Positions 1-64,000 of a stretch of DNA of 64,000 nucleotides are shown here, in pieces. This DNA is from Solimonas flava DSM 18980 (GTDB lineage: Bacteria > Pseudomonadota > Gammaproteobacteria > Nevskiales > Nevskiaceae): positions 62,001 to 126,000 of the forward strand of contig NZ_AUFV01000011.1 of the NCBI RefSeq assembly GCF_000426685.1, given 5' to 3'. The notes under the pieces were generated by a model. The model did not search any database. It worked only from the letters and a program-made list of their open reading frames with translations, and was not told the origin of the DNA. Position 1 is the first letter of the stretch. Each line of letters opens with the position of its first letter. A program made the translations under genes and the position numbers.

Positions 1-268
1 GCTGGCTCTCCAGCGTGATCTGTCCGGTATGAACCATCACGCCGGCGTTCGCAGGCGACGGCGGCCGCATGATCAGTGTCACGTGCAGCGCACCGAGATG
101 CTCGCGCAACATTTCCATCGCCGTCTGCAGCGGCGGCGTCTCCAGCGGCCCGTCGTAGACCGCGCTGAGCAGCCGGTCGAGGAACGCCTGCTGGGCGCTG
201 TCGGCGACGACCGCCGACAGCGGCATCGCCGGCGCGCGCACCGGTCTGTGGGCAAGAGCTGCCGGCAT
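1..268 (-). CDS. LuxR-family-like transcriptional regulator, N-terminal part (runs off window)
   Basis: A reading frame starts at an ATG at 268, behind a strong GGAGGAGG-type ribosome site about 6 bases upstream, and runs off the left edge after about 89 codons. The visible part has an alpha-helical stretch (FLDRLLSAVYDGPLE) and a region reading LIMRPPSPANAGVMV. From memory this resembles the N-terminal sensory region of a family of LuxR/HTH regulators from Pseudomonas-like bacteria. The helix-turn-helix would lie outside the window, so the regulator call is an inference. Composition matches the chromosome. It could also be another N-terminal sensor domain. Confidence 0.5.
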   Translation of the reverse strand, partial: MPAALAHRPVRAPAMPLSAVVADSAQQAFLDRLLSAVYDGPLETPPLQTAMEMLREHLGALHVTLIMRPPSPANAGVMVHTGQITLESQ

Positions 269-491
269 TGACGTTCCTCCTCCGCGAACACCGAGCGGGC
301 CGGTCGTCGCGGCCGTGTCGCCTCGATGGCGACAGGCCCGCGATACGCCGGCGCGTGTATCGGTCGAGGTTTATCAGCGGCGGCCGGCGGCCAGATCATC
401 CAAAAGGATGAGAGGCGGTCGCGGCCCGGCGATCCGGCGGCGATCTTGCTGCGGGGACGATCCAGGCCCGCGAGCCGGGCCGCCCCGCATC

Positions 492-542
492 AGGAGAAGA
501 GAGAAGAAGAGAAGAAGAGAAGAAGAGAAGAAGAGAAGAGAA
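492..542. repeat. AGAAGAGA tandem repeat (purine tract)
   Basis: About 50 bases are almost pure purine on the plus strand, built from an 8-base unit AGAAGAGA repeated about five times with slightly degenerate edges. It lies in the 341-bp gap between the LuxR-like gene (start 268) and ybgE (stop 610). I see no gene in the rest of that gap. Confidence 0.85.
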
Positions 543-582
543 CGTACGGGAAGCAGTACGCACCGCGCCGCACGCAAGGCAG

Positions 583-605
583 ATCGGCGCCGTCACGGCG
601 CCGAT
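583..605 (-). terminator. stem-loop just after ybgE
   Basis: Two 11-base arms (ATCGGCGCCGT and ACGGCGCCGAT) are separated by one base, beginning 4 bases after the ybgE stop on the minus strand. No T-run follows on that strand, so this is a hairpin at the end of the cyd operon rather than a textbook intrinsic terminator. It may act with Rho or protect the 3' end. Confidence 0.4.
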
Positions 606-609
606 GCCT

Positions 610-915
610 TCAGCCCAGCAGACCGCGCAATGCACCGCCACCGCTGCGCAGCACCACCGCGGCGAGCGCGCCGGCGCAGGCCCAGCCGGACAGCAGCCAG
701 CGCGGCAGCGGATGGCGCGGAATGAAGCCGACGCCGCGCGTCAGACCCGCGGCCATCGACCAGCAGGCCAGCGTCGCCGCCCAGTGATCGGCCTTGCCCT
801 GCGCGTCGATGAGCAGGCGCGGATAGGCCGTGATGGCGAGCATCAATCCGACCCCGACCGCCAGCGCCAGCCAGGACTGGCGCGGCGGCTGATCGGGCTC
901 GCCGGTGGCGCTCAC
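610..915 (-). CDS. ybgE: cyd operon protein YbgE
   Basis: A 101-residue membrane protein with about three hydrophobic segments (LALAVGVGLMLAI, ATLACWSMAAGL, SGWACAGALAAVVL). The conserved-looking stretch GLTRGVGFIPRHPLPRW matches the YbgE family as I know it. YbgE is the last gene of many proteobacterial cyd operons; its role with cytochrome bd is not well defined. The GTG start overlaps the cydX stop by 4 bases (GTGA), which fixes the start and implies translational coupling. It is the promoter-distal gene of cydPABX-ybgE. Confidence 0.85.
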   Translation of the reverse strand: MSATGEPDQPPRQSWLALAVGVGLMLAITAYPRLLIDAQGKADHWAATLACWSMAAGLTRGVGFIPRHPLPRWLLSGWACAGALAAVVLRSGGGALRGLLG

Positions 916-1028
916 GAATGCTCCTCGGAGCCTTCGCGGCGCGCCTCCTCGTTCTCACCCCACATGGCGTTGAGGATCGCCAGCAGGACCGCGAAACCTA
1001 CACCCAGCACCCACGCGAAATACCACAT
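912..1028 (-). CDS. cydX: cytochrome bd oxidase small subunit CydX
   Basis: A 38-residue protein beginning MWYFAWVLGVGFAVLLAILN and ending in an acidic tail. The opening MWYF and a single transmembrane helix followed by W-x-E residues are typical of CydX/YbgT. CydX packs against CydA and is needed for stability and activity of the bd oxidase. It begins 13 bases after the cydB stop and overlaps ybgE by 4 bases. Gene finders commonly miss it because of its size. Confidence 0.93.
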   Translation of the reverse strand: MWYFAWVLGVGFAVLLAILNAMWGENEEARREGSEEHS

Positions 1029-1041
1029 CGTGCTTTTCTCC

Positions 1042-2178
1042 TTAGTAAGCGCTGTGTTCGTCGCGCTTGATCCGCTCGACGGTGACCTTGCCGCGCATCA
1101 CGCGATAGGCCCAGCCCGTGTAGAAGATGATCAGCGGCATGAAGATCAGCGTGGCCCACAGCATGATGCCCAGCGTCAGGTGGCTGGAGACGCTGTCCCA
1201 GACCGTGAGGCTGTGATTCGGATCGGACGACGACGGCATCAGGAACGGGAACATCGACACGCCGGCGGTTCCGATGACGCCGACGATGGCGATCGACGAG
1301 GCGATGAAGGCCAGGCCGGTGCGCCCCGCACGCGTCAGCAGCATCGCCAGCACGCCACCGGCGAAAGCCAGCGCCGGCACCAGCATGGTCAGCGGCGCCT
1401 TCTGGTAGTTGGACAGCCACGCGCCGGCGTGGCGCACCACTTCCTTGGCGGCCGGATTCGGCAGCGCGTTCGGATCGATCGTCGAGGTGATCGCATAGCC
1501 GTCGAGGTGCGCGACCCAGAAGCCGGCGGCCGCGAAGCCGAGCAGCATCACCGTGCCGGCGCCGTAGACCGCGGCGCGCGCGCGTGCCGCCAGCGGCTCC
1601 TCGGTGCGGTGCGCCAGATAGATGCCGCCGTGAAAGACCAGCATCGCGCTCGACACCACGCCGCACAGCAGCGCGAACGGATTCAGCAGCTGCCAGAAGC
1701 TGCCGGTGTAGTACGGCACGAGCAGCGAGTTGAAGTGGAACGGCACACCCTGCAGCAGGTTGCCGAAGGCCACGCCGAAGATGATCGGCGGCACCGTGCC
1801 ACCGACGAACAGGCCCCAGTCCCAGGTGCGGCGCCAGGTCGGATTCTGCAGCTTGCTGCGGTAGTCGAAACCGACCGGGCGGAAGAATAGCGCCCACAGC
1901 ACGGCGAGCATCGCCCAGTAGAAGCCCGAGAACGCAGTGGCGTAGATCAGCGGCCAGGCGGCGAAGATCGCGCCACCGCCGGTGATGAACCACACCTGGT
2001 TGCCGTCCCAGTGCGGGCCGACCGTGTTGATGACGACGCGGCGCTCGATATCGCTGCGGCCGACGAAGGGCAGCAGCGTGCCGACACCCATGTCATGGCC
2101 GTCCATGATGGCGAAGCCGACGAGCAGGACGCCGACCAGCAGCCACCAGATCAGTTTCAGTGTTTCGTAGTCGAACAT
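1042..2178 (-). CDS. cydB: cytochrome bd ubiquinol oxidase subunit II
   Basis: A 378-residue membrane protein, the usual length for CydB. The start MFDYETLKLIWWLLVGVLL, the GFAIMDGHDMGVG stretch and the WDGNQVWFITGGGAIFAAWP segment are family hallmarks. CydB pairs with CydA in the inner membrane to oxidise ubiquinol and reduce O2 without proton pumping. It begins 10 bases after cydA and is followed 13 bases later by cydX, consistent with one transcript. Confidence 0.98.
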   Translation of the reverse strand: MFDYETLKLIWWLLVGVLLVGFAIMDGHDMGVGTLLPFVGRSDIERRVVINTVGPHWDGNQVWFITGGGAIFAAWPLIYATAFSGFYWAMLAVLWALFFRPVGFDYRSKLQNPTWRRTWDWGLFVGGTVPPIIFGVAFGNLLQGVPFHFNSLLVPYYTGSFWQLLNPFALLCGVVSSAMLVFHGGIYLAHRTEEPLAARARAAVYGAGTVMLLGFAAAGFWVAHLDGYAITSTIDPNALPNPAAKEVVRHAGAWLSNYQKAPLTMLVPALAFAGGVLAMLLTRAGRTGLAFIASSIAIVGVIGTAGVSMFPFLMPSSSDPNHSLTVWDSVSSHLTLGIMLWATLIFMPLIIFYTGWAYRVMRGKVTVERIKRDEHSAY

Positions 2179-2188
2179 GGCAATTCCC

Positions 2189-3745
2189 TTAGTGCGCGAT
2201 GGCGTCCGAGTCGTAACGGCCGGTGCCCAGGCTGCCCGGGCCGAGCCGCGCGAAGCGCACCATCAGGTAGACCTCGACGATGAGCAGCACCGTATAGAAG
2301 CCGATGAAGCCGGCCAGCGAGCCGTACAGGCTCCCCACCGACAGCGTCGACACCGACAGATGGGTCGGCAGCACGCCGTAGATCGTCCACGGCTGGCGGC
2401 CGTATTCGGCGACGAACCAGCCGAGTTCGCAGGCAATCCACGGCAGCGGCAGCGACCACAGCGCCCACTTCAGCAGCCAGGCCTTGTGCGCGCACTTGCC
2501 CTTGACCGTGTACCAGGCGGCGATCGCGAACAGCGCCAGCATCAGAAAGCCGATGCCGACCATCAGGCGAAAGCCCCAGAACATCGGCGTGACGCGCGGA
2601 ATGGTGCTGTCGACCGCCTTGGCGATCATTTCCGGCGTGGCGCTGTCGACGTTCTCCGTGTAGCGGCGCAGCAGCAGGCCAAAGCCGAGATCGGCCTTGT
2701 GCGCGTCGAACGTGGCACGCGCATCGGCGTCGCCCCGATCGGCGCGCAGGCGCTCGAGCGCCTTGACGGCCTCGATGCCGGAGACGATGCGATGGTGATT
2801 CTTTTCCTTGATCTCGGCGATGCCCGGGATCTCCTTGCTGACCGAGCGCGTGCCGATCAGGCCCATGACCCACGGAATCTGCACCGCCCAGTCATTCTTC
2901 TGCTCGGCCTCGTTCGGCCAGGCGACGAGGTTGAATGGCGCCGGCGCCGGCTCGGTCTCCCACATCGCTTCGAGCGCCGCCATCTTGGTCTGCTGCGCCT
3001 CGCCGACCGTGTAACCGGACTCGTCGCCGAGCACGATCACCGAGCACACCGACGCCAGGCCGAACGCGGCGGCGATGCGGAAGCTGCGCTTGGCGAACTC
3101 GACGTCGCGGCCCTTGAGCAGATACCAGGCCGACACCGACAGCACGAACATCGCACCGGTGACGTAGCCGGCCGAGACCGTGTGCACGAACTTGGCCTGC
3201 GCGTCCGGGTTGAAGACCACCGCCCAGAAGTCGGTCAGCTCCATGCGCATGGTTTCGAAGTTGAACTCGGCGCCGACCGGGTTCTGCATCCAGCCGTTGG
3301 CGATCAGGATCCACAGCGCCGACAGGTTGGTGCCGACCGCCATCAGGATCGTAACGAGCAGATGCTGCGGCTTGGACAGGCGGTCCCAGCCGAAGAAGAA
3401 CAGACCGATGAAGGTCGATTCGAGGAAGAAGGCCATCAGACCTTCGATCGCCAGCGGCGCGCCGAAGATGTCGCCGACGTAGTGCGAGTAGTACGCCCAG
3501 TTGGTGCCGAACTGGAACTCCAGCGTGATGCCGGTCGTCACGCCGAGCGCGAAGTTGATGCCGAACAGCTTGCCCCAGAAGCGCGTCATGTCTTTGTAGA
3601 CGACCTTGCCGGTCATCACGTAGACGCTTTCCATGATGACGAGCAGCCAGACCATGCCGAGCGTGAGCGGCACGAAGAGGAAGTGGTACATCGCCGTCGC
3701 AGCGAACTGCAGGCGGGACAGATCGACGAGATGCTCACTGATCAT
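2189..3745 (-). CDS. cydA: cytochrome bd ubiquinol oxidase subunit I
   Basis: 518 residues from the ATG at 3745 ([21 protein letters not shown]), matching the family length and N-terminus. The open frame extends 38 codons further upstream but that part reads as non-native sequence. CydA carries hemes b558, b595 and d; the early His in the FLFVPLTLG region is a likely heme ligand and [13 protein letters not shown] is the conserved C-terminal signature. The length indicates the long Q-loop type. The ATG overlaps the cydP stop (ATGA), so translation is probably coupled. High-affinity O2 reduction, useful at low oxygen or in the presence of sulfide, fits the neighbouring sulfur genes. Confidence 0.97.
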
Positions 3746-3945
3746 GGGCGGATGCTCGATGGAGAAGAGGGGGCCACGACCGGCTCGCTGCCCAGCAGCG
3801 TTTCGCCGGCACGATCGCTGTCGACCGTCACACGCTGATGGTTCACGAAAAGGCTCCACAGCGCGACGATCGCGACGAGCTTGAGCACGACGATGACGAT
3901 GATGTGGCGCAGCAGGCGCTTGTCATCGAGGCGTCGGTCAGGCAT
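3742..3945 (-). CDS. cydP: cytochrome bd putative small subunit CydP
   Basis: A 67-residue protein from the ATG at 3945 ([14 protein letters not shown]), with one transmembrane helix ([20 protein letters not shown]) followed by a polar tail. A K-L pair in the helix and the position immediately before cydA match the family named cytochrome oxidase putative small subunit CydP. Its stop overlaps the cydA start by 4 bases. An in-frame ATG ten codons upstream is possible but lies in a less protein-like stretch. It is the first gene of the cyd operon. Confidence 0.8.
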
Positions 3946-4039
3946 CGCGGCAGCCGGTGGATGGAGTGACTTCACTTGAGCTCAGCAGTTCGCGGAACGA
4001 AAACCCGTGCAAGCATGCAGCCTCGGACGGGATACCACC

Positions 4040-4053
4040 ATGATCGAAATCAA
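4040..4053 (-). promoter_or_regulatory. FNR/ANR-type box upstream of cyd operon
   Basis: On the minus strand the sequence is TTGATTTCGATCAT, nine of ten matches to the FNR/ANR consensus TTGAT-N4-ATCAA. Its centre is about 101 bp upstream of the cydP start. Oxygen control of cyd operons by FNR/ANR is common, so this is a good candidate; I could not find a convincing -10 element at the class II distance. The surrounding 261-bp gap (3946-4206) otherwise holds only a small CGCCTG-ACG-CAGGCG hairpin at 4185-4199, after the fisR stop. Confidence 0.6.
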
Positions 4054-4206
4054 GTCCGCGCGTCCTTGCCGGACATACGCATCGAGAACTCCGATCTTTT
4101 TTAGAACAGCGCTTTCGGCACGTCATTGCAAGTGGACAGATTGTCGCGCATCCGTCATATCCGGTCGCCGACGCGTGTCCGCACCGCCTGACGCAGGCGC
4201 TGCCGA

Positions 4207-5553
<1,347 letters not shown>

Positions 5554-5580
5554 GGTGACGGCAAGCCTGCCATAGACTGC

Positions 5581-5601
5581 CAGCTGCTGCCACAGCAGCT
5601 G
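5581..5601. promoter_or_regulatory. probable FisR upstream activator site (perfect dyad)
   Basis: Two 9-base arms, CAGCTGCTG and CAGCAGCTG, are exact reverse complements separated by CCA. The dyad lies between divergent fisR and pdo, about 90-110 bp upstream of the -24 element. That is a usual position for an enhancer-binding protein site. A 26-base A-rich stretch (about 5645-5672) separates it from the promoter and could help bending. Binding by FisR is inferred. Confidence 0.65.
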
Positions 5602-5687
5602 CCATCTGGCGGCCGCCCGGACCGCCTCCAGCCCGACCCCATCATGAAAAAATCAATTTAAACAAGGAAAAAGGCGCTTCTTTCGAC

Positions 5688-5703
5688 TGGCATGCGACTT
5701 GAT
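5688..5703 (+). promoter_or_regulatory. sigma-54 (-24/-12) promoter of the pdo-sqr-tauE operon
   Basis: The sequence TGGCATGCGACTTGAT matches the sigma-54 consensus TGGCACG-N4-TTGCW. It has the invariant GG, correct spacing and TTG, but A in place of C at the -12 GC pair. It lies 40-55 bp upstream of the pdo start and downstream of the dyad at 5581-5601, pointing toward pdo. The adjacent gene encodes a GAFTGA-type activator, which supports the call. Confidence 0.75.
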
Positions 5704-5742
5704 TGTGGCAGTCATTCCCCTGATCGCGCCGGAGAACCCGCG

Positions 5743-6627
5743 ATGGCCACCGAATCCCGCCTGCTGGTCGAGGGTCATTTCGATCCCGCGACCTCGACCG
5801 TCAGCTACATCGTCTTCGACCGCTCGACGCAGCAATGCGCGATCGTCGACAGCGTGCTCGACTACGACCCGAAATCCGGTCGCACCTCGACGCGCTCCGC
5901 CGATGCGCTGATCGCCCGCGTGCGCGAACTCGGCGGCACGGTGCAGTGGCTGCTCGAAACGCACGTGCACGCCGATCACCTCTCCGCCGCCGCCTACCTT
6001 CAGCAGCAGCTCGGCGGCCAGATCGCGATCGGCGACCAGATCCGCACCGTGCAGCAAGTGTTCGGCAAGCTGTTCAATGCCGACAGCCGCTTCGCGCGCG
6101 ACGGCAGCCAGTTCGATCACCTGTTCCACGACGGCGACGCCTTCCAGATCGGCTCGCTCAGCGCCAAGACCCTGCACACGCCGGGACACACGCCGGCCTG
6201 CATGACTTACGTGGTCAGCGACGGCGACGAGACCGTGGCCTTCGTCGGCGACACGCTGTTCATGCCCGACTACGGCACCGCGCGCTGCGACTTCCCGGGT
6301 GGCGACGCGCGCACGCTGTACCGTTCGATCAACAAGGTGCTGAGCCTGCCGGCCGACACCCGGCTCTACATGTGCCACGATTACCAGCCGAACGGCCGCG
6401 AGGTGCGCTTCGTGACCACCGTCGCCGAGGAGCGCGCGCACAACATCCATGTACGCGACGGCATCAGCGAGGACGCCTTCGTGACGATGCGCACGACGCG
6501 CGACGCGACGCTGCAGATGCCGGTGCTGATCCTGCCGTCGGTACAGGTCAACATGCGCGCCGGCCATCTGCCGGAGCCGGAGGACAATGGCGTGCGCTAC
6601 CTGAAGATTCCGCTCGACGCGATCTAG
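5743..6627 (+). CDS. persulfide dioxygenase-like metallo-beta-lactamase-fold protein
   Basis: 294 residues from the ATG at 5743 (MATESRLLVEGHFDP), with GGAG eight bases upstream. An upstream in-frame ATG at 5692 lies inside the sigma-54 promoter and is unlikely. The metal motif THVHADH (73-79) opens the MBL fold, followed by HTPGHTPACM, FVGDTLF and MCHDY ligand regions. The C-terminus (LPSVQVNMRAGHLPEPEDNG) is that of PDO/Blh-type enzymes. Persulfide dioxygenases are mononuclear Fe(II) enzymes that oxidise glutathione persulfide to sulfite. Position beside fisR and sqr supports PDO over a generic hydrolase. It is the first gene of the operon; sqr follows after 25 bp. Confidence 0.85.
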   Translation: MATESRLLVEGHFDPATSTVSYIVFDRSTQQCAIVDSVLDYDPKSGRTSTRSADALIARVRELGGTVQWLLETHVHADHLSAAAYLQQQLGGQIAIGDQIRTVQQVFGKLFNADSRFARDGSQFDHLFHDGDAFQIGSLSAKTLHTPGHTPACMTYVVSDGDETVAFVGDTLFMPDYGTARCDFPGGDARTLYRSINKVLSLPADTRLYMCHDYQPNGREVRFVTTVAEERAHNIHVRDGISEDAFVTMRTTRDATLQMPVLILPSVQVNMRAGHLPEPEDNGVRYLKIPLDAI

Positions 6628-6652
6628 ACCACGACAGCCGGGACTCCGACAC

Positions 6653-8323
6653 ATGCAGCTTCGCGCCCTCAGCGACACGCTCTTCGTCTCCGCCCAGATC
6701 CAGGTTGCCGACCTGCCGGCCGTCGCCGCGCAGGGCGTGCGTACGCTGATCTGCAACCGGCCGGACGGCGAAGGCGCCGATCAGCCGACGCACCAGGAAC
6801 TCGCCGAGGCGGCGGCCGCCGCCGGTCTGCGCCTGCATTACCTGCCGGTGGTCTCCGGCCGCGTCGACGACGACACCGCCGTGCTCTTCGGCAAGCTGCT
6901 CGAAACGGCGGACCGGCCGATCCTCGCGTTCTGCCGCACCGGCATGCGCTCGACGACGCTGTGGGCACTGTCGCAGGCCGCGCGACAGCAACCGGTCGAG
7001 GCGCTGGTGCAGCGCGCGCACGAGGCCGGCTACGACCTCGGCGCGATCGGCGATCGTCTCAACCGCTGCGGCGCCGGCGCGGCGACGCGCACCGACGCGC
7101 GGCACACGGTCGTGATCGTCGGCGGCGGCGCCGCCGGCATCGCCACCGCTTCGAGCCTGCTCGCGCGCGACCCGAAGCTCGACATCGCCATCATCGACCC
7201 CGCCGACACGCACTACTACCAGCCCGGCTGGACCCTGGTCGGCGCCGGCGTGTTCCGGCCGGAGACGACGGCGCGCAGCATGGCGCGGCTGATCCCGCGC
7301 GGCGTGCACTGGATCAAGGCCGCGGTCGCCGGCTTCGAGCCCGAGAACAAGGTGGTGATCCTCGAAGGCTGCCGCGTCGTGCGCTACGAGATGCTGGTCG
7401 TCTGCCCGGGTCTCAAGCTCGACTGGACGGCGATTCCCGGCCTCGCCGAGAGCCTCGGCCACCACGGCGTCACCTCCAACTATCGCTACGATCTCGCGCC
7501 CTACACTTGGAAGCTGGTGCAGGAGCTGCAGCGCGGCCGCGCGCTGTTCACGCAGCCGCCGATGCCGATCAAATGCGCCGGCGCGCCGCAGAAGGCGCTG
7601 TACCTGTCCTGCGACCACTGGCGCCGGAACGGCCGCCAGGGCGCGATCAAGACCGAGTTCCTCAGCGCCGGTGCGGTGCTGTTCGGCGTCGCCGACTACG
7701 TGCCGGCGCTGATGGAATACATCCGCCGCTACGAGGTCGAACTCAGCTTCGGCCACACGCTGACGGCGGTCGACGGTCCGCGCCAGGTCGCGCGCTTCGC
7801 GCGCACGCGGCCCGACGGCAGCCAGGAAACCGTCGAGCGCGAGTTCGACATGCTGCACGCCGTGCCGCCGCAGACGGCGCCCGACTTCATCCGCAGCAGC
7901 CCGCTCGCCGATGCCGCCGGCTGGATCGACGTCGATCCGGCGACGCTGCAGCACCGTCGCTACGCCGACATCTTCGGCCTCGGCGACGCCGGCAACATGC
8001 CGAACGCCAAGACCGCCGCCGCCGCCCGCAAGCAGGCGCCGACCGTCGCGCACAACGTCATCGCCGCGCTCAAGGGCCGGCCGCTCAACGGCCGCTACGA
8101 CGGCTACGGCTCCTGCCCGCTGACCGTCGAGCGCGGCAAGATCGTGCTCGCCGAGTTCGGCTACGGCGGCAAGCTCAAGCCGAGCTTCCCGGCCTGGCTG
8201 CTCGACGGCCGCAAGCCGACGCGCGCCGCCTGGCTGCTGAAGGAACGCCTCCTGCCGCCGCTGTATTGGGAGGCGATGCTCAAGGGCCGCGAGTGGCTGG
8301 CCAAGCCGGAGTTGGTCGGCTGA
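6653..8323 (+). CDS. DUF442 phosphatase/sulfurtransferase-like domain fused to sulfide:quinone oxidoreductase
   Basis: 556 residues in two parts. Residues 1-110 form a DUF442/TIGR01244-type domain with the Cys loop CRTGMRS (94-100). Residues about 150-556 form an FAD-dependent SQR of the SQOR/type II kind. This part has GGGAAG (156-161) for FAD, a VCPGLKLDW stretch, the Cys region IKCAGAPQKALYLSCD, GLGDAGNMPN near the second FAD contact, and a late GYGSCPLTV. SQR oxidises sulfide at the membrane, passes electrons to quinone and makes persulfide, the PDO substrate. The N-terminal domain may transfer or release sulfane sulfur; that is inference. The gene follows pdo by 25 bp and its stop overlaps the tauE start. 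Confidence 0.9.
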   Translation: MQLRALSDTLFVSAQIQVADLPAVAAQGVRTLICNRPDGEGADQPTHQELAEAAAAAGLRLHYLPVVSGRVDDDTAVLFGKLLETADRPILAFCRTGMRSTTLWALSQAARQQPVEALVQRAHEAGYDLGAIGDRLNRCGAGAATRTDARHTVVIVGGGAAGIATASSLLARDPKLDIAIIDPADTHYYQPGWTLVGAGVFRPETTARSMARLIPRGVHWIKAAVAGFEPENKVVILEGCRVVRYEMLVVCPGLKLDWTAIPGLAESLGHHGVTSNYRYDLAPYTWKLVQELQRGRALFTQPPMPIKCAGAPQKALYLSCDHWRRNGRQGAIKTEFLSAGAVLFGVADYVPALMEYIRRYEVELSFGHTLTAVDGPRQVARFARTRPDGSQETVEREFDMLHAVPPQTAPDFIRSSPLADAAGWIDVDPATLQHRRYADIFGLGDAGNMPNAKTAAAARKQAPTVAHNVIAALKGRPLNGRYDGYGSCPLTVERGKIVLAEFGYGGKLKPSFPAWLLDGRKPTRAAWLLKERLLPPLYWEAMLKGREWLAKPELVG

Positions 8324-9141
8324 TGCCGCAGCACCTGCTGCTGCCGCCGGCGCTCGGCGCCGTGGTCGGGCTGATCCTGGCGCTGACCGGCGCCGGTGGC
8401 GGCATTCTCGCCGTGCCGCTGTTGGTGTTCGGGCTCGGCCTGTCGATGACCACGGCGGCGCCGATCGGCCTGCTCGCCGTCGGCCTGTCGGCCGCCGTCG
8501 GTGCGGTCATGGGCCTGCGCCAGGGCATCGTCCGCTACCGCGCCGCGGCGCTGATCGCGACGATCGGCGTCGTCGTCGCGCCGCTCGGCCAGTGGCTCGC
8601 GCATCGTCTGCCGAACGCCCCGCTGGCGATCGCCTTCGCCGCCGTGCTCGCCTACGTCGCCGTGCGCATGCTGCGCCAGGCGCACATGCATCTGCGCACC
8701 GGCGTCGCGCCGGAGCCGCGCAACATGCGCCCCTGCGTCGTCGACCCGCGCGACTCGCGGCTGCACTGGACGCGCCCCTGTGCGCGCGCGCTGGCCGGCA
8801 CCGGAGTGGTATCCGGCCTGCTGACCGGCCTGCTCGGCGTCGGCGGCGGCTTCGTCATCGTGCCGGCGCTGAACCGCAACACCGATCTCGACACCAAGAG
8901 CATCATCGCGACCTCGCTCGCGGTGATCGCACTGGTGTCGATCGGCAGCGTCGCCAGCGCCACCTGGTCCGGACAGATGCAATGGACGCTCGGTGCACCG
9001 TTCGCCGGCGGCGCCGTGCTCGGCCTCGTCGCCGGCCGCCTCGTCGCGCATCGCATCGCCGGCCCGCGCCTGCAACAGGCCTTCGCCGTCGTCGCGCTGA
9101 TCGCTGCGGCGCTGCTCGTCTGGCGCGCCGTGCGCGGCTGA
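8323..9141 (+). CDS. TauE/SafE-family membrane permease (probable sulfite/sulfonate exporter)
   Basis: A 272-residue polytopic membrane protein with two similar halves. Each half has the GxGGG motif of the family: LTGAGGGILAVPLLVFGLG near the N-terminus and LGVGGGFVIVPAL in the second half. The ATG overlaps the sqr stop (TGATG). In this operon its likely job is to export sulfite made by PDO, an inference from context. The stop codon TGA (9139-9141) is the first three bases of the adjacent Tn7-like element. The reconstructed empty site also has TGA here, so the protein is not altered. Confidence 0.88.
   Translation: MPQHLLLPPALGAVVGLILALTGAGGGILAVPLLVFGLGLSMTTAAPIGLLAVGLSAAVGAVMGLRQGIVRYRAAALIATIGVVVAPLGQWLAHRLPNAPLAIAFAAVLAYVAVRMLRQAHMHLRTGVAPEPRNMRPCVVDPRDSRLHWTRPCARALAGTGVVSGLLTGLLGVGGGFVIVPALNRNTDLDTKSIIATSLAVIALVSIGSVASATWSGQMQWTLGAPFAGGAVLGLVAGRLVAHRIAGPRLQQAFAVVALIAAALLVWRAVRG
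9134..9138. repeat. target site duplication, left copy (GCGGC)
   Basis: The five bases GCGGC directly precede the left terminus of the Tn7-like element and recur directly after its right terminus at 11997-12001. Five bp is the duplication length of Tn7. The match extends three further bases (TGA) on both sides, so an 8-bp duplication cannot be wholly excluded. Confidence 0.75.
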
Positions 9142-9146
9142 TCCGA

Positions 9147-9268
9147 GCAATTAAAGTCGTAGACTTGCGAAGTCGATAAATCAACAAGTTAGCTTTGTCG
9201 AAGCCAGCCACAAAGTCGAGGACTCGCCCACGACGTGTAAGAGACCGATGCAATTAAAGTCGTGGACT
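9147..9268 (+). repeat. left-end repeats of the Tn7-like element (three spaced TnsB-type sites)
   Basis: Copies are GCAATTAAAGTCGTAGACT (9147-9165), a diverged CACAAAGTCGAGGACT form (9207-9224) and GCAATTAAAGTCGTGGACT (9250-9268). The first and third agree at 18 of 19 bases. Spacing of about 43-60 bp recalls the three separated TnsB sites in the Tn7 left end, whose sites as I remember them contain CAATAAAGTC. TnsB binding is inferred. Confidence 0.75.
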
Positions 9269-9310
9269 GACAGCATTACCACCCAGCGCTTGATGTGGTG
9301 GCGGGTCACA

Positions 9311-10030
9311 TCATTGCGAGATTGGCCTGTGGTCGATACACAGAGTGCGGGTATAGCCGCGTTCCGGATCTGCAAAATCTTCCGAATGCATGCGCACGTG
9401 CCGTCCGTCAATCACGGTATCGGCCTGCCCCCTCTCGCAAACCAACTCTTGTGACGCGGAGGGTTGGACGGCAGCAACGAGCAGCGCTTCGCAGGCTTGC
9501 ACGAAACGTGCATCGGCGGCCTCGCCACGCGCACGATCATTGACATGGAGGCGCAGTGTGAGCCGCTTGACTGCTTTCTCATCACCCTCGACGTAGGACG
9601 CGAGATTGTCGGCAAGGATGCCGTCATCAAGCTTCAGCATCGTGGATCCCGCCCTCCATTCGCCGCCGACGATGGGATGGTAGTCACCGGCGCCTAAACC
9701 CAGACCAGAGAGAAATGCCGTTGCTTGGTACGGACTCCAGCCGAGTTCAGCAGGGACCGTCGGCGGGTACTTCTTCTTCCTCTGTCGCACCTTGACGTCC
9801 GTGATGATTTTGCGGATGTCCGCGCGGCTCTCTGGGCGGAACAGCCCCACATCGCGCTTCCAGCGCCGTAGGCCTTCGAGGTCGAGACGGAAGCTCAAAA
9901 CCGTCTGCCACAGTGCATATCGACGCAGCGACTTGTCTCTTAGGACCCAGGCAGTGCCAGCGAGCGTTTTTTCGTAAAGCATGAGCACACTAACGACGTA
10001 CAGATACGGAAGAAAAGCCAGCGACAGCAC
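9311..10030 (-). pseudogene. C-terminal part of a split membrane protein, cargo of the Tn7-like element
   Basis: 239 residues if started at the GTG at 10030, but the frame stays open back to a TGA at 10184-10186, adding segments such as VALSLSIIVGLLLVGHSVYEA. The protein would open with two hydrophobic helices and continue as a soluble, charged domain with no motif I recognise (KYPPTVPAELGWSPYQA, then VGGEWRAG). The upstream gene ends at 10144 in another frame, and its helices lead naturally into this frame. The two are probably one protein of about 450 residues broken by a -1 change inside 10147-10183. It could be a real indel, a sequencing error or programmed frameshifting. Confidence 0.55.
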
Positions 10031-10143
10031 GACGGGAATGCAAAATTCGCGGAGATTCGCGAGGTTTGCGAATCCCTCGAGATCGCCCGCTGCTTCGTAG
10101 ACGCTGTGGCCGACTAGCAGAAGGCCGACGATGATCGAGAGGC

Positions 10144-10629
10144 TCAGCGCGACCTTATGGCTGGTGCGTATTCCGGCTTTCCCTCACTGAAAATCGCGAC
10201 GCCGCCGATCAAGGTTAAGAGCGGAGTGAGCAGCAATTCGACGGGAAGCGAAAAGCTGTATAGCTCGGCGACGAAGGTAATAAGCACCGTGACGTTCACC
10301 GTGTCGCGAATGGTGTTTCTGAAGTAGGTCTTTTCCTCGGTGACGCGATTGGCATCAAGTAGAGTCACGAACGCAAAGGGGACTGCCCACATCACTGTGG
10401 TTTTCAGATTGTCGAGGTGCCAGAAACCAAGCCAGATCAGCAGGCGTACGCACAGGACGATCCAGAGCGCTGCCCACAACATGACGAGCATGATATGCCT
10501 GACAAAAAAGGCCCTGACGAGATGAGCCAGGCTGCGCCGGATCTCGCCACTCTTGTCGCGGGCCAGAGTCCAGACAAAGAAGATCGTCAGCCAAATCATG
10601 GCCGCAATCTCACGATTGCTCAGTTCCAT
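10144..10629 (-). CDS. N-terminal part of a split membrane protein, cargo of the Tn7-like element
   Basis: 161 residues with four or five hydrophobic helices (about 8-23, 46-70, 77-92, 113-126, 129-148). It begins MELSNREIAAMIWLTIFF and ends FSEGKPEYAPAIRSR. I recall similar membrane proteins of unknown function in scattered proteobacteria that carry a comparable KPEYAP stretch and continue directly into a further membrane segment, but I cannot name the family. The downstream frame (9311-10183) provides that continuation. Codon use is less GC-biased than the flanking chromosome. No catalytic motif is visible. The slippery-looking heptamer GGGAAAG lies on the minus strand at 10183-10177 inside the overlap of the two frames. 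Confidence 0.6.
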   Translation of the reverse strand: MELSNREIAAMIWLTIFFVWTLARDKSGEIRRSLAHLVRAFFVRHIMLVMLWAALWIVLCVRLLIWLGFWHLDNLKTTVMWAVPFAFVTLLDANRVTEEKTYFRNTIRDTVNVTVLITFVAELYSFSLPVELLLTPLLTLIGGVAIFSEGKPEYAPAIRSR

Positions 10630-10751
10630 CGCAGCACAATCCGATGTAAGGTCGCGAGCCCCCTATTTCTGACTGACTCGAGCCGACAAGGATTTTTCAC
10701 TGCGCAAGAGATACGCAGATCCGGCTTTAGTGGAGATGTTTCTGGTCATAC

Positions 10752-11123
10752 CTACTCACACGCGACCTCACCGGTAATCGGCCCGTATGGAGTAAAGCAA
10801 GTGCAGGCACTCCCATTACCCTGGCCAGGCGGCGCGCGGCCTAAGCTGCAACTGCCACGCTCCGTTTCGCAAGTCGCGTTGTCGCAAAGCCCACATTCAT
10901 CGTCGATCTCGTAGCGAAGCTTCTTCGCCATTACCAACGTAACAACGCGCGTGAAAGAGCAACGCGGCGCGTCGCTAACTTCGTAGTCACACTGATCCTT
11001 AATCGCATCCTTGCCAGTTCCACCTCTGGCCATTCGCTGCATTTCTTCGACGGTGCAGTCCGCCGATGCTACAAGTGGAAGGAACAGCAGTCCTATGAGC
11101 ATATTGAGCGTCCCGATCTTCAT
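10752..11123 (-). CDS. cysteine-rich exported protein of unknown function (element cargo)
   Basis: 123 residues. A signal peptide (MKIGTLNMLIGLLFLPLVASA) is predicted, with cleavage before Asp-Cys. The mature part has about eleven cysteines in a loosely repeated pattern (DQC, PRC, DEC, GLC, ATC, GSC, ACTC, VAC), consistent with several disulfides in the periplasm or outside the cell. No family was recognised. It starts 13 bases after the preceding cargo gene, so the two are probably co-transcribed. The next 122 bp before the membrane-protein gene hold nothing I can identify. Confidence 0.65.
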   Translation of the reverse strand: MKIGTLNMLIGLLFLPLVASADCTVEEMQRMARGGTGKDAIKDQCDYEVSDAPRCSFTRVVTLVMAKKLRYEIDDECGLCDNATCETERGSCSLGRAPPGQGNGSACTCFTPYGPITGEVACE

Positions 11124-11136
11124 CGTCGCTCCTCGT

Positions 11137-11715
11137 TCAGTTTATGCGACACAACGCCGCGAGCGTCGCTGAATAGGTCCTGGGGCTGCCCAATTTCTGA
11201 GGGCAGGACTCACCAGTTACAGAGATCGTGCCGTTGGGGCACATGGCGGCTAAGGCGCGGAAGGCATCGTCGCGTGCCTCGCTGCACCCTTCACGCCAAA
11301 TGTCGTCCTCCGAGATATATGCAGATCGCAGCAGCGCTCCACTTCTCCCATTCGAACTTACGGGGTGTGGCTCGCGGCTCTCTCGATCGAGGAACTGCTG
11401 GAGAGTATCTCTAACGCAGCCGGTGTAGACCTGCATCACCGGTGCGAGATCTTGATTGTTCGTCACACGACTCAGGTATCCAGCCAAATTACTCTTCGCT
11501 ACCTCGACCGAAGCGTTAGCTGAAGCCTCTTTCCAGCTCTTGATAGCGGCGTCCAGGTTCGCCTTGAGCGACGCCGATTGAATGCTCCCGGACCCGCAAA
11601 GAGCTTGTATCCCTTTGATCTCTTCTTCCGTAGGTAGTGCAGTAGACGCGTACGAAGAAGTAGCGACGACAAGAAGAACCCACGCGAGGCTTAACTTGCG
11701 AGTGACAATGCTCAT
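11137..11715 (-). CDS. exported protein of unknown function (first cargo gene of the element)
   Basis: 192 residues from the ATG at 11715 (MSIVTRKLSLAWVLLVVATSSYAS), chosen because it gives a clean signal peptide and has GGGGA about 6 bases upstream; a start nine codons earlier is possible. The mature protein is mostly helical and polar, with five cysteines after the signal region (ALC, TGC, EGC, AMC, ESC) plus one near the C-terminus (LCRIN). No family was recognised. It lies next to the right end of the Tn7-like element and is read away from glmS, behind a candidate promoter at 11742-11769. The shared export signals and cysteines with the next gene suggest joint action in the envelope. Confidence 0.6.
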   Translation of the reverse strand: MSIVTRKLSLAWVLLVVATSSYASTALPTEEEIKGIQALCGSGSIQSASLKANLDAAIKSWKEASANASVEVAKSNLAGYLSRVTNNQDLAPVMQVYTGCVRDTLQQFLDRESREPHPVSSNGRSGALLRSAYISEDDIWREGCSEARDDAFRALAAMCPNGTISVTGESCPQKLGSPRTYSATLAALCRIN

Positions 11716-11741
11716 GACAATCCCCAATCCCCGAGGAATCA

Positions 11742-11769
11742 ATCATAGCCCGGCAAGAAAAGCCGGCAA
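11742..11769 (-). promoter_or_regulatory. candidate sigma-70 promoter of the element cargo
   Basis: On the minus strand TTGCCG (-35) and TATGAT (-10) are separated by 16 bases, ending 26 bp upstream of the first cargo start. The spacer and -35 contain the inverted pair GCCGG/CCGGC (11750-11766), which could form an operator or an early hairpin. Confidence 0.45.
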
Positions 11770-11930
11770 TCTAATTGCATTGTCCGCGCTCGAATCTTCC
11801 ACGGTGATATGTGAATTGGAGCACATGCGCATGGGGAAATGGGAAATCGCTAAAAAGTCGGGAAAGCTCCTGACAGGGCAGAGTTGCGGCCCGCCTGCGC
11901 AAATCACGAGTGGGCTGCAGTGCGCTAACA

Positions 11931-11990
11931 GTCCACGAATATATTTGCGAGTCTCCAAATATATTTGCCTGTCTACGAAATTAATTGTCG
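11931..11990 (-). repeat. right-end tandem repeats of the Tn7-like element (three TnsB-type sites)
   Basis: Three exactly 20-bp units lie back to back: GTCCACGAATATATTTGCGA, GTCTCCAAATATATTTGCCT and GTCTACGAAATTAATTGTCG. They are the reverse orientation of the left-end sites. Crowded sites at the glmS-proximal end and spaced sites at the far end is the Tn7 end plan. The stretch from 11770 to 11930 holds no gene I can support. Confidence 0.8.
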
Positions 11991-11996
11991 GAAACA

Positions 11997-12001
11997 GCGG
12001 C
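11997..12001. repeat. target site duplication, right copy (GCGGC)
   Basis: GCGGC directly follows the ACA terminus of the element and repeats 9134-9138. After it the chromosomal sequence TGAGCGCG continues to the glmS stop. Confidence 0.75.
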
Positions 12002-12016
12002 TGAGCGCGCCCCGCG

Positions 12017-12055
12017 TCACTCCACGGTGACGCTCTTGGCGAGGTTGCGGGGCTG
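12017..12055 (-). other. attTn7-type recognition region in the 3' end of glmS
   Basis: The last codons of glmS (QPRNLAKSVTVE) are the conserved target that the Tn7 protein TnsD reads. An insert with Tn7-like ends sits just downstream, so this stretch probably guided insertion. The exact boundaries are my estimate. Confidence 0.5.
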
Positions 12056-13861
12056 GTCGACGTCGGTGCCGCGCAGTACGGCGACGTGATACGCGAGCAG
12101 CTGCAGCGGCACGGTATAGACCAGCGGCGCCTGCAGCGCCTCGATGTGATCCGGCATGGTGATGACGTCGACGCCGTCGGCCGGCTCGATGCCGGTGTCC
12201 GGATCGGCGAACACGAACAGGCGGCCGCCGCGCGCGCGCACTTCCTGCAGGTTCGACTTCAGCTTTTCGAGCAGGGCGTTGTTCGGCGCCACGGCGACCA
12301 CCGGCATGTCGTCGTCGACCAGCGCCAGCGGGCCGTGCTTGAGCTCGCCGGCAGCGTAGGCCTCGGCGTGGATGTACGAGATTTCCTTGAGCTTGAGCGC
12401 ACCTTCGAGCGCGACCGGGAAGGTCGGGCCGCGGCCGAGGAACAGCGCGTGGTGCTTGTCGGCGAAGCGCTTGGCCCACTCGCGGATCTGCGGGTCGAGC
12501 TTGAGCGTGTGCTCGACCAGTTCCGGCACCTGCGCCATCTGCCGCGCGTAGACGGCGATCGTGCGACGGTCGAAACCTTTGCACTGCGCGATCGCCAGAC
12601 CGAGCATGCCGAGCGCGGCAAGCTGGGTGGTGAAGGCCTTGGTCGAGGCGACGCCGATCTCGGGGCCGGCCCGCGTCATCAGCACGAGGTCGGCCTCACG
12701 CACCAGCGAGGATTCCGGCACGTTGCAGATCGCACCGGTGGCGATGTAGCCGAGCTTCTTGGCCTCGCGCAGCGCGGCCAGCGTGTCGGCGGTCTCGCCG
12801 GACTGCGAGATCGCGAGGAACAGCGTGCCGGGCAGCACGACCGGATCGCGATAGCGATATTCGCTGGCGACCTCGACGGTGCACGGAATGCGCGTGCCCT
12901 GCTCCAGGTAGTAACGCGCGACCAGCCCGGCGTGATAGCTGGTGCCGCAGGCGACGATGTGCACGCTCTGCACCTGCGGCAGGATCTGCGCGGCGCGCGG
13001 GCCGAGCGCGGCTTCGAGCACGTGGTCGCCGAGCAGGCGCTCGGACAGCGTGTCGGCGAGCGCGCGCGGCTGCTCGTGGATTTCCTTGAGCATGTAGTGC
13101 GCGAACTCGCCGCGCTCGACCGCATCGGCCGACAGCGAGGACTCGTGCACGCGCCGCTGCACGACGGCGCCGCTGCCGTCGTAGATGACGACGCGGTCGC
13201 GACGGATGTCGGCGACGTCGCCTTCTTCGAGGAACTGGAAGCGGCGCGTGACCGGCAGCAGCGCCTGCACGTCGGAGGCGACGAAGTTCTCGCCCGCGCC
13301 CGCTTCACCGAGCCCGATCACCAGCGGGCTGGCGATGCGCGCGACGCAGATGCGGTCCGGATGTAGGGCGTCGAACACGACGATCGCGTAGGCGCCTTTC
13401 AGGCGGCGCACGGCCTGCTGCACGGCCTCGGTCAGGTCAAGGCCGCCGCGCACGAACTCGTGGATCAGATGGGCGATGACCTCGGTGTCGGTCTCCGACG
13501 AGAACACATAGCCCTTCGCGCGCAGTTCGGCCTTGAGCTCGACGTAGTTCTCGATGATGCCGTTGTGAATCAGCGCGATGCGGTCGCCGGAGACGTGCGG
13601 GTGCGCGTTGGCCTCGGTCACGCCGCCGTGCGTCGCCCAGCGCGAATGGGCGACGCCGAGCGGGCCCGCGGCCGGCTGCAGGCGCAGCTTGTCTTCGAGA
13701 CGGGCGACCTTGCCGACGGCGCGGCGCAGGTGCAGCCCGCCGTGGGCGTCGACGAGAGCGACGCCGGTGGAGTCGTAGCCGCGATATTCGAGGCGGCGCA
13801 GGCCCTCGATCAGGATCGCACTGACATCACGCGCCGCGATGGCGCCGACAATTCCGCACAT
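12017..13861 (-). CDS. glmS: glutamine--fructose-6-phosphate aminotransferase (isomerizing)
   Basis: A 614-residue cytosolic enzyme that makes glucosamine-6-phosphate from fructose-6-phosphate and glutamine, the entry to UDP-GlcNAc, peptidoglycan and LPS. The N-terminal glutaminase domain starts MCGIVGAI with Cys2 as nucleophile and has LEYRGYDSTGVAL. The two SIS domains carry CGTSYHAG, SQSGETADT and the C-terminal AKSVTVE. It is close to the E. coli length. glmU lies about 1.6 kb away on the same strand, separated by an unrelated plus-strand gene. The 3' end is the attachment site of the Tn7-like element. Confidence 0.98.
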   Translation of the reverse strand: MCGIVGAIAARDVSAILIEGLRRLEYRGYDSTGVALVDAHGGLHLRRAVGKVARLEDKLRLQPAAGPLGVAHSRWATHGGVTEANAHPHVSGDRIALIHNGIIENYVELKAELRAKGYVFSSETDTEVIAHLIHEFVRGGLDLTEAVQQAVRRLKGAYAIVVFDALHPDRICVARIASPLVIGLGEAGAGENFVASDVQALLPVTRRFQFLEEGDVADIRRDRVVIYDGSGAVVQRRVHESSLSADAVERGEFAHYMLKEIHEQPRALADTLSERLLGDHVLEAALGPRAAQILPQVQSVHIVACGTSYHAGLVARYYLEQGTRIPCTVEVASEYRYRDPVVLPGTLFLAISQSGETADTLAALREAKKLGYIATGAICNVPESSLVREADLVLMTRAGPEIGVASTKAFTTQLAALGMLGLAIAQCKGFDRRTIAVYARQMAQVPELVEHTLKLDPQIREWAKRFADKHHALFLGRGPTFPVALEGALKLKEISYIHAEAYAAGELKHGPLALVDDDMPVVAVAPNNALLEKLKSNLQEVRARGGRLFVFADPDTGIEPADGVDVITMPDHIEALQAPLVYTVPLQLLAYHVAVLRGTDVDQPRNLAKSVTVE

Positions 13862-14063
13862 GCGCAGGATTCCGGGAAATGGGAGGCCGGTCGGCCGGCC
13901 GAAGCGCGCATTCTACCGGCTGCGCGCCCGGCGCCGCGGACCGCCGCCCGGCCCGGGCGGGGCGGCCGGCCGCGGATTCGTCCGAACGGTGTATGGGGGC
14001 CGCGAGGCCGACGGCATACGATGTCGACGGGGAGACAGGGGCCATCGGCCCGGGAGCACGGAC

Positions 14064-15383
14064 ATGAGCGCGACGTCATCGCAAGCCGGGCATGCGTCGA
14101 CTGGAGCAGGGCCGCGCGCCGCCGACACGGCGTTCCGCGCACTCGGCGTGGTCCTGCAGATCGCCGCGACGCTGGCGATCGCGCGGACGCTGTCGCTGTT
14201 CGACACCGGCCTGTTCTTCGAGGGCTTCGTCGTCACCCTGGCCGGCGCCGCTTTCATGCGCGCCAAGTTCGACGTCTACCTCGGCCGGCATATCGTCGCC
14301 GGGCTGGCGCACAGTACCGGCATCGGCGACGCCGAAGTACTGCGCGAGCTGAGCGCGCGCTTCATGAAGCGCTGCTGCCTGATCTGCGCGGTGCTGCTCG
14401 TCATCGCCGCCGACCTCGACGTGATGGCGCAGTACCTGCGCCCTTACCTGCAGACCTTCGTGCCGTTCGTGCTGGCGCTGCCGTTCGCCGGTTACGCGAC
14501 GATGATCGGCGCCGCGCTGCGCGCCGCCAACCGCTATCTGATGGGCCTGATGTGCACGGCCTACGTGATGAACGGCGCGATCCTGCTGGCGGTGGCCGTC
14601 GCGCCGCCGCATCCGCCGCTCGAACTGTTCTCGTGGATCTTCCTCGCCGGCAGTCTGCTGGCGGCCGGCGTCGCGCGCGGCTTCGCGCGGCGCGTGTTCG
14701 GTGTGGCGCCGGTCGCCGCCACGCGCGACGCGGCGCGGCGTGCCGCGTGGGCGCAGATCGACCGTCAGATCGAGTCGGAAGCCGGCATCGGCTTCGCCAA
14801 TGTCGCCCTGTTGTGGGCGCCGCTGGGCCTGCTCGTCGCGCTCGCGCCGCCGGACGAGATGGCGCTGTTCGCCGTCAGCACGCGCAGCGCACAGCTGATC
14901 CTGTACCTGATGCCGGTGCTCGCGCTGCTGGTCGCGCCGCGGCTCGGCCGCCTCGGCAGCCATCTCGGCGGCGCCTACGGACGCGGCGCGCTGTGGCTGG
15001 CACTGAGCGGCGTCGCGCTCGCCAGCGCCGCGATGGCGACGCTGCTGATCGTCGCCGCGCAGTGGAGCCTCGCGCAGTACGGCGCGCCGTACGCCGCCGC
15101 GCTCGGCGTGTATCTGGCGCTGATCGTCGCCGAAGCCCTGTCGGTCACGGCGCGCCCGCTGTATCGCTATCACGCCGCGCACTGGGACGCCGGCGGCGCC
15201 CGGCACGTCCTCTACGCCGCAGCGGCGGTCGCCACGCTCGTCAGCCTCGCGCTGACGCCGTGGCAGGGCGCGTTTGGTGCGGCGCTGGGCCTTGCCGCCG
15301 GACACGCCTCCGCGGTCGCGCTTGGCCTATGGTCGGCGCTGCGCCATCCGCCGCTACTGGTACGGCCGGCGCATCCCGGCTGA
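14064..15383 (+). CDS. polytopic membrane protein, flippase/MOP-like
   Basis: 439 residues from the ATG at 14064 (MSATSSQAGHASTG), preceded by GGGAG; the open frame extends 75 codons upstream without protein-like sequence. About twelve hydrophobic segments span the protein, starting GVVLQIAATLAIARTLSLFD. Overall layout suggests a polysaccharide-type flippase (MATE/Wzx-like) of the MOP superfamily, but I see no diagnostic motif. It sits alone on the plus strand between glmS and glmU, which make amino-sugar precursors, so a role in exporting a sugar-lipid is plausible but unproven. The 202-bp gap before it holds no other feature I can identify. Confidence 0.55.
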   Translation: MSATSSQAGHASTGAGPRAADTAFRALGVVLQIAATLAIARTLSLFDTGLFFEGFVVTLAGAAFMRAKFDVYLGRHIVAGLAHSTGIGDAEVLRELSARFMKRCCLICAVLLVIAADLDVMAQYLRPYLQTFVPFVLALPFAGYATMIGAALRAANRYLMGLMCTAYVMNGAILLAVAVAPPHPPLELFSWIFLAGSLLAAGVARGFARRVFGVAPVAATRDAARRAAWAQIDRQIESEAGIGFANVALLWAPLGLLVALAPPDEMALFAVSTRSAQLILYLMPVLALLVAPRLGRLGSHLGGAYGRGALWLALSGVALASAAMATLLIVAAQWSLAQYGAPYAAALGVYLALIVAEALSVTARPLYRYHAAHWDAGGARHVLYAAAAVATLVSLALTPWQGAFGAALGLAAGHASAVALGLWSALRHPPLLVRPAHPG

Positions 15384-15444
15384 GTCGGCTGAGTCGGCCG
15401 CGGCCGGACCCGGCCCCAGCGGCGCTGTTGGCGTCCAGCCGCCC

Positions 15445-16830
15445 CTAGCCGGCGCCGCCCTTGCGCGGCCGTTTCCAGACCGCCAGCGTTTTCTGCTCGC
15501 GCGCCCGGGCGATGGTCAGGCCGCCACCAGGCACGTCGCGCGTGATCGTCGAGCCGGCGCCGATCGTCGCGCCGTCGCCGACCGCGACCGGCGCGACCAG
15601 CTGCGTGTCGGAGCCGACAAAGACGTCGTCGCCGATCGTCGTGCGGTGCTTGTTGGCGCCGTCGTAGTTGCAGGTGATGACGCCGGCGCCGATGTTGGTG
15701 CGGCTGCCGATCGTGGCATCGCCGACGTAGGCGAGATGATTGGCCTTGGTGCCGGCGCCGAGCTGCGCGTTCTTGATCTCGACGAAGTTGCCGACGTGGC
15801 TGCCGTCGGCGAGCTGCGTCGTCGGCCGCACGCGCGCGAACGGGCCGATCACGCAGTCCGCGCCGGCCGTGCACCCTTCGAGCACCGAATGCGCATGAAC
15901 GCGCGTGCCGGCGCCCAGCGTCACGTCGCGCAGTACGCAGTACGGACCGATGTGCACACCCTCGCCGAGGACGACCGTGCCTTCCAGCACGCAGCCGACG
16001 TCGACATGCACATCGCGGCCGTGCGTCAGGCGGCCGCGCAGATCGAAGCGCGCCGGATCGGCAAGCGCCAGTCCGTCGGCCAGCAAAGCGCCGGCCTGCC
16101 GCGCCTGGTACAGGCGTTCGAGATGCGCCAGCTGCGCGCGGTCGTTGGCGCCCTCGACCTCGTCCGGGACCGCACTGGCGGCGGCGACTTTCAGGCCGGC
16201 CTTGACCGCCATGCCGACGATGTCGGTCAGGTAGTACTCGCCCTTGGCATTGCGGTTCTTGACGCGCGCCAGCCAGCCGCGCAGGCGCTTGGCGGGCACG
16301 CTCATCAGACCGGTGTTGACCTCGCGGATCGCGCGCTGGCGCGGCGTGGCGTCCTTGTCCTCGACGATCGCCGTGATCGCACGGCCGCGGTTGCGCAGGA
16401 TGCGGCCGTAGCCGGCGGGATCGGCGAGCTCGACGGTCAGCAGCGCCAGCGTGCGGCGCCCGGCCTCGATCAAAGCGGCCAGCGTGGCGGTGCGTACCAG
16501 CGGCACATCGCCGTAGAGGATCAGAACCTGCGCGGCGTCGGGAATCTGCGGCATCGCCTGCTGCACCGCATGCGCGGTGCCGAGCTGCTCGGCCTGCGCC
16601 GCCCAGTACAGCGGCACGCCGCCGGCGTGGACCGCGGCCCAGGCGCGCACGGCCTCGCCGCCATGGCCGACGACGACATGAATGGCGGCCGGCGCCAGTT
16701 GCTGCGCGGCGTCGATGACGTGCCCGAGCATCGCGCGACCGGCGATCTCATGCAGGACTTTCGGCCGCGCGCTCTTCATGCGCGTGCCCTGGCCGGCGGC
16801 GAGGATGATGACGTGTAGCGGTGCAGGCAT
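15445..16830 (-). CDS. glmU: bifunctional N-acetylglucosamine-1-phosphate uridyltransferase / glucosamine-1-phosphate acetyltransferase
   Basis: 461 residues. The N-terminal pyrophosphorylase domain begins with the nucleotide-binding LAAGQGTRMKS (about 11-21) and contains ILYGDVPLV. The C-terminal left-handed beta-helix of hexapeptide repeats includes GPFARVRPTT and ITCNYDGANKH, an acetyltransferase active-site signature. It converts GlcN-1-P to UDP-GlcNAc. It lies 164 bp downstream of the atp operon end, beyond the atp terminator, so it is probably transcribed separately. Confidence 0.98.
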   Translation of the reverse strand: MPAPLHVIILAAGQGTRMKSARPKVLHEIAGRAMLGHVIDAAQQLAPAAIHVVVGHGGEAVRAWAAVHAGGVPLYWAAQAEQLGTAHAVQQAMPQIPDAAQVLILYGDVPLVRTATLAALIEAGRRTLALLTVELADPAGYGRILRNRGRAITAIVEDKDATPRQRAIREVNTGLMSVPAKRLRGWLARVKNRNAKGEYYLTDIVGMAVKAGLKVAAASAVPDEVEGANDRAQLAHLERLYQARQAGALLADGLALADPARFDLRGRLTHGRDVHVDVGCVLEGTVVLGEGVHIGPYCVLRDVTLGAGTRVHAHSVLEGCTAGADCVIGPFARVRPTTQLADGSHVGNFVEIKNAQLGAGTKANHLAYVGDATIGSRTNIGAGVITCNYDGANKHRTTIGDDVFVGSDTQLVAPVAVGDGATIGAGSTITRDVPGGGLTIARAREQKTLAVWKRPRKGGAG

Positions 16831-16942
16831 GGCGGCGGCGCGCGCTGGACGCGCGTAATGAATGATCGGCGGACTTTAACCGGTTCGCCTGCGACGCGGT
16901 GATCGGGCGAATCGCCCGGCGGGCGGGCTGCTGCGGGGTAAT

Positions 16943-16970
16943 GAAAAAGGGCGCCTTGCGGCGCCCCGTT
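16943..16970 (-). terminator. intrinsic terminator of the atp operon
   Basis: On the minus strand the stem GGGCGCC/GGCGCCC with loop GCAA is followed by TTTTT. It lies 25 bp beyond the atpC stop and before glmU. Confidence 0.9.
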
Positions 16971-16994
16971 TTCAGATGCAGCGACGCCGCCGTT

Positions 16995-17417
16995 TCAGTG
17001 ATGGCTCGGCGCGTTGAGCTTGCGCACGAACTCGAGGCGCGCCGCAGCTTCGACGATGGCGGCCTGGGCCTTGGCAATGTCGACCTGCGTCTTGGCGCCG
17101 GCCAGCTTCTCCTCGGCTTCCTGCTTGGCCTTCAGGGCGGCAGCCTCGTCGGCATCCTTGCCGTGCAGCGCCGCGTCGGCGAGCACGGTGACGAGGTAGG
17201 GCTGCACCTCGAGGATGCCGCCGCTGACGAAGAACGGCAGTTCCTGGCCATCCGGCGTCTTGACGCGCAGCGTGCCCGGCTTGAGCCGGGTCAGCAGCGG
17301 CGCATGGCGCGGCGCGATGCCGACTTCGCCCATTTCCGCGGGGGCGAACACCATCTCGGCGGCTCCCGAGTGGATGTGGCCTTCGGCGGAAACGATATCG
17401 ACGTGGAGTTGTGGCAT
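16995..17417 (-). CDS. atpC: F1Fo ATP synthase epsilon subunit
   Basis: 140 residues. The N-terminal beta-sandwich includes VDIVSAEGHIHSGAA, GEVGIAPRHAPLLT and FFVSGGILEVQP, followed by a two-helix C-terminus rich in Ala and Lys. Epsilon joins the central stalk in F1 and inhibits ATP hydrolysis. It is the last gene of the atp operon, 26 bp after atpD. Confidence 0.97.
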   Translation of the reverse strand: MPQLHVDIVSAEGHIHSGAAEMVFAPAEMGEVGIAPRHAPLLTRLKPGTLRVKTPDGQELPFFVSGGILEVQPYLVTVLADAALHGKDADEAAALKAKQEAEEKLAGAKTQVDIAKAQAAIVEAAARLEFVRKLNAPSHH

Positions 17418-17443
17418 GTGCGTTCTCCCGGCCTGTCAGCCGA

Positions 17444-18892
<1,449 letters not shown>

Positions 18893-18923
18893 CTAGGCCG
18901 CTGCGCCACAATTTTCCAAAACT

Positions 18924-19784
18924 TCAGACAGCCGCCGCGCCGCCGACGATTTCCGCCAGTTCCTTGGTGATGTTCGCCTGGCGAGCCTTGTTGTACTGCA
19001 GCTGCAGCTGGTTGATGATCTTGCCGGCATTGTCCGACGCCGCCTTCATCGCCACCATGCGCGCGGACTGTTCGGATGCCGCGTTCTCGATCACCGCCTG
19101 GTAGATCTGCGATTCCGTGTAGCGCGCCAGCACCGTATCGAGCAGTTCGACCGCATCCGGCTCGTACAGGTAGTCCCAGTGTTCGAGCAGGCCTTCGCTG
19201 TCCGACGGCTGCACCGGCAGCAACTGCACGACATCGGCGCGCTGCGTCATGGTGTTGACGAACTGGTTGGCGACCACGAACACGCGGTCGACCTGGCCGT
19301 CGCGGTAGGCGTCCGACAGCACCTTGACGATGCCCATCAGCTGTTCGAGCTGCGGACGGTCACCCAGCTGCGTGGCGCTCGCCAGCACCTTGCCGCCGAC
19401 GCGACGGAAGAACGAGATCGCCTTGTTGCCGACCAGCACCAGCTCGGCCTCGATGCCCTTGGCCTGCCACTCGCGGATCGCGCGGATCGTCGCGCGGAAC
19501 ACGTTCATGTTCAGACCGCCGCAGAGGCCACGGTCGGTCGACACGATCAGGAACGCGACGCGCTTGACCTCGCGCTCGACCATGAACGGATGCTTGTACT
19601 CGAGGTTCGCTTGCGCCAGATGACCGAGCGTGCGCCGCAGACGCTCCGCGTACGGACGGGCGGCCGCCATGCGATCCTGCGCCTTGCGCATTTTCGACAT
19701 GGCGACTTTTTCCATCGCACGCGTGATCTTCTGCGTGTTCTTGACGCTCTTGATCTTGGTGCGGATTTCCTTGGCGCCGGCCAC
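18924..19784 (-). CDS. atpG: F1Fo ATP synthase gamma subunit
   Basis: 286 residues. The N-terminal helix [20 protein letters not shown] and the C-terminal helix ending [18 protein letters not shown] form the rotating central coiled coil. [14 protein letters not shown] is the conserved core. It couples rotation of the c-ring to F1 catalysis. It lies 15 bp after atpA and 70 bp before atpD. Confidence 0.98.
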
Positions 19785-19799
19785 GGCTTCGCTCCCGTC

Positions 19800-21338
<1,539 letters not shown>

Positions 21339-21380
21339 AGGAACCGATTCCTGAAAATTTTCCGCGTTAGAGCGCCAGTC

Positions 21381-21920
21381 TCACTGCGTCACGACGGTTT
21401 TGAGCCGCGCGAGTTCGCCTGCGTACGAGCCGTCGAGGACCATGTCGCCCGTCCGGATCACCGCGCCACCGATCAGCGCCGGATCGACCTGCCAGCTGAC
21501 GGCGACGTCGCGCGCCAGCCGCTGCCTGACCGCCGCCACCAGCTTTTCCTGCTGCGCCGCGTCGATCGTCGCCGCCGAGGTGATTTCGACCTCGACGCGC
21601 TTCTCGGCCTCGTCGCGCAAGCGCTCGTACTCGGCCGCGAGCGCCGGCAGCACCGCCAGCCGGTGGTTCTCGACCAGCAGGCGGACCAGCGTCAGCGCTT
21701 GCGCCGGCAGCTTGCCGCTGAGCGCCTGCACCAGCGCCGCCGACAGATCGGCGCGCGTCAGCGACGGGTTTGCCGTCAGAGCCGCGATCTCCGGGTTGCC
21801 GAACAGCGCCGCGAGCGCCTGCAGGGATTCGCCCCAGGCCTTGTAGTCACCGCTCTCGCGCGCAAGCTCGAAAACCGCCTTCGCGTACGGATGAGCCACC
21901 GTGCTGAAGTCCGCCATCAT
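21381..21920 (-). CDS. atpH: F1Fo ATP synthase delta subunit
   Basis: 179 residues (178 if started at the second ATG, MADFSTVAHPYAKAVFELA). AAGG lies 4 bases before the first ATG and 7 before the second, so the second is slightly favoured by spacing. Delta links F1 to the b-subunit stalk. The C-terminal VDPALIGGAVIRTGDMVLDGS is the family signature. It starts 6 bp after atpF. Confidence 0.96.
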   Translation of the reverse strand: MMADFSTVAHPYAKAVFELARESGDYKAWGESLQALAALFGNPEIAALTANPSLTRADLSAALVQALSGKLPAQALTLVRLLVENHRLAVLPALAAEYERLRDEAEKRVEVEITSAATIDAAQQEKLVAAVRQRLARDVAVSWQVDPALIGGAVIRTGDMVLDGSYAGELARLKTVVTQ

Positions 21921-21926
21921 CGTGCC

Positions 21927-22400
21927 TTAGATCTTCGCCGCCAGCTCGTTCAACACGTCGGCATGCGCCTTCGCGTCGATTTCGCGCTTGAGGATCTTGG
22001 CCGCGCCGGCGACCGCCAGCTCGCCGACCTGCTTGCGCAGTTCGTCACGGGCATGGGCGACTTCGCGCTGCACGTCCTCGTGCGCCTTGGCGACGATACG
22101 CTCGGCCTCGACCTGCGCCGTGCCCTTGGCCTGCTCCACGATCTGCGAAGCCTGCTTGTTGGCGTTGGCGAGAATCTCCTGCGCCTGCACGCGAGCCGCC
22201 TTCAGCGCCTCTTCGCTTTTCAGCGAGGCATCCTGCAGCGCGCGCGAGCCCTTCTCCGCCGCGGCCAGACCGTCGGCGATGCGGGAGCGACGCTCCTCGA
22301 GCGCCTTCGTGATCGGCGGCCACACGAACTTCATCGTGAACCACACGAACAGGCCGAACACGATCATCTGGCCGACGATCGACGGGATGCTTGCCTGCAT
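21927..22400 (-). CDS. atpF: F1Fo ATP synthase b subunit
   Basis: 157 residues with a single N-terminal membrane helix ([20 protein letters not shown]) and a long charged helix with Ala- and Glu-rich heptads. It forms the peripheral stalk dimer holding F1 against Fo. It lies 38 bp after atpE and 6 bp before atpH. Confidence 0.97.
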
Positions 22401-22438
22401 GGGCTAAGCTCCGGTTGAGTGAGACGGAAAAACGACGC

Positions 22439-22708
<270 letters not shown>

Positions 22709-22784
22709 TTACTCCTAACTCCGTGATGTTGCGTGGTGGAAAACGGTAAAACTAGTGCCGCGATTCAGCCGAAAACCAGAACGT

Positions 22785-23940
<1,156 letters not shown>

Positions 23941-23958
23941 AAGTCGCTGCGAGCCAGC

Positions 23959-23975
23959 TTGGTGCAATGCACCAA
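23959..23975. promoter_or_regulatory. 17-bp palindrome in the atp operon leader
   Basis: TTGGTGCA and TGCACCAA are exact reverse complements around one A. The site lies just downstream of the candidate atp -10 element and 18 bp before the atpI ATG. It could be an operator or a leader hairpin. Confidence 0.5.
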
Positions 23976-23987
23976 TCAATCGCAGAG

Positions 23988-24017
23988 AGTATAGCGGCTT
24001 ATTATTTCGCTCGGCAA
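23988..24017 (-). promoter_or_regulatory. candidate sigma-70 promoter of the atp operon
   Basis: On the minus strand TTGCCG (-35) and TATACT (-10) are separated by 18 bases. The -10 ends 47 bp upstream of the atpI ATG. The 139-bp gap between the upstream SDR gene and atpI fits a separate transcription start. Confidence 0.55.
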
Positions 24018-24079
24018 GACGAAGATCATTGCAAAAACCTTGCGATGTCACGGTTTCGACGCAGTATCAGCACGCTGCC

Positions 24080-24871
24080 CTAGCGACGCATGATGCGCGC
24101 GGTGGCAGCCGCGAGCCAGCGCCGCGGCAACAGACGCGGCAGCACCGCCACCATCCGGCTCGCCAGTCCGGGCACCAAGGTCGTGCATCCGCGATCGAGC
24201 GCGCGCAGGCTGCGCGCGACGACCTCGGCCGGCTGGGCCATCAGCGCCGACGGCACGGCCTGGCGCAGATGCGAACCGCCGGCCGCTTCGAAGAACGGCG
24301 TGTCGACCGGCCCGGGGCAGACCGCGAGGCAGCGCAGGCCGCGCTCGCGCGTCTCGGCCCACAGCGCTTCGGTATACGACAGCACGAAGGCCTTGGTCGC
24401 GCCGTAAACCGCCATGTACGGCATCGGCTGGAAGCCGGCCAGCGAAGCGACGTTGATGATCGCGCCGGCGCGGCGTGCCTGCATCGCCGGCAGGAAGGCC
24501 TGCGTCAGTTCGACCAGCGTCGTGCAATTGAGCGTGATCATCTGCTGCAGGCGCACCGCATCGAGCGCCGCGGAGTGGCCGGCGACGCCGAAGCCGGCAT
24601 TGTTGACCAGCATCGCGACCGGCCAGCCGAGCGCCTCGACCCGCGCCGCCAGCGCGAGACCGGCACCGGGCACGGCGAGATCCGCACGCATCACCTCGAC
24701 GCGCACGCCGGGCACGGCGCGCAGTTCCGTCGCCAGCGCTTCGAGCCGGTCCTGCGAACGGGCGACCAGGATCAGGTCGTAGCCGCGCGCCGCCAGCTGG
24801 CGGGCGTACTCGGCGCCCAGTCCCGACGAAGCGCCGGTGACCAGCGCCGCTCCCACGACTGCCTCGTGCAT
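24080..24871 (-). CDS. short-chain dehydrogenase/reductase (SDR)
   Basis: 263 residues from the ATG at 24871, with GGGGGAGCG directly upstream. The Rossmann motif TGASSGLG (about 12-19), NNAG, a Ser in NVASLAG and the YGATK active site (Y-x-x-x-K) define a classical SDR. The substrate is unknown. The C-terminal tail is Arg- and Leu-rich (LPRLLPRRWLAAATARIMRR). It is inserted between parB and atpI, where many gammaproteobacteria have no gene. Confidence 0.85.
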   Translation of the reverse strand: MHEAVVGAALVTGASSGLGAEYARQLAARGYDLILVARSQDRLEALATELRAVPGVRVEVMRADLAVPGAGLALAARVEALGWPVAMLVNNAGFGVAGHSAALDAVRLQQMITLNCTTLVELTQAFLPAMQARRAGAIINVASLAGFQPMPYMAVYGATKAFVLSYTEALWAETRERGLRCLAVCPGPVDTPFFEAAGGSHLRQAVPSALMAQPAEVVARSLRALDRGCTTLVPGLASRMVAVLPRLLPRRWLAAATARIMRR

Positions 24872-24945
24872 CGCTCCCCCTCGGCCTCCCCAGGCCGTCC
24901 TGTCCGTTCGCCGGCGGCGCCGGCGAACAACCCCCGCTGCCAACT

Positions 24946-25788
24946 TCAGCCGAGCCGCGCGAGCAGACGCTGCAGCTCGTCGGCGTTCTTGAAGCTGACA
25001 GTCAGCCGGCCGCGGCCGGCGTCGTTCTGCTGCAGGCGCACCGGCAGGCCGATCTTCTGCGCCAGCTCCTGCTCGACCGCCGGCACGCGCGCCTTGGCAG
25101 GGCGCGGCTTGGCGGCATCGTCGGCATGGACCAGCGCCTCGACCTGCCGCACCGACATCTGTTTCTCGACCGCCAGCTTGGCCAGCGAAGATTGCCGCGC
25201 CCCGTCGACGCCGAGCAGCACCTTGGCGTGGCCGAAGCTCAGGTGGCCGTTGCGCACCAGTTGCTGGACATCCTCGTTGAGCTCGATCAGCCGCAGCAGA
25301 TTGGTGATGTGCGTGCGCGAGCGGCCGACCGCGGTCGCCGCCGCCTCGTGCGTGAGCCCGCAATCGCGGATCAGCTTGTGCAGCGCCTCGGCCTCTTCGA
25401 GGGGGTTCAGGTCGGCGCGCTGGATGTTCTCGACCAGCGCCACCGCCATTGCGCCCTGCTCGTCGAGCGTCTTGACGACCGCCGGCACGGTCTTGAGTCC
25501 GGCCTGCTTGGCGGCGCGCCAGCGACGCTCGCCGGCGACGATCTCGTAGCGGTCGCCGCCGACGGCGCGGACCACGATCGGCTGGACGATGCCCTGCGCC
25601 CGCACCGACTCGGTCAGCGCCTCCAGCGCGGCGGCGTCGAACTGGCGGCGCGGCTGGTGCCGGCCCGGCTGCAGCGCTTCGACCGGCAGTTCGCGCAGCT
25701 GGTCGCCGGCCTCCTCGTCGACCGTGTTGGCGACGCTGCTGAGCAGCACATCGAGCCCGCGCCCGAGTCCCCGCTTCTTCGTACTCAC
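24946..25788 (-). CDS. parB: chromosome partitioning protein ParB
   Basis: 280 residues. The N-terminus MSTKKRGLGRGLDVLLS is typical of ParB. The ParB/Srx domain has the CTPase and spreading motif AGERRWRAAK and VENIQRADLNPLEEAEA. A HTH follows (THEAAATAVGRSRTHITNLLRL), then a C-terminal dimer domain. It binds parS near the origin and loads condensin with ParA. I saw no parS (TGTTTCACGTGAAACA-like) site in the window. Confidence 0.96.
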   Translation of the reverse strand: MSTKKRGLGRGLDVLLSSVANTVDEEAGDQLRELPVEALQPGRHQPRRQFDAAALEALTESVRAQGIVQPIVVRAVGGDRYEIVAGERRWRAAKQAGLKTVPAVVKTLDEQGAMAVALVENIQRADLNPLEEAEALHKLIRDCGLTHEAAATAVGRSRTHITNLLRLIELNEDVQQLVRNGHLSFGHAKVLLGVDGARQSSLAKLAVEKQMSVRQVEALVHADDAAKPRPAKARVPAVEQELAQKIGLPVRLQQNDAGRGRLTVSFKNADELQRLLARLG

Positions 25789-25860
25789 CGCTTCCTCTCC
25801 CGCAGGACAAAATGCCGGCCGCGGCCGGCCGCGCGCATCGTGGATTCCGTCTTCATGAGC

Positions 25861-26649
25861 CTACGCCGGCAGCCGCAGCTGGCCGCCGTCGTGGCGGCGC
25901 AGCACCTCGCCGGCCAGCGCGAGATAAGCCTTGGCGCCGGAGGAATTGGCGTCATAGAGCATCACCGGCAGGCCGTGGCTCGGCGCCTCGGCGAGGCGCA
26001 CGTTGCGCGGCACCAGGGTGCGGTAGACCTTGTCGCCGAAATGCTGGGTCAGCTGGCCGGAGACGTCGTTGGCGAGGTTGTTGCGCGGATCGAACATGGT
26101 GCGCAGCAGGCCCTCGATCTCCAGCTTGGGATTGATGACGCGCTTGATCTTCTGCACGGTGTCCATCAGCGCCGACAGGCCTTCGAGCGCGTAATACTCG
26201 CACTGCATCGGGATCAGCACGCCGTCGGCAGCGACCAGGGCGTTGACGGTCAGCTTCGACAACGCCGGCGGACAGTCGAGAATGACGTAGTCGTAATCCT
26301 CGGCGACCTCGGCGAGCGCGGTGCGCAGCGCGAAATCGCCGAGCGCGACCTCGCGCAGCTTGATCTCGGCCTCGGTCATATCGGCATTGGCCGGCAGCAG
26401 CGACAGATTGAGGTCCGGCAGATACTGGATCGCGTCGCGGATCTTGACCTGCTCCAGCAGCACGTCGCGCGTGCTGTAGCGCAGCTGGCTCTTGTCGACG
26501 CCGACGCCCATCGTCGCATTGCCCTGCGCGTCGAGATCGACGAGCAGCACGCGCCGCTTGGTCGCCCCCAGCGAGGCAGCGAGATTGATCGAGGTCGTCG
26601 TCTTGCCGACGCCGCCCTTCTGGTTGGCAACCGCGATGATGTGACTCAT
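25861..26649 (-). CDS. parA: chromosome partitioning ATPase ParA
   Basis: 262 residues. Deviant Walker A KGGVGKTT near residue 11 after MSHIIAVANQ, then DLDAQGNAT and VILDCPPALS, mark the ParA/Soj family. It moves ParB-parS complexes. The ATG overlaps the rsmG stop (ATGA), so it is coupled to rsmG; parB follows after 72 bp. Confidence 0.97.
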   Translation of the reverse strand: MSHIIAVANQKGGVGKTTTSINLAASLGATKRRVLLVDLDAQGNATMGVGVDKSQLRYSTRDVLLEQVKIRDAIQYLPDLNLSLLPANADMTEAEIKLREVALGDFALRTALAEVAEDYDYVILDCPPALSKLTVNALVAADGVLIPMQCEYYALEGLSALMDTVQKIKRVINPKLEIEGLLRTMFDPRNNLANDVSGQLTQHFGDKVYRTLVPRNVRLAEAPSHGLPVMLYDANSSGAKAYLALAGEVLRRHDGGQLRLPA

Positions 26650-27314
26650 GGCTTCAGGCTTGCGATGACGGCATGGCGCTCTTCGGACAGCCCCGGAATC
26701 CGCAGGCGCCGCGTTTCCAGGATGGCGGCTGCGGACGGCACGGCCGCCAGCTCGGCGGGATCTAGTTTGCCCTTCATGGCGATCCAGACACCACTTTCGG
26801 GGCCGCCGGGCGCCAGCAGCGGCGCCGTGGCGGTCACGAAATCGGCGAGCGACGCGAAGGCGCGGCTGACGATGCCGGCGTACGGGCGGTCCGGCCGCCA
26901 GTCCTCGACGCGCGCCTCGGCGACCTCGACGTTGGCGAGGCCCAGCGTGCGCACCGCGTGGCGCATGAAGCGCGCTTTCTTGCCGTTGCTGTCGAGCACC
27001 GTGACCTGCAGCTGCGGCTCGGCGATCGCCAGCGGAATCCCCGGCAGGCCGGCGCCGCTGCCGACGTCGAGCAGGCGCACATCCGGAAAGCCCGGCACGA
27101 ACTCGCGCAACACCGGCAGGACCGCCAGCGAATCGAGCACGTGCTTGGTCACCATCTCGCTCGGCGTGCGGATCGCCGTCAGGTTGTAGGCCGTGTTCCA
27201 GCGCGCCATCTCGTCGAGATAGCGCAGCAGCGCGGCGCGCACCGGCGACGGCAGCTCCAGGCGCAGCGCGGCCAGGCCGTTATCGAGGTGCGCGGCGAGC
27301 GGATGCGCGCTCAC
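26646..27314 (-). CDS. rsmG: 16S rRNA m7G527 methyltransferase RsmG
   Basis: 222 residues from a GTG at 27314 (SAHPLAAHLDNGL), with AAGGGTGGG upstream; the frame is open much further but the extra part is not protein-like. The SAM motif LLDVGSGAGLPGIPLAI and the upstream NLTAIRTPSEMVTKHVLDS match the family. It methylates G527 of 16S rRNA. It is the first gene of rsmG-parA-parB. The usual upstream partner mnmG is absent. Confidence 0.95.
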   Translation of the reverse strand: MSAHPLAAHLDNGLAALRLELPSPVRAALLRYLDEMARWNTAYNLTAIRTPSEMVTKHVLDSLAVLPVLREFVPGFPDVRLLDVGSGAGLPGIPLAIAEPQLQVTVLDSNGKKARFMRHAVRTLGLANVEVAEARVEDWRPDRPYAGIVSRAFASLADFVTATAPLLAPGGPESGVWIAMKGKLDPAELAAVPSAAAILETRRLRIPGLSEERHAVIASLKP

Positions 27315-27451
27315 GGCCGCCCACCCTTCGGGCCGGGGCACCGGAACAGCGACAGCAGGAGCAAACGAACGGGCATCGCGGGAATCAGGCGCGGCGGGCG
27401 AGCGGACGGGAAGGCCGCGCAGTATACCCGCGCCCCGCCGCAGCCCCCGCC

Positions 27452-28972
27452 TCAGCGCCGCGACAGCGATCCGAGCAGCCCGCGCAGCAGCTGCCGGCCG
27501 ACCTCGCGGCCGATCGACGAGGCGGCGCTGCGCGTGGCGCTCTTGATCGCCACCTCGACCACCGTATCGCCGCGGCGTGCGGCGGCGCCGGCAGGCTTCG
27601 TCGCCCGCCCCGCAGTCGTTGGCGCCGGCGCACTGCCGCGGTCCCACCAGCCGGTATCGCCGCCCGCCGCCGCCGGCGCGGCCGGCTGAGCCGGTGCGGC
27701 CCGGACGCTGAGCTTCTCGTACGCCGATTCGCGATCGACGGCCTGCTCGTAGCGGCCGGCGACCGGGCTGCGCGAACGCACCTGCTGGCGCTCGTCCGCC
27801 GTCAGCGGCCCGATGCGCGAGCGCGGCGGCGCGATCAGGGTCTTCTCGACCACGGTCGGCACGCCCTTCTCGTCAAGCGTCGAGACCAGCGCCTCGCCGA
27901 CGCCGAGCGCCTGGATCACGTCGGCCACCTTGAGCTTGGGATTCGGGCGGAACGTCTCGGCGGCCGCCTTGACCGCCTTCTGGTCGCGCGGCGTGAACGC
28001 GCGCAGCGCGTGCTGCACGCGATTGCCGAGCTGGCCGAGCACGGCGTCCGGCAGATCGAGCGGATTCTGCGTGACGAAGTAGACGCCGACGCCCTTGGAG
28101 CGGATCAGGCGCACGACCTGCTCGACCTTCTCGACCAGCGCCTTCGGCGCGTCCTTGAACAGCAGGTGCGCCTCGTCGAAGAAGAACACCAGCTTCGGCT
28201 TGTCGGCGTCTCCGGCTTCCGGCAGGCGCTCGAACAGCTCTGACAGCAGCCACAGCAGAAAGGTCGAGTACAGCCGCGGCTTCTGATACAGCACATCGGC
28301 GGCGAGCACGTTGACGATGCCGCGGCCGGTCATGTCACAGCGCATGAAGTCGGCAAGATCGAGGGCCGGCTCGCCGAAGAAATGCTCGGCGCCGTCGCTC
28401 TCCAGCTGCAGCAGCGCGCGCTGGATCGCACCGACCGAACCCGACGTTACCAGGCCGTAGTCGGTGCCGAGCGACTTGGCGTTGCTGCCGACGTACTGCA
28501 GCACGGCGCGCAGGTCCTTGAGATCGAGCAGCAACAGGCCCTGGTCGTCGGCGTAGCGGAAGACCAGCGACAGCACCGCTTCCTGCACATCGGACAGATC
28601 GAGCAGGCGCGCCAGCAGCACCGGCCCCATGTCTGACACCGTCGCGCGCACCGGATGGCCGCTCGTGCCGAACACGTCCCAGAACACCGTCGGGTTCGGC
28701 GCCGGCGCCCAGCTCTCGACGCCGATCGTCGCCGCACGCTCGACGAGCTTGGGCTTGGCCTCGCCGGCGGCGGCGATGCCGGACAGGTCGCCCTTGATGT
28801 CGGCGGCGAACACCGGCACGCCAAGCTGCGCAAACCCCTCGGCGAGGATCTGCAGCGTCACCGTCTTGCCGGTACCGGTCGCTCCGGCGACCAGGCCGTG
28901 GCGGTTCGCGTACTGCGCGAGCAGCCGTTGCGGCGTGTCGTCGCCCTTGCCGATCAGGATTGCGGCGCTCAT
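27452..28972 (-). CDS. DUF853/HerA-like ATPase (YjgR family)
   Basis: 506 residues from the ATG at 28972 ([12 protein letters not shown]); an earlier GTG adds 19 unlikely residues. Walker A is GATGTGKT and Walker [33 protein letters not shown] and FRPNPKL are conserved DUF853 stretches. The C-terminus is Ala/Pro-rich and variable, ending in a basic helix. It belongs to the HerA/FtsK superfamily, but its role is unknown. It lies 137 bp upstream of rsmG. Confidence 0.88.
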
Positions 28973-29137
28973 CGAGGTCCCCGGTGCGTGTATGGAATGG
29001 CGCGTATCTTCGCCAAAGGCGTCGGGCACAACAATGATGCCGCGGCCGATCCCGGACGGCGGCGCATGCGAGGACCATCACGAGCCGGCGCCACCGCCCC
29101 AGGCAAGCGGCGCCAGCACGGAGGCGCAGCGCATGCG

Positions 29138-29177
29138 GCGGACGTCCCGTCCGCGCTTGCGGACGCCGCGAAGCGGC
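29138..29177. repeat. clustered overlapping inverted repeats (REP-like)
   Basis: GCGGACG-TCC-CGTCCGC (29138-29154), GTCCGC-GCTT-GCGGAC (29149-29164) and GCCGC-GAA-GCGGC (29165-29177) follow one another. The first two share an arm and cannot form together. They lie in the 261-bp gap between the HerA-like gene and fadE; I see no gene there. Confidence 0.6.
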
Positions 29178-29233
29178 GGCTACGACCCGCCGGTCAGCCG
29201 CATTCCGCTGAACGCCGTGTCGAACCTCAACCG

Positions 29234-31720
29234 CTAGGCGACGCGCGCCAGCAGGCCGGCCGCCTCGATCGCGGCAGCGGCCTCGGCGGCGAAGTCGCCG
29301 GCGAGGTACTCCTTGCTGAAGTCGTCGGTCAGGATGACGTCGTAGCGGGCGGCGTCGTAGGCGCGTGCCTGCGCGACCTCCTCGGCGCTGAGCAGGCCGC
29401 GGCGGAGCGCGTCGTCGAGCCGCGCGGCGACCGTGTCGCCGACGATCGCACCCTTGTTGGCGAGCCGGAAATACTTCACGTAGGCCGCCTCGCTGCTCAG
29501 ACCGACGCGCCAGGCGTGCTCCATGCGGCCGATCGGATCACGCTCGCCGCCGTTCTTGAAGACCAGCCACGACAGGCGCTCGCGCACGTCGCTGGGCTCA
29601 AGCAGCAGATCCGCGACGCGCGCGTTGACCCGGTCGCTGACCGGATGGAAGCGATTGCCGAGCGGAAACACCACGACACGCAGCAGACCGCGCGCCCAGG
29701 CGACCGGAAAGTTGCGAATGAAGCCGTCGAAGGCGTGCCCGATCTCCGACAGGCAATGGTCCAGCGCCCAGCGCGCGTGCGCGCGCTCGGCCTCGCTCTT
29801 ACTGCCTTCGTAGTAGAACTTCAGCACGCAGGACGCGATGTAGAGCTGCGACAGCACGTCGCCGAGCCGCGCCGACAGGCGTTCCTTGAACTTCAGCTTG
29901 CCGCCGAGCGTGCCCATCGTCAGATCGGATGCAAAGGCCAGCGCCGCCGACATCCGCTCCAGCTGCCGGAAGTGCGGCGCGAACTCGCCCAGCACCGGTG
30001 CGCGCGCCAGCCGCGCGCCGCTCAGCGCCAGCGTGAAGGCGCGCACGGCGCGATTGATCGCGAAGCCGAGGTGTCCGAACAGCAGCTTGTCGAACTTGAC
30101 GAGGTCGTTCTCGCGCGCGGCCTCCATCTCGGGGAACACGTACGGATGGCAGCGGATCGCGCCCTGGCCGTAGATCATCAGATTGCGCGTCAGGATGTTC
30201 GCGCCTTCGACCGTGATCGCCACCGGCGTCGCCTTGTAGCCGGTCGCCATGAAGTTGCGCGGTCCCTGCTGGATGCCCTTGCCGCCGAGCACGTCCATGC
30301 CATCGTTGATGATCTTCCGCATCAGCTCGGTCATGTGGTACTTGGCGATCGCCGTGGTCACGCCGGGCGCGCAGTGATCGACGGCCGACGCGGTCAGCAC
30401 ACGCATCGCTTCGAGCGTATAGGCGTAGCCGGCGATGCGGCCGCTCGCCTCCTGCACGCCTTCGAACTTGCCGACCGGGACCTTGAACTGGCGGCGGAAA
30501 CGCGCGTAGACGCCGGTCATGCGGTAACCGACCTGGCCGGCGGCGGTCGCCAGCGCCGGCAGCGAGATGCCGCGGCCCGCCGACAGACACTCGGTCAGCA
30601 TGCGCCAGCCCTTGCCGGCCATCGCCGGGCCACCGATGACCGCATCGATCGGCACGAACACATCGCGGCCGTGGATCGTGCCGTTCATGAACGCGGCGCC
30701 CGGATAGTGGCGGCGGCCGATGTGCACACCCGGCGTCGTCGCCGGCAGCAGCGCGCAGGTGATGCCGAGATCGCCGTCCTTGGCGAGCTTGCTCATGTCG
30801 CCGAGCAGGCCGTCCGGATCGCGCAGCTTGAACGCCAGGCCGATCACCGTCGCGACCGGCGCCAGCGTGATGTAGCGCTTCGAGAAGGTTAGGCGGATGC
30901 CGAGCGTCTTCTTGCCGTCGATTTCACCATAGCCGACGTAACCGACGTCCGGCATCGCCGTCGCATCGGAGCCGACTTCCGGGCCGGTCAGGCCGAAGCA
31001 CGGAATCTCGCTGCCGTCGACGAGACCGGGCAGCCATTTCTTCTTCTGCTCGTCGGTGCCGTAATGCATCAGCAGCTCGCCCGGACCGAGCGAGTTCGGC
31101 ACCATCACCGTCACCGCCAGCGTGATCGACTTGGTGGCGAGCTTGGTGACGACCGCCGACTGCGCGTTGGCCGAGAAGCCGAGGCCGCCGTACTCCTTCT
31201 TGATCAGCATCGAGAAGAACTTCTTCTCGCGAATGTAGTCCCAGGCCGCCTTCGGCAGATCCTTGGCCTCGTATTCGATCTGCCAGTCGTCGCACAGCTT
31301 GCACAGCACCTCGCACTCGTGGTCGAGGAAGGCCTGCTCCTCGGCCGTCAGCCGCGTGTACTGGAAGCTCAGCAGCTTTTCCCAGTCCGGGCGGCCGCGG
31401 AACATTTCCGCCTCCCACCAGATGTCGCCGGACTCCAGCACCTCGCGCTCCGTCGAGGACATCTCCGGCTGCACCTTCTTGAAGATCGCGAAGATCCAAC
31501 CGCTCAGCACGGCACGGCGCAGCGGCAGCACGTTGAGCAGCAGCGCCAGCACTCCGAACGCGGCGCTGCACACGAGCAAGGCCGTCGCCCCGAGCGCGGA
31601 CGCGAAGCCGAGCGCTGCGAGCAGCAGCGCCACGGCCACGGTCCAGACGAACAGCGGCGCGCCGATGAAAGCCAGGCACCAGGCCGCGACCAGGAACAGC
31701 ACCACGATGAGCGTCGTCAT
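29234..31720 (-). CDS. fadE: acyl-CoA dehydrogenase, FadE type
   Basis: 828 residues, matching the long gammaproteobacterial FadE (DUF1974-containing). Two or three N-terminal hydrophobic segments precede the catalytic core, which contains CFGLTGPEVGSDATAMPD (FAD/substrate), AGKGWRMLTECLSAGRGIS and GGKGIQQGPRNFMATGY. It performs the first oxidation in fatty acid beta-oxidation at the membrane. It lies 42 bp downstream of a TetR regulator gene on the same strand and is probably controlled by it. Confidence 0.96.
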   Translation of the reverse strand: MTTLIVVLFLVAAWCLAFIGAPLFVWTVAVALLLAALGFASALGATALLVCSAAFGVLALLLNVLPLRRAVLSGWIFAIFKKVQPEMSSTEREVLESGDIWWEAEMFRGRPDWEKLLSFQYTRLTAEEQAFLDHECEVLCKLCDDWQIEYEAKDLPKAAWDYIREKKFFSMLIKKEYGGLGFSANAQSAVVTKLATKSITLAVTVMVPNSLGPGELLMHYGTDEQKKKWLPGLVDGSEIPCFGLTGPEVGSDATAMPDVGYVGYGEIDGKKTLGIRLTFSKRYITLAPVATVIGLAFKLRDPDGLLGDMSKLAKDGDLGITCALLPATTPGVHIGRRHYPGAAFMNGTIHGRDVFVPIDAVIGGPAMAGKGWRMLTECLSAGRGISLPALATAAGQVGYRMTGVYARFRRQFKVPVGKFEGVQEASGRIAGYAYTLEAMRVLTASAVDHCAPGVTTAIAKYHMTELMRKIINDGMDVLGGKGIQQGPRNFMATGYKATPVAITVEGANILTRNLMIYGQGAIRCHPYVFPEMEAARENDLVKFDKLLFGHLGFAINRAVRAFTLALSGARLARAPVLGEFAPHFRQLERMSAALAFASDLTMGTLGGKLKFKERLSARLGDVLSQLYIASCVLKFYYEGSKSEAERAHARWALDHCLSEIGHAFDGFIRNFPVAWARGLLRVVVFPLGNRFHPVSDRVNARVADLLLEPSDVRERLSWLVFKNGGERDPIGRMEHAWRVGLSSEAAYVKYFRLANKGAIVGDTVAARLDDALRRGLLSAEEVAQARAYDAARYDVILTDDFSKEYLAGDFAAEAAAAIEAAGLLARVA

Positions 31721-31762
31721 CTTCAGCCTCCTGCGACAAAGCCCCGCGGCGCGGAGCGGCGT

Positions 31763-32380
31763 CTAGGCGGGCGGGTCGCCGTCGTCGTCGGGCGGCGCCT
31801 CGCGCGGGATCAGCACCTTGATCATGAGCTTCACGTACTCGCTGAACTCAGCGCCGGTCGGCATCAGCTCCGGCGTGTCGCGGCCGATCTGCAGATTGCC
31901 CATGAACGTGGCATAGGCGAATCGTGCCCAATGCGCCGCTGAAGCTTCGCTGAAGCCCAGGGCACGATAGCACTCGAACAGATACTGCATGCGCCGCTCG
32001 GACACCCGGCGCACGAAGCTCTGCACCATCGGCTTGTCCTCGGCGGCGGCGATCGCCAGGTACAGGCGCCCGGCGCGATAGCTGGCGTTGGCCGCCTTGA
32101 ACAGCTTGACGATGCGCTGGTACGGATCGGGCTCGGGGCCGATGCGCGCGACGATGTCGTCGGTCTCGGCGCGCTCCCAGCGTTCGAGCGCGGCACACAG
32201 CAGCGCGTCGCGATTCTCGAAATGCCAGTAGAACGAACCCTTGGTCACACCGAGGCGGCGTGCGAGCGGTTCGACTGCGACCGCGTCGAAGCCGCTTTGC
32301 GCGATCACCTCGAGCGCCGCCTCGGCCCAGGCATCGGCGGTGAGGCTCTGCTTCGGTTCGACGGGAGCGGCAGGCGACAT
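31763..32380 (-). CDS. TetR-family transcriptional regulator, probable fadE repressor
   Basis: 205 residues. The N-terminal HTH (about 12-60) contains AALEVIAQSGFDAVAVEPLA and RRLGVTKGSFYWHFENRDAL, a clear TetR signature. The C-terminal ligand domain is all helical and ends in an acidic tail. It is followed by fadE and preceded by a perfect palindrome at 32417-32434. Autoregulation and control of fadE by an acyl-CoA-type ligand are likely inferences. Confidence 0.9.
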   Translation of the reverse strand: MSPAAPVEPKQSLTADAWAEAALEVIAQSGFDAVAVEPLARRLGVTKGSFYWHFENRDALLCAALERWERAETDDIVARIGPEPDPYQRIVKLFKAANASYRAGRLYLAIAAAEDKPMVQSFVRRVSERRMQYLFECYRALGFSEASAAHWARFAYATFMGNLQIGRDTPELMPTGAEFSEYVKLMIKVLIPREAPPDDDGDPPA

Positions 32381-32416
32381 GGACGGGCGGACGAGATCAG
32401 AGGCCGGCCAGTCTAT

Positions 32417-32434
32417 CCATACGCTTGCGTATGG
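32417..32434. promoter_or_regulatory. probable TetR operator (18-bp palindrome)
   Basis: CCATACGC and GCGTATGG are exact reverse complements around TT. The site lies 37-54 bp upstream of the tetR start, between it and the next minus-strand gene. It is the most symmetric element in the gap. Confidence 0.7.
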
Positions 32435-32455
32435 GGCAAGCGCGACGCGCTCGCT

Positions 32456-32845
32456 TCAGCGCGTGAAGCCCGGCGGACGCGTGAACTTCCAGCGGCCGTC
32501 GCTCGCCTTGCAGAGGTAATAGCGCCCCTGCTCCTCGCGACCGCCGGCCTTCAGCGTCATGCGCGCCTCGCGGCAGTCGAGATCGACGAGCGCGTCGTGA
32601 TAGGAGCGAATCGGTTCGAACACGCCGCTGGCGCCACTCTGCGCGCTCGCCCACTCGCGTGCTTCGCCGTCGGCGGCCTGATCGAGCGCGGCGCGAAATG
32701 CCGCCGCCGCCTCGCGCTTGTCGTCCGTGCTCATCGACGCCAGCACCGAGCTGCGCAGGAAGTTGAGGTTCTGCGCCGCCGCCGGCAGCGCGGCGGCCAG
32801 TATCAAGAGCGCGGCGGCGCGCGCCAGCTTGCGTGTTCCGATCAT
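32456..32845 (-). CDS. small exported protein of unknown function
   Basis: 129 residues from the ATG at 32845 (MIGTRKLARAAALLILAAALPAAAQ), a clear signal peptide. The mature protein has two Cys residues (VDLDCREA and RYYLCKAS) that could form a disulfide. The ending GRWKFTRPPGFTR recalls envelope proteins of the RT0821/surface-antigen kind, but I cannot assign it. It lies 68 bp downstream of the oligopeptidase gene on the same strand. Confidence 0.65.
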   Translation of the reverse strand: MIGTRKLARAAALLILAAALPAAAQNLNFLRSSVLASMSTDDKREAAAAFRAALDQAADGEAREWASAQSGASGVFEPIRSYHDALVDLDCREARMTLKAGGREEQGRYYLCKASDGRWKFTRPPGFTR

Positions 32846-32913
32846 CCCCTGCTCCGAGTGCGGGACCGTCCCGCGTCGCGGCGATGATATCGCAGGGCCC
32901 CGCCGCGACTTCG

Positions 32914-35082
32914 CTACCGCGTGAAGCGCAGCAGGAACGCAAGCTTGTCGGCCTCTTCCTCGATCAGCTTGCCGATCGGCTTGCCGGCGCCGTGGCCGGC
33001 GTTGACGTCGATGCGGATCAGCGCCGGACGCGCACCGAGCACGCCATCCGGCGCGACCGCCGCCTGCAGCGCCGCCGTGTACTTGAACGAATGCCCGGGC
33101 ACGACGCGATCGTCGTGGTCGGCGGTGGTCACCAGCACCGCCGGGTAGCGCACACCGGACCTGATGTTGTGATACGGCGAGTAGGCGTAGAGCGTGCGAA
33201 AGCCCGCTTCGGTCTCGGCCGTGCCGTAGTCGCCGGCCCAGGCCCAGCCGATCGTGAACCTGTGATAGCGCAGCATGTCCATCACGCCGACCGCCGGGAA
33301 CGCGGCGGCGAACAGCTCCGGATGCTGGTTCACGGTCGCGCCGACCAGCAGGCCACCGTTCGAGCGCCCGCCGATCGCCAGATGCGCCGGCGCGGTCCAC
33401 TGCTGCTCGATGAGGTACTGCGCGGCCGCGGCGAAGTCATCGAAGACATTCTGCTTGCGGTCGAGCGTGCCGGCCTCGTGCCAGGCCTTGCCGTACTCGC
33501 CGCCGCCGCGCAGGTTGGCGAGCGCGTAGACGCCGCCGCGCTCCATGAACACAAGGTTGGGGACCGAGAACTCCGGCGTCTTGGAAATCTCGAAGCCGCC
33601 GTAACCGAACAGCAGCGTCGGGTTCCTGCCGTTGCGCTTGAGGCCCTTCTTGTAACTGATGAACAGCGGAATGCGCGTGCCGTCCCTGGACTTGTAGAAC
33701 ACCTGCTCGGTGACGTAGTCGGCCGGATCGAAGTTCAGGCGGATCGGCTGGAAGACCTTGCCGCTGCGCCCGGCCAGGTCGTAGACATAATTGGTCGCCG
33801 GCTGGTTGAACGACGTGTAGGCGTAGAACAGCAGCGGATCGCCGGCCTGCCCCGACAGCTGGATGCCGCCGAGCGGTAGGTCCGGCACGCTGCCGAGGCC
33901 CGGCAGCGCGATCTCGCCCTGCGCCTTGCCGTCGAGGCCGTAGCGCAGCAGGCGCGAGGTCGCGTCATGCATGTACAGCGCGACGAGCCCGTCGCCCGCC
34001 ATCAGCGCCGACTGCAGCGTGTCGGCGCTCTCCGGCACCACGCTCTTCCACTCCGCGGCCGCCGGCTTGCCGAGTTCGATGGCGACGATGCGGCCGCGCG
34101 CCGCGTCGCGGCTGGTCCGTACGTACAGCGTGCTGCCGCGATTGCCGAGCACCGTGTACTCGGCCTCGAAGTCGTCGACCAGCTTCACGAACGGCGCCGC
34201 CAGCGACGGCGCCTCGGCCGTGCCGAGATCCTTGACCCACAGCGCGTTTTCGTTGCCGGAACCGCGGCTGACGTAGACGACGAGATAGCGGCCGTCGTCG
34301 CTGACCTCGGCGCCCCAGCCCCATTGCGGTTCGGCCGGGTTCTCGGCGACCAGCAGGTCCTCGGCCTGCGCCGTGCCGAGACGATGGTAATAGAGCTTCT
34401 GGTGGGCCAGCTCGTCGAACGTGCCGGGCGTGCCGCCGGCCGGCGGCAGCGGATAGCGCGAATAGAAGAATCCCTTGCCGTCGCGCGTCCAGGCGATGCC
34501 GGAAAACTTGATGCGGGTCAGCCGGTCGTCGGTGTCGACGCCGTCGGCGACACGGCGCACGCGGAACTCGTTCCAGTCCGAGCCGGCCGCCGCCGTCGCG
34601 TACGCCAGGTACGCCCCGTCCGGGGACGGCTCGTACTGCGTCAGCGCCACGGTGCCGTCGGCCGACAGCGTGTTGGGATCGAGCAGCACGCGCGGCTTGC
34701 CGTCACCGCCGTCGACATACAGCACCGACTGGTTCTGCAGCCCGTCGTTGCGGCCGTAGAACAGCTTGCCGGCCTTGCGCCGCGGCAGGTCGTAGCGCTC
34801 GTAGTTCCACAGCGCGCCGAGCCGCTGGCGCAGCGCTTCACGCTCCGGCAGCGCGGCGAGATACGGCAGGCTCAGGGCGTTCTCGGCCGCGACCCAGGCG
34901 CGCGTCTGCGGCGAGTCGACGTCTTCGAGCCAGCGGTACGGATCGGCGACCTTGGTGCCGAAGTAGTCGTCGACCACCGTGCCACGCGGTGCGACCGGAT
35001 ATTTCTGCGTCTGCGCCACGGCGCCCGTATTCATCATCAATCCGCAACCCAGCGCCACCAGCGCCCGCATCCAATTGTTCAC
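32914..35082 (-). CDS. prolyl oligopeptidase family serine peptidase (exported)
   Basis: 722 residues from a GTG at 35082, chosen because GGTGGAG lies about 6 bases upstream; the ATG four codons later (35070) is the alternative. A signal peptide ([17 protein letters not shown]) precedes a seven-blade beta-propeller beginning [17 protein letters not shown] and [18 protein letters not shown]. The C-terminal alpha/beta-hydrolase has the nucleophile in GGRSNGGLL, Asp in [11 protein letters not shown] and His in NAGHGAGKP. It cleaves short peptides after proline in the periplasm. Confidence 0.95.
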
Positions 35083-35365
35083 GCCCGTCTCCACCCGCCG
35101 GCCATCGTGTCGCGCCAGATGGTACGAAAGGCGCGGCCACGGCCGATACGGGAAACACCCGCGGTGTCGTGAAGATTTGCGATCCGCCGGCAATCTTCAC
35201 GGACTCGCCCGCCGGCTTGCCAATCGTCAAGATTCAGCCTAGGTTCATGGCCCCGAACCAAGATGCACCCGGCCACGCAAGGGAGCACTCGCGCCACTGG
35301 CGGTTGATCACGCGTAGTGGGTCCGCGGTCGCTTTCTTCGTCCCACCGACCTGAGGAAAGCAAGA

Positions 35366-36505
35366 ATGAAAATGACGCACAAGGTTCTCGCCGCGGCACT
35401 GATCGCCGGCACGGCGCAGGCCGCCCACGCCGACAACACCCCGTACATGGGCATCCAGGGCACCTACCTGTTCCCCGATGCCGTCTACAACGACGACGAC
35501 GGGCTCGGCGCCACGCTGCTGTTCGGTTTCCCGACCGGCGAATACTTCGCCCCGGAAATCAATCTTTTCGGCCTGCGCGCCGGTCATGACTACGATGGCG
35601 GCACCGATCGCAAGTGGGGCGGCGGCCTGGACTTCGCGGTCTATCCGTTCGCGCGCTCGTCGTGGTTCTCGCCGTTCCTGCTGCTCGGCGGCGGCGCCCA
35701 GTACGAGGACCGCAGCGTCAACGAACACACCTACGGCTACGCCAACGCCGGCGGCGGCTTCCTGATCAGCCTCAACGAAAGCAAGACCGCGGCGATCCGC
35801 GTCGACGCCAAGCGCTACTGGGTGTTCGACGGCGACACCGACCCGTCGCGCGATCATCTGATGGACACGCGCATCAGCGCCGGCGTGCAGTTCGCGCTCG
35901 GCAAGAAGGACGAAGTGCCTGCCGCCCCGGCACCGGCCGCACCGACGCCGCCGTCCGATACCGACGGCGACGGCGTGCCGGATACCCTCGACCTGTGCCC
36001 GGGCACGCCGGCCGGCACCAAGGTCGACGCGCGCGGTTGCCCGCTGCCGCCGCCTCCGCCGCCGAAGGACACGGACGGCGACGGCGTCTACGACAACGTC
36101 GACGCCTGCCCGAACACGCCGTACGGCATGAAGGTCGACGCGCGCGGCTGCGCGATCCGCGAAGCCAAGGTCGTGCTGCACGACATCAACTTCGAGTTCG
36201 ACTCGGCGCGCCTGACCGCGGCGTCGAAGACGCAGCTCGACAAGATCGCGCAGGGCCTCAAGGGCCAGCCGACGATGGGCCTGGTCATCGAAGGCCACAC
36301 CGACGCGACCGGCTCGGACGCCTACAACCTGAAGCTGTCGAAGCAGCGCGCCGCCGCCGCCAAGACCTATCTCGTCGAGCAGGGCATCGACGCTTCGCGA
36401 CTGACCTCCGAGGGCTACGGCGAATCCAAGCCGATCGCCAGCAACAAGACCAAGGAAGGCCGCGCCGAGAACCGCCGCGTCGAGTTCAAGGTGACCAAGG
36501 AGTAA
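35366..36505 (+). CDS. OmpA/OprF-like outer membrane porin
   Basis: 379 residues with signal peptide MKMTHKVLAAALIAGTAQA. An eight-strand barrel (about 25-185) is followed by a Pro/Ala linker. Two thrombospondin-3-type calcium repeats follow, each DTDGDGV...CP-TP-G with a paired Cys. The C-terminal OmpA domain (VVLHDINFEFDSARL, EGHTDATGSDAYNLKLS, GRAENRRVEF) binds peptidoglycan. GAGGAAAG lies before the ATG. The upstream 283-bp gap holds no other gene I can support. A strong terminator follows. Confidence 0.93.
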   Translation: MKMTHKVLAAALIAGTAQAAHADNTPYMGIQGTYLFPDAVYNDDDGLGATLLFGFPTGEYFAPEINLFGLRAGHDYDGGTDRKWGGGLDFAVYPFARSSWFSPFLLLGGGAQYEDRSVNEHTYGYANAGGGFLISLNESKTAAIRVDAKRYWVFDGDTDPSRDHLMDTRISAGVQFALGKKDEVPAAPAPAAPTPPSDTDGDGVPDTLDLCPGTPAGTKVDARGCPLPPPPPPKDTDGDGVYDNVDACPNTPYGMKVDARGCAIREAKVVLHDINFEFDSARLTAASKTQLDKIAQGLKGQPTMGLVIEGHTDATGSDAYNLKLSKQRAAAAKTYLVEQGIDASRLTSEGYGESKPIASNKTKEGRAENRRVEFKVTKE

Positions 36506-36524
36506 GCAGCCTCGCGCTGCATAC

Positions 36525-36556
36525 AAAAAGCCCCGGCGTCCGCGCCGGGGCTTTTT
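36525..36556. terminator. bidirectional intrinsic terminator
   Basis: AAAAAGCCCCGGCG and CGCCGGGGCTTTTT are perfect arms around TCCG. The structure ends the OmpA-like gene on the plus strand and can end the convergent patatin gene on the minus strand. Confidence 0.95.
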
Positions 36557-36591
36557 CTTTGCCCGATGCCTTTGGCGCCGGCCTTGCCGGC

Positions 36592-38367
36592 TCAGCGCAG
36601 CAACTGCTCACGCAGCGGCGTCAGCTGCTGCAGGGCGTGCTGGTAGCCGCGCTCGACGATCTCGTCCATGCGCTTCCAGTCGAACATGCCGACGCGCGTC
36701 ACCGGCATGCGCAGATAGGCGTCGGCGCGTGCCGCGCGCTGCGCGACGCCGCTCTCCGAGGTCAGCGTCGCGGTGCGGAACAGGATCGAGAGCAGACGCG
36801 GCGCATCGGGATCGCGCAGCCGGAACAGCGCTTCCGGATCAGGCCCGACGACGCCGGGCGCGGCGATGCCGCCCTCGGTGCTGACATCGGAGGCGATGAT
36901 CGGCCCGCGCTGCAGGTCCTGCATGACGTCGGTCGGCAGGCTGTTGACGACCGCGCCGTCGGCGTACAGCTCGCCGTTGTAGGCGACCGGCGGCGCCACG
37001 CCGGGCACCGCCATGCTGGTCGCCGCCCACAGGTACAGCGGCCCGCGGTCCTGCACCGCGGCGCGGCCGCGCGTGAGGTTGGTCGTCACGCAGAAGTACG
37101 GCAGCCGCAGCGCCTCGATGCGCTGTTCGCCGAACAGCTCGTGCAGATGGCGGACGAACTTGCGGCCGCGGATCAGCGAGATCGTCGGCAGCACGTAGTC
37201 GTTGAGCAGATTGCGCGTGACGAAGGTGTCACGCGCAATCGCCTCGATCTCGTCGAGGCCGCGGCCGCAGGCCAGCAGTGCCGCGAAGAACGCGCCCATG
37301 CTCGACCCGCCGGCGACATCGACCGGAATGCCGAGCTCCTGCAGCGCGCGCAGCAGGCCGATGTGCGCGAAGCCGCGCGCGCCGCCGCCGCCGAGCACGA
37401 CGCCGATGCCGCGCCCGCCGAGCTGACGCGCCAGGCTGGCGAAATCGGCTTCGCGATCGGGACGCAGGTAGTAGTGCGCGCCGGCGCCGCACAGCGCGCG
37501 CCAGTCGAGCACCGTCGGCGCCGGGGCCGCGGTGGGACGCATGACGACCAGATCGACCGGCGCGTGCGAGCGGCTCGCGCGCAGCATGTCGATCGTCGCC
37601 CCGGCCGCCGCCGGCCGCGCCGCGTCGACGACCACCAGCACGCGATCGGCCTGCGCGATGCAGCGCCGCGTCCAGGCGTCGGCGCGCGGATTGGCGAGAT
37701 AGACCGTCGGCGTGTCGTGGCGCTCGAAGGCGTTGAGATGCTCGACGAGCTGGCGCTGCGCGGCGCTGCCGGCATCGGCCGCCAGCACGCTGGCGCCCGG
37801 GCCGAGTGCCGCGTCGATCGCCGCCGCGTCGGCCAGCCGCGCGCGCCCGCCGCCGAGATGGGCGCACAGGCGCGTCGCCACGGCGCGGGCCGGATCGTCC
37901 GGCGTCGCCGCCAGCACCGCCAGCGTGCTGCGCCGCTGCGCGGCGGCCAGCGCATGCGTGCTGTCCATGGCGTTCTGGCGCAGGCGCCGGGTGATGATGC
38001 GGGTCAGCTGCAGCATCGCTTCCGGAAACGCCTGCAGCGTCTGCAGCAGCGCAGCGCTCGGCAGGCGCACCAGCACGCTGTCGCGCACCGCGTGCACGTC
38101 GGCGCTGCGCGGCTCGCCGAGCACGGCGCTGATCTCGCCGGTCGGATCGAAACGCGGGATGGCGCTGGTCAGGCGCCCGTCGGCGAGCCGTGCCCGCAGG
38201 CGGCCGCTGGCGACGATGTAGATGTGGTCGGGCGCCGAGCCGCGCGCGAAGACCTGTTCGCCGCTGGCGACGTCGATCAGCGTCGCATGCGCGGCCAGCG
38301 CGTCGATGGCGGCGTCGCTGATGCCGCCGAACAGCGGCGACTGGCGAAGGATGTCGCGGGCGTCCAT
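36592..38367 (-). CDS. cyclic nucleotide-binding domain/patatin-like phospholipase (NTE-type)
   Basis: 591 residues. Residues about 1-125 form a cNMP-binding domain (VASGEQVFARGSAPDHIYIV, PTGEISAVLGEPRSADV). A linker region follows, then a patatin domain from about 320 with GGGGARGFAHIG. The nucleophile elbow is GSSMG (Ser356) and the catalytic Asp is in DGA (470-472). This is the architecture of the neuropathy target esterase and bacterial RssA-like enzymes acting on lysophospholipids. Whether it binds cAMP is unknown. Confidence 0.92.
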   Translation of the reverse strand: MDARDILRQSPLFGGISDAAIDALAAHATLIDVASGEQVFARGSAPDHIYIVASGRLRARLADGRLTSAIPRFDPTGEISAVLGEPRSADVHAVRDSVLVRLPSAALLQTLQAFPEAMLQLTRIITRRLRQNAMDSTHALAAAQRRSTLAVLAATPDDPARAVATRLCAHLGGGRARLADAAAIDAALGPGASVLAADAGSAAQRQLVEHLNAFERHDTPTVYLANPRADAWTRRCIAQADRVLVVVDAARPAAAGATIDMLRASRSHAPVDLVVMRPTAAPAPTVLDWRALCGAGAHYYLRPDREADFASLARQLGGRGIGVVLGGGGARGFAHIGLLRALQELGIPVDVAGGSSMGAFFAALLACGRGLDEIEAIARDTFVTRNLLNDYVLPTISLIRGRKFVRHLHELFGEQRIEALRLPYFCVTTNLTRGRAAVQDRGPLYLWAATSMAVPGVAPPVAYNGELYADGAVVNSLPTDVMQDLQRGPIIASDVSTEGGIAAPGVVGPDPEALFRLRDPDAPRLLSILFRTATLTSESGVAQRAARADAYLRMPVTRVGMFDWKRMDEIVERGYQHALQQLTPLREQLLR

Positions 38368-38486
38368 GGCCGCGCAGTCTAGGGCCTGTCAACGCCAATG
38401 GCATCGCGGCGGCGTCGCCCGGCACGCCGCCGGGCGCGGCGCGGGCCGCGCACGTCGGGGATTCCCGAGCAGCGCTCCGCAACGCC

Positions 38487-38531
38487 GCGTGGCGGCGGTC
38501 AGGCGGCCTCCCGAAGAGACCGCCGCCACGC
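38487..38531. repeat. perfect 14-bp inverted repeat with 17-nt loop
   Basis: GCGTGGCGGCGGTC (38487-38500) and GACCGCCGCCACGC (38518-38531) are exact reverse complements. They lie in the 336-bp gap between divergent patatin and ydbH-like genes, with no T-run on either side. Apart from a Cys-His-rich scrap on the minus strand I see no gene in this gap. Confidence 0.65.
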
Positions 38532-38703
38532 ATGATGGCGGCCGCAGCGCGGGCAGTGCGCTTCGCGAACGGCCTCGTCGCTCAGGGACGTTCGTACCTG
38601 TCGCGCCTCGCTCCTTTGCGCTGCAGCCGCGGCGATGCCATGCGCGCGAACAGGCGCAGCGCCTGGCGCTGCCGCAGGCCGCGCCGCGTGCGAAGATCGG
38701 CAG

Positions 38704-40536
38704 ATGGGCAGGCACCCCGTCATGGCGATCGCATGCGCGCTGCTGCTGGCCGGTGGTCCGGCCGCCGCCGTCGAGCGCATCGAGCTGTCGGTCGGCCGGA
38801 TCGACGGTCCGGGCCTGCAGCTGCGCGAGCTGCGCGCCGACTGGCAGCCCGGCACCGGCGCCGGCGTGCAGGCCCGTGTCGTGCTGCCGGCGCCGCTCGC
38901 CGCGCCGGCGACCGTCCGCCTGCGCTGCGCGCGGCTCGAGATCGGCGACGAAACCTCCTGCCTGCACGGCGAAGCGCGGCTCGACGCCGGCGCCGCGCTG
39001 CAGCTGCGCGCCAGCGGCGACCTGCGCTGGCAAGGCCCGGAGCGCTGGCGGCTGCAACTCGCCGCGCTGCAGGCCACGCTCGGCTACAGCAGCGCCGACG
39101 GCCGCATCGCCAGCGAGGCCCTGCGCCTCGACGCCAACGGCAGCGCCCTTCAGGACCGCGCCGGGCGGCGCGCGCAGATCGAGCTGCGCGCGAGCAGTGG
39201 CCAGGCCTATGTCGAGCCGCTGTTCCTCGATCTCGGCCAGCACCCGCTGCACCTCAGCGCGAGCCTGCGCCAGGCGCCGGGCGGCGTGCGCGTCACGCTC
39301 GCGACGCTGTCGCTGACGCTCGGCGGCATCGGCAGCGCGACGCTGGCCGGCGCGCTCGATCCCGCGGCGCCGGCGCAGCATCATCGCCTCGATGTGCGCG
39401 CCGAGCTGACGTCGCTGGCGACGGCCGCGGAGCTGTTCGCGCGGCCCTGGCTCGCCGGCACGCGCATCGACGATCTGCAGGCCGGCGGCGGCGCGACGCT
39501 GGCGGCGACGGTCGTCGACGCACAGCCGCAGCGCGCCGAACTGCAGCTGCGCGCTGCCGCTTTCGGCAGCGACAAGCTCGGCGGCCGCGTCGACGGCGTC
39601 GAGGCCGATCTGCACTGGCGTGCGGACGGCACGCCGCCGCCGTCGCAGCTCGCCTGGACGTCCGGTGCGATCGGCGCGCTGCCGCTCGGCGCCGCCCGGG
39701 CCGCGCTGCAACTGCGGCCGCGCGGCCTGGCGCTGCTCGACACGCTGCAGATCCCGATCCTCGACGGCGGCCTGCGCGTCTTCACGCTCGGCCTCGACGG
39801 GCTGGGCGGCAGTGCACTGTCGGCCGACTTCGACGCGACGCTCGATCCGATCGATCTCGCCGCACTGTGCCGCGCGTTCGGCTGGCCGGAGTTCGGCGGC
39901 CAGATCGGCGGCCGCCTGCCGGGCCTCAGACTGCGTGACCGCGAGCTGCGCTTCGACGGCCAGCTGCGCGCGCAGGCCTTCGACGGCGAACTCACGGTCG
40001 ACGCGCTGCGCGTGCTCGACCCGCTCGGCGTGCTGCCGCGCGTCAGCGCCGACCTGGCGATCCGCCGTCTCGATCTCGCACAGCTGACCGGCGCGTTCTC
40101 GTTCGGGCGCATCGAGGGCCGCCTCGACGGCGACGTGCGCGGCCTGCGCCTGCTCGGCTGGCAGCCGGTGGCGATGGATGCGCATCTCTACACGACACCC
40201 GGCGACCGCTCGCGGCATCGCATCTCGCAGCGCGCGATCGACAACATCTCGTCGATCGGCGGCGGCCCGAGCGGCGTGCTGTCGCGCGGCGCGCTGCGCT
40301 TCTTCGAGGACTTCGCCTACGACCGCATCGGCTGGCGCTGCCGCCTCGACGACGGCGTCTGCCGCATGGACGGCATCGGCCCCGCCAAGGACGGCCGCGG
40401 TTACGTGCTGGTCAAGGGCCGCCTGCTGCCGCGCATCGACGTGGTCGGCTACAACCGCGACGTCGCCTGGGCCACCTTCCTCGCCCAGCTCAAGAGCGTC
40501 GCGCAGGCCAACGCCGCGCAGGTGCAGGTGAAGTGA
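38704..40536 (+). CDS. ydbH: YdbH-like AsmA-family envelope protein
   Basis: 610 residues from the ATG at 38704 (MGRHPVMAIACALLLAGGPAAA), giving a signal peptide or anchor; the ATG six codons later is an alternative. The rest is a long beta-rich, repetitive protein with many L-x-L and G-x-L strands, as in AsmA/YdbH bridge proteins. The C-terminal region (HRISQRAIDNISSIGGGPSG, GRGYVLVKGRLLPRIDVVGYNR) matches the YdbH family. In E. coli YdbH spans the periplasm and transports phospholipid with YnbE and YdbL. The gene is followed by a ydbL-like gene, which supports the call. Confidence 0.82.
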   Translation: MGRHPVMAIACALLLAGGPAAAVERIELSVGRIDGPGLQLRELRADWQPGTGAGVQARVVLPAPLAAPATVRLRCARLEIGDETSCLHGEARLDAGAALQLRASGDLRWQGPERWRLQLAALQATLGYSSADGRIASEALRLDANGSALQDRAGRRAQIELRASSGQAYVEPLFLDLGQHPLHLSASLRQAPGGVRVTLATLSLTLGGIGSATLAGALDPAAPAQHHRLDVRAELTSLATAAELFARPWLAGTRIDDLQAGGGATLAATVVDAQPQRAELQLRAAAFGSDKLGGRVDGVEADLHWRADGTPPPSQLAWTSGAIGALPLGAARAALQLRPRGLALLDTLQIPILDGGLRVFTLGLDGLGGSALSADFDATLDPIDLAALCRAFGWPEFGGQIGGRLPGLRLRDRELRFDGQLRAQAFDGELTVDALRVLDPLGVLPRVSADLAIRRLDLAQLTGAFSFGRIEGRLDGDVRGLRLLGWQPVAMDAHLYTTPGDRSRHRISQRAIDNISSIGGGPSGVLSRGALRFFEDFAYDRIGWRCRLDDGVCRMDGIGPAKDGRGYVLVKGRLLPRIDVVGYNRDVAWATFLAQLKSVAQANAAQVQVK

Positions 40537-40542
40537 ACTTCA

Positions 40543-40570
40543 TTGCCGGCTCAGGTCCGGCGCCTATACT
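40543..40570 (+). promoter_or_regulatory. candidate sigma-70 promoter of the ydbL-like gene
   Basis: TTGCCG (40543-40548) and TATACT (40565-40570) are separated by 16 bases, between the ydbH stop and the ydbL ATG at 40602. It suggests the second gene can be transcribed independently. Confidence 0.55.
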
Positions 40571-40601
40571 GCGCGGGCCGCCTACGCCAGGGAGATTGCG
40601 C

Positions 40602-41225
40602 ATGAAGCCCGTCCGAACCCATTCCGGCCTGATCGCCGCGCTCGCCGGCGCTGCCGTCGCCGCCGCCTGCGTGACGATCAACGTCTACTTCCCCGCCGCC
40701 GCCGCCGAGAAGGCCGCCGACCGCATCATCGACGACGTCTGGAGCGCCGCGCCGAAGGCGCCGGCGACGACGCCCGAAGCCGCGCCCTCGCCGCAGAGCG
40801 CACTGCCGGCCGCGCAGCACGTGGCGCTCGCCGTGCTCGATTGGCTCGTGCCGCCGGCGCAGGCCCAGCAGCAGCCGAACCTCGATCTGTCGTCGCCGGA
40901 GATCAGCCGGCTCAAGACGCAGATGGAGAACCGCTACGCCGACCTCAAGCCGCTGTTCGACGCCGGCACCGTCGGCCTGACGCAGGACGGCTACGTCGCC
41001 GTGCGCGATCCGAACGCGGTGCCGCTCGCCAGCCGCAACACGGTGCGCACGCTGGTCGCCAACGAGAACGCCGACCGCGCGGCGCTGTATCGCGAGATCG
41101 CCACCGCCAACGGCCAGCCGCAATGGGAAAGCCAGATTCGCGGCGTGTTCGCGCAGCGCTGGATCGCCAAGGCGCAGCCCGGCTGGTGGTACCAGGCCGC
41201 CGGCGGCCAGTGGCAGCGCAAGTAA
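40602..41225 (+). CDS. ydbL: YdbL-family (DUF1318) protein with lipoprotein-like N-terminus
   Basis: 207 residues from the ATG at 40602 (MKPVRTHSGLIAALAGAAVAA), with AGGGAG 7 bases upstream. A lipobox-like VAAAC ends the signal region, followed by VTINVYFPAAAAEKAADRII and a Pro/Ala linker. Residues about 115-207 form the DUF1318 domain (VGLTQDGYVAVRD, NADRAALYREIATANGQPQW, GWWYQAAGGQWQRK). E. coli has a separate small lipoprotein YnbE and a soluble YdbL. The TIN motif here resembles YnbE, so this may be a YnbE-YdbL fusion, an inference. It lies 65 bp after ydbH. Confidence 0.82.
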   Translation: MKPVRTHSGLIAALAGAAVAAACVTINVYFPAAAAEKAADRIIDDVWSAAPKAPATTPEAAPSPQSALPAAQHVALAVLDWLVPPAQAQQQPNLDLSSPEISRLKTQMENRYADLKPLFDAGTVGLTQDGYVAVRDPNAVPLASRNTVRTLVANENADRAALYREIATANGQPQWESQIRGVFAQRWIAKAQPGWWYQAAGGQWQRK

Positions 41226-41236
41226 ACGCAGCGCAC

Positions 41237-41272
41237 CACGAAAAAGGCGGCCGTCGGGCCGCCTTTTTCGTG
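41237..41272. terminator. bidirectional intrinsic terminator
   Basis: CACGAAAAAGGCGGCC and GGCCGCCTTTTTCGTG are perfect 16-base arms around GTCG. It ends the ydbL-like gene (plus) and the convergent M2 peptidase gene (minus). Confidence 0.95.
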
Positions 41273-41288
41273 TGCCGCTTCCGCGCGT

Positions 41289-43235
41289 TCAGGTCTTGCC
41301 CGCCTCGCCCTGCCAGCCGCAGGCCAGGCCCTCGTTTTGCTGCTTGAGGTAGTTCATCAGCGGCTGGAAGTACTCGATCAGCGCCGAGGCGTCCATCTCG
41401 CGCTGGCCGGTCAGCTTCTCGAGCGTGTCCTGCCAGGGCTGCGAGGCGCCGGCCTTGAGCATCTCCATGTACTTCGCGCCGGCCGCCTTGTTGCCGTAGA
41501 TGTCGCATTCGTACAGCGGGCCGTCGAAGACGGCGGCGTCGCACAGCGCCTTCTGGAACTGGAACTGCAGCACGAAGGCGAGGAAGTAGCGCGTGTACGG
41601 CGTGTTGCCCGGAATGTGGTACTTGGCGCCCGGATCGAAGTCGTCGGCCGCGCGCGCGACCGGCGCGCTGACGCCCTGATAGGCCTCGCGCAGCTGCCAC
41701 CAGCCCTCGTTGTACTGCGCCGGCTTGATGTCGCCGGCGAACACCTTCCAGCGCCACTGATCGACCAGCTTGCCCCACGGCAGGAAGGTGATCTTGTCGA
41801 GCGCCAGCTTCATCTGCGCATTGATCAGCGCCCGCTCATCGGTCTTCTGTTCCGGCACCAGACCGATCTTGGCGAGATGCGCCGGCGTCAGCGACAGCGT
41901 GATGGTGTCGCCGATCGCCTCGTGGAAACCGTCATGCGCCGCGTTCTGGAAGATCGGCGGCAGCGCGTTGTACATCAGGTCGTAGTAGATGTGACCCATC
42001 TCGTGGTGGATCGTGAACAGATCCTCCTCGCGCGGCTCGATGCACATCTTGATGCGCACGTCGCCCTGCATGTTCATGTCCCAGGCGCTGGCGTGGCAGA
42101 CCACGTCGCGGTCGCGCGGCCGCAGCAGCATCGACTTCTCGTAGAACGAGGCCGGCAGCGGCGGGAAGCCGATCGAGGTATAGAAATCCTCGGCGATCCT
42201 GGTCGTCTCGAGCGCGAACTGCGCGTCGGCCTGATGCGCAAGCTCGGCGAGTTCGAGTGCGGTCGGCGCGCCCTTGGCGGCGGCGATCAGCTTCCGGTAG
42301 TCGGCGTCGCGACGCTGGCGCAGCGCGGCGCTGACGTCGAGCGAGCCGGCGCCGCCCTTGTCGGCGAGCGGATACGGCTCGACCAGCGGATAGATATTGC
42401 TCCACTGCTGCGCCCACATATTGCCGAGCAGGTGGGCCGGAATCAGGCCGTCCTTCGGCACCACGGCGTCGCCGTACCTGCCGTTGAGCTTGGCCCGCAC
42501 ATCGCAGTGCAGCGCTTCGTACAGCGGCTGCAGCTGCGTCCACAGCTTTTCGACGGTCTGCTCGAACTCGGCCGGGCTCATGTCGTAGCCGGCGCGCCAC
42601 ATCTCGCCGAGATTGGCGAAGCCGAGTTCGCGGGCGCCCTCGTTCGACAGCTCGACGAACTTCTCGTAGTCCGGCTTGATCGACTTGGCGGTCTCGTGCC
42701 AGCCGGCCCAGGCGGCCGCGCGCTCCTGCGGCGTGCGCGCCGGATCGTCGATGATCTTCTCGATATCGCTCAGATTCAGGCACGGCGCGCCCGGCTGCGG
42801 GCACCACTTGCCGGCGCCGTAGTTCGCTTCCATGTGCGCGAGCACGCGCGTCAGCTCGCCGCGCTTGGCGGCGTCGTTCGGTGCCGGATTGGCGGTCGAC
42901 AGCTTCAGCAGCAGCATGCCGCGCGCCGTGTCCTTGCCCATCTCCACGCCGTTGAAGCGCTTGGACTCGTCGAGCTTTCTGCCGAGGTAGCCCAGCCACT
43001 CGTCGTTGGCGCGCGACGACAGCATCTGCGTGTCGTCGTTGATGAAGGTCGCCTGCGTCCACTGCGCGGCGCTCAGGTACGGAATGAACTGGCGGTAGTC
43101 GTCATTGACGCCGGCCATGAAAGCGTCGGCTTCGGCCGGCGTCGCCTTGGCGGCGGACGGCGCGGTGTCCTTGTGTCCGCAGGCGGCGACGAGCGCGGCG
43201 GCGGCAAGCGGAATCAGCAGGGTGCGCATCGACAT
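41289..43235 (-). CDS. M2-family dipeptidyl carboxypeptidase (ACE-like), lipoprotein
   Basis: 648 residues. A lipoprotein signal (LIPLAAAALVAACG) places it in the envelope. The zinc site HEMGH is at 411-415 and the third ligand Glu439 is in GFHEAIGDT, exactly 28 residues after the first His as in human ACE. The HIPGNTPYTRYFLAFVLQFQF segment is also conserved. It releases C-terminal dipeptides. It lies 13 bp after a POT peptide transporter gene, so imported dipeptides may be its products. Confidence 0.95.
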   Translation of the reverse strand: MSMRTLLIPLAAAALVAACGHKDTAPSAAKATPAEADAFMAGVNDDYRQFIPYLSAAQWTQATFINDDTQMLSSRANDEWLGYLGRKLDESKRFNGVEMGKDTARGMLLLKLSTANPAPNDAAKRGELTRVLAHMEANYGAGKWCPQPGAPCLNLSDIEKIIDDPARTPQERAAAWAGWHETAKSIKPDYEKFVELSNEGARELGFANLGEMWRAGYDMSPAEFEQTVEKLWTQLQPLYEALHCDVRAKLNGRYGDAVVPKDGLIPAHLLGNMWAQQWSNIYPLVEPYPLADKGGAGSLDVSAALRQRRDADYRKLIAAAKGAPTALELAELAHQADAQFALETTRIAEDFYTSIGFPPLPASFYEKSMLLRPRDRDVVCHASAWDMNMQGDVRIKMCIEPREEDLFTIHHEMGHIYYDLMYNALPPIFQNAAHDGFHEAIGDTITLSLTPAHLAKIGLVPEQKTDERALINAQMKLALDKITFLPWGKLVDQWRWKVFAGDIKPAQYNEGWWQLREAYQGVSAPVARAADDFDPGAKYHIPGNTPYTRYFLAFVLQFQFQKALCDAAVFDGPLYECDIYGNKAAGAKYMEMLKAGASQPWQDTLEKLTGQREMDASALIEYFQPLMNYLKQQNEGLACGWQGEAGKT

Positions 43236-43248
43236 TCTCCCGAAAACT

Positions 43249-44757
43249 TCACTTTGCGTCCGGCGCTGAGGGCAGCGCCATCAGTTTCTTGACAGGTTTG
43301 CTGATCAGCAGCATCAGCCCGCCGACGCCGAGGCCGAGCAGCGCGACGCTGAGGAACTGGTCCGGCATATCCTTGATGTCGCTGCCGCCGACGTGGCCGC
43401 CGATCAGGCCGGCGGCGAGATTGCCGACCGCCAGGCCGAGGAACCAGGTGCCCATCAGCTGGCCGACGTAGCGCGGCGGCGCCAGGCGCGTGACGTTCGA
43501 CATGCCGACCGGCGCCAGGCACAGCTCGCCGGTCGTGTGCAGCAGATAGGTCAGCAGCAGCCAGGTCGGCGCGACCTTGGCGCCGCTCGTCACGCACAGC
43601 TGCGCCGCGAACATGATGACGATGAAGCCGAGGCCCATCTGGATCAGGGCGAGGCCGAACTTGGCCGGCGCCGAAGGATCGAGGTTGCGGCGCCCGAGCC
43701 GCACCCACAGCGCCGCGAAGAACGGCGCGAACAGGATGATGTAGACCGGGTTCGCCGCCTGGTACCACGACGCCGGATGCTCGCCGCTCGGAAACCACGA
43801 ACCGAGCAGCGCGCGGTCCGTGTAGTCCTGCGCGAACAGGTTCAGCGAGGTCGCCGCCTGCTCGAAGCCGGCCCAGAAGGTCGCCGAGCTGAGAAACAGG
43901 ATCGCGATCACGGCGACGCGGCCGCGTTCGACGCGCGTCAGGTCGGCAAACAGCAGCATGTAACCGAAAAAGCCGATGGCGACCGCCGCCATCGCCACGC
44001 CGGCCATCTTGGCGAGATCGCTGGGGCCCACCGGCACGAGGCCGCTGGCGAGCACCGCGACCACCGCGAGCAGCGCCGCCGCCGCGATCGCCAGCAGGCG
44101 CCAGCCGGCGCGTCGCTGCTCCGGCGTGCCGGCTGGCGCGAGCCCGCCCGAACCGAGGTAGTGCTCGGTCAGCCGGTACTGGATGACGCCGCCGAGCATG
44201 AACACGCCGGCGGCACCAAAGCCGAGCCGCCACGACCAGTTCTCGCCGATCGTGCCGACCACGAACGGCGCGATCGCCGCGCCGAGGTTGATGCCCATGT
44301 AGAAGATCGAGAAGCCGGCATCGCGGCGCGCGTCGGCATTGCCCTCGTAGAGCGTGCCGACCAGCGCCGACACATTGGGCTTGAGCAGGCCGACGCCGAC
44401 GACGATGATCGCGAGGCCGACGAAGAACAGCGCCGCCGGACCGGGAATCGCCAGCGCGAAGTTGCCGGCGGCGATGAACAGGCCGCCCCAGAACACCGCG
44501 CGGCGGCTGCCGATCAGGCGGTCGGCGATCCAGCCGCCGGGCAGCGAGAACAGATAGACGGCGCCGGTATAGAGACCGTAGATGGCACCGGCTTCCTCGC
44601 GCGTCAGGCCGAGGCCCGGATTGACCTCGGTCGCGGCGGCAGCGAGGAAGAAGACGAGGATTGCGCGCATCCCGTAGTAGGTGAAGCGCTCCCACATCTC
44701 GGTGAAAAACAGCGTCGCCAGGCCACGCGGGTGGCCCAGCCAGGTTTTCTCGCTCAT
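43249..44757 (-). CDS. POT-family proton-coupled di/tripeptide transporter
   Basis: 502 residues from the ATG at 44757 (MSEKTWLGHPRGL), with GAGG 6 bases upstream. The POT signature ExxERFxYYG appears as EMWERFTYYG near residue 20, and FSIFYMGINLGAAIAPFVVG is the second family motif. About twelve to fourteen membrane helices. It imports short peptides with protons. It precedes the ACE-like peptidase gene by 13 bp on the same strand, forming a peptide-use pair. Confidence 0.95.
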   Translation of the reverse strand: MSEKTWLGHPRGLATLFFTEMWERFTYYGMRAILVFFLAAAATEVNPGLGLTREEAGAIYGLYTGAVYLFSLPGGWIADRLIGSRRAVFWGGLFIAAGNFALAIPGPAALFFVGLAIIVVGVGLLKPNVSALVGTLYEGNADARRDAGFSIFYMGINLGAAIAPFVVGTIGENWSWRLGFGAAGVFMLGGVIQYRLTEHYLGSGGLAPAGTPEQRRAGWRLLAIAAAALLAVVAVLASGLVPVGPSDLAKMAGVAMAAVAIGFFGYMLLFADLTRVERGRVAVIAILFLSSATFWAGFEQAATSLNLFAQDYTDRALLGSWFPSGEHPASWYQAANPVYIILFAPFFAALWVRLGRRNLDPSAPAKFGLALIQMGLGFIVIMFAAQLCVTSGAKVAPTWLLLTYLLHTTGELCLAPVGMSNVTRLAPPRYVGQLMGTWFLGLAVGNLAAGLIGGHVGGSDIKDMPDQFLSVALLGLGVGGLMLLISKPVKKLMALPSAPDAK

Positions 44758-44861
44758 CAACGACCTCGTCAGAGAAGCGGCGCGTGCGGCGCGCGGATCG
44801 CGCGCGATGCGGCTTCAGGTTTTCGCAAACCGCCGCACTATGCCCGCGCCCCGCCGGGTGG

Positions 44862-45374
44862 TCATCCGGTAAATCCCCCAAGGCGCCAGATCACGGCGCC
44901 GGCGAGGACTGCGAGCAGGCCGAGCAATATCCACGCCAGACGCCGCCGCGGGCGCGGCGCGCGCACGCCGAGTTCGGCGTCGAGATGCGCGTGCAGCAGG
45001 CGCAGGTTGCGCTGGTTCGACTTGAACGCGAAGTCGGCGAGATCGCCGACCACCGGCACGAAGCCGAGCACGGCATCGAACACGACGTTGCCGGTCATGC
45101 GCGCGAGCAGGCCGCGCGGCGCGCGCACGCGCCAGGCCTCGACCACGAAATAGCCGCCGATCAGCGCGCCGGCCAGATCGCCGACCACCGGGATCAGGCC
45201 GATCAGCGCTTCAATGCCGATGCGCCAGCGCGTGCCCGGCACGCCGATGCCGCTGTCGAGCCACCACGCGAGGCGATCGAGGCGTGCCCGCGTCGCGTGC
45301 AGCGCCGCGTGCCGCGCGGGCGGCGCGATCTCGGCTTCGCGGGCGGGATCGGTCGGGGCGCCAGGGCCTGTCAT
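44862..45374 (-). CDS. DUF4112 membrane protein
   Basis: 170 residues from the ATG at 45374 (MTGPGAPTDPAREAE), with GGAAGCG upstream. The twin motif GLIPVVGDLAGAL and GFVPVVGDLADFAF, together with LAWWLDSGIGVPGTRWRIG, defines DUF4112. A C-terminal helix (LAWILLGLLAVLAGAVIW) may anchor it. Function unknown. It is divergent from plsB. Confidence 0.88.
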   Translation of the reverse strand: MTGPGAPTDPAREAEIAPPARHAALHATRARLDRLAWWLDSGIGVPGTRWRIGIEALIGLIPVVGDLAGALIGGYFVVEAWRVRAPRGLLARMTGNVVFDAVLGFVPVVGDLADFAFKSNQRNLRLLHAHLDAELGVRAPRPRRRLAWILLGLLAVLAGAVIWRLGGFTG

Positions 45375-45484
45375 GTTCGCTTCCGGTAAACTTTTTGCAT
45401 GATGGCGGAAACGGCGGGCGCGCGAGGCGCGCCTTCCGACGCGCAGCGTCGCGCGACCGCGAACCATTTTATGGAAGGAGTCGC

Positions 45485-48082
45485 ATGCGCGCTCTGCTCA
45501 ACCGTGTCCTCTACAGCCTGGTGTGGTGGATGTTCCGCCCGTTCTCGGGCCTGGTCCGCTACAAGACCGCGCCGCAGCCGCTGCGCGACGGGCTGAAGAT
45601 CGATCCGACCAAGCCGGTCGTCTACATCCTCGCCCAGCGCTCCTGGGTCGACATGTTCGTGCTCGAGCGCATCTGCAAGGAGCTGGTGCTGCCGCGGCCG
45701 AACCGCACCGGCTCGAACTTCCCGACCGTCGAGCGCGCCGGCGTGGTCTACATGGATGCGCTGCTCGAAACGCGCGTGCGGCCAACCGACCTGACGCGCC
45801 TGATCGAGACCGGCATCGCGACCAAGACCTTCGAGGCGCAGCTGGTGCCGGTGTCGATCTTCTGGGGCCGTGACCCCGGCAAGGAAACCAGCCTGTGGAA
45901 GCTGCTGTTCGCCGACAGCGTGCAGGCCGGCCGCGTGCGCAAGTTCTTCATCATGCTGTTCAACGGCCGCAACGTGCTGGCGCACTTCGGCCTGCCGTTC
46001 TCATTCCGCGAGTACGTCGACCGCGGCCCCGACGCGACGACCTCGATCCGCAAGCTGACGCGCGTCCTGCACTTCCACTTCCTGCGCGCGCGCACCGCGG
46101 CGCTCGGCCCGACGCTGCTGCGCCGCGGCGTCGTCATCGACGGCCTGCTGCACAGCACCGAGGTGCAGCGCGCGATCGAGCGCGCCGCCGGCAAGAACGG
46201 CATGACGCTGGACAAGGCGCGCGCCCACGCGCGCAAGTGCGCGGAGGAGATCGCCGCCGACTACTCGACGACCAGCATCAACTTCCTTGAGCGCTTCCTG
46301 ACCTACGTCGTCTTCAAGCGCGTATTCGCCGGCATCGACGTGCAGGGCCTGGAGCGCATGCGCGAGCTGGCGCAGCAGTACGAGCTGGTCTACATGCCCT
46401 CGCACCGCTCGCACGCCGACTATCTGCTGGTGTCGTACTCGCTATACCACGCCGGCGTCGTGCCGCCGCACATCGCCGCCGGCGTCAACCTGAATTTCTG
46501 GCCGGTCGGCGGCCTGCTGCGCCGCTGCGGCGCGTTCTATCTGCGCCGCAGCTTCTCGGGCGACGCGATCTACACCGCCGTGTTCCGCGCCTACGTCGAC
46601 GCGCTGATCAAGCGCGGCTATGCGATCGAGTTCTTCCCGGAAGGCGGACGCAGCCGCACCGGCCGCCTGCTGCAGCCGAAAACCGGCCTGCTGTCGATGG
46701 TCGTCGAAGCCGGCCTGCGCCAGAACACGCGGCGCCTGGCGATGGTGCCGGTCTACATCGGCTACGACCGCGTCTGGGAAGTCGGCAGCTACACCAAGGA
46801 GCTGCGCGGCGGGGCGAAGAGCAAGGAATCCGCCGAAGGCCTGCTCAAGGCCGGCAAGATCCTCGGCAAGTCCTACGGCAAGGCCTACATCAACTTCGGC
46901 GAGCCGATCATCCTGCAGGACTACGCCAGCCAGCACCTGCCGGGCTGGCGCGAGGCGATGACGGCCGACGACGAGGCGCTGCCGGAGAACTTCAAGGCCT
47001 TCGTCGCGCAACTCGCGCTCGAGAACAGCCGCCGCATCAACGCCGCGGCGGTCGCCAATCCTTCGAGTCTGGCGGCGATCGCGCTGCTCGCCTCGCCGCA
47101 GCGCGTGGTCGCGCACGAGGAGTTCATCGAGCAGATCGGCTACCTGATCTGGCTGCTGAAGGGCGAGCCCTACGGGGAGCACCTCTACATTCCGGAAGTC
47201 TCGCCGAAGGCGGTCGTCGACTGGAGCGGGCCGATCGCGCAGATCGCGCGCGTGCCGCATCCCTGGGGCGAGCTGCACGGCGTCACCGCGCGCGACGCCG
47301 TCGCGCTCACCTACAACCGCAACAACATCCAGCATCTGTTCGCGATCCCGTCCTTGATTGCCAACCTGTTCCGCACCCGGCAGATGCTGTCCGACGAAGC
47401 CGTCATCATGGGCGTGCGCGCGCTGTATCCGTTCCTGCGCAACGAATTCTTCCTGCGCTGGCAGCCGGCCGAGATCGAAGGCGTGGCCAAGGCCTGGATC
47501 AACGTCATGCTCGGCCTCGGTCTGCTCAGCCGCGAGAACGACCGCCTGCGCCGCCCGGACGCCAACCAGCCGGCGTACTCGACGCTGGCGATGCTCGGCC
47601 GCGTGCTCGGCGAGACGCATGAGCGCTACTGCATGACAGCGCTGCTGCTCGCCGACGAGCGCCGCTCGCAGCAGCCGCTCAAGCGCGAACGCTTCGAGGA
47701 GGACTGCCGCCTGCTCGCCGAGCGCATGGCGATCCTCACCGGCCGCGACGCGCCCGAATTCTTCGACAAGGCGCTGTTCAAGGGCTACCTCAACACCCTG
47801 ATCGATGTCGGCCTGGTGACCGTCAGCGCCGACAAGACGCTCGCCGTCGATGCGCGCATCGACCGCATCGCCGAGCGCTCGCTGGAACTGCTGTCCGACG
47901 AGGCGCGGCAGATGCTGCTGCAACTGCTGTCGCGGCGGCGCGCCGCCGAGCAGGCGGCGACCGCTCCGGAGGCGGGTGCCGATGCCGCCACGACGGACGA
48001 GACGGCGGCTGCCGCGGCCGCCGCGACGGCGCCGGACAGAGGGGAAAACCACCCCGGGACAGGCCCGGAAAAGCCGCTATAA
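45485..48082 (+). CDS. plsB: glycerol-3-phosphate 1-O-acyltransferase PlsB
   Basis: 865 residues from the ATG at 45485 (MRALLNRVLYSLVWWMFRP), behind the strong site GGAAGGAG; an open frame 67 codons upstream is not protein-like. The acyltransferase motif HRSHADYL has H307-x4-D312, followed by GAFYLRRSFSGD and FFPEGGRSRTGR. It makes lysophosphatidic acid at the inner membrane, the first step of phospholipid synthesis. The C-terminus is Ala-rich and low-complexity. The stop overlaps a TATAAT box for the next gene. Confidence 0.97.
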   Translation: MRALLNRVLYSLVWWMFRPFSGLVRYKTAPQPLRDGLKIDPTKPVVYILAQRSWVDMFVLERICKELVLPRPNRTGSNFPTVERAGVVYMDALLETRVRPTDLTRLIETGIATKTFEAQLVPVSIFWGRDPGKETSLWKLLFADSVQAGRVRKFFIMLFNGRNVLAHFGLPFSFREYVDRGPDATTSIRKLTRVLHFHFLRARTAALGPTLLRRGVVIDGLLHSTEVQRAIERAAGKNGMTLDKARAHARKCAEEIAADYSTTSINFLERFLTYVVFKRVFAGIDVQGLERMRELAQQYELVYMPSHRSHADYLLVSYSLYHAGVVPPHIAAGVNLNFWPVGGLLRRCGAFYLRRSFSGDAIYTAVFRAYVDALIKRGYAIEFFPEGGRSRTGRLLQPKTGLLSMVVEAGLRQNTRRLAMVPVYIGYDRVWEVGSYTKELRGGAKSKESAEGLLKAGKILGKSYGKAYINFGEPIILQDYASQHLPGWREAMTADDEALPENFKAFVAQLALENSRRINAAAVANPSSLAAIALLASPQRVVAHEEFIEQIGYLIWLLKGEPYGEHLYIPEVSPKAVVDWSGPIAQIARVPHPWGELHGVTARDAVALTYNRNNIQHLFAIPSLIANLFRTRQMLSDEAVIMGVRALYPFLRNEFFLRWQPAEIEGVAKAWINVMLGLGLLSRENDRLRRPDANQPAYSTLAMLGRVLGETHERYCMTALLLADERRSQQPLKRERFEEDCRLLAERMAILTGRDAPEFFDKALFKGYLNTLIDVGLVTVSADKTLAVDARIDRIAERSLELLSDEARQMLLQLLSRRRAAEQAATAPEAGADAATTDETAAAAAAATAPDRGENHPGTGPEKPL

Positions 48083-48083
48083 T
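48078..48083 (+). promoter_or_regulatory. -10 box (TATAAT) before the FKBP gene
   Basis: A perfect TATAAT overlaps the plsB stop, 49 bp before the fkpA-like ATG. No convincing -35 is present 16-18 bp upstream, so the promoter call is moderate. Confidence 0.4.
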
Positions 48084-48131
48084 CGAGCGCTACCGGCGCA
48101 AATCGCGCCTTTTTCGCATCTGGACGACCCC

Positions 48132-48875
48132 ATGAAGAATTCGTTACGCATGCTGGCCCTCAGCGTCGCCGCCGTCGCGCTCATCGCCGGCTGCGCCAAG
48201 AAGGATGACAAGGCCGCCGCCGGCAATGCCGCGCTCGAAACCGACGCGCAGAAGTTCGGCTATGCGATCGGCGTCGATCTCGGCAAGTCGCTGCAGCCGG
48301 TCAAGGAAGACGTCGATCTCGCCGCGCTGAAGGCCGGCCTCGACGACGCCTTCGCCGGCACCGCGCCGAAGATGGACGACGCCGCGCGCGAAGAAATCAA
48401 GAACACGGTCGCCAAGAAGATGCAGGAGCGCCAGCTCAAGCAGCGCGAGGAGCAGGCGACGAAGAACAAGGAAGAAGGCCAGAAGTTCCTCGAGGAGAAC
48501 GGCAAGCGTGATGGCGTGAAGACCACCGCCTCGGGCCTGCAGTACGAAGTCATCACCGAAGGCAAGGGCGCCCATCCGAAGGCCACCGACACCGTCACCG
48601 TGCACTACAAGGGCACGCTGATCAACGGCGAGGAGTTCGACAGCTCCTACTCGCGCGGCCAGCCGGTCAGCTTCCCGCTCGGCAACGTGATCCCGGGCTG
48701 GACCGAAGGCGTGCAGCTGATGACGCCGGGCAGCAAGTACAAGTTCTACATCCCGTCCGACCTCGCCTACGGCGAGCGCGGCGCCGGCGTGAAGATCGGC
48801 CCGAATCAGGTCCTGATCTTCGAAGTCGAGCTGCTGTCGGTCGGCGAGCCGAAGGAAGACAAGTCCGCGAAGTAA
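48132..48875 (+). CDS. FKBP-type peptidyl-prolyl isomerase lipoprotein (FkpA/Mip-like)
   Basis: 247 residues. Lipoprotein signal MKNSLRMLALSVAAVALIAGC. A helical dimerisation domain follows (DAQKFGYAIGVDLGKSL; LKQREEQATKNKEEGQKFLE), then the FKBP domain with VTVHYKGTLINGEEFDSSY, VIPGWTEGVQLM and YGERGAG. It is a periplasmic folding helper. It follows plsB by 49 bp and is closed by a strong terminator. Confidence 0.95.
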   Translation: MKNSLRMLALSVAAVALIAGCAKKDDKAAAGNAALETDAQKFGYAIGVDLGKSLQPVKEDVDLAALKAGLDDAFAGTAPKMDDAAREEIKNTVAKKMQERQLKQREEQATKNKEEGQKFLEENGKRDGVKTTASGLQYEVITEGKGAHPKATDTVTVHYKGTLINGEEFDSSYSRGQPVSFPLGNVIPGWTEGVQLMTPGSKYKFYIPSDLAYGERGAGVKIGPNQVLIFEVELLSVGEPKEDKSAK

Positions 48876-48892
48876 GCCGGACCGGTCGTGAG

Positions 48893-48918
48893 AAAACGCC
48901 GCCTTCGGGCGGCGTTTT
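48893..48918 (+). terminator. intrinsic terminator after the FKBP gene
   Basis: AAAACGCCGCC and GGCGGCGTTTT pair around a TTCG loop, with a T-run on the plus strand. The remaining bases to 49108 contain no gene I can support. Confidence 0.92.
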
Positions 48919-49108
48919 CGTTTGTGGCCCGGCACCGGGAACGCCTGCTGCGCTCGCGTCCTGATCCGTCTTCCCGATTCCGCCTTGCGGCGAGTTCCTT
49001 TTCTTCGCCTACAGGCGCCTGCGGTCGGCGCCCAGGCCAAGAAAAGCCGGCGCGCGACGGTGCGCCATCAAAAGTCAGATCAAGCCGCGCACGCCGCGCA
49101 CCTCGGAC

Positions 49109-49573
49109 TCAGCGCGCGCGTGGCCCCGCCAGAAGCTTGCGCAGCCGCAGCCCGTCTCCGCCGTCGTCGTAATAGCCCGGCAGGCGTTGCCGCTCGGCGT
49201 AGCCGAGGCGCGCGTACAGCGCGCGCGCCGCGGCGTTGTCCTCGCGCACCTCCAGCGACACCGCATCGCATCCGCCTTCACGCGCGCCGCGCTCGGCCGC
49301 CTGCACCAGGCGACGGCCGAGACCGAGGCCGCGGGCGAGCGGATCGACGACCACCGAATAGATGCGGGCGACCGCACTGCCGCGTCGCGTCAGCAGGATC
49401 AGGGCGCCGACGATCCCGTGCGGCGGCGCATCGACGACCCAGACCCGTGCGCTCGGCACGCGCAGGAAACGCCGCACCGAGGCGCGCGACATGCGATCGC
49501 CCGGGAAATGGCGCTCGAGATCGAGCAGGCCGTCGACGTCGCCGACCCGCGCACGGCGCAGTCTCGGCTTCAC
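49109..49573 (-). CDS. GNAT-family acetyltransferase (RimI-like)
   Basis: 154 residues. The acetyl-CoA motif is VVDPLARGLGLGRRLVQAA (R/Q-x-x-G-x-G/A), followed by VSLEVREDNAAARALYARLGY, typical of RimI-like enzymes. The substrate is unknown. Its ATG overlaps the stop of the RimK-like gene by 4 bases, so the two are coupled. The pair may modify a peptide or protein N-terminus. Confidence 0.88.
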   Translation of the reverse strand: MKPRLRRARVGDVDGLLDLERHFPGDRMSRASVRRFLRVPSARVWVVDAPPHGIVGALILLTRRGSAVARIYSVVVDPLARGLGLGRRLVQAAERGAREGGCDAVSLEVREDNAAARALYARLGYAERQRLPGYYDDGGDGLRLRKLLAGPRAR

Positions 49574-51039
49574 CGCGCCTGCTCACGCGTGCGCTGTTCG
49601 AGGCGCTTGATGAAGTATTCCATCACCTTGCGGTACAGCGCTTCCTTGAGAACCAGATCCTCGACGCCGTGGTCGATGTTCGGGTTGTCGTTGACCTCGA
49701 TGACCTTGACCACCTTGCCGAACTGCTTGAGGTCGACGCCGTAGAGTCCGTTGCCGATCGCGCGCGCCGCCTGCAGCGCGACGTTGAGCACGGCCGCCGG
49801 CACGTCCTTGACGTCGAGCGTCTCGTGCCCGCCCTCGACGATGGCGCCGTTGCCGGCGCGCTTGACGACCTGCCAGTGGCCCTTGGCCATGAAGTAGCGG
49901 CAGGCGTACAGCGGCTGGCCGTCGAGCACGCCGATGCGCCAGTCGTATTCGGTCGGCTCGTAGGACTGCGCGATGATCAGATCCGAGCGTTCCAGCATTT
50001 CCGACGCCGCGCGGCGGAACTCGGATTCGGACTCGACCTTGATCACGCCTTTGGAGAACTGCGAGTCCGGCTGCTTGAGCACGCACGGGAAACCCAGCTC
50101 GCGCGCCACCTGCTTGAGGTTGCGCGAATGCAGCAGCACGGTATTCGGCTGCGGAATGCGCAGGCGCTCCATCAGCTGCGCGAGAAAGACCTTGTTGGCG
50201 GCACGCAGGATCGACAGCGGGTCGTCGACCACCACCAGCCCTTCGCGCGCGGCACGGCGCGCGAAGCGGTAGGTGTGGTGGTTGACCGCGGTCGTCTCGC
50301 GGATGAACAGCGCGTCGAACTCGGCGACGTGGCCGTAGTCGGACTTGTCGATGAACTCAACGTCGAAGCCCAGATCCTCGGCGGCGCGCTCGAAGGACTT
50401 CAGCGCACGCGCATTCGACGGCGGCTCCTTCTCGTCCTCGTTGACGAGGATCGCGAGGTCATAGCGCGAGGACTCGCGGCGCACGCGCAGCGGGCGGCGG
50501 CGGACGAAGTAATCCTGCGCGGCCTCGTAGAGGAAGGCGTGGTGCGAGCCCGGCACCTCGCCGAGCGCGATCGGCCCGAGCGTGTCGACCCGCCATTCGT
50601 CGCCGCGGTAGCTGAACTTGGCCTGCAGCAGCGGCGCCGGAAACTGGTTGAACAGCGCGCGCGCGAGACGCTCGTGACGCTTGGCCATCGAACGGCCGAA
50701 GTACACGTTCATCACGTATTCGGCCGAGCCGATGCGCGCCAGCGAATGCTGGATCAGCTCTTCGATCTCGTCATTGAGGATGCGCGGCGATTCGGCGAGC
50801 TTGAGATCCTGGATCGTCGTGATTTCCGGCAGCGGCTTGTGGCCGCGCGCGCCGGCGAGCAGGGAGACGTAGTAGCCGGTCGTCTGGTAACCGAACGAGC
50901 GGCACAGGTTGTAGACGCGCACCTTGCGCGCGCGCGTCAGGTCCTCATGCGTCAGGTAGTCCCAGGCGGTGACGACCTCGATGCCCGGAATGTTCAGCGG
51001 CCAGTCGCCGCGATGGTCGACAACGACGACGCCACTCAT
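49570..51039 (-). CDS. RimK-like ATP-grasp ligase with RLAN N-terminal domain
   Basis: 489 residues. The N-terminal part (VVVVDHRGDWPLNIPGIEVV ... YNLCRSFGYQTTGYYVSLLA) matches the RimK-like ATP-grasp N-terminal (RLAN) domain. The C-terminal ATP-grasp has VLKQPDSQFSKGVIKVE and KVIEVNDNPNIDHGVEDL with metal-binding Glu and Asn. Such enzymes ligate amino acids to a carboxylate. The substrate is unknown. It overlaps the GNAT gene downstream. Upstream, a GCGGCC-TTCA-GGCCGC hairpin followed by CTTTT (about 51109-51130 on the minus strand) lies in its leader. Confidence 0.88.
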   Translation of the reverse strand: MSGVVVVDHRGDWPLNIPGIEVVTAWDYLTHEDLTRARKVRVYNLCRSFGYQTTGYYVSLLAGARGHKPLPEITTIQDLKLAESPRILNDEIEELIQHSLARIGSAEYVMNVYFGRSMAKRHERLARALFNQFPAPLLQAKFSYRGDEWRVDTLGPIALGEVPGSHHAFLYEAAQDYFVRRRPLRVRRESSRYDLAILVNEDEKEPPSNARALKSFERAAEDLGFDVEFIDKSDYGHVAEFDALFIRETTAVNHHTYRFARRAAREGLVVVDDPLSILRAANKVFLAQLMERLRIPQPNTVLLHSRNLKQVARELGFPCVLKQPDSQFSKGVIKVESESEFRRAASEMLERSDLIIAQSYEPTEYDWRIGVLDGQPLYACRYFMAKGHWQVVKRAGNGAIVEGGHETLDVKDVPAAVLNVALQAARAIGNGLYGVDLKQFGKVVKVIEVNDNPNIDHGVEDLVLKEALYRKVMEYFIKRLEQRTREQAR

Positions 51040-51209
51040 GGCGCGTGGCGACGGGGCGCGCCGTCAGGCGGAGGTTCGGAAGGCACGTCGGGCATGGAAA
51101 AATGCAACGAAAAGGCGGCCTGAAGGCCGCGGCGCATGCTAGCACCGCGGCCCGCCGGAATCGACGCCGCATTTGCTACCCTCGCCGCCGTTTCGGGAGA
51201 CGTCACGTG

Positions 51210-52238
51210 ATGCACCGCGCACCGCTGTGGGCCTGGATGCTGGGACTGGTCGCCGCGCCGGCGCTGGCCGACGAGCTGCTGCTCGCGCGCCGGCTCGAGG
51301 CGCCGGCCTTCCTCGACGGCGGCGCCGCGCTGCAGCCGCGCCAGGCGCTGGCGGCCGGCAGCCTCGTCGAGACCGGCAGCAGCGGCCGCGTCAGCCTGCA
51401 GGCCGCCGGCGGCGGCACGCTGCTGCTCGGCGGCGACGGCCGGCTGCGCTTTACCGGCGGCGAGCCGCCGGACCCGCCGGGCCGCGCCGCGCTGCTGCGC
51501 CTGCAGCTCGAAGCCGGCGCCGTGCACGTCGATGCCCGCAAGCCCGACGGCGGCGCGCCCGGCGACATGCGCCTCGCGCAGCGCCATCTGCAGTCGCGCC
51601 TGTACGGCGCCGAAGCCTGGGCCGAAACCTCGGCGGCCGGCGACGAGCTGTGCCTGCTGGCCGGCGCCGCCGAGGTGCAGACGCCGGCCGGCCACGAGCG
51701 CCTCGACGAGCCCGGGGAATGCCTGCGCTGGACGGCGCGCGGCGGGCAGCGCCTCGGCGTCGCCGAGGTCGGCTCGCTGGCGCCGCGTCTGGCGCGCACC
51801 CGCTTCGCCGACGACTACGCGGCGCGCTACGCCGCCGAACAGGCGCAGCGCGACGGCAGTGCGCGGCCGTCGCTGGCGGAGCAGGCCGGCGCGACGCTGG
51901 TGGTGTCGGAAGTCGAAGCGACGGCAGTGCCCGCGGCACGCCCCGCGCCGCCGCCGGCCACAGCCCCCGCCGTGCGCGGCCCGACGCGCGGCGGCGAATG
52001 GCGGATCGTGCTGGCCTCGCTGCCGGATGCCGCGAGCGCGCAGCGCGCGACGCGGCAGTGGCGCGCGCGCGGCTACGCCGCCGACATGGTGCTGATGCGG
52101 GCCGACGGCAAGCCGGTCTATCGCGTGCTCGCCGGCCACCATGCGACGCGCGACGCGGCGCAGCGCTCGCTGGCCAAGGTCCGTCGCGATCCGCCGGCGC
52201 AGCAGGCCTGGATCGTGCGCGTGCCCGCCGGCGGCTGA
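51210..52238 (+). CDS. exported FecR-like/SPOR-domain protein
   Basis: 342 residues from the ATG at 51210 (MHRAPLWAWMLGLVAAPALA), behind GGGAGA. A FecR-like domain (LAAGSLVETGSSGRVSLQ, then LLLGGDGRLRFTG) lies in the first half. The last 75 residues (WRIVLASLPDAASAQRATRQ ... AWIVRVP) form a SPOR domain, which binds denuded glycan at the septum. A Pro/Ala linker joins them. Its role is inferred to be periplasmic cell-wall binding. It is convergent with the OYE gene, with 7 bp between stops. Confidence 0.75.
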   Translation: MHRAPLWAWMLGLVAAPALADELLLARRLEAPAFLDGGAALQPRQALAAGSLVETGSSGRVSLQAAGGGTLLLGGDGRLRFTGGEPPDPPGRAALLRLQLEAGAVHVDARKPDGGAPGDMRLAQRHLQSRLYGAEAWAETSAAGDELCLLAGAAEVQTPAGHERLDEPGECLRWTARGGQRLGVAEVGSLAPRLARTRFADDYAARYAAEQAQRDGSARPSLAEQAGATLVVSEVEATAVPAARPAPPPATAPAVRGPTRGGEWRIVLASLPDAASAQRATRQWRARGYAADMVLMRADGKPVYRVLAGHHATRDAAQRSLAKVRRDPPAQQAWIVRVPAGG

Positions 52239-52245
52239 GCCCGGC

Positions 52246-53310
52246 CTACCAGGCGCGCTGGTACTGGACCGGCGCCTCGATCTTCTGGCGCAGCTCGCCG
52301 GCGGCACGGCGCGGCCAGTACGGATCGCGCAGCAGCTCGCGCGCGAGCAGCACGACGTCGGCCTGGCCGGTTCGCACGATGTGGTCGGCCTGCGCCGGTG
52401 CCGTGATCAGGCCGACCGCGCCGGTGGCGACGCCGCAGCGGCGGCGGATCTCGGCAGCGAACGGCGTCTGGAAGCCCGGCCCGACCGGAATCTCGGCCTT
52501 CGGCAGCGTGCCGCCGCTGGACACGTCGATCAGATCGACGCCTTCGCCGCGGATCGCCTCGACCAGCGCGCAGGACTGCTCCAGATCCCAGCCGCCGTCG
52601 GCGGCCCAGTCGGTCGCCGAGATGCGCAGCCACAGCGGCAGGCGCTCCGGCCACACGCCGCGCACGGCGGCGATCACGCGGCGCAGCAGGCGGATGCGGT
52701 TGGCGAAGCTGCCGCCGTAGTCGTCGTCGCGGCGGTTCGACAGCGGCGACAGGAACTCGTGCAGCAGGTAGCCGTGCGCGCCGTGGATCTCGGCGAGTTC
52801 GAAGCCGGCATCGAGGGCGCGCCGCGCCGCCGCCGCGAACGCCTCGACCAGCGCATCGATGTCGGCGAGCGACATCGCCTGCGGCTCGATGCTGGCGGCG
52901 TCGAACGCGAGCGCCGACGGCGCGACCACCGGGCGCCAGCCCCCGTCCGCGGGCGCGACCGGCGCGCCGCCGTGCCACGGCGCGGCGACGCTGGCCTTGC
53001 GCCCGGCATGGGCGAGCTGCACGCCGGCGACGGCGCCGGCTTCGCGAATGAAGTGCGTGATCGGCGCCCAGGCCTGCGCCTGCGCCTCGTTCCACAGCCC
53101 GGTGTCGGCCGGCGAGATGCGGCCGCGCGCCTCGACCGCGGTCGCTTCGCTGATCACCAGCGCCGCACCGCCGACCGCGCGCGAACCCAGATGCACGAAA
53201 TGCCACTGGTTCGGCACGCCCTCGTCGGCCGAGTACTGGCACATCGGCGACACGACGATGCGGTTGCGCAGCGTGAGGGACCGCTGCGACAGCGGCGAGA
53301 ACAGGTTCAT
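52246..53310 (-). CDS. NADH:flavin oxidoreductase, old yellow enzyme family (YqjM/NamA type)
   Basis: 354 residues. LRNRIVVSPMCQYSADEG carries the Cys typical of the thermophilic-like/YqjM class; QLAHAGRKAS, EIHGAHGYLLHEFLSPLSN (His pair) and LLARELLRDPYWP (FMN) follow. It reduces activated C=C bonds or nitro compounds with FMN and NAD(P)H. The physiological substrate is unknown. It is probably a single-gene unit. Confidence 0.95.
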   Translation of the reverse strand: MNLFSPLSQRSLTLRNRIVVSPMCQYSADEGVPNQWHFVHLGSRAVGGAALVISEATAVEARGRISPADTGLWNEAQAQAWAPITHFIREAGAVAGVQLAHAGRKASVAAPWHGGAPVAPADGGWRPVVAPSALAFDAASIEPQAMSLADIDALVEAFAAAARRALDAGFELAEIHGAHGYLLHEFLSPLSNRRDDDYGGSFANRIRLLRRVIAAVRGVWPERLPLWLRISATDWAADGGWDLEQSCALVEAIRGEGVDLIDVSSGGTLPKAEIPVGPGFQTPFAAEIRRRCGVATGAVGLITAPAQADHIVRTGQADVVLLARELLRDPYWPRRAAGELRQKIEAPVQYQRAW

Positions 53311-53505
53311 GGGGGCTCCGGACCAAGGACGATGAAAGCGGCGATACCGCGCGCGGCACCGTCCGGCATCCTAGCGTCGCGGCGGCGACGGCACCACCGG
53401 ACGCGCGATTCACAGCGCGCGGACGCAGCGCAGACGGGACGAAATTTGCGTCCGGACCCGCAAGCTTTCTATGGTCCGTCCTTCACGCAAGGAAAACCGC
53501 CGCCC

Positions 53506-54795
53506 ATGCACCTGCCCCGTCTCAGCCTCGCCTGGCAAATTCTCATCGCGCTCGCGCTCGGCATCGTCGCCGGCAGCGTGCTGCACGAAATGGGCGGCCC
53601 GCGCGACTGGCTGATCACCAACATCCTGACGCCGGCCGGCCAGATCTTCATCCGGCTGATCAAGATGATCGTCGTGCCGATCGTCATCTCCTCGCTGATC
53701 GTCGGCATCGCCGGCGTCGGCGACGCCAAGAAGCTCGGCCGCATCGGCTTCAAGACCATCGTCTACTTCGAGGTGATCACCACCATCGCGATCCTCGTCG
53801 GCATGCTGTTCGCCGACCTGCTGCAGCCGGGCGTCGGGATCGACATGCAGCAGCTGACGACCGCCGACATCTCGCAGTACCAGAAGACGACCGAGGCCGT
53901 TCAGCACGGGCCGCACAGCCTGGTGACGACGATCCTCGGCCTGATCCCGGCCAACGTCTTCGAGGCGATCGCCAAGGGCGAGATCCTGCCGATCATCTTC
54001 TTTTCGGTGATGTTCGGCCTCGGCCTCGCGGCGCTTCCGGCCGAGCACCGCGATCCGCTGGTGCAGACCTTCCGCAGCGTCGCCGAAACCATGTTCAAGG
54101 TCACCCACATGGTGATGCGCTACGCGCCGGTCGGCGTGTTCGCGCTGATCGCGGTGACGGTGGCGACGTTCGGCTTCGCCTCGCTGCTGCCGCTGGCCAA
54201 GCTCGTCGTGCTGGTCTACGCCGCGGTGCTGTTCTTCGCGCTGGTCGTGCTCGGCGCGGTCGCGCGCCTGTTCGGCTTTCGCATCACGCGCCTGATCCGC
54301 CTGATCAAGGACGAACTGATCCTGGCGTACTCGACGGCGAGTTCGGAAACCGTGCTGCCGCGGATCATGGAGAAAATGCAGGCCTACGGCGCGCCGCAGC
54401 CGATCGCCAGCTTCGTGATCCCGACCGGCTATTCGTTCAACCTCGACGGCTCGACGCTCTACCAGAGCATCGCCGCGATCTTCCTCGCCCAGCTGTACGG
54501 CATCGACCTGACGCTGACGCAGCAGATCGTGCTGATCCTGACGCTGATGGTGACGTCGAAGGGCATCGCCGGCGTGCCCGGCGTTTCGTTCGTCGTGCTG
54601 CTGGCGACGCTCGGCAGCGTCGGCATCCCGCTCGAAGGCCTCGCCTTCATCGCCGGCGTCGACCGCATCCTCGACATGGCGCGCACGGCACTGAACGTGG
54701 TCGGCAACTCGCTCGCGGCGCTGGTCATCGCCAAATGGGAAGGCCAGTACGACGCCGAACGCGGCGCGCGCTACGCGGCGGCACAACTGGGCTGA
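53506..54795 (+). CDS. dicarboxylate/amino acid:cation symporter (DAACS family)
   Basis: 429 residues from the ATG at 53506 (MHLPRLSLAWQILIALALG). ASSETVLPRIM forms hairpin 1 and VIPTGYSFNLDGSTLYQSIA is the NMDG-like motif of the Glt/DctA family. About eight helices and two re-entrant loops. The substrate could be glutamate, aspartate or C4-dicarboxylate. A weak promoter (TTGCGT-N18-TATGGT, 53446-53475) precedes it. The ribosome site is poorly placed. Confidence 0.92.
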   Translation: MHLPRLSLAWQILIALALGIVAGSVLHEMGGPRDWLITNILTPAGQIFIRLIKMIVVPIVISSLIVGIAGVGDAKKLGRIGFKTIVYFEVITTIAILVGMLFADLLQPGVGIDMQQLTTADISQYQKTTEAVQHGPHSLVTTILGLIPANVFEAIAKGEILPIIFFSVMFGLGLAALPAEHRDPLVQTFRSVAETMFKVTHMVMRYAPVGVFALIAVTVATFGFASLLPLAKLVVLVYAAVLFFALVVLGAVARLFGFRITRLIRLIKDELILAYSTASSETVLPRIMEKMQAYGAPQPIASFVIPTGYSFNLDGSTLYQSIAAIFLAQLYGIDLTLTQQIVLILTLMVTSKGIAGVPGVSFVVLLATLGSVGIPLEGLAFIAGVDRILDMARTALNVVGNSLAALVIAKWEGQYDAERGARYAAAQLG

Positions 54796-54912
54796 GCCCG
54801 GCCACAGAGCGCTCGTCCGCCGTATCGCGGCTCGGCGTCACGACGGATCCACCGCAGCGCGCCGGGCGGGCCGGTCTCCGCGCGTCCCTCCGGGATGGCG
54901 ACAGCGCGCGAA

Positions 54913-55527
54913 TCAGCTGCCGCGCAGCAAGCTTGCCGCGATCGCCCACATCGTCAACGCGATGACGGCGTCGAGCACGCGCCAGGTCCGCGGCCGGCGG
55001 AACAGCGGCGCCAGCCGCGCCGCACCGTAGGCGAGGCCGTAGAACCACAGTGCCGAAACCGACGCGGCGCCGGCCGCGAATGCCGCGCGGGGCGTCGCCG
55101 CGTAGCGGCCGGCGAGTCCGCCAACCAGCAGCACAGTGTCGAGGTAGACGTGCGGATTCAGCCAGGTCAGCGCCAGCACGCCGGCGATGGCCTGCCGGCG
55201 CGTCAGCGGCGCCGCGCCACCGGCTTCGAGCGCCTGCGGCCGCAACGCGGCCCAGGCGCTGCGGCCGCCATAGACGACGAGGAACGCCGCGCCGATCCAG
55301 CGCACCGCCGTGACCAGCGCCGGATGCGCCTGCACCAACGTGCCGAAGCCGACGCAGCCGAGGCCGATCAGCAGCGCGTCGGAAACGAAGCAGATCGTCG
55401 CGATCACGAGTACATGCTCGCGAAGCAAACCCTGGCGCAGCACGAAGGCGTTCTGCGCGCCGATCGCGACGATCAGGCCGGCGCTCAGGCCGAACCCCTG
55501 CAGATAAGCCGACAGCAGGCTGTCCAC
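54913..55527 (-). CDS. argO: LysE/ArgO-type amino acid exporter
   Basis: 204 residues from a GTG at 55527, with AGGGGGCGAAC directly upstream. SAYLQGFGLSAGLIVAIGAQ and NAFVLRQGLLREHV are the LysE/ArgO signature. Six membrane helices. It exports basic amino acids such as arginine or lysine. It is downstream of typA, separated by a terminator. No regulator argP/lysG is adjacent. Confidence 0.92.
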   Translation of the reverse strand: MDSLLSAYLQGFGLSAGLIVAIGAQNAFVLRQGLLREHVLVIATICFVSDALLIGLGCVGFGTLVQAHPALVTAVRWIGAAFLVVYGGRSAWAALRPQALEAGGAAPLTRRQAIAGVLALTWLNPHVYLDTVLLVGGLAGRYAATPRAAFAAGAASVSALWFYGLAYGAARLAPLFRRPRTWRVLDAVIALTMWAIAASLLRGS

Positions 55528-55551
55528 GTTCGCCCCCTGGTTCGCACAACG

Positions 55552-55580
55552 AAAAAGGGGCGCATCGTCGATGCGCCCCT
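55552..55580 (-). terminator. intrinsic terminator of typA
   Basis: On the minus strand GGGGCGCAT and ATGCGCCCC pair around CGACG and are followed by TTTTT. It lies 21 bp beyond the typA stop and 25 bp before the argO start. Confidence 0.92.
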
Positions 55581-55600
55581 GCTGCAACGGTGACCGCGGA

Positions 55601-57436
55601 TCAGTCGTCGCGACCCGAGCGCTTGCGCTCGTGTTCCTTCAGGAACTTCTTGCGAATGCGGATCGAGGTCGGCGTCAGCTCGACGAGTTCGTCGTCGTTG
55701 ATGAATTCCAGCGCCGGTTCGAGCGCGAACTTCACGGCCGGCACCAGGATGACGTTCTCGTCCGAACCCGAGGCGCGCATGTTCGTCAGCTTCTTGCCCT
55801 TCAGCGGATTGACGACGAGGTCGTTGTCGCGCGAGTGGATGCCGACGATCTGGCCTTCGTACACCTCGTCACCCGGCTCGGCCATCATGCGGCCGCGATC
55901 CTGCAGGTTGAACAGCGAGTACGCGAGGCACTTGCCCATGTCCATCGAGATCATCACGCCGTTGCGACGCTGGCCGATGTCGGTCGCCTGCGTTTTCGGG
56001 CCGAAATGGTCGAAGTTGTGGAACAACAGGCCGGTGCCCGAGGTCATGGTCATGAACTGGGTCTGGAAGCCGATCAGGCCACGCGACGGCACGATGTACT
56101 CGAGACGCACGCGTCCCTTGCCGTCCGGCACCATGTTCTGCATCTTGCCGCCACGCTCGGCGAGGCCCTGAATGACGCCGCCCTGGCTGGATTCCTCGAC
56201 GTCGGCGACCAGGGTTTCGTACGGCTCGCAGATCTCGCCGTCGATTTCCTTGAGGATGACCTGCGGACGCGAGACGGCGATCTCGTAACCTTCGCGGCGC
56301 ATGTTCTCGAGCAGGATGCCGAGGTGCAGCAGGCCGCGGCCGGAAACGCGGAACTGGTCGCCCGTGCTCATCGGCTCGACGCGCAGCGCCACATTCGTCT
56401 TCAGCTCGCGCTGCAGACGCTCGCCGATCTGGCGCGAGGTGACGAACTTGCCTTCCTTGCCCGCGAACGGCGACTTGTTGACCTCGAAGATCATGCTCAT
56501 GGTCGGCTCGTCGACCTGCAGCGTCGGCAGCTGCTCCGGCACCTTGACGTCGCAGATCGTCTCGGAAATGCCGAGCTCTTCGATGCCGGTCACGGCGATG
56601 ATGTCGCCGGCCTGCGCTTCCGGAACCTCGACCTTGTCGAGACCCATGAAGCCGAGCACCTGCAGCACGCGGCCCTGACGGACCGAGCCGTCGCGGTTGA
56701 CGACCGCCACCGGCGTGTTGGTCTTGATGCGGCCGCGCTTGACGCGGCCGGTGCCGATCACGCCGACATAGCTCGAATAGGCGAGCGAGGTGACCTGCAT
56801 CTGGAACGGACCTTCCGGATCGACTTCCGGCACCGGCACCTTGTCGACGATGGTCTCGAACAGCGGCGTCATGTCGCCTTCGCGAATGTCGGCCGAGTGG
56901 CCCGCGTAGCCGTTGAGGCCGGAAGCGTAGATGAACGGAAAGTCGAGCTGCTTGTCGGTCGCGCCGAGGCGGTCGAACAGCTCGAAGACCTGGTCGACGA
57001 CCCAGTCCGGACGCGCGCCCGGACGATCGATCTTGTTCAGCACGACGATCGGGTTGAGGCCCATGTTGAAGGCCTTCTGCGTGACGAAGCGGGTCTGCGG
57101 CATCGGGCCGTCGACCGAATCGACCAGCAGCAGCACCGAATCGACCATCGACAGCACGCGCTCGACTTCGCCGCCGAAGTCGGCGTGTCCCGGCGTGTCG
57201 ACGATGTTGATGCGGTATTCGGTGCCGTTGCGCTTGTCGAGCCAGCGGATCGCCGTGTTCTTCGACAGGATGGTGATGCCGCGCTCGCGCTCGAGGTCGT
57301 TGGAGTCCATGACGCGCTCGCCGAGCTGTTCGCGGGCGTCGAGGGTTTGCGACTGCCGCAGCAGCTTGTCGACCAGCGTGGTCTTGCCATGGTCGACGTG
57401 GGCGATGATGGCGATATTGCGAAGATTCTGAATCAC
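55601..57436 (-). CDS. typA: ribosome-associated GTPase TypA/BipA
   Basis: 611 residues from a GTG at 57436 ([20 protein letters not shown]); no ATG lies nearby and the family length (about 605-615) supports this start. G1 [10 protein letters not shown]3 [11 protein letters not shown] and G4 [10 protein letters not shown] are intact. The C-terminal MNMP-like region ([30 protein letters not shown]) is typical. It assists ribosome assembly and stress adaptation. The ribosome site is weak. Confidence 0.97.
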
Positions 57437-57641
57437 GGATGCACCGAAAGCCGGAAAGTTTTCCGAAAAATGGGTCTTTAATTGCCGGGTTTCCAGCCCG
57501 GCTGCGCCAGCGGCCGGAACGGCCGAAACCGCCTGCGGCCAGCAAAAGGGGGTGAATTGTACGCGCCGGCCCATTGCAGCGATAGGGCAACAATTGCTCA
57601 CGGTGCTAGAATCGGCCGCTTCGTCCGACCGCAAGACCTGA

Positions 57642-59645
57642 ATGAGCGTGCTGCAAGGCCTACGGCGCCTGATCCTCGGCAGGAAGCTGGACCCCTTCGA
57701 TCCGAAGACCCGCCAGCACATCGTCCTGATCGCCTTCCTGGCCTGGATCGGCCTCGGCGCGGACGGCCTGTCGTCGTCGTGCTACGGCCCGGAAGAAGCG
57801 TTCCTGGCGCTCGGCGAGCACCGCCACATCGCGCTCTACCTGGCCGGCGCCACGGCGCTGACGGTGTTCATCATCTCGCTGGCCTACAACCAGGTCATCG
57901 AGCTGTTCCCGTCCGGCGGCGGCGGCTACAAGGCGGCGACGCAGCTGATCGGCAAGCACGCCGGTCTGGTGTCCGGCTCGGCGCTGATCGTCGACTACGT
58001 GCTGACCATCGCCATCTCGGTCGCCAGCGGCGCCGACGCGCTGTTCAGCCTGCTGTCGCCGCAGGCCCAGGCCTACAAGCTCGGCGCCGAAATCGGCCTG
58101 ATCGTCATGCTGATCGTGCTCAACCTGCGCGGCATGAAGGAATCGATCGCCGTGCTCGCGCCGATCTTCCTCGGCTTCTTCATCACGCACGTCTTCCTGA
58201 TCGTCTACGGCATCAACTTCCACGCCGAGGCGCTCGACGACATGGTGGCGGCGACCTGGAGCGAGACCGTACAGCTGACCCGGGAGTCCGGCTGGATGTT
58301 CGCCGTCGCGCTGTTCCTGCGCGCCTACTCGGTCGGCGCCGGCACCTACACCGGCATCGAGGCCGTCTCCAACAACATCAACATGCTGGCCGAACCGCGC
58401 GTGCGCACCGGCCACTGGACGATGTTCTACATGGCGCTGTCGCTGGCCTTCACCGCCGGCGGCATCATCCTGCTCTACCTGTTGTGGAACGCCGAGCCGG
58501 TCGCCGGCCAGACGCTCAACGCAGTGACCTTCCGCGCCATCCTCGAGAGCCTGCCGTGGGACGCCGAAACCGCGCGCGTGGTGCTGATCGTCGTGCTCGC
58601 GCTCGAAGCCGGCCTGTTGCTGGTCGCCGCCAACACCGGCTTCCTCGGCGGCCCCTCGGTGCTCGCCAGCATGGCCGCCGACCACTGGGTGCCGCGCCAG
58701 TTCCGCCAGCTGTCGAGCCGCATGGTCACGCAGAACGGCGTGCTGGTGATGGGCATCGCCGCGCTGGCGATCCTGCTGCTGACGCGCGGCAAGGTCGGCC
58801 TGCTCGTGGTGCTCTACAGCATCAACGTGTTCCTGACCTTCTCGCTGTCGCTGTTCGGCCTCTGCCGGCACTGGTGGGAGCAGCGCCTGTACCGGCTCGA
58901 CTGGAAAGCCAAGTTCGCGATGGCGTCGCTCGGCTTCGTGGTCTGCGTGGCGATCCTGCTGGTGATCCTCGCCGAGAAGCTGATGCTCGGCGGCTGGGTC
59001 ACGGTCCTGATCACCAGCGGCGTGGTCGGCTTCTGCCTGCTGATCCACCGCCACTACGAGCATATCCGCCAGCTGATGCTGCGCGTCGACCAGGTCTACG
59101 CCGTCAAGCCGGACTGGGACGAGGACACGCCGCCGCTGCCCGCCGATCCGGCCGCCGAGACTGCCGTGATCCTGGTCGGCAACAGCCGCGGTGCCGGCAT
59201 GCACGCGCTACGCTGGGTGCTCGACACCTTCCCCGGCCGCTTCCACAACTTCGTGTTCGTCTCGGTCGGCGAGGTCGACAAGGAAGCCTTCAACAGCGAG
59301 CGCACGCTCAAGAGCCTGCGCGCGCGCATCGAGAACTCGCTGAACTACTTCACCAGCTACTGCGCCAGCCGCGGCCTGGCGACCAAGACCTACCAGGCCT
59401 ACGGCGGCGACCCGCTCGGCGAACTGCTCGGCATCCTGCCGCGCGTGTTCGCCGACTTCCCGAACGCGACCGTGTTCGCCAGCAAGCTGGTGTTCGGCGA
59501 CGAGACCCTGCTGACGCGCTGGCTGCACAACCAGATGCCGCTGGCCGTCCAGCAGCGCCTCGAAGCCGACGGCCACCGCATGCATATCGTGCCGCTGGCG
59601 GTGCCGGACCCGGTCGCGCCGCCGCCGCGCGTCAGCATCCGCTAG
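57642..59645 (+). CDS. APC-superfamily permease with C-terminal cytosolic domain (KimA-like layout)
   Basis: 667 residues. About twelve membrane helices, beginning IVLIAFLAWIGLGADGLSSS, with CYGPEEAFLAL and ELFPSGGGGYKAA near the N-terminus. After residue 470 comes a soluble part (AAETAVILVGNSRGAGMHAL ... VFVSVGEVDKEAF). The arrangement resembles KimA potassium transporters and related amino acid permeases, so the substrate is open. It is divergent from typA. Confidence 0.8.
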   Translation: MSVLQGLRRLILGRKLDPFDPKTRQHIVLIAFLAWIGLGADGLSSSCYGPEEAFLALGEHRHIALYLAGATALTVFIISLAYNQVIELFPSGGGGYKAATQLIGKHAGLVSGSALIVDYVLTIAISVASGADALFSLLSPQAQAYKLGAEIGLIVMLIVLNLRGMKESIAVLAPIFLGFFITHVFLIVYGINFHAEALDDMVAATWSETVQLTRESGWMFAVALFLRAYSVGAGTYTGIEAVSNNINMLAEPRVRTGHWTMFYMALSLAFTAGGIILLYLLWNAEPVAGQTLNAVTFRAILESLPWDAETARVVLIVVLALEAGLLLVAANTGFLGGPSVLASMAADHWVPRQFRQLSSRMVTQNGVLVMGIAALAILLLTRGKVGLLVVLYSINVFLTFSLSLFGLCRHWWEQRLYRLDWKAKFAMASLGFVVCVAILLVILAEKLMLGGWVTVLITSGVVGFCLLIHRHYEHIRQLMLRVDQVYAVKPDWDEDTPPLPADPAAETAVILVGNSRGAGMHALRWVLDTFPGRFHNFVFVSVGEVDKEAFNSERTLKSLRARIENSLNYFTSYCASRGLATKTYQAYGGDPLGELLGILPRVFADFPNATVFASKLVFGDETLLTRWLHNQMPLAVQQRLEADGHRMHIVPLAVPDPVAPPPRVSIR

Positions 59646-59731
59646 AGCCGGTTCGCGCAACAGTCCGCCGGCGCGCGGCTCCGGGATTTCCCCCACGCCG
59701 GGCCGCGCTGATCCCCTGTTTGCGGCCGTTC

Positions 59732-59753
59732 GGCGCAACGGCGGCGCAACGGC
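59732..59753. repeat. 11-bp tandem duplication
   Basis: GGCGCAACGGC occurs twice in tandem, 26 bp before the next start codon. It may alter spacing in that gene's leader. Nothing else is visible in this 133-bp gap. Confidence 0.7.
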
Positions 59754-59778
59754 GGCGGCAGGCGCTAGTCTGCACGCC

Positions 59779-60270
59779 ATGAAGACGTTTCCCCTCGAAC
59801 GCTACCGGCGGCTGCGCCCTCTGCTGCCGTTCGACCTGCTCGCCGACCAGCTCTACGGCGTGCTGGTATTTGCCGGCGGCATGCCGCTGGTGGTGCTGAT
59901 CGGCTTCCTGCTGCTGGCGCCGGACGACTGGCAGCCGCAGACGCTGATCGCCTGGGCGGCCGGCGCGACGTTGCTGTCGCTGGCACTGGCGATCTGGCTG
60001 ACCCACGCGCTGCTGGCGCCGGTTTCGCTGGCGCGCTACGCCCTGCACGCATACCGCCGCGAGCAGCGCCTGCTGCCGCTGCCGCCCGACCTGCACGGCG
60101 AGGCCGGCGGCCTGCTCAACGACCTGCGCGCGACGATCGAGACCTGCGAACGCCAGCGCCAGATCTTCGCCGAGCAGGCCGACTGGGCGTTCCGCGGCAA
60201 GCGCTCGCCGCTGCTCGGCGCCGGCGGCGCGCCGCGCTGCGCGGCGAACGACACCCCGCATGCCCGCTAG
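59779..60270 (+). CDS. HAMP-like membrane protein of unknown function
   Basis: 163 residues. Two hydrophobic helices (LLADQLYGVLVFAGGMPLVV and LIAWAAGATLLSLALAIWLT) are followed by a HAMP-like stretch beginning LLAPVSLARYALHAY and continuing DLHGEAGGLLNDLRATIETC. There is no kinase, cyclase or methyl-accepting domain after it. It looks like a truncated or stand-alone sensor. I do not recognise a family. Confidence 0.6.
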   Translation: MKTFPLERYRRLRPLLPFDLLADQLYGVLVFAGGMPLVVLIGFLLLAPDDWQPQTLIAWAAGATLLSLALAIWLTHALLAPVSLARYALHAYRREQRLLPLPPDLHGEAGGLLNDLRATIETCERQRQIFAEQADWAFRGKRSPLLGAGGAPRCAANDTPHAR

Positions 60271-60352
60271 CGCCGGATAACGGCGCACGTCCGTCCACGG
60301 CGCGGACCAGGCGCCTGACTTATGCTTGGCGGCCCTACCCGCGAGAGCCGAC

Positions 60353-61225
60353 ATGAGCGACGCCGTCATCGACATCCTGCAGGGCCGGACCCGCGACCTC
60401 GGCGGCGGCGAGATCGTGCGCCGCGTGCTGCCGGTCGCCCACCGCCTGATGGTCGGCCCGTTCATCTTCTTCGACCACATGGGCCCGTGGAATCTGGCGC
60501 CGGGCCGCGGCGTCGACGTGCGCCCGCATCCGCACATCGGCCTGTCGACCGTCACCTATCTGTTCGAGGGCCGCATCGACCACCGCGACTCGCTGGGCTC
60601 GGTGCAGACCATCGTGCCGGGCGACGTCAACTGGATGACCGCCGGCCGCGGCATCGCGCACTCCGAGCGCAGCCCCGCCGACGAGCGCGCGGCCGGACCG
60701 CAGGTGCACGGCATCCAGTCCTGGGTCGCGCTGCCGGAGGCCGACGAGGAATGCGAACCGGCCTTCATCCACTACCCCGGCGCGACGCTGCCGCGCAGCG
60801 CCGGCGACGGCGTGCGCCTGTGCGTGATCGCCGGCGAGGCCTACGGCCTGCGCTCGCCGGTCGCGACGCATTCGCCGACCTTCTACGTCGAGGCGCACCT
60901 TGCGGCCGGCGCGCGACTGACGCTGCCGACGCAGTACAGCGAGCGCGCGCTCTACGTCGTCGACGGCAGCGTCAGCGCCGCCGGACAGTCCTTCACCGAG
61001 GGCATGCTGCCGGTATTCGCGGCCGGCGCCGAGGTCGAGATCGTCGCCGACCGTGACACGCACCTGATGCTGCTCGGCGGCGAACCGCTCGGCGCGCGCA
61101 CGGTGTGGTGGAACTTCGTGTCGAGCCGGCCCGAGCGCATCGAGCAGGCCAAGGCCGACTGGCTGGCGCAGCGCTTCGCGGCGGTGCCCGGCGAGACCGA
61201 ATTCATTCCGCTGCCGGAACGCTGA
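60353..61225 (+). CDS. pirin family protein
   Basis: 290 residues from the ATG at 60353 (MSDAVIDILQGRTRDLGGG). The cupin metal site HPHIGLSTVTYLFEG, GDVNWMTAGRGIAHSE and the C-terminal WWNFVSSRPERIEQAKADW are pirin hallmarks. Some pirins are quercetin 2,3-dioxygenases; others act as redox-linked regulators. The role here is unknown. It heads a small plus-strand group with ybjQ. Confidence 0.93.
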   Translation: MSDAVIDILQGRTRDLGGGEIVRRVLPVAHRLMVGPFIFFDHMGPWNLAPGRGVDVRPHPHIGLSTVTYLFEGRIDHRDSLGSVQTIVPGDVNWMTAGRGIAHSERSPADERAAGPQVHGIQSWVALPEADEECEPAFIHYPGATLPRSAGDGVRLCVIAGEAYGLRSPVATHSPTFYVEAHLAAGARLTLPTQYSERALYVVDGSVSAAGQSFTEGMLPVFAAGAEVEIVADRDTHLMLLGGEPLGARTVWWNFVSSRPERIEQAKADWLAQRFAAVPGETEFIPLPER

Positions 61226-61267
61226 AGGCAGATCGTGCCCGGTCCGGCTTCGACAGGAGAGCTGCCG

Positions 61268-61594
61268 ATGATCGTCGTCACCACCGAAAACATCGCCGGC
61301 CACCGCGTCGTGCAGACGCTGGGCCAGGCATTCGGCGTGGTCGTGCGCAGCCGCGGCATCGGCGGCAACGTGATGGCCGGCCTGCGCTCGCTGGTCGGCG
61401 GCGAGATCCACGAGTACACGCAAATGCTCGAGGAGGCGCGCCGGCATGCGATCGACCGCCTGGTCGCCAATGCCGCGGCGATGGGCGCGAACGCGATCGT
61501 CATGATGCGTTTCGACTCCTCGGAGATCGCGCAGACCATGAGCGAGATCGTCGCCTACGGCACCGCCGTCGTGGTCGAAAAAACCCCGGCCTGA
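61268..61594 (+). CDS. ybjQ: YbjQ family protein (DUF74)
   Basis: 108 residues from the ATG at 61268 (MIVVTTENIAGHRVVQTLGQ), with AGGAGAG upstream. VVVRSRGIGGNVMAGLRSLV and ANAIVMMRFDSSEI match the UPF0145/YbjQ family. The proteins form pentameric rings of unknown function. The next gene begins two bases after its stop codon. Confidence 0.92.
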   Translation: MIVVTTENIAGHRVVQTLGQAFGVVVRSRGIGGNVMAGLRSLVGGEIHEYTQMLEEARRHAIDRLVANAAAMGANAIVMMRFDSSEIAQTMSEIVAYGTAVVVEKTPA

Positions 61595-61595
61595 C

Positions 61596-61889
61596 GTGCT
61601 GCGCCAGAGCCTGATCGCGATCGGCATCCTGATGCTGGCCGGCGCCGGCCTCGCCGCCGCGCGCGGCGCCTATGCGATCGTCCCGCATCTGCTGATCGGC
61701 GCCGCCGTCTTCGGCGCCGGCGTCGCCTGGGAGCGCTGGCGCTACGGCGTGCCGCGCGCGCAGCGTCCGGACCCGCAGTGGCAGGCGACCGGCGAGCGCT
61801 TCATCGATCCGGAAAGCGGCGCGCTGGTCGAGGTCTGGTACGACCCGCGCGACGGCGCGCGCCACTATCTGCGCGTGCCGTCGCGCTGA
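61596..61889 (+). CDS. small membrane protein of unknown function
   Basis: 97 residues from a GTG one base after the ybjQ stop. Two hydrophobic segments (LIAIGILMLAGAGLAAA and AIVPHLLIGAAVFGAGVAW) are followed by a soluble tail (QATGERFIDPESGALVEVWY). The tight spacing suggests co-translation with ybjQ. No family was recognised. Confidence 0.7.
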   Translation: MLRQSLIAIGILMLAGAGLAAARGAYAIVPHLLIGAAVFGAGVAWERWRYGVPRAQRPDPQWQATGERFIDPESGALVEVWYDPRDGARHYLRVPSR

Positions 61890-61908
61890 AGCCCCTGCAA
61901 AAGCCGAT

Positions 61909-63099
61909 TCAGTCGATCAGCCGCAGCTGCGCCGCCGCGCGGCGCGCCTTGTCGCGCGCCATGTCGATCGATTCGGCGAGCGCCAGCGTCACCGCCATGC
62001 GCCGCTTGCCGACGATCTCCGGCTTGCCGAACAGGCGCAGCTGGGTGTCCGGCTCGGCCAGCGCCTCGGCGGCACCGGCGTAGCGCGGCGCACGGCGATC
62101 GCCCTCGAACAGCACCGCGCACGACGCGGCGGCGCCGCGCGTGCGGATGTTGGGAATCGGCAGGCCGAGAATCGCGCGCGCGTGCAGCGCGAATTCGGAC
62201 AGATCCTGCGAGATCAGCGTGACCAGGCCGGTGTCGTGCGGGCGCGGCGAGACTTCGGAGAAGATCGCCTCGCCGCCGCGGACGAACAGCTCGACGCCGA
62301 ACAGGCCGCGGCCGTTCGGCGCGCACAGCGCCTCGACGACCTTGGCGGCGATGTCCTGCGACTGCCGCAGCACCGCCTCGCTCATCGGCTGCGGCTGCCA
62401 GGACTCGCGGTAGTCGCCGTCGATCTGCAGGTGGCCGATCGGCGGACAGAAGCTGATGCCGCCGGCGTGCTTCACCGTCAGCAGCGTGATCTCGTAATCG
62501 AAGGGCACGAAGCCCTCGACGATGACGCGGCCCTGGCCGGCGCGGCCGCCGGCCTGCGCGTAATCCCAGGCGTGCTGCACGTCGGCCGCCGAGCGGACGA
62601 CCGACTGGCCCTTGCCCGATGAGGACATCACCGGCTTGACCACGCAGGGCAGGCCGAGCGCGTCGACCGCGGCGCGGTATTCCTCGATGCTGCCGGCAAA
62701 GCGGTACGGCGAGGTCGGCAGGCCCAGCTCTTCGGCGGCGAGACGGCGGATGCCCTCGCGATCCATGGTCAGGCGCGCGGCACGCGCGGTCGGGATCACC
62801 GTGTAGCCTTCCTGCTCCAGCGCGAGCAGCGTCGGCGTGTGGATCGCCTCGATCTCGGGGACGATCAGGTCCGGCCGCTCCAGCTCGATGACGCGCCGCA
62901 CCTCGGCGCCGTCGAGCATGTTGATGACGTGGCTGCGGTGCGCGACCTGCATCGCCGGCGCGTTGGCGTAGCGATCGACGGCGATGGTCTCGACGCCGTA
63001 GCGCTGCAGCTCGATGACGACTTCCTTGCCGAGCTCGCCCGAGCCCAGCATCAGCACCTTGGTCGCATTGCCGCTCAGGGGCGTCCCGAAAACCGTCAT
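61909..63099 (-). CDS. purT: formate-dependent phosphoribosylglycinamide formyltransferase 2
   Basis: 396 residues from the ATG at 63099 ([20 protein letters not shown]), with GGAG 6 bases upstream. Start and end motifs of the ATP-grasp are present: [32 protein letters not shown] and [13 protein letters not shown]. It makes FGAR from GAR with formate and ATP in purine synthesis. It is divergent from the pyruvate kinase gene. Confidence 0.96.
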
Positions 63100-63236
63100 G
63101 CCAATCTCCGCCGAAACCACGATGATGAAAACGCGATGCCTCGCCGCGGCCGGCGCCGGCATACACTGGAGGCCCGCCAACGCGCGGGAGCGTTGCGTGT
63201 ACAGCCCCGCATTGTATTCGGAGTAGCGCTGAAGCC

Positions 63237-64000
63237 ATGGCCCGCCGCACCAAAATCGTCGCCACCCTCGGTCCCGCCACCGATGCCCCGGACGTCCTGC
63301 GCAAGGTGCTCGCCGCCGGCGTCGACGTGGTGCGCCTGAACTTCTCGCACGGCTCGGCCGACGACCATCGGCGCCGCGCCGCGCAGGTCCGCGCCGCCGC
63401 GCAGGAACTCGGCCGCGACGTCGGCATCCTCGCCGACCTGCAGGGCCCGAAGATCCGCATCGAATCGTTCGCCGCCGGGCCGGTCGAGTTGCACGAGGGC
63501 CAGCGCTTTACGCTCGACACCGCGCTCGGCGCGCAGGCCGGCGACGCCAGCGTGGTCGGCTGCGCTTACCAGGAGCTGCCGCGCGACGTCGCCGCCGGCG
63601 ACGTGCTGCTGCTCAACGACGGCGCCATCACCATGCGCGTCGACGAAGTCGCCGGCACGCGCGTGATCTGCACGGTGCTGGTCGGCGGCCCGCTGTCGAA
63701 CCGCAAGGGCATCAACAAGCAGGGCGGCGGCCTGTCGGCGGCGGCGCTGACCGAGAAGGACAAGGACGACCTGCGCACCGCGGTGGCGCTCGACGCCGAC
63801 TTCATCGCCGTATCGTTCCCGCGCTCGGCGGCCGACATGGCCGAGGCGCGCGCGCTGATGCAGGCCTGCGGCGGCAGCGCCTGGCTGGTCGCCAAGATCG
63901 AGCGCGCCGAAGCGCTGCCGGTGCTGCGCGAACTGGTCGCCGCCAGCGACGCGGTGATGGTCGCGCGCGGCGACCTCGGCGTGGAGATCGGCGACGCCGA
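63237..64000 (+). CDS. pyk: pyruvate kinase, N-terminal part (runs off window)
   Basis: 254 codons from the ATG at 63237 to the window edge. [57 protein letters not shown] and [13 protein letters not shown] are pyruvate kinase motifs, including the substrate-binding Lys region [10 protein letters not shown]. It converts phosphoenolpyruvate and ADP to pyruvate and ATP. Which isozyme cannot be decided from this part. Confidence 0.96.

Follow-up and report, generated by a model that had tools for sequence, protein, structure and literature searches.

A 2.9-kb insert without tns genes and with Tn7-type ends downstream of glmS in Solimonas flava DSM 18980

Between tauE and glmS, Solimonas flava DSM 18980 carries an insert of 2,858 bp whose paired ends, internal site arrays, flanking duplication and distance from glmS support its assignment as a Tns-less Tn7-family insertion at attTn7; positions refer to the window, the whole 64,000-nucleotide stretch of DNA that was analyzed. 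The insert is very probably a non-autonomous element that was placed by TnsABC+TnsD machinery and now has no tns genes. This piece of foreign DNA is most likely a pared-down remnant or a passenger within the Tn7 family and not a new kind of element. A sequence-only reading had placed the element at 9139 to 11996, close to glmS, with a GCGGC duplication, repeated internal sites oriented oppositely at the two ends, and no tns genes within 2.9 kb; all of this was borne out, the coordinates to the base. The features are as follows.

8323 to 9141, plus strand: tauE/safE (Pfam TauE, 8.8e-46)
9134 to 9138: left copy of the target duplication GCGGC, at the end of the tauE coding region (from the sequence)
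9139 to 11996: whole tns-less Tn7-type element (from ends, sites, duplication and tblastn)
9139 to 9164, plus strand: left terminal inverted repeat (tauE-proximal, Tn7-L type), starting TGA
9148 to 9267, plus strand: dispersed left-end TnsB-like sites, exact at 9148-9164 and 9251-9267, with a weaker one at about 9206-9222 by eye
9311 to 10030, minus strand: 3' part of a membrane-protein gene, in a frame different from the 5' part; corresponds to the C-terminal part of plasmid relatives
10144 to 10629, minus strand: 5' part of the membrane-protein gene (frameshifted); corresponds to the N-terminal part of the same relatives
10752 to 11123, minus strand: 123-aa cysteine-rich protein, putatively secreted on a by-eye reading of its signal peptide
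11137 to 11742, minus strand: 201-aa (or shorter) protein, putatively secreted on the same kind of by-eye reading of its signal peptide
11931 to 11987, minus strand: right-end array of three TnsB-like sites, from 11987, 11967 and 11947, with a period of 20 bp
11971 to 11996, minus strand: right terminal inverted repeat (glmS-proximal, Tn7-R type), starting TGTTTCC, compared as a pair with the left end
11997 to 12001: right copy of the target duplication GCGGC (from the sequence)
12017 to 13861, minus strand: glmS (Pfam SIS and GATase)

The insert begins TGATCC and ends GGAAACA, and its GC content is 56%, against 70 to 73% in the flanking DNA. The 5-bp duplication is perfect on both flanks, as in the Tn7 family, and the edge of the element lies 20 bp from the glmS stop codon, at the family's distance of about 20 to 25 bp downstream; the 3' end of glmS is the determinant of the Tn7 attachment site. 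The first three bases of the element serve as the tauE stop codon, and the joined flanks also read GCGGC followed by TGA. The terminal 26-base repeats are identical at 19 of 26 positions, a level reached by 4 of 200,000 random 26-mer pairs from the window. Scanned locally, the two ends give several other pairs, shifted in register or drawn from internal sites, with equally high scores, and one unrelated pair (9044/12096) scored 20. Because other pairs score as high, the boundary is not fixed by the inverted repeat on its own but by the duplication and the distance to glmS. Tn7 termini read 5'-TGT...ACA-3'; this holds for the right end, while the left end starts TGA, and with that exception the 26-base imperfect inverted repeats of the earlier reading hold.

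The site CAATTAANNTCGTNGAC occurs exactly at 9148 and 9251 on the plus strand and at 11987 on the minus strand. Two weaker copies follow, one with 2 mismatches at 11947 and one with 4 at 11967, the latter level being reached at three interior places as well. At up to 3 mismatches the element holds 4 such sites, against 0.19 expected from 100 base shuffles; at up to 2 mismatches there are 4 places in the 4.46-Mb genome, of which 3 are these ends, and the reversed control pattern gives 2. The arrangement is asymmetric as in Tn7, with an overlapping array toward glmS and a dispersed one at the far end (three sites toward glmS and about three at the far end, all pointing inward), the middle left site being read by eye and two of the right-end sites being weak. 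A site matrix was built from nine right-end sites of Tn7 on R721 and the Tn7-type element on CP031730. On both strands of the window, its second- to fifth-ranked matches are four sites at the element ends, all facing inward; the top match is at 5647, outside the element, and the terminal right-end site at 11987 is absent from the top 14. Compared with shuffles of the AT-richer element, the scores are not clearly better (best 18.1; shuffle maxima averaging 12.5, highest 20.0, n=60). The case rests on position, orientation and spacing.

Searches by tblastn with Tns proteins gave no match better than E 0.16 anywhere in the window, so none of the TnsA, TnsB, TnsC and TniQ/TnsD proteins that an autonomous Tn7 encodes was recognized inside the element, and the DNA between its ends showed no remnants of tns genes. 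The earlier reading had offered two fates, Tns proteins elsewhere in the genome or a deletion derivative. Of these the second is preferred, and the first finds no helper: genome-wide searches of the host draft, which covered TniQ and TnsB, returned no TniQ above the cut-off and no Tn7-type TnsB. The only Mu_transpos_C protein of the genome sits in a Mu-like prophage, and this MuA-like protein on contig C11 was rejected as a supplier of TnsB because of its Mu-like neighborhood. The suggested search for a second element or further copies of the ends was run on the draft genome and found none. The element is accordingly classed as non-autonomous and not counted as a Tn7 transposon; as neither TniQ nor a Tn7-type TnsB turned up in the genome, it seems to be stranded for now.

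Among 11 genomes of the genus Solimonas, the tauE-glmS adjacency is apparently kept only in the sister species S. variicoloris, where the site is occupied too, by a damaged element with related ends whose flanks lie on different contigs, both ending inside the insert; none of the 11 genomes offers an empty tauE-glmS junction for comparison. Both left ends start TGA and are alike at 45 of 56 bases, spacer included; of the S. variicoloris right end only the outermost 26 to 30 bp remain before unrelated DNA, alike at 23 of 30 bases, and the sequenced interiors of the two elements have nothing in common beyond the ends. In the congener G008, an N-terminally truncated TnsB and a TnsC lie less than 5 kb from glmS, TnsA has no match there and the genome has no TniQ, so that in this relative the site has lost tns functions. 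G008 is the only direct case of tns decay in the genus, and the ends of its element look different by eye. Two other congeners were set aside: in G003 a TniQ accompanies TniB and a Mu_transpos_C-like protein and was read as Tn402/Tn5053 type, so that it was rejected as a helper, and in G005 decay was dropped, as TnsA aligns over almost its full length and the break in TnsB coincides with the end of a contig. The exact site pattern is absent from 57 other family members; this is a weak observation, since the pattern also misses the related S. variicoloris ends.

Related ends occur in other genera. Undibacterium curvum has the same right-end family (CAATTAA..TCGT..AC, 20-bp period) as an overlapping array beside glmS, adjoining a reading frame with a TniQ domain; the view that this tniQ is badly truncated was dropped, the match spanning 9-142 of 142 with only its start not apparent. 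Two unpaired right ends of the family lie in U. rugosum, at least 9 kb away from that genome's TnsABCD genes. A Polaromonas plasmid carries another, and the annotation shows no tns genes within 20 kb of it. The attTn7 islands of U. curvum and U. rugosum thus share right ends of the CAATTAAAGTCGT..AC family with the S. flava element but differ in that their ends are unpaired, and U. rugosum differs further in that genes for TnsABC and TnsD, whose site type looks different by eye, lie beside glmS. Viral contigs held no match to the two-site right-end pattern, and no intact parent with both of these ends and tnsABCD was found among the sequences compared.

The element resembles known systems in layout. 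Tn7, according to the accessible part of one source, inserts about 20 bp past the glmS stop codon with a 5-bp duplication (PMC2918618). Like Tn7 (right end from R721, NC_002525), the element combines the attTn7 position and 5-bp duplication with overlapping right-end and spaced left-end TnsB sites of related sequence (ACAATAAAGTCTTAAACT against CAATTAAAGTCGTAGACT); unlike Tn7, it has no tns genes, measures 2.9 kb, has a TGA left terminus and has three instead of four right-end sites. In the accessible part of its description, Tn6171 of Acinetobacter lies 25 bp from glmS with a 5-bp duplication, has imperfect ends of 28 to 29 bp, and carries four overlapping sites at the tns end and three separated ones at the other, all of which recalls the element, whereas it holds tnsABCDE-related genes among 36 in all (PMC8190619). 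The CP031730 element (labeled as a Stenotrophomonas rhizophila plasmid) has a 20-bp-period right-end array directly after glmS, as here, but also TnsA, TnsB and TnsC and a larger cargo. Laboratory mini-Tn7 likewise consists of ends and cargo without tns; it is engineered, while the Solimonas element is natural and without known helper.

We propose, judging from the scar, that TnsABC+TnsD machinery would have recognized the glmS 3' end and placed a unit with these two ends 20 bp downstream of the gene, right end toward glmS, with a 5-bp duplication. For the loss of the tns block we lean toward internal deletion, which would have left the short cargo; the element would now be immobile unless Tns proteins with matching end specificity entered the cell. 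A rather doubtful variant of the same explanation is that the unit was a natural mini-Tn7, already without tns when a co-resident Tn7-type element, later lost, placed it in trans. The element has the two end arrays and the duplication that mobilization in trans needs, the lack of tns debris agrees with it, and unpaired right ends recur in U. rugosum and on the Polaromonas plasmid; yet the host genome holds no second copy, the exact pattern is missing from the other family members (with the weakness given above), and the search brought up no further tns-less unit bounded by a matching pair of ends, those in Undibacterium being unpaired. It is unlikelier still that this would be a cargo-only mini-Tn7 lineage, in which short units with intact ends spread among attTn7 sites by borrowing TnsABC+D from other elements, here with a compact three-gene module; non-autonomous elements of other kinds live off autonomous ones in a comparable way. 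Very improbably, ends of different Tn7-type elements piled up at attTn7 around unrelated DNA: at U. rugosum attTn7 the unpaired ends do, by eye, belong to several site types, and the S. variicoloris right end breaks off into unrelated DNA, but both S. flava ends share one site family and the duplication is perfect.

Compatible with placement by TnsABC+TnsD, and possible though somewhat less probable than its opposite, is an old insertion common to S. flava and S. variicoloris by descent, after which one species or both would have lost or exchanged the interior. The same target position, the shared TGA and the agreement of the ends speak for this, as does the probably non-coding flank at 13900-13999, which differs as much (77% identity). 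Against it, the 18 of 86 end positions that differ exceed what 8 to 13% divergence would give (P 0.0001 to 0.027), whereas divergence of 15% (P 0.09) or 20% would be compatible with them, third codon positions differing by 8% in tauE and 13% in glmS; the unrelated interiors also count against it.

The element illustrates an end state of a Tn7-type island, with tns gone and the ends and a small cargo left. The earlier remark that small attTn7 elements are rarely described is fair for the parts of the literature searched, but it surprises less given that its own genus and Undibacterium have broken Tn7-type remains or unpaired ends at the site or close to it. At least one large survey starts from tns genes, its accessible text requiring two Tn7-component homologues per locus (PMC10293859), so that tns-less attTn7 units would be missed by design.

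The cargo is probably three genes transcribed away from glmS. Element DNA had no match in plasmids, nor did the right end alone; an Rfam search found nothing, and promoter and terminator scans did no better than shuffles. No credible family for the cargo emerged from Pfam, PADLOC, PHROGs or NCBIfam (a few weak matches, the Pfam ones below cut-off), PDB sequence searches with two of the reading frames gave nothing credible, and single-sequence AlphaFold models (mean pLDDT 43 and 39) were too poor for use. The 123-aa protein has no relatives in plasmids or protein-family libraries; the 201-aa protein was found in its own genome alone among 369 of the class sample, and plasmids and viral contigs yielded no relative. 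Relatives of the membrane protein, absent from phage records and viral contigs, occur in 2 of the 369 genomes besides the host, one weakly, and in plasmid records (4 for the 3' part; 4 for the 5' part, one marginal), as 427- and 440-aa proteins of Salmonella and Arcobacter plasmids.

The 2,858-bp insert between tauE and glmS is a well-marked non-autonomous Tn7-type element, of a kind already known. The sequence-only reading had placed it between these two genes and reported a 5-bp flanking duplication, GCGGC; its coordinates were borne out exactly, and both copies of the duplication are present, at 9134-9138 and 11997-12001.

9139-11996, insert, 2,858 bp, between tauE and glmS
8323-9141, + strand, tauE, flank of the insert
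12017-13861, − strand, glmS, flank of the insert

Twenty bases separate the glmS stop codon from the insert edge; Tn7 inserts about 20 bp beyond glmS with a 5-bp duplication (PMC2918618). The present tauE stop is the TGA that begins the insert, and joining the flanks in silico gives ...GTGCGCGGCTGAGCGCGCC..., in which the tauE stop is likewise TGA. GC content is 56% in the insert versus 70-73% in the flanks.

The 26-base imperfect terminal inverted repeats and the internal sites of opposite orientation, both claimed from the sequence, held up. The outermost 26 bases of the two ends are identical at 19 positions, a level reached by 4 of 200,000 random pairs; because other pairs score equally in a local scan (one of them unrelated, most others shifted registers or internal sites of these two ends), the inverted repeat supports the edges but cannot alone define them. 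CAATTAANNTCGTNGAC occurs exactly at 9148 and 9251, facing rightward, and at 11987, facing leftward, with weaker copies 20 and 40 bp inward of the last, at 11967 (4 mismatches) and 11947 (2 mismatches); a third, weaker left-end site was seen by eye near 9206. Allowing up to 3 mismatches gives four sites, where shuffles lead one to expect 0.19; raising the limit to 4 brings in three more interior places, so 11967 is counted solely for its 20-bp register. When further copies of the ends were sought across the whole 4.46-Mb host genome, the 17-mer with at most 2 mismatches was found at four places, three of them in these same ends (control pattern: 2).

For an independent test, a matrix was derived from nine right-end sites, none of them from the window: Tn7 on plasmid R721 contributed four, and the Tn7-type element beside glmS in CP031730 the other five. 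Every position on both strands of the 64 kb was scored with it. Matches ranked 2 to 5 fell at 9148 (+), 11967 (−), 9251 (+), and 11947 (−); the top rank went to an AT-rich stretch at 5647, and the terminal right site, 11987, was absent among the best 14. Taken alone the scores are modest, since shuffles of the element (n = 60, base composition only) had maxima averaging 12.5 and reaching up to 20.0, versus 18.1 for the element. What is notable beyond the scores is the location, orientation, and spacing of the four sites: all lie at the two ends and face inward, overlapping on the glmS side and dispersed on the far side. The same layout, an overlapping array at one end and dispersed sites at the other, has been published for both Tn7 and Tn6171 (PMC11406308 and PMC8190619). 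On plasmid CP031730.1, whose label is Stenotrophomonas rhizophila, a complete glmS precedes this Tn7-type element, which has TnsA, TnsB, and TnsC and also genes annotated as mercury- and copper-related.

The reported lack of tns genes in the insert was confirmed: among 16 queries run against the window (the four cargo ORFs plus 12 Tns/TniQ proteins drawn from four Tn7-type elements), no Tns match was better than E 0.16. As for tns genes elsewhere in the host genome, a 27-contig draft of 99% completeness, the genome-wide search covered TniQ and TnsB and found neither. TniQ gave two weak matches, none above the cut-off and none at E 0.001. No protein matched a five-sequence TnsB profile, added because the Pfam model finds the CP031730 TnsB and misses that of Undibacterium rugosum. 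We read the single Mu_transpos_C protein of the host as part of a Mu-like prophage; one with MuA- and MuB-like proteins lies in the host genome at G000:C11:48000-66000.

The glmS end is present in all 11 genus genomes, and Tn7-type traces occur at or near attTn7 in four of them (S. flava counted in both), within inspected stretches of 3 to 13.5 kb. Solimonas variicoloris, with tauE and glmS about 95% identical to those of S. flava, has related ends at the same place. Its left end is alike at 45 of 56 bases and also starts with TGA, followed by IS-like sequence at a contig end; of the right end there are the outer 26-30 bases, alike at 23 of 30, and after them what reads by eye, from the translations, as a degraded integron-type integrase and, where another contig stops, an IS fragment. 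The two insertions might or might not go back to a single event: the ends differ at 18 of 86 positions, third codon positions at 8% in tauE and 13% in glmS, and probably non-coding flank by up to 23%. No empty tauE-glmS junction was found among the other nine genus genomes, where the best tauE match lay away from glmS.

Two further congeners have Tns genes in this region. One has, near glmS, TnsC together with an N-terminally truncated TnsB, with no TnsA match (4.6-7.1 kb of the stretch inspected on G008:C17); just downstream of its glmS, repeats arrayed in another site type were seen by eye. In the other, TnsA lies about 10 kb from glmS and is almost complete, and the contig stops within TnsB (0.3-1.0 kb of the stretch inspected on G005:C20). 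Neither gave a TniQ match. Across the 58 family genomes, TniQ matched in 15 (13 above the cut-off) and TnsB-like proteins in 13, at least one of these matches being of Tn402/Tn5053 type (congener G003). The strict end pattern recovered one of the 58, S. flava itself, an undercount because it also misses the S. variicoloris ends.

The scar and ends suggest that a TnsABC+TnsD event put the unit at attTn7; the present structure could then have arisen by one internal deletion of sequence lying between cargo and right end, since tnsA of Tn7 on R721 starts about 134 bp in from that end. The unit might instead have been mobilised in trans, as a natural mini-Tn7; we prefer internal deletion, given that a congener shows loss of tns close to attTn7. 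Among the papers listed from the literature searched, mostly outside subscription journals, none describes a natural tns-less or non-autonomous Tn7-like unit, and the best 8 of 391 matches of a Solimonas-directed search held nothing on the genus. The Tn7 surveys of Parks and Peters, which PMC3384475 cites, may contain similar remnants.

Related ends occur in other bacteria. TGTNNCCNNCAATTAANNTCGTNNAC was found eight times in the GTDB species collection. Undibacterium curvum and U. rugosum have two copies each and S. variicoloris has one; Vogesella, a MAG, and Periweissella have a single site apiece, perhaps by chance. Both U. curvum copies have three sites at a 20-bp period. One right-end copy (7150-7500 of the stretch inspected) begins 1 bp past the glmS stop, closer than usual, and continues into a reading frame for TniQ (profile 9-142 of 142) that lacks an apparent start codon; 13 kb further along is another right end. 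Beside glmS, U. rugosum has TnsD (PF15978) with TnsC-, TnsB-, and TnsA-like neighbours and, by eye, another site type; beyond these genes are two unpaired right ends of the S. flava element's family. In this attTn7 pile-up the unpaired right ends border an apparent type I restriction system on either side. Another unpaired right end of the family, on plasmid 1 of Polaromonas sp. JS666 (~20000 of the stretch inspected), lies immediately ahead of a transposase gene of the IS1182 family, with no annotated tns genes within 20 kb. Viral contigs gave one match. The matches found in Undibacterium, Polaromonas, and elsewhere include no intact parent of the Solimonas element.

The four cargo ORFs, all on the − strand, are probably three genes forming a single unit directed away from glmS; a role in defence is only a guess. 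They include 201-aa and 123-aa proteins, both with putative signal peptides judged by eye. A membrane-protein gene is split, 10144-10629 and 9311-10030 matching consecutive parts of single proteins in relatives (427 aa on a Salmonella IncHI2A plasmid, 440 aa on an Arcobacter plasmid; ~29-35% identity). The halves are in different frames, and their overlap at 10144-10180 (−) has a GGGAAAG heptamer, which would conceivably allow a programmed −1 frameshift; simple mutation or misassembly is more probable. The surroundings of the relatives look mobile: integrase genes lie near those in Salmonella and, by eye, in genome G318, and the Arcobacter relative adjoins an AAA ATPase and a DUF3800 gene.
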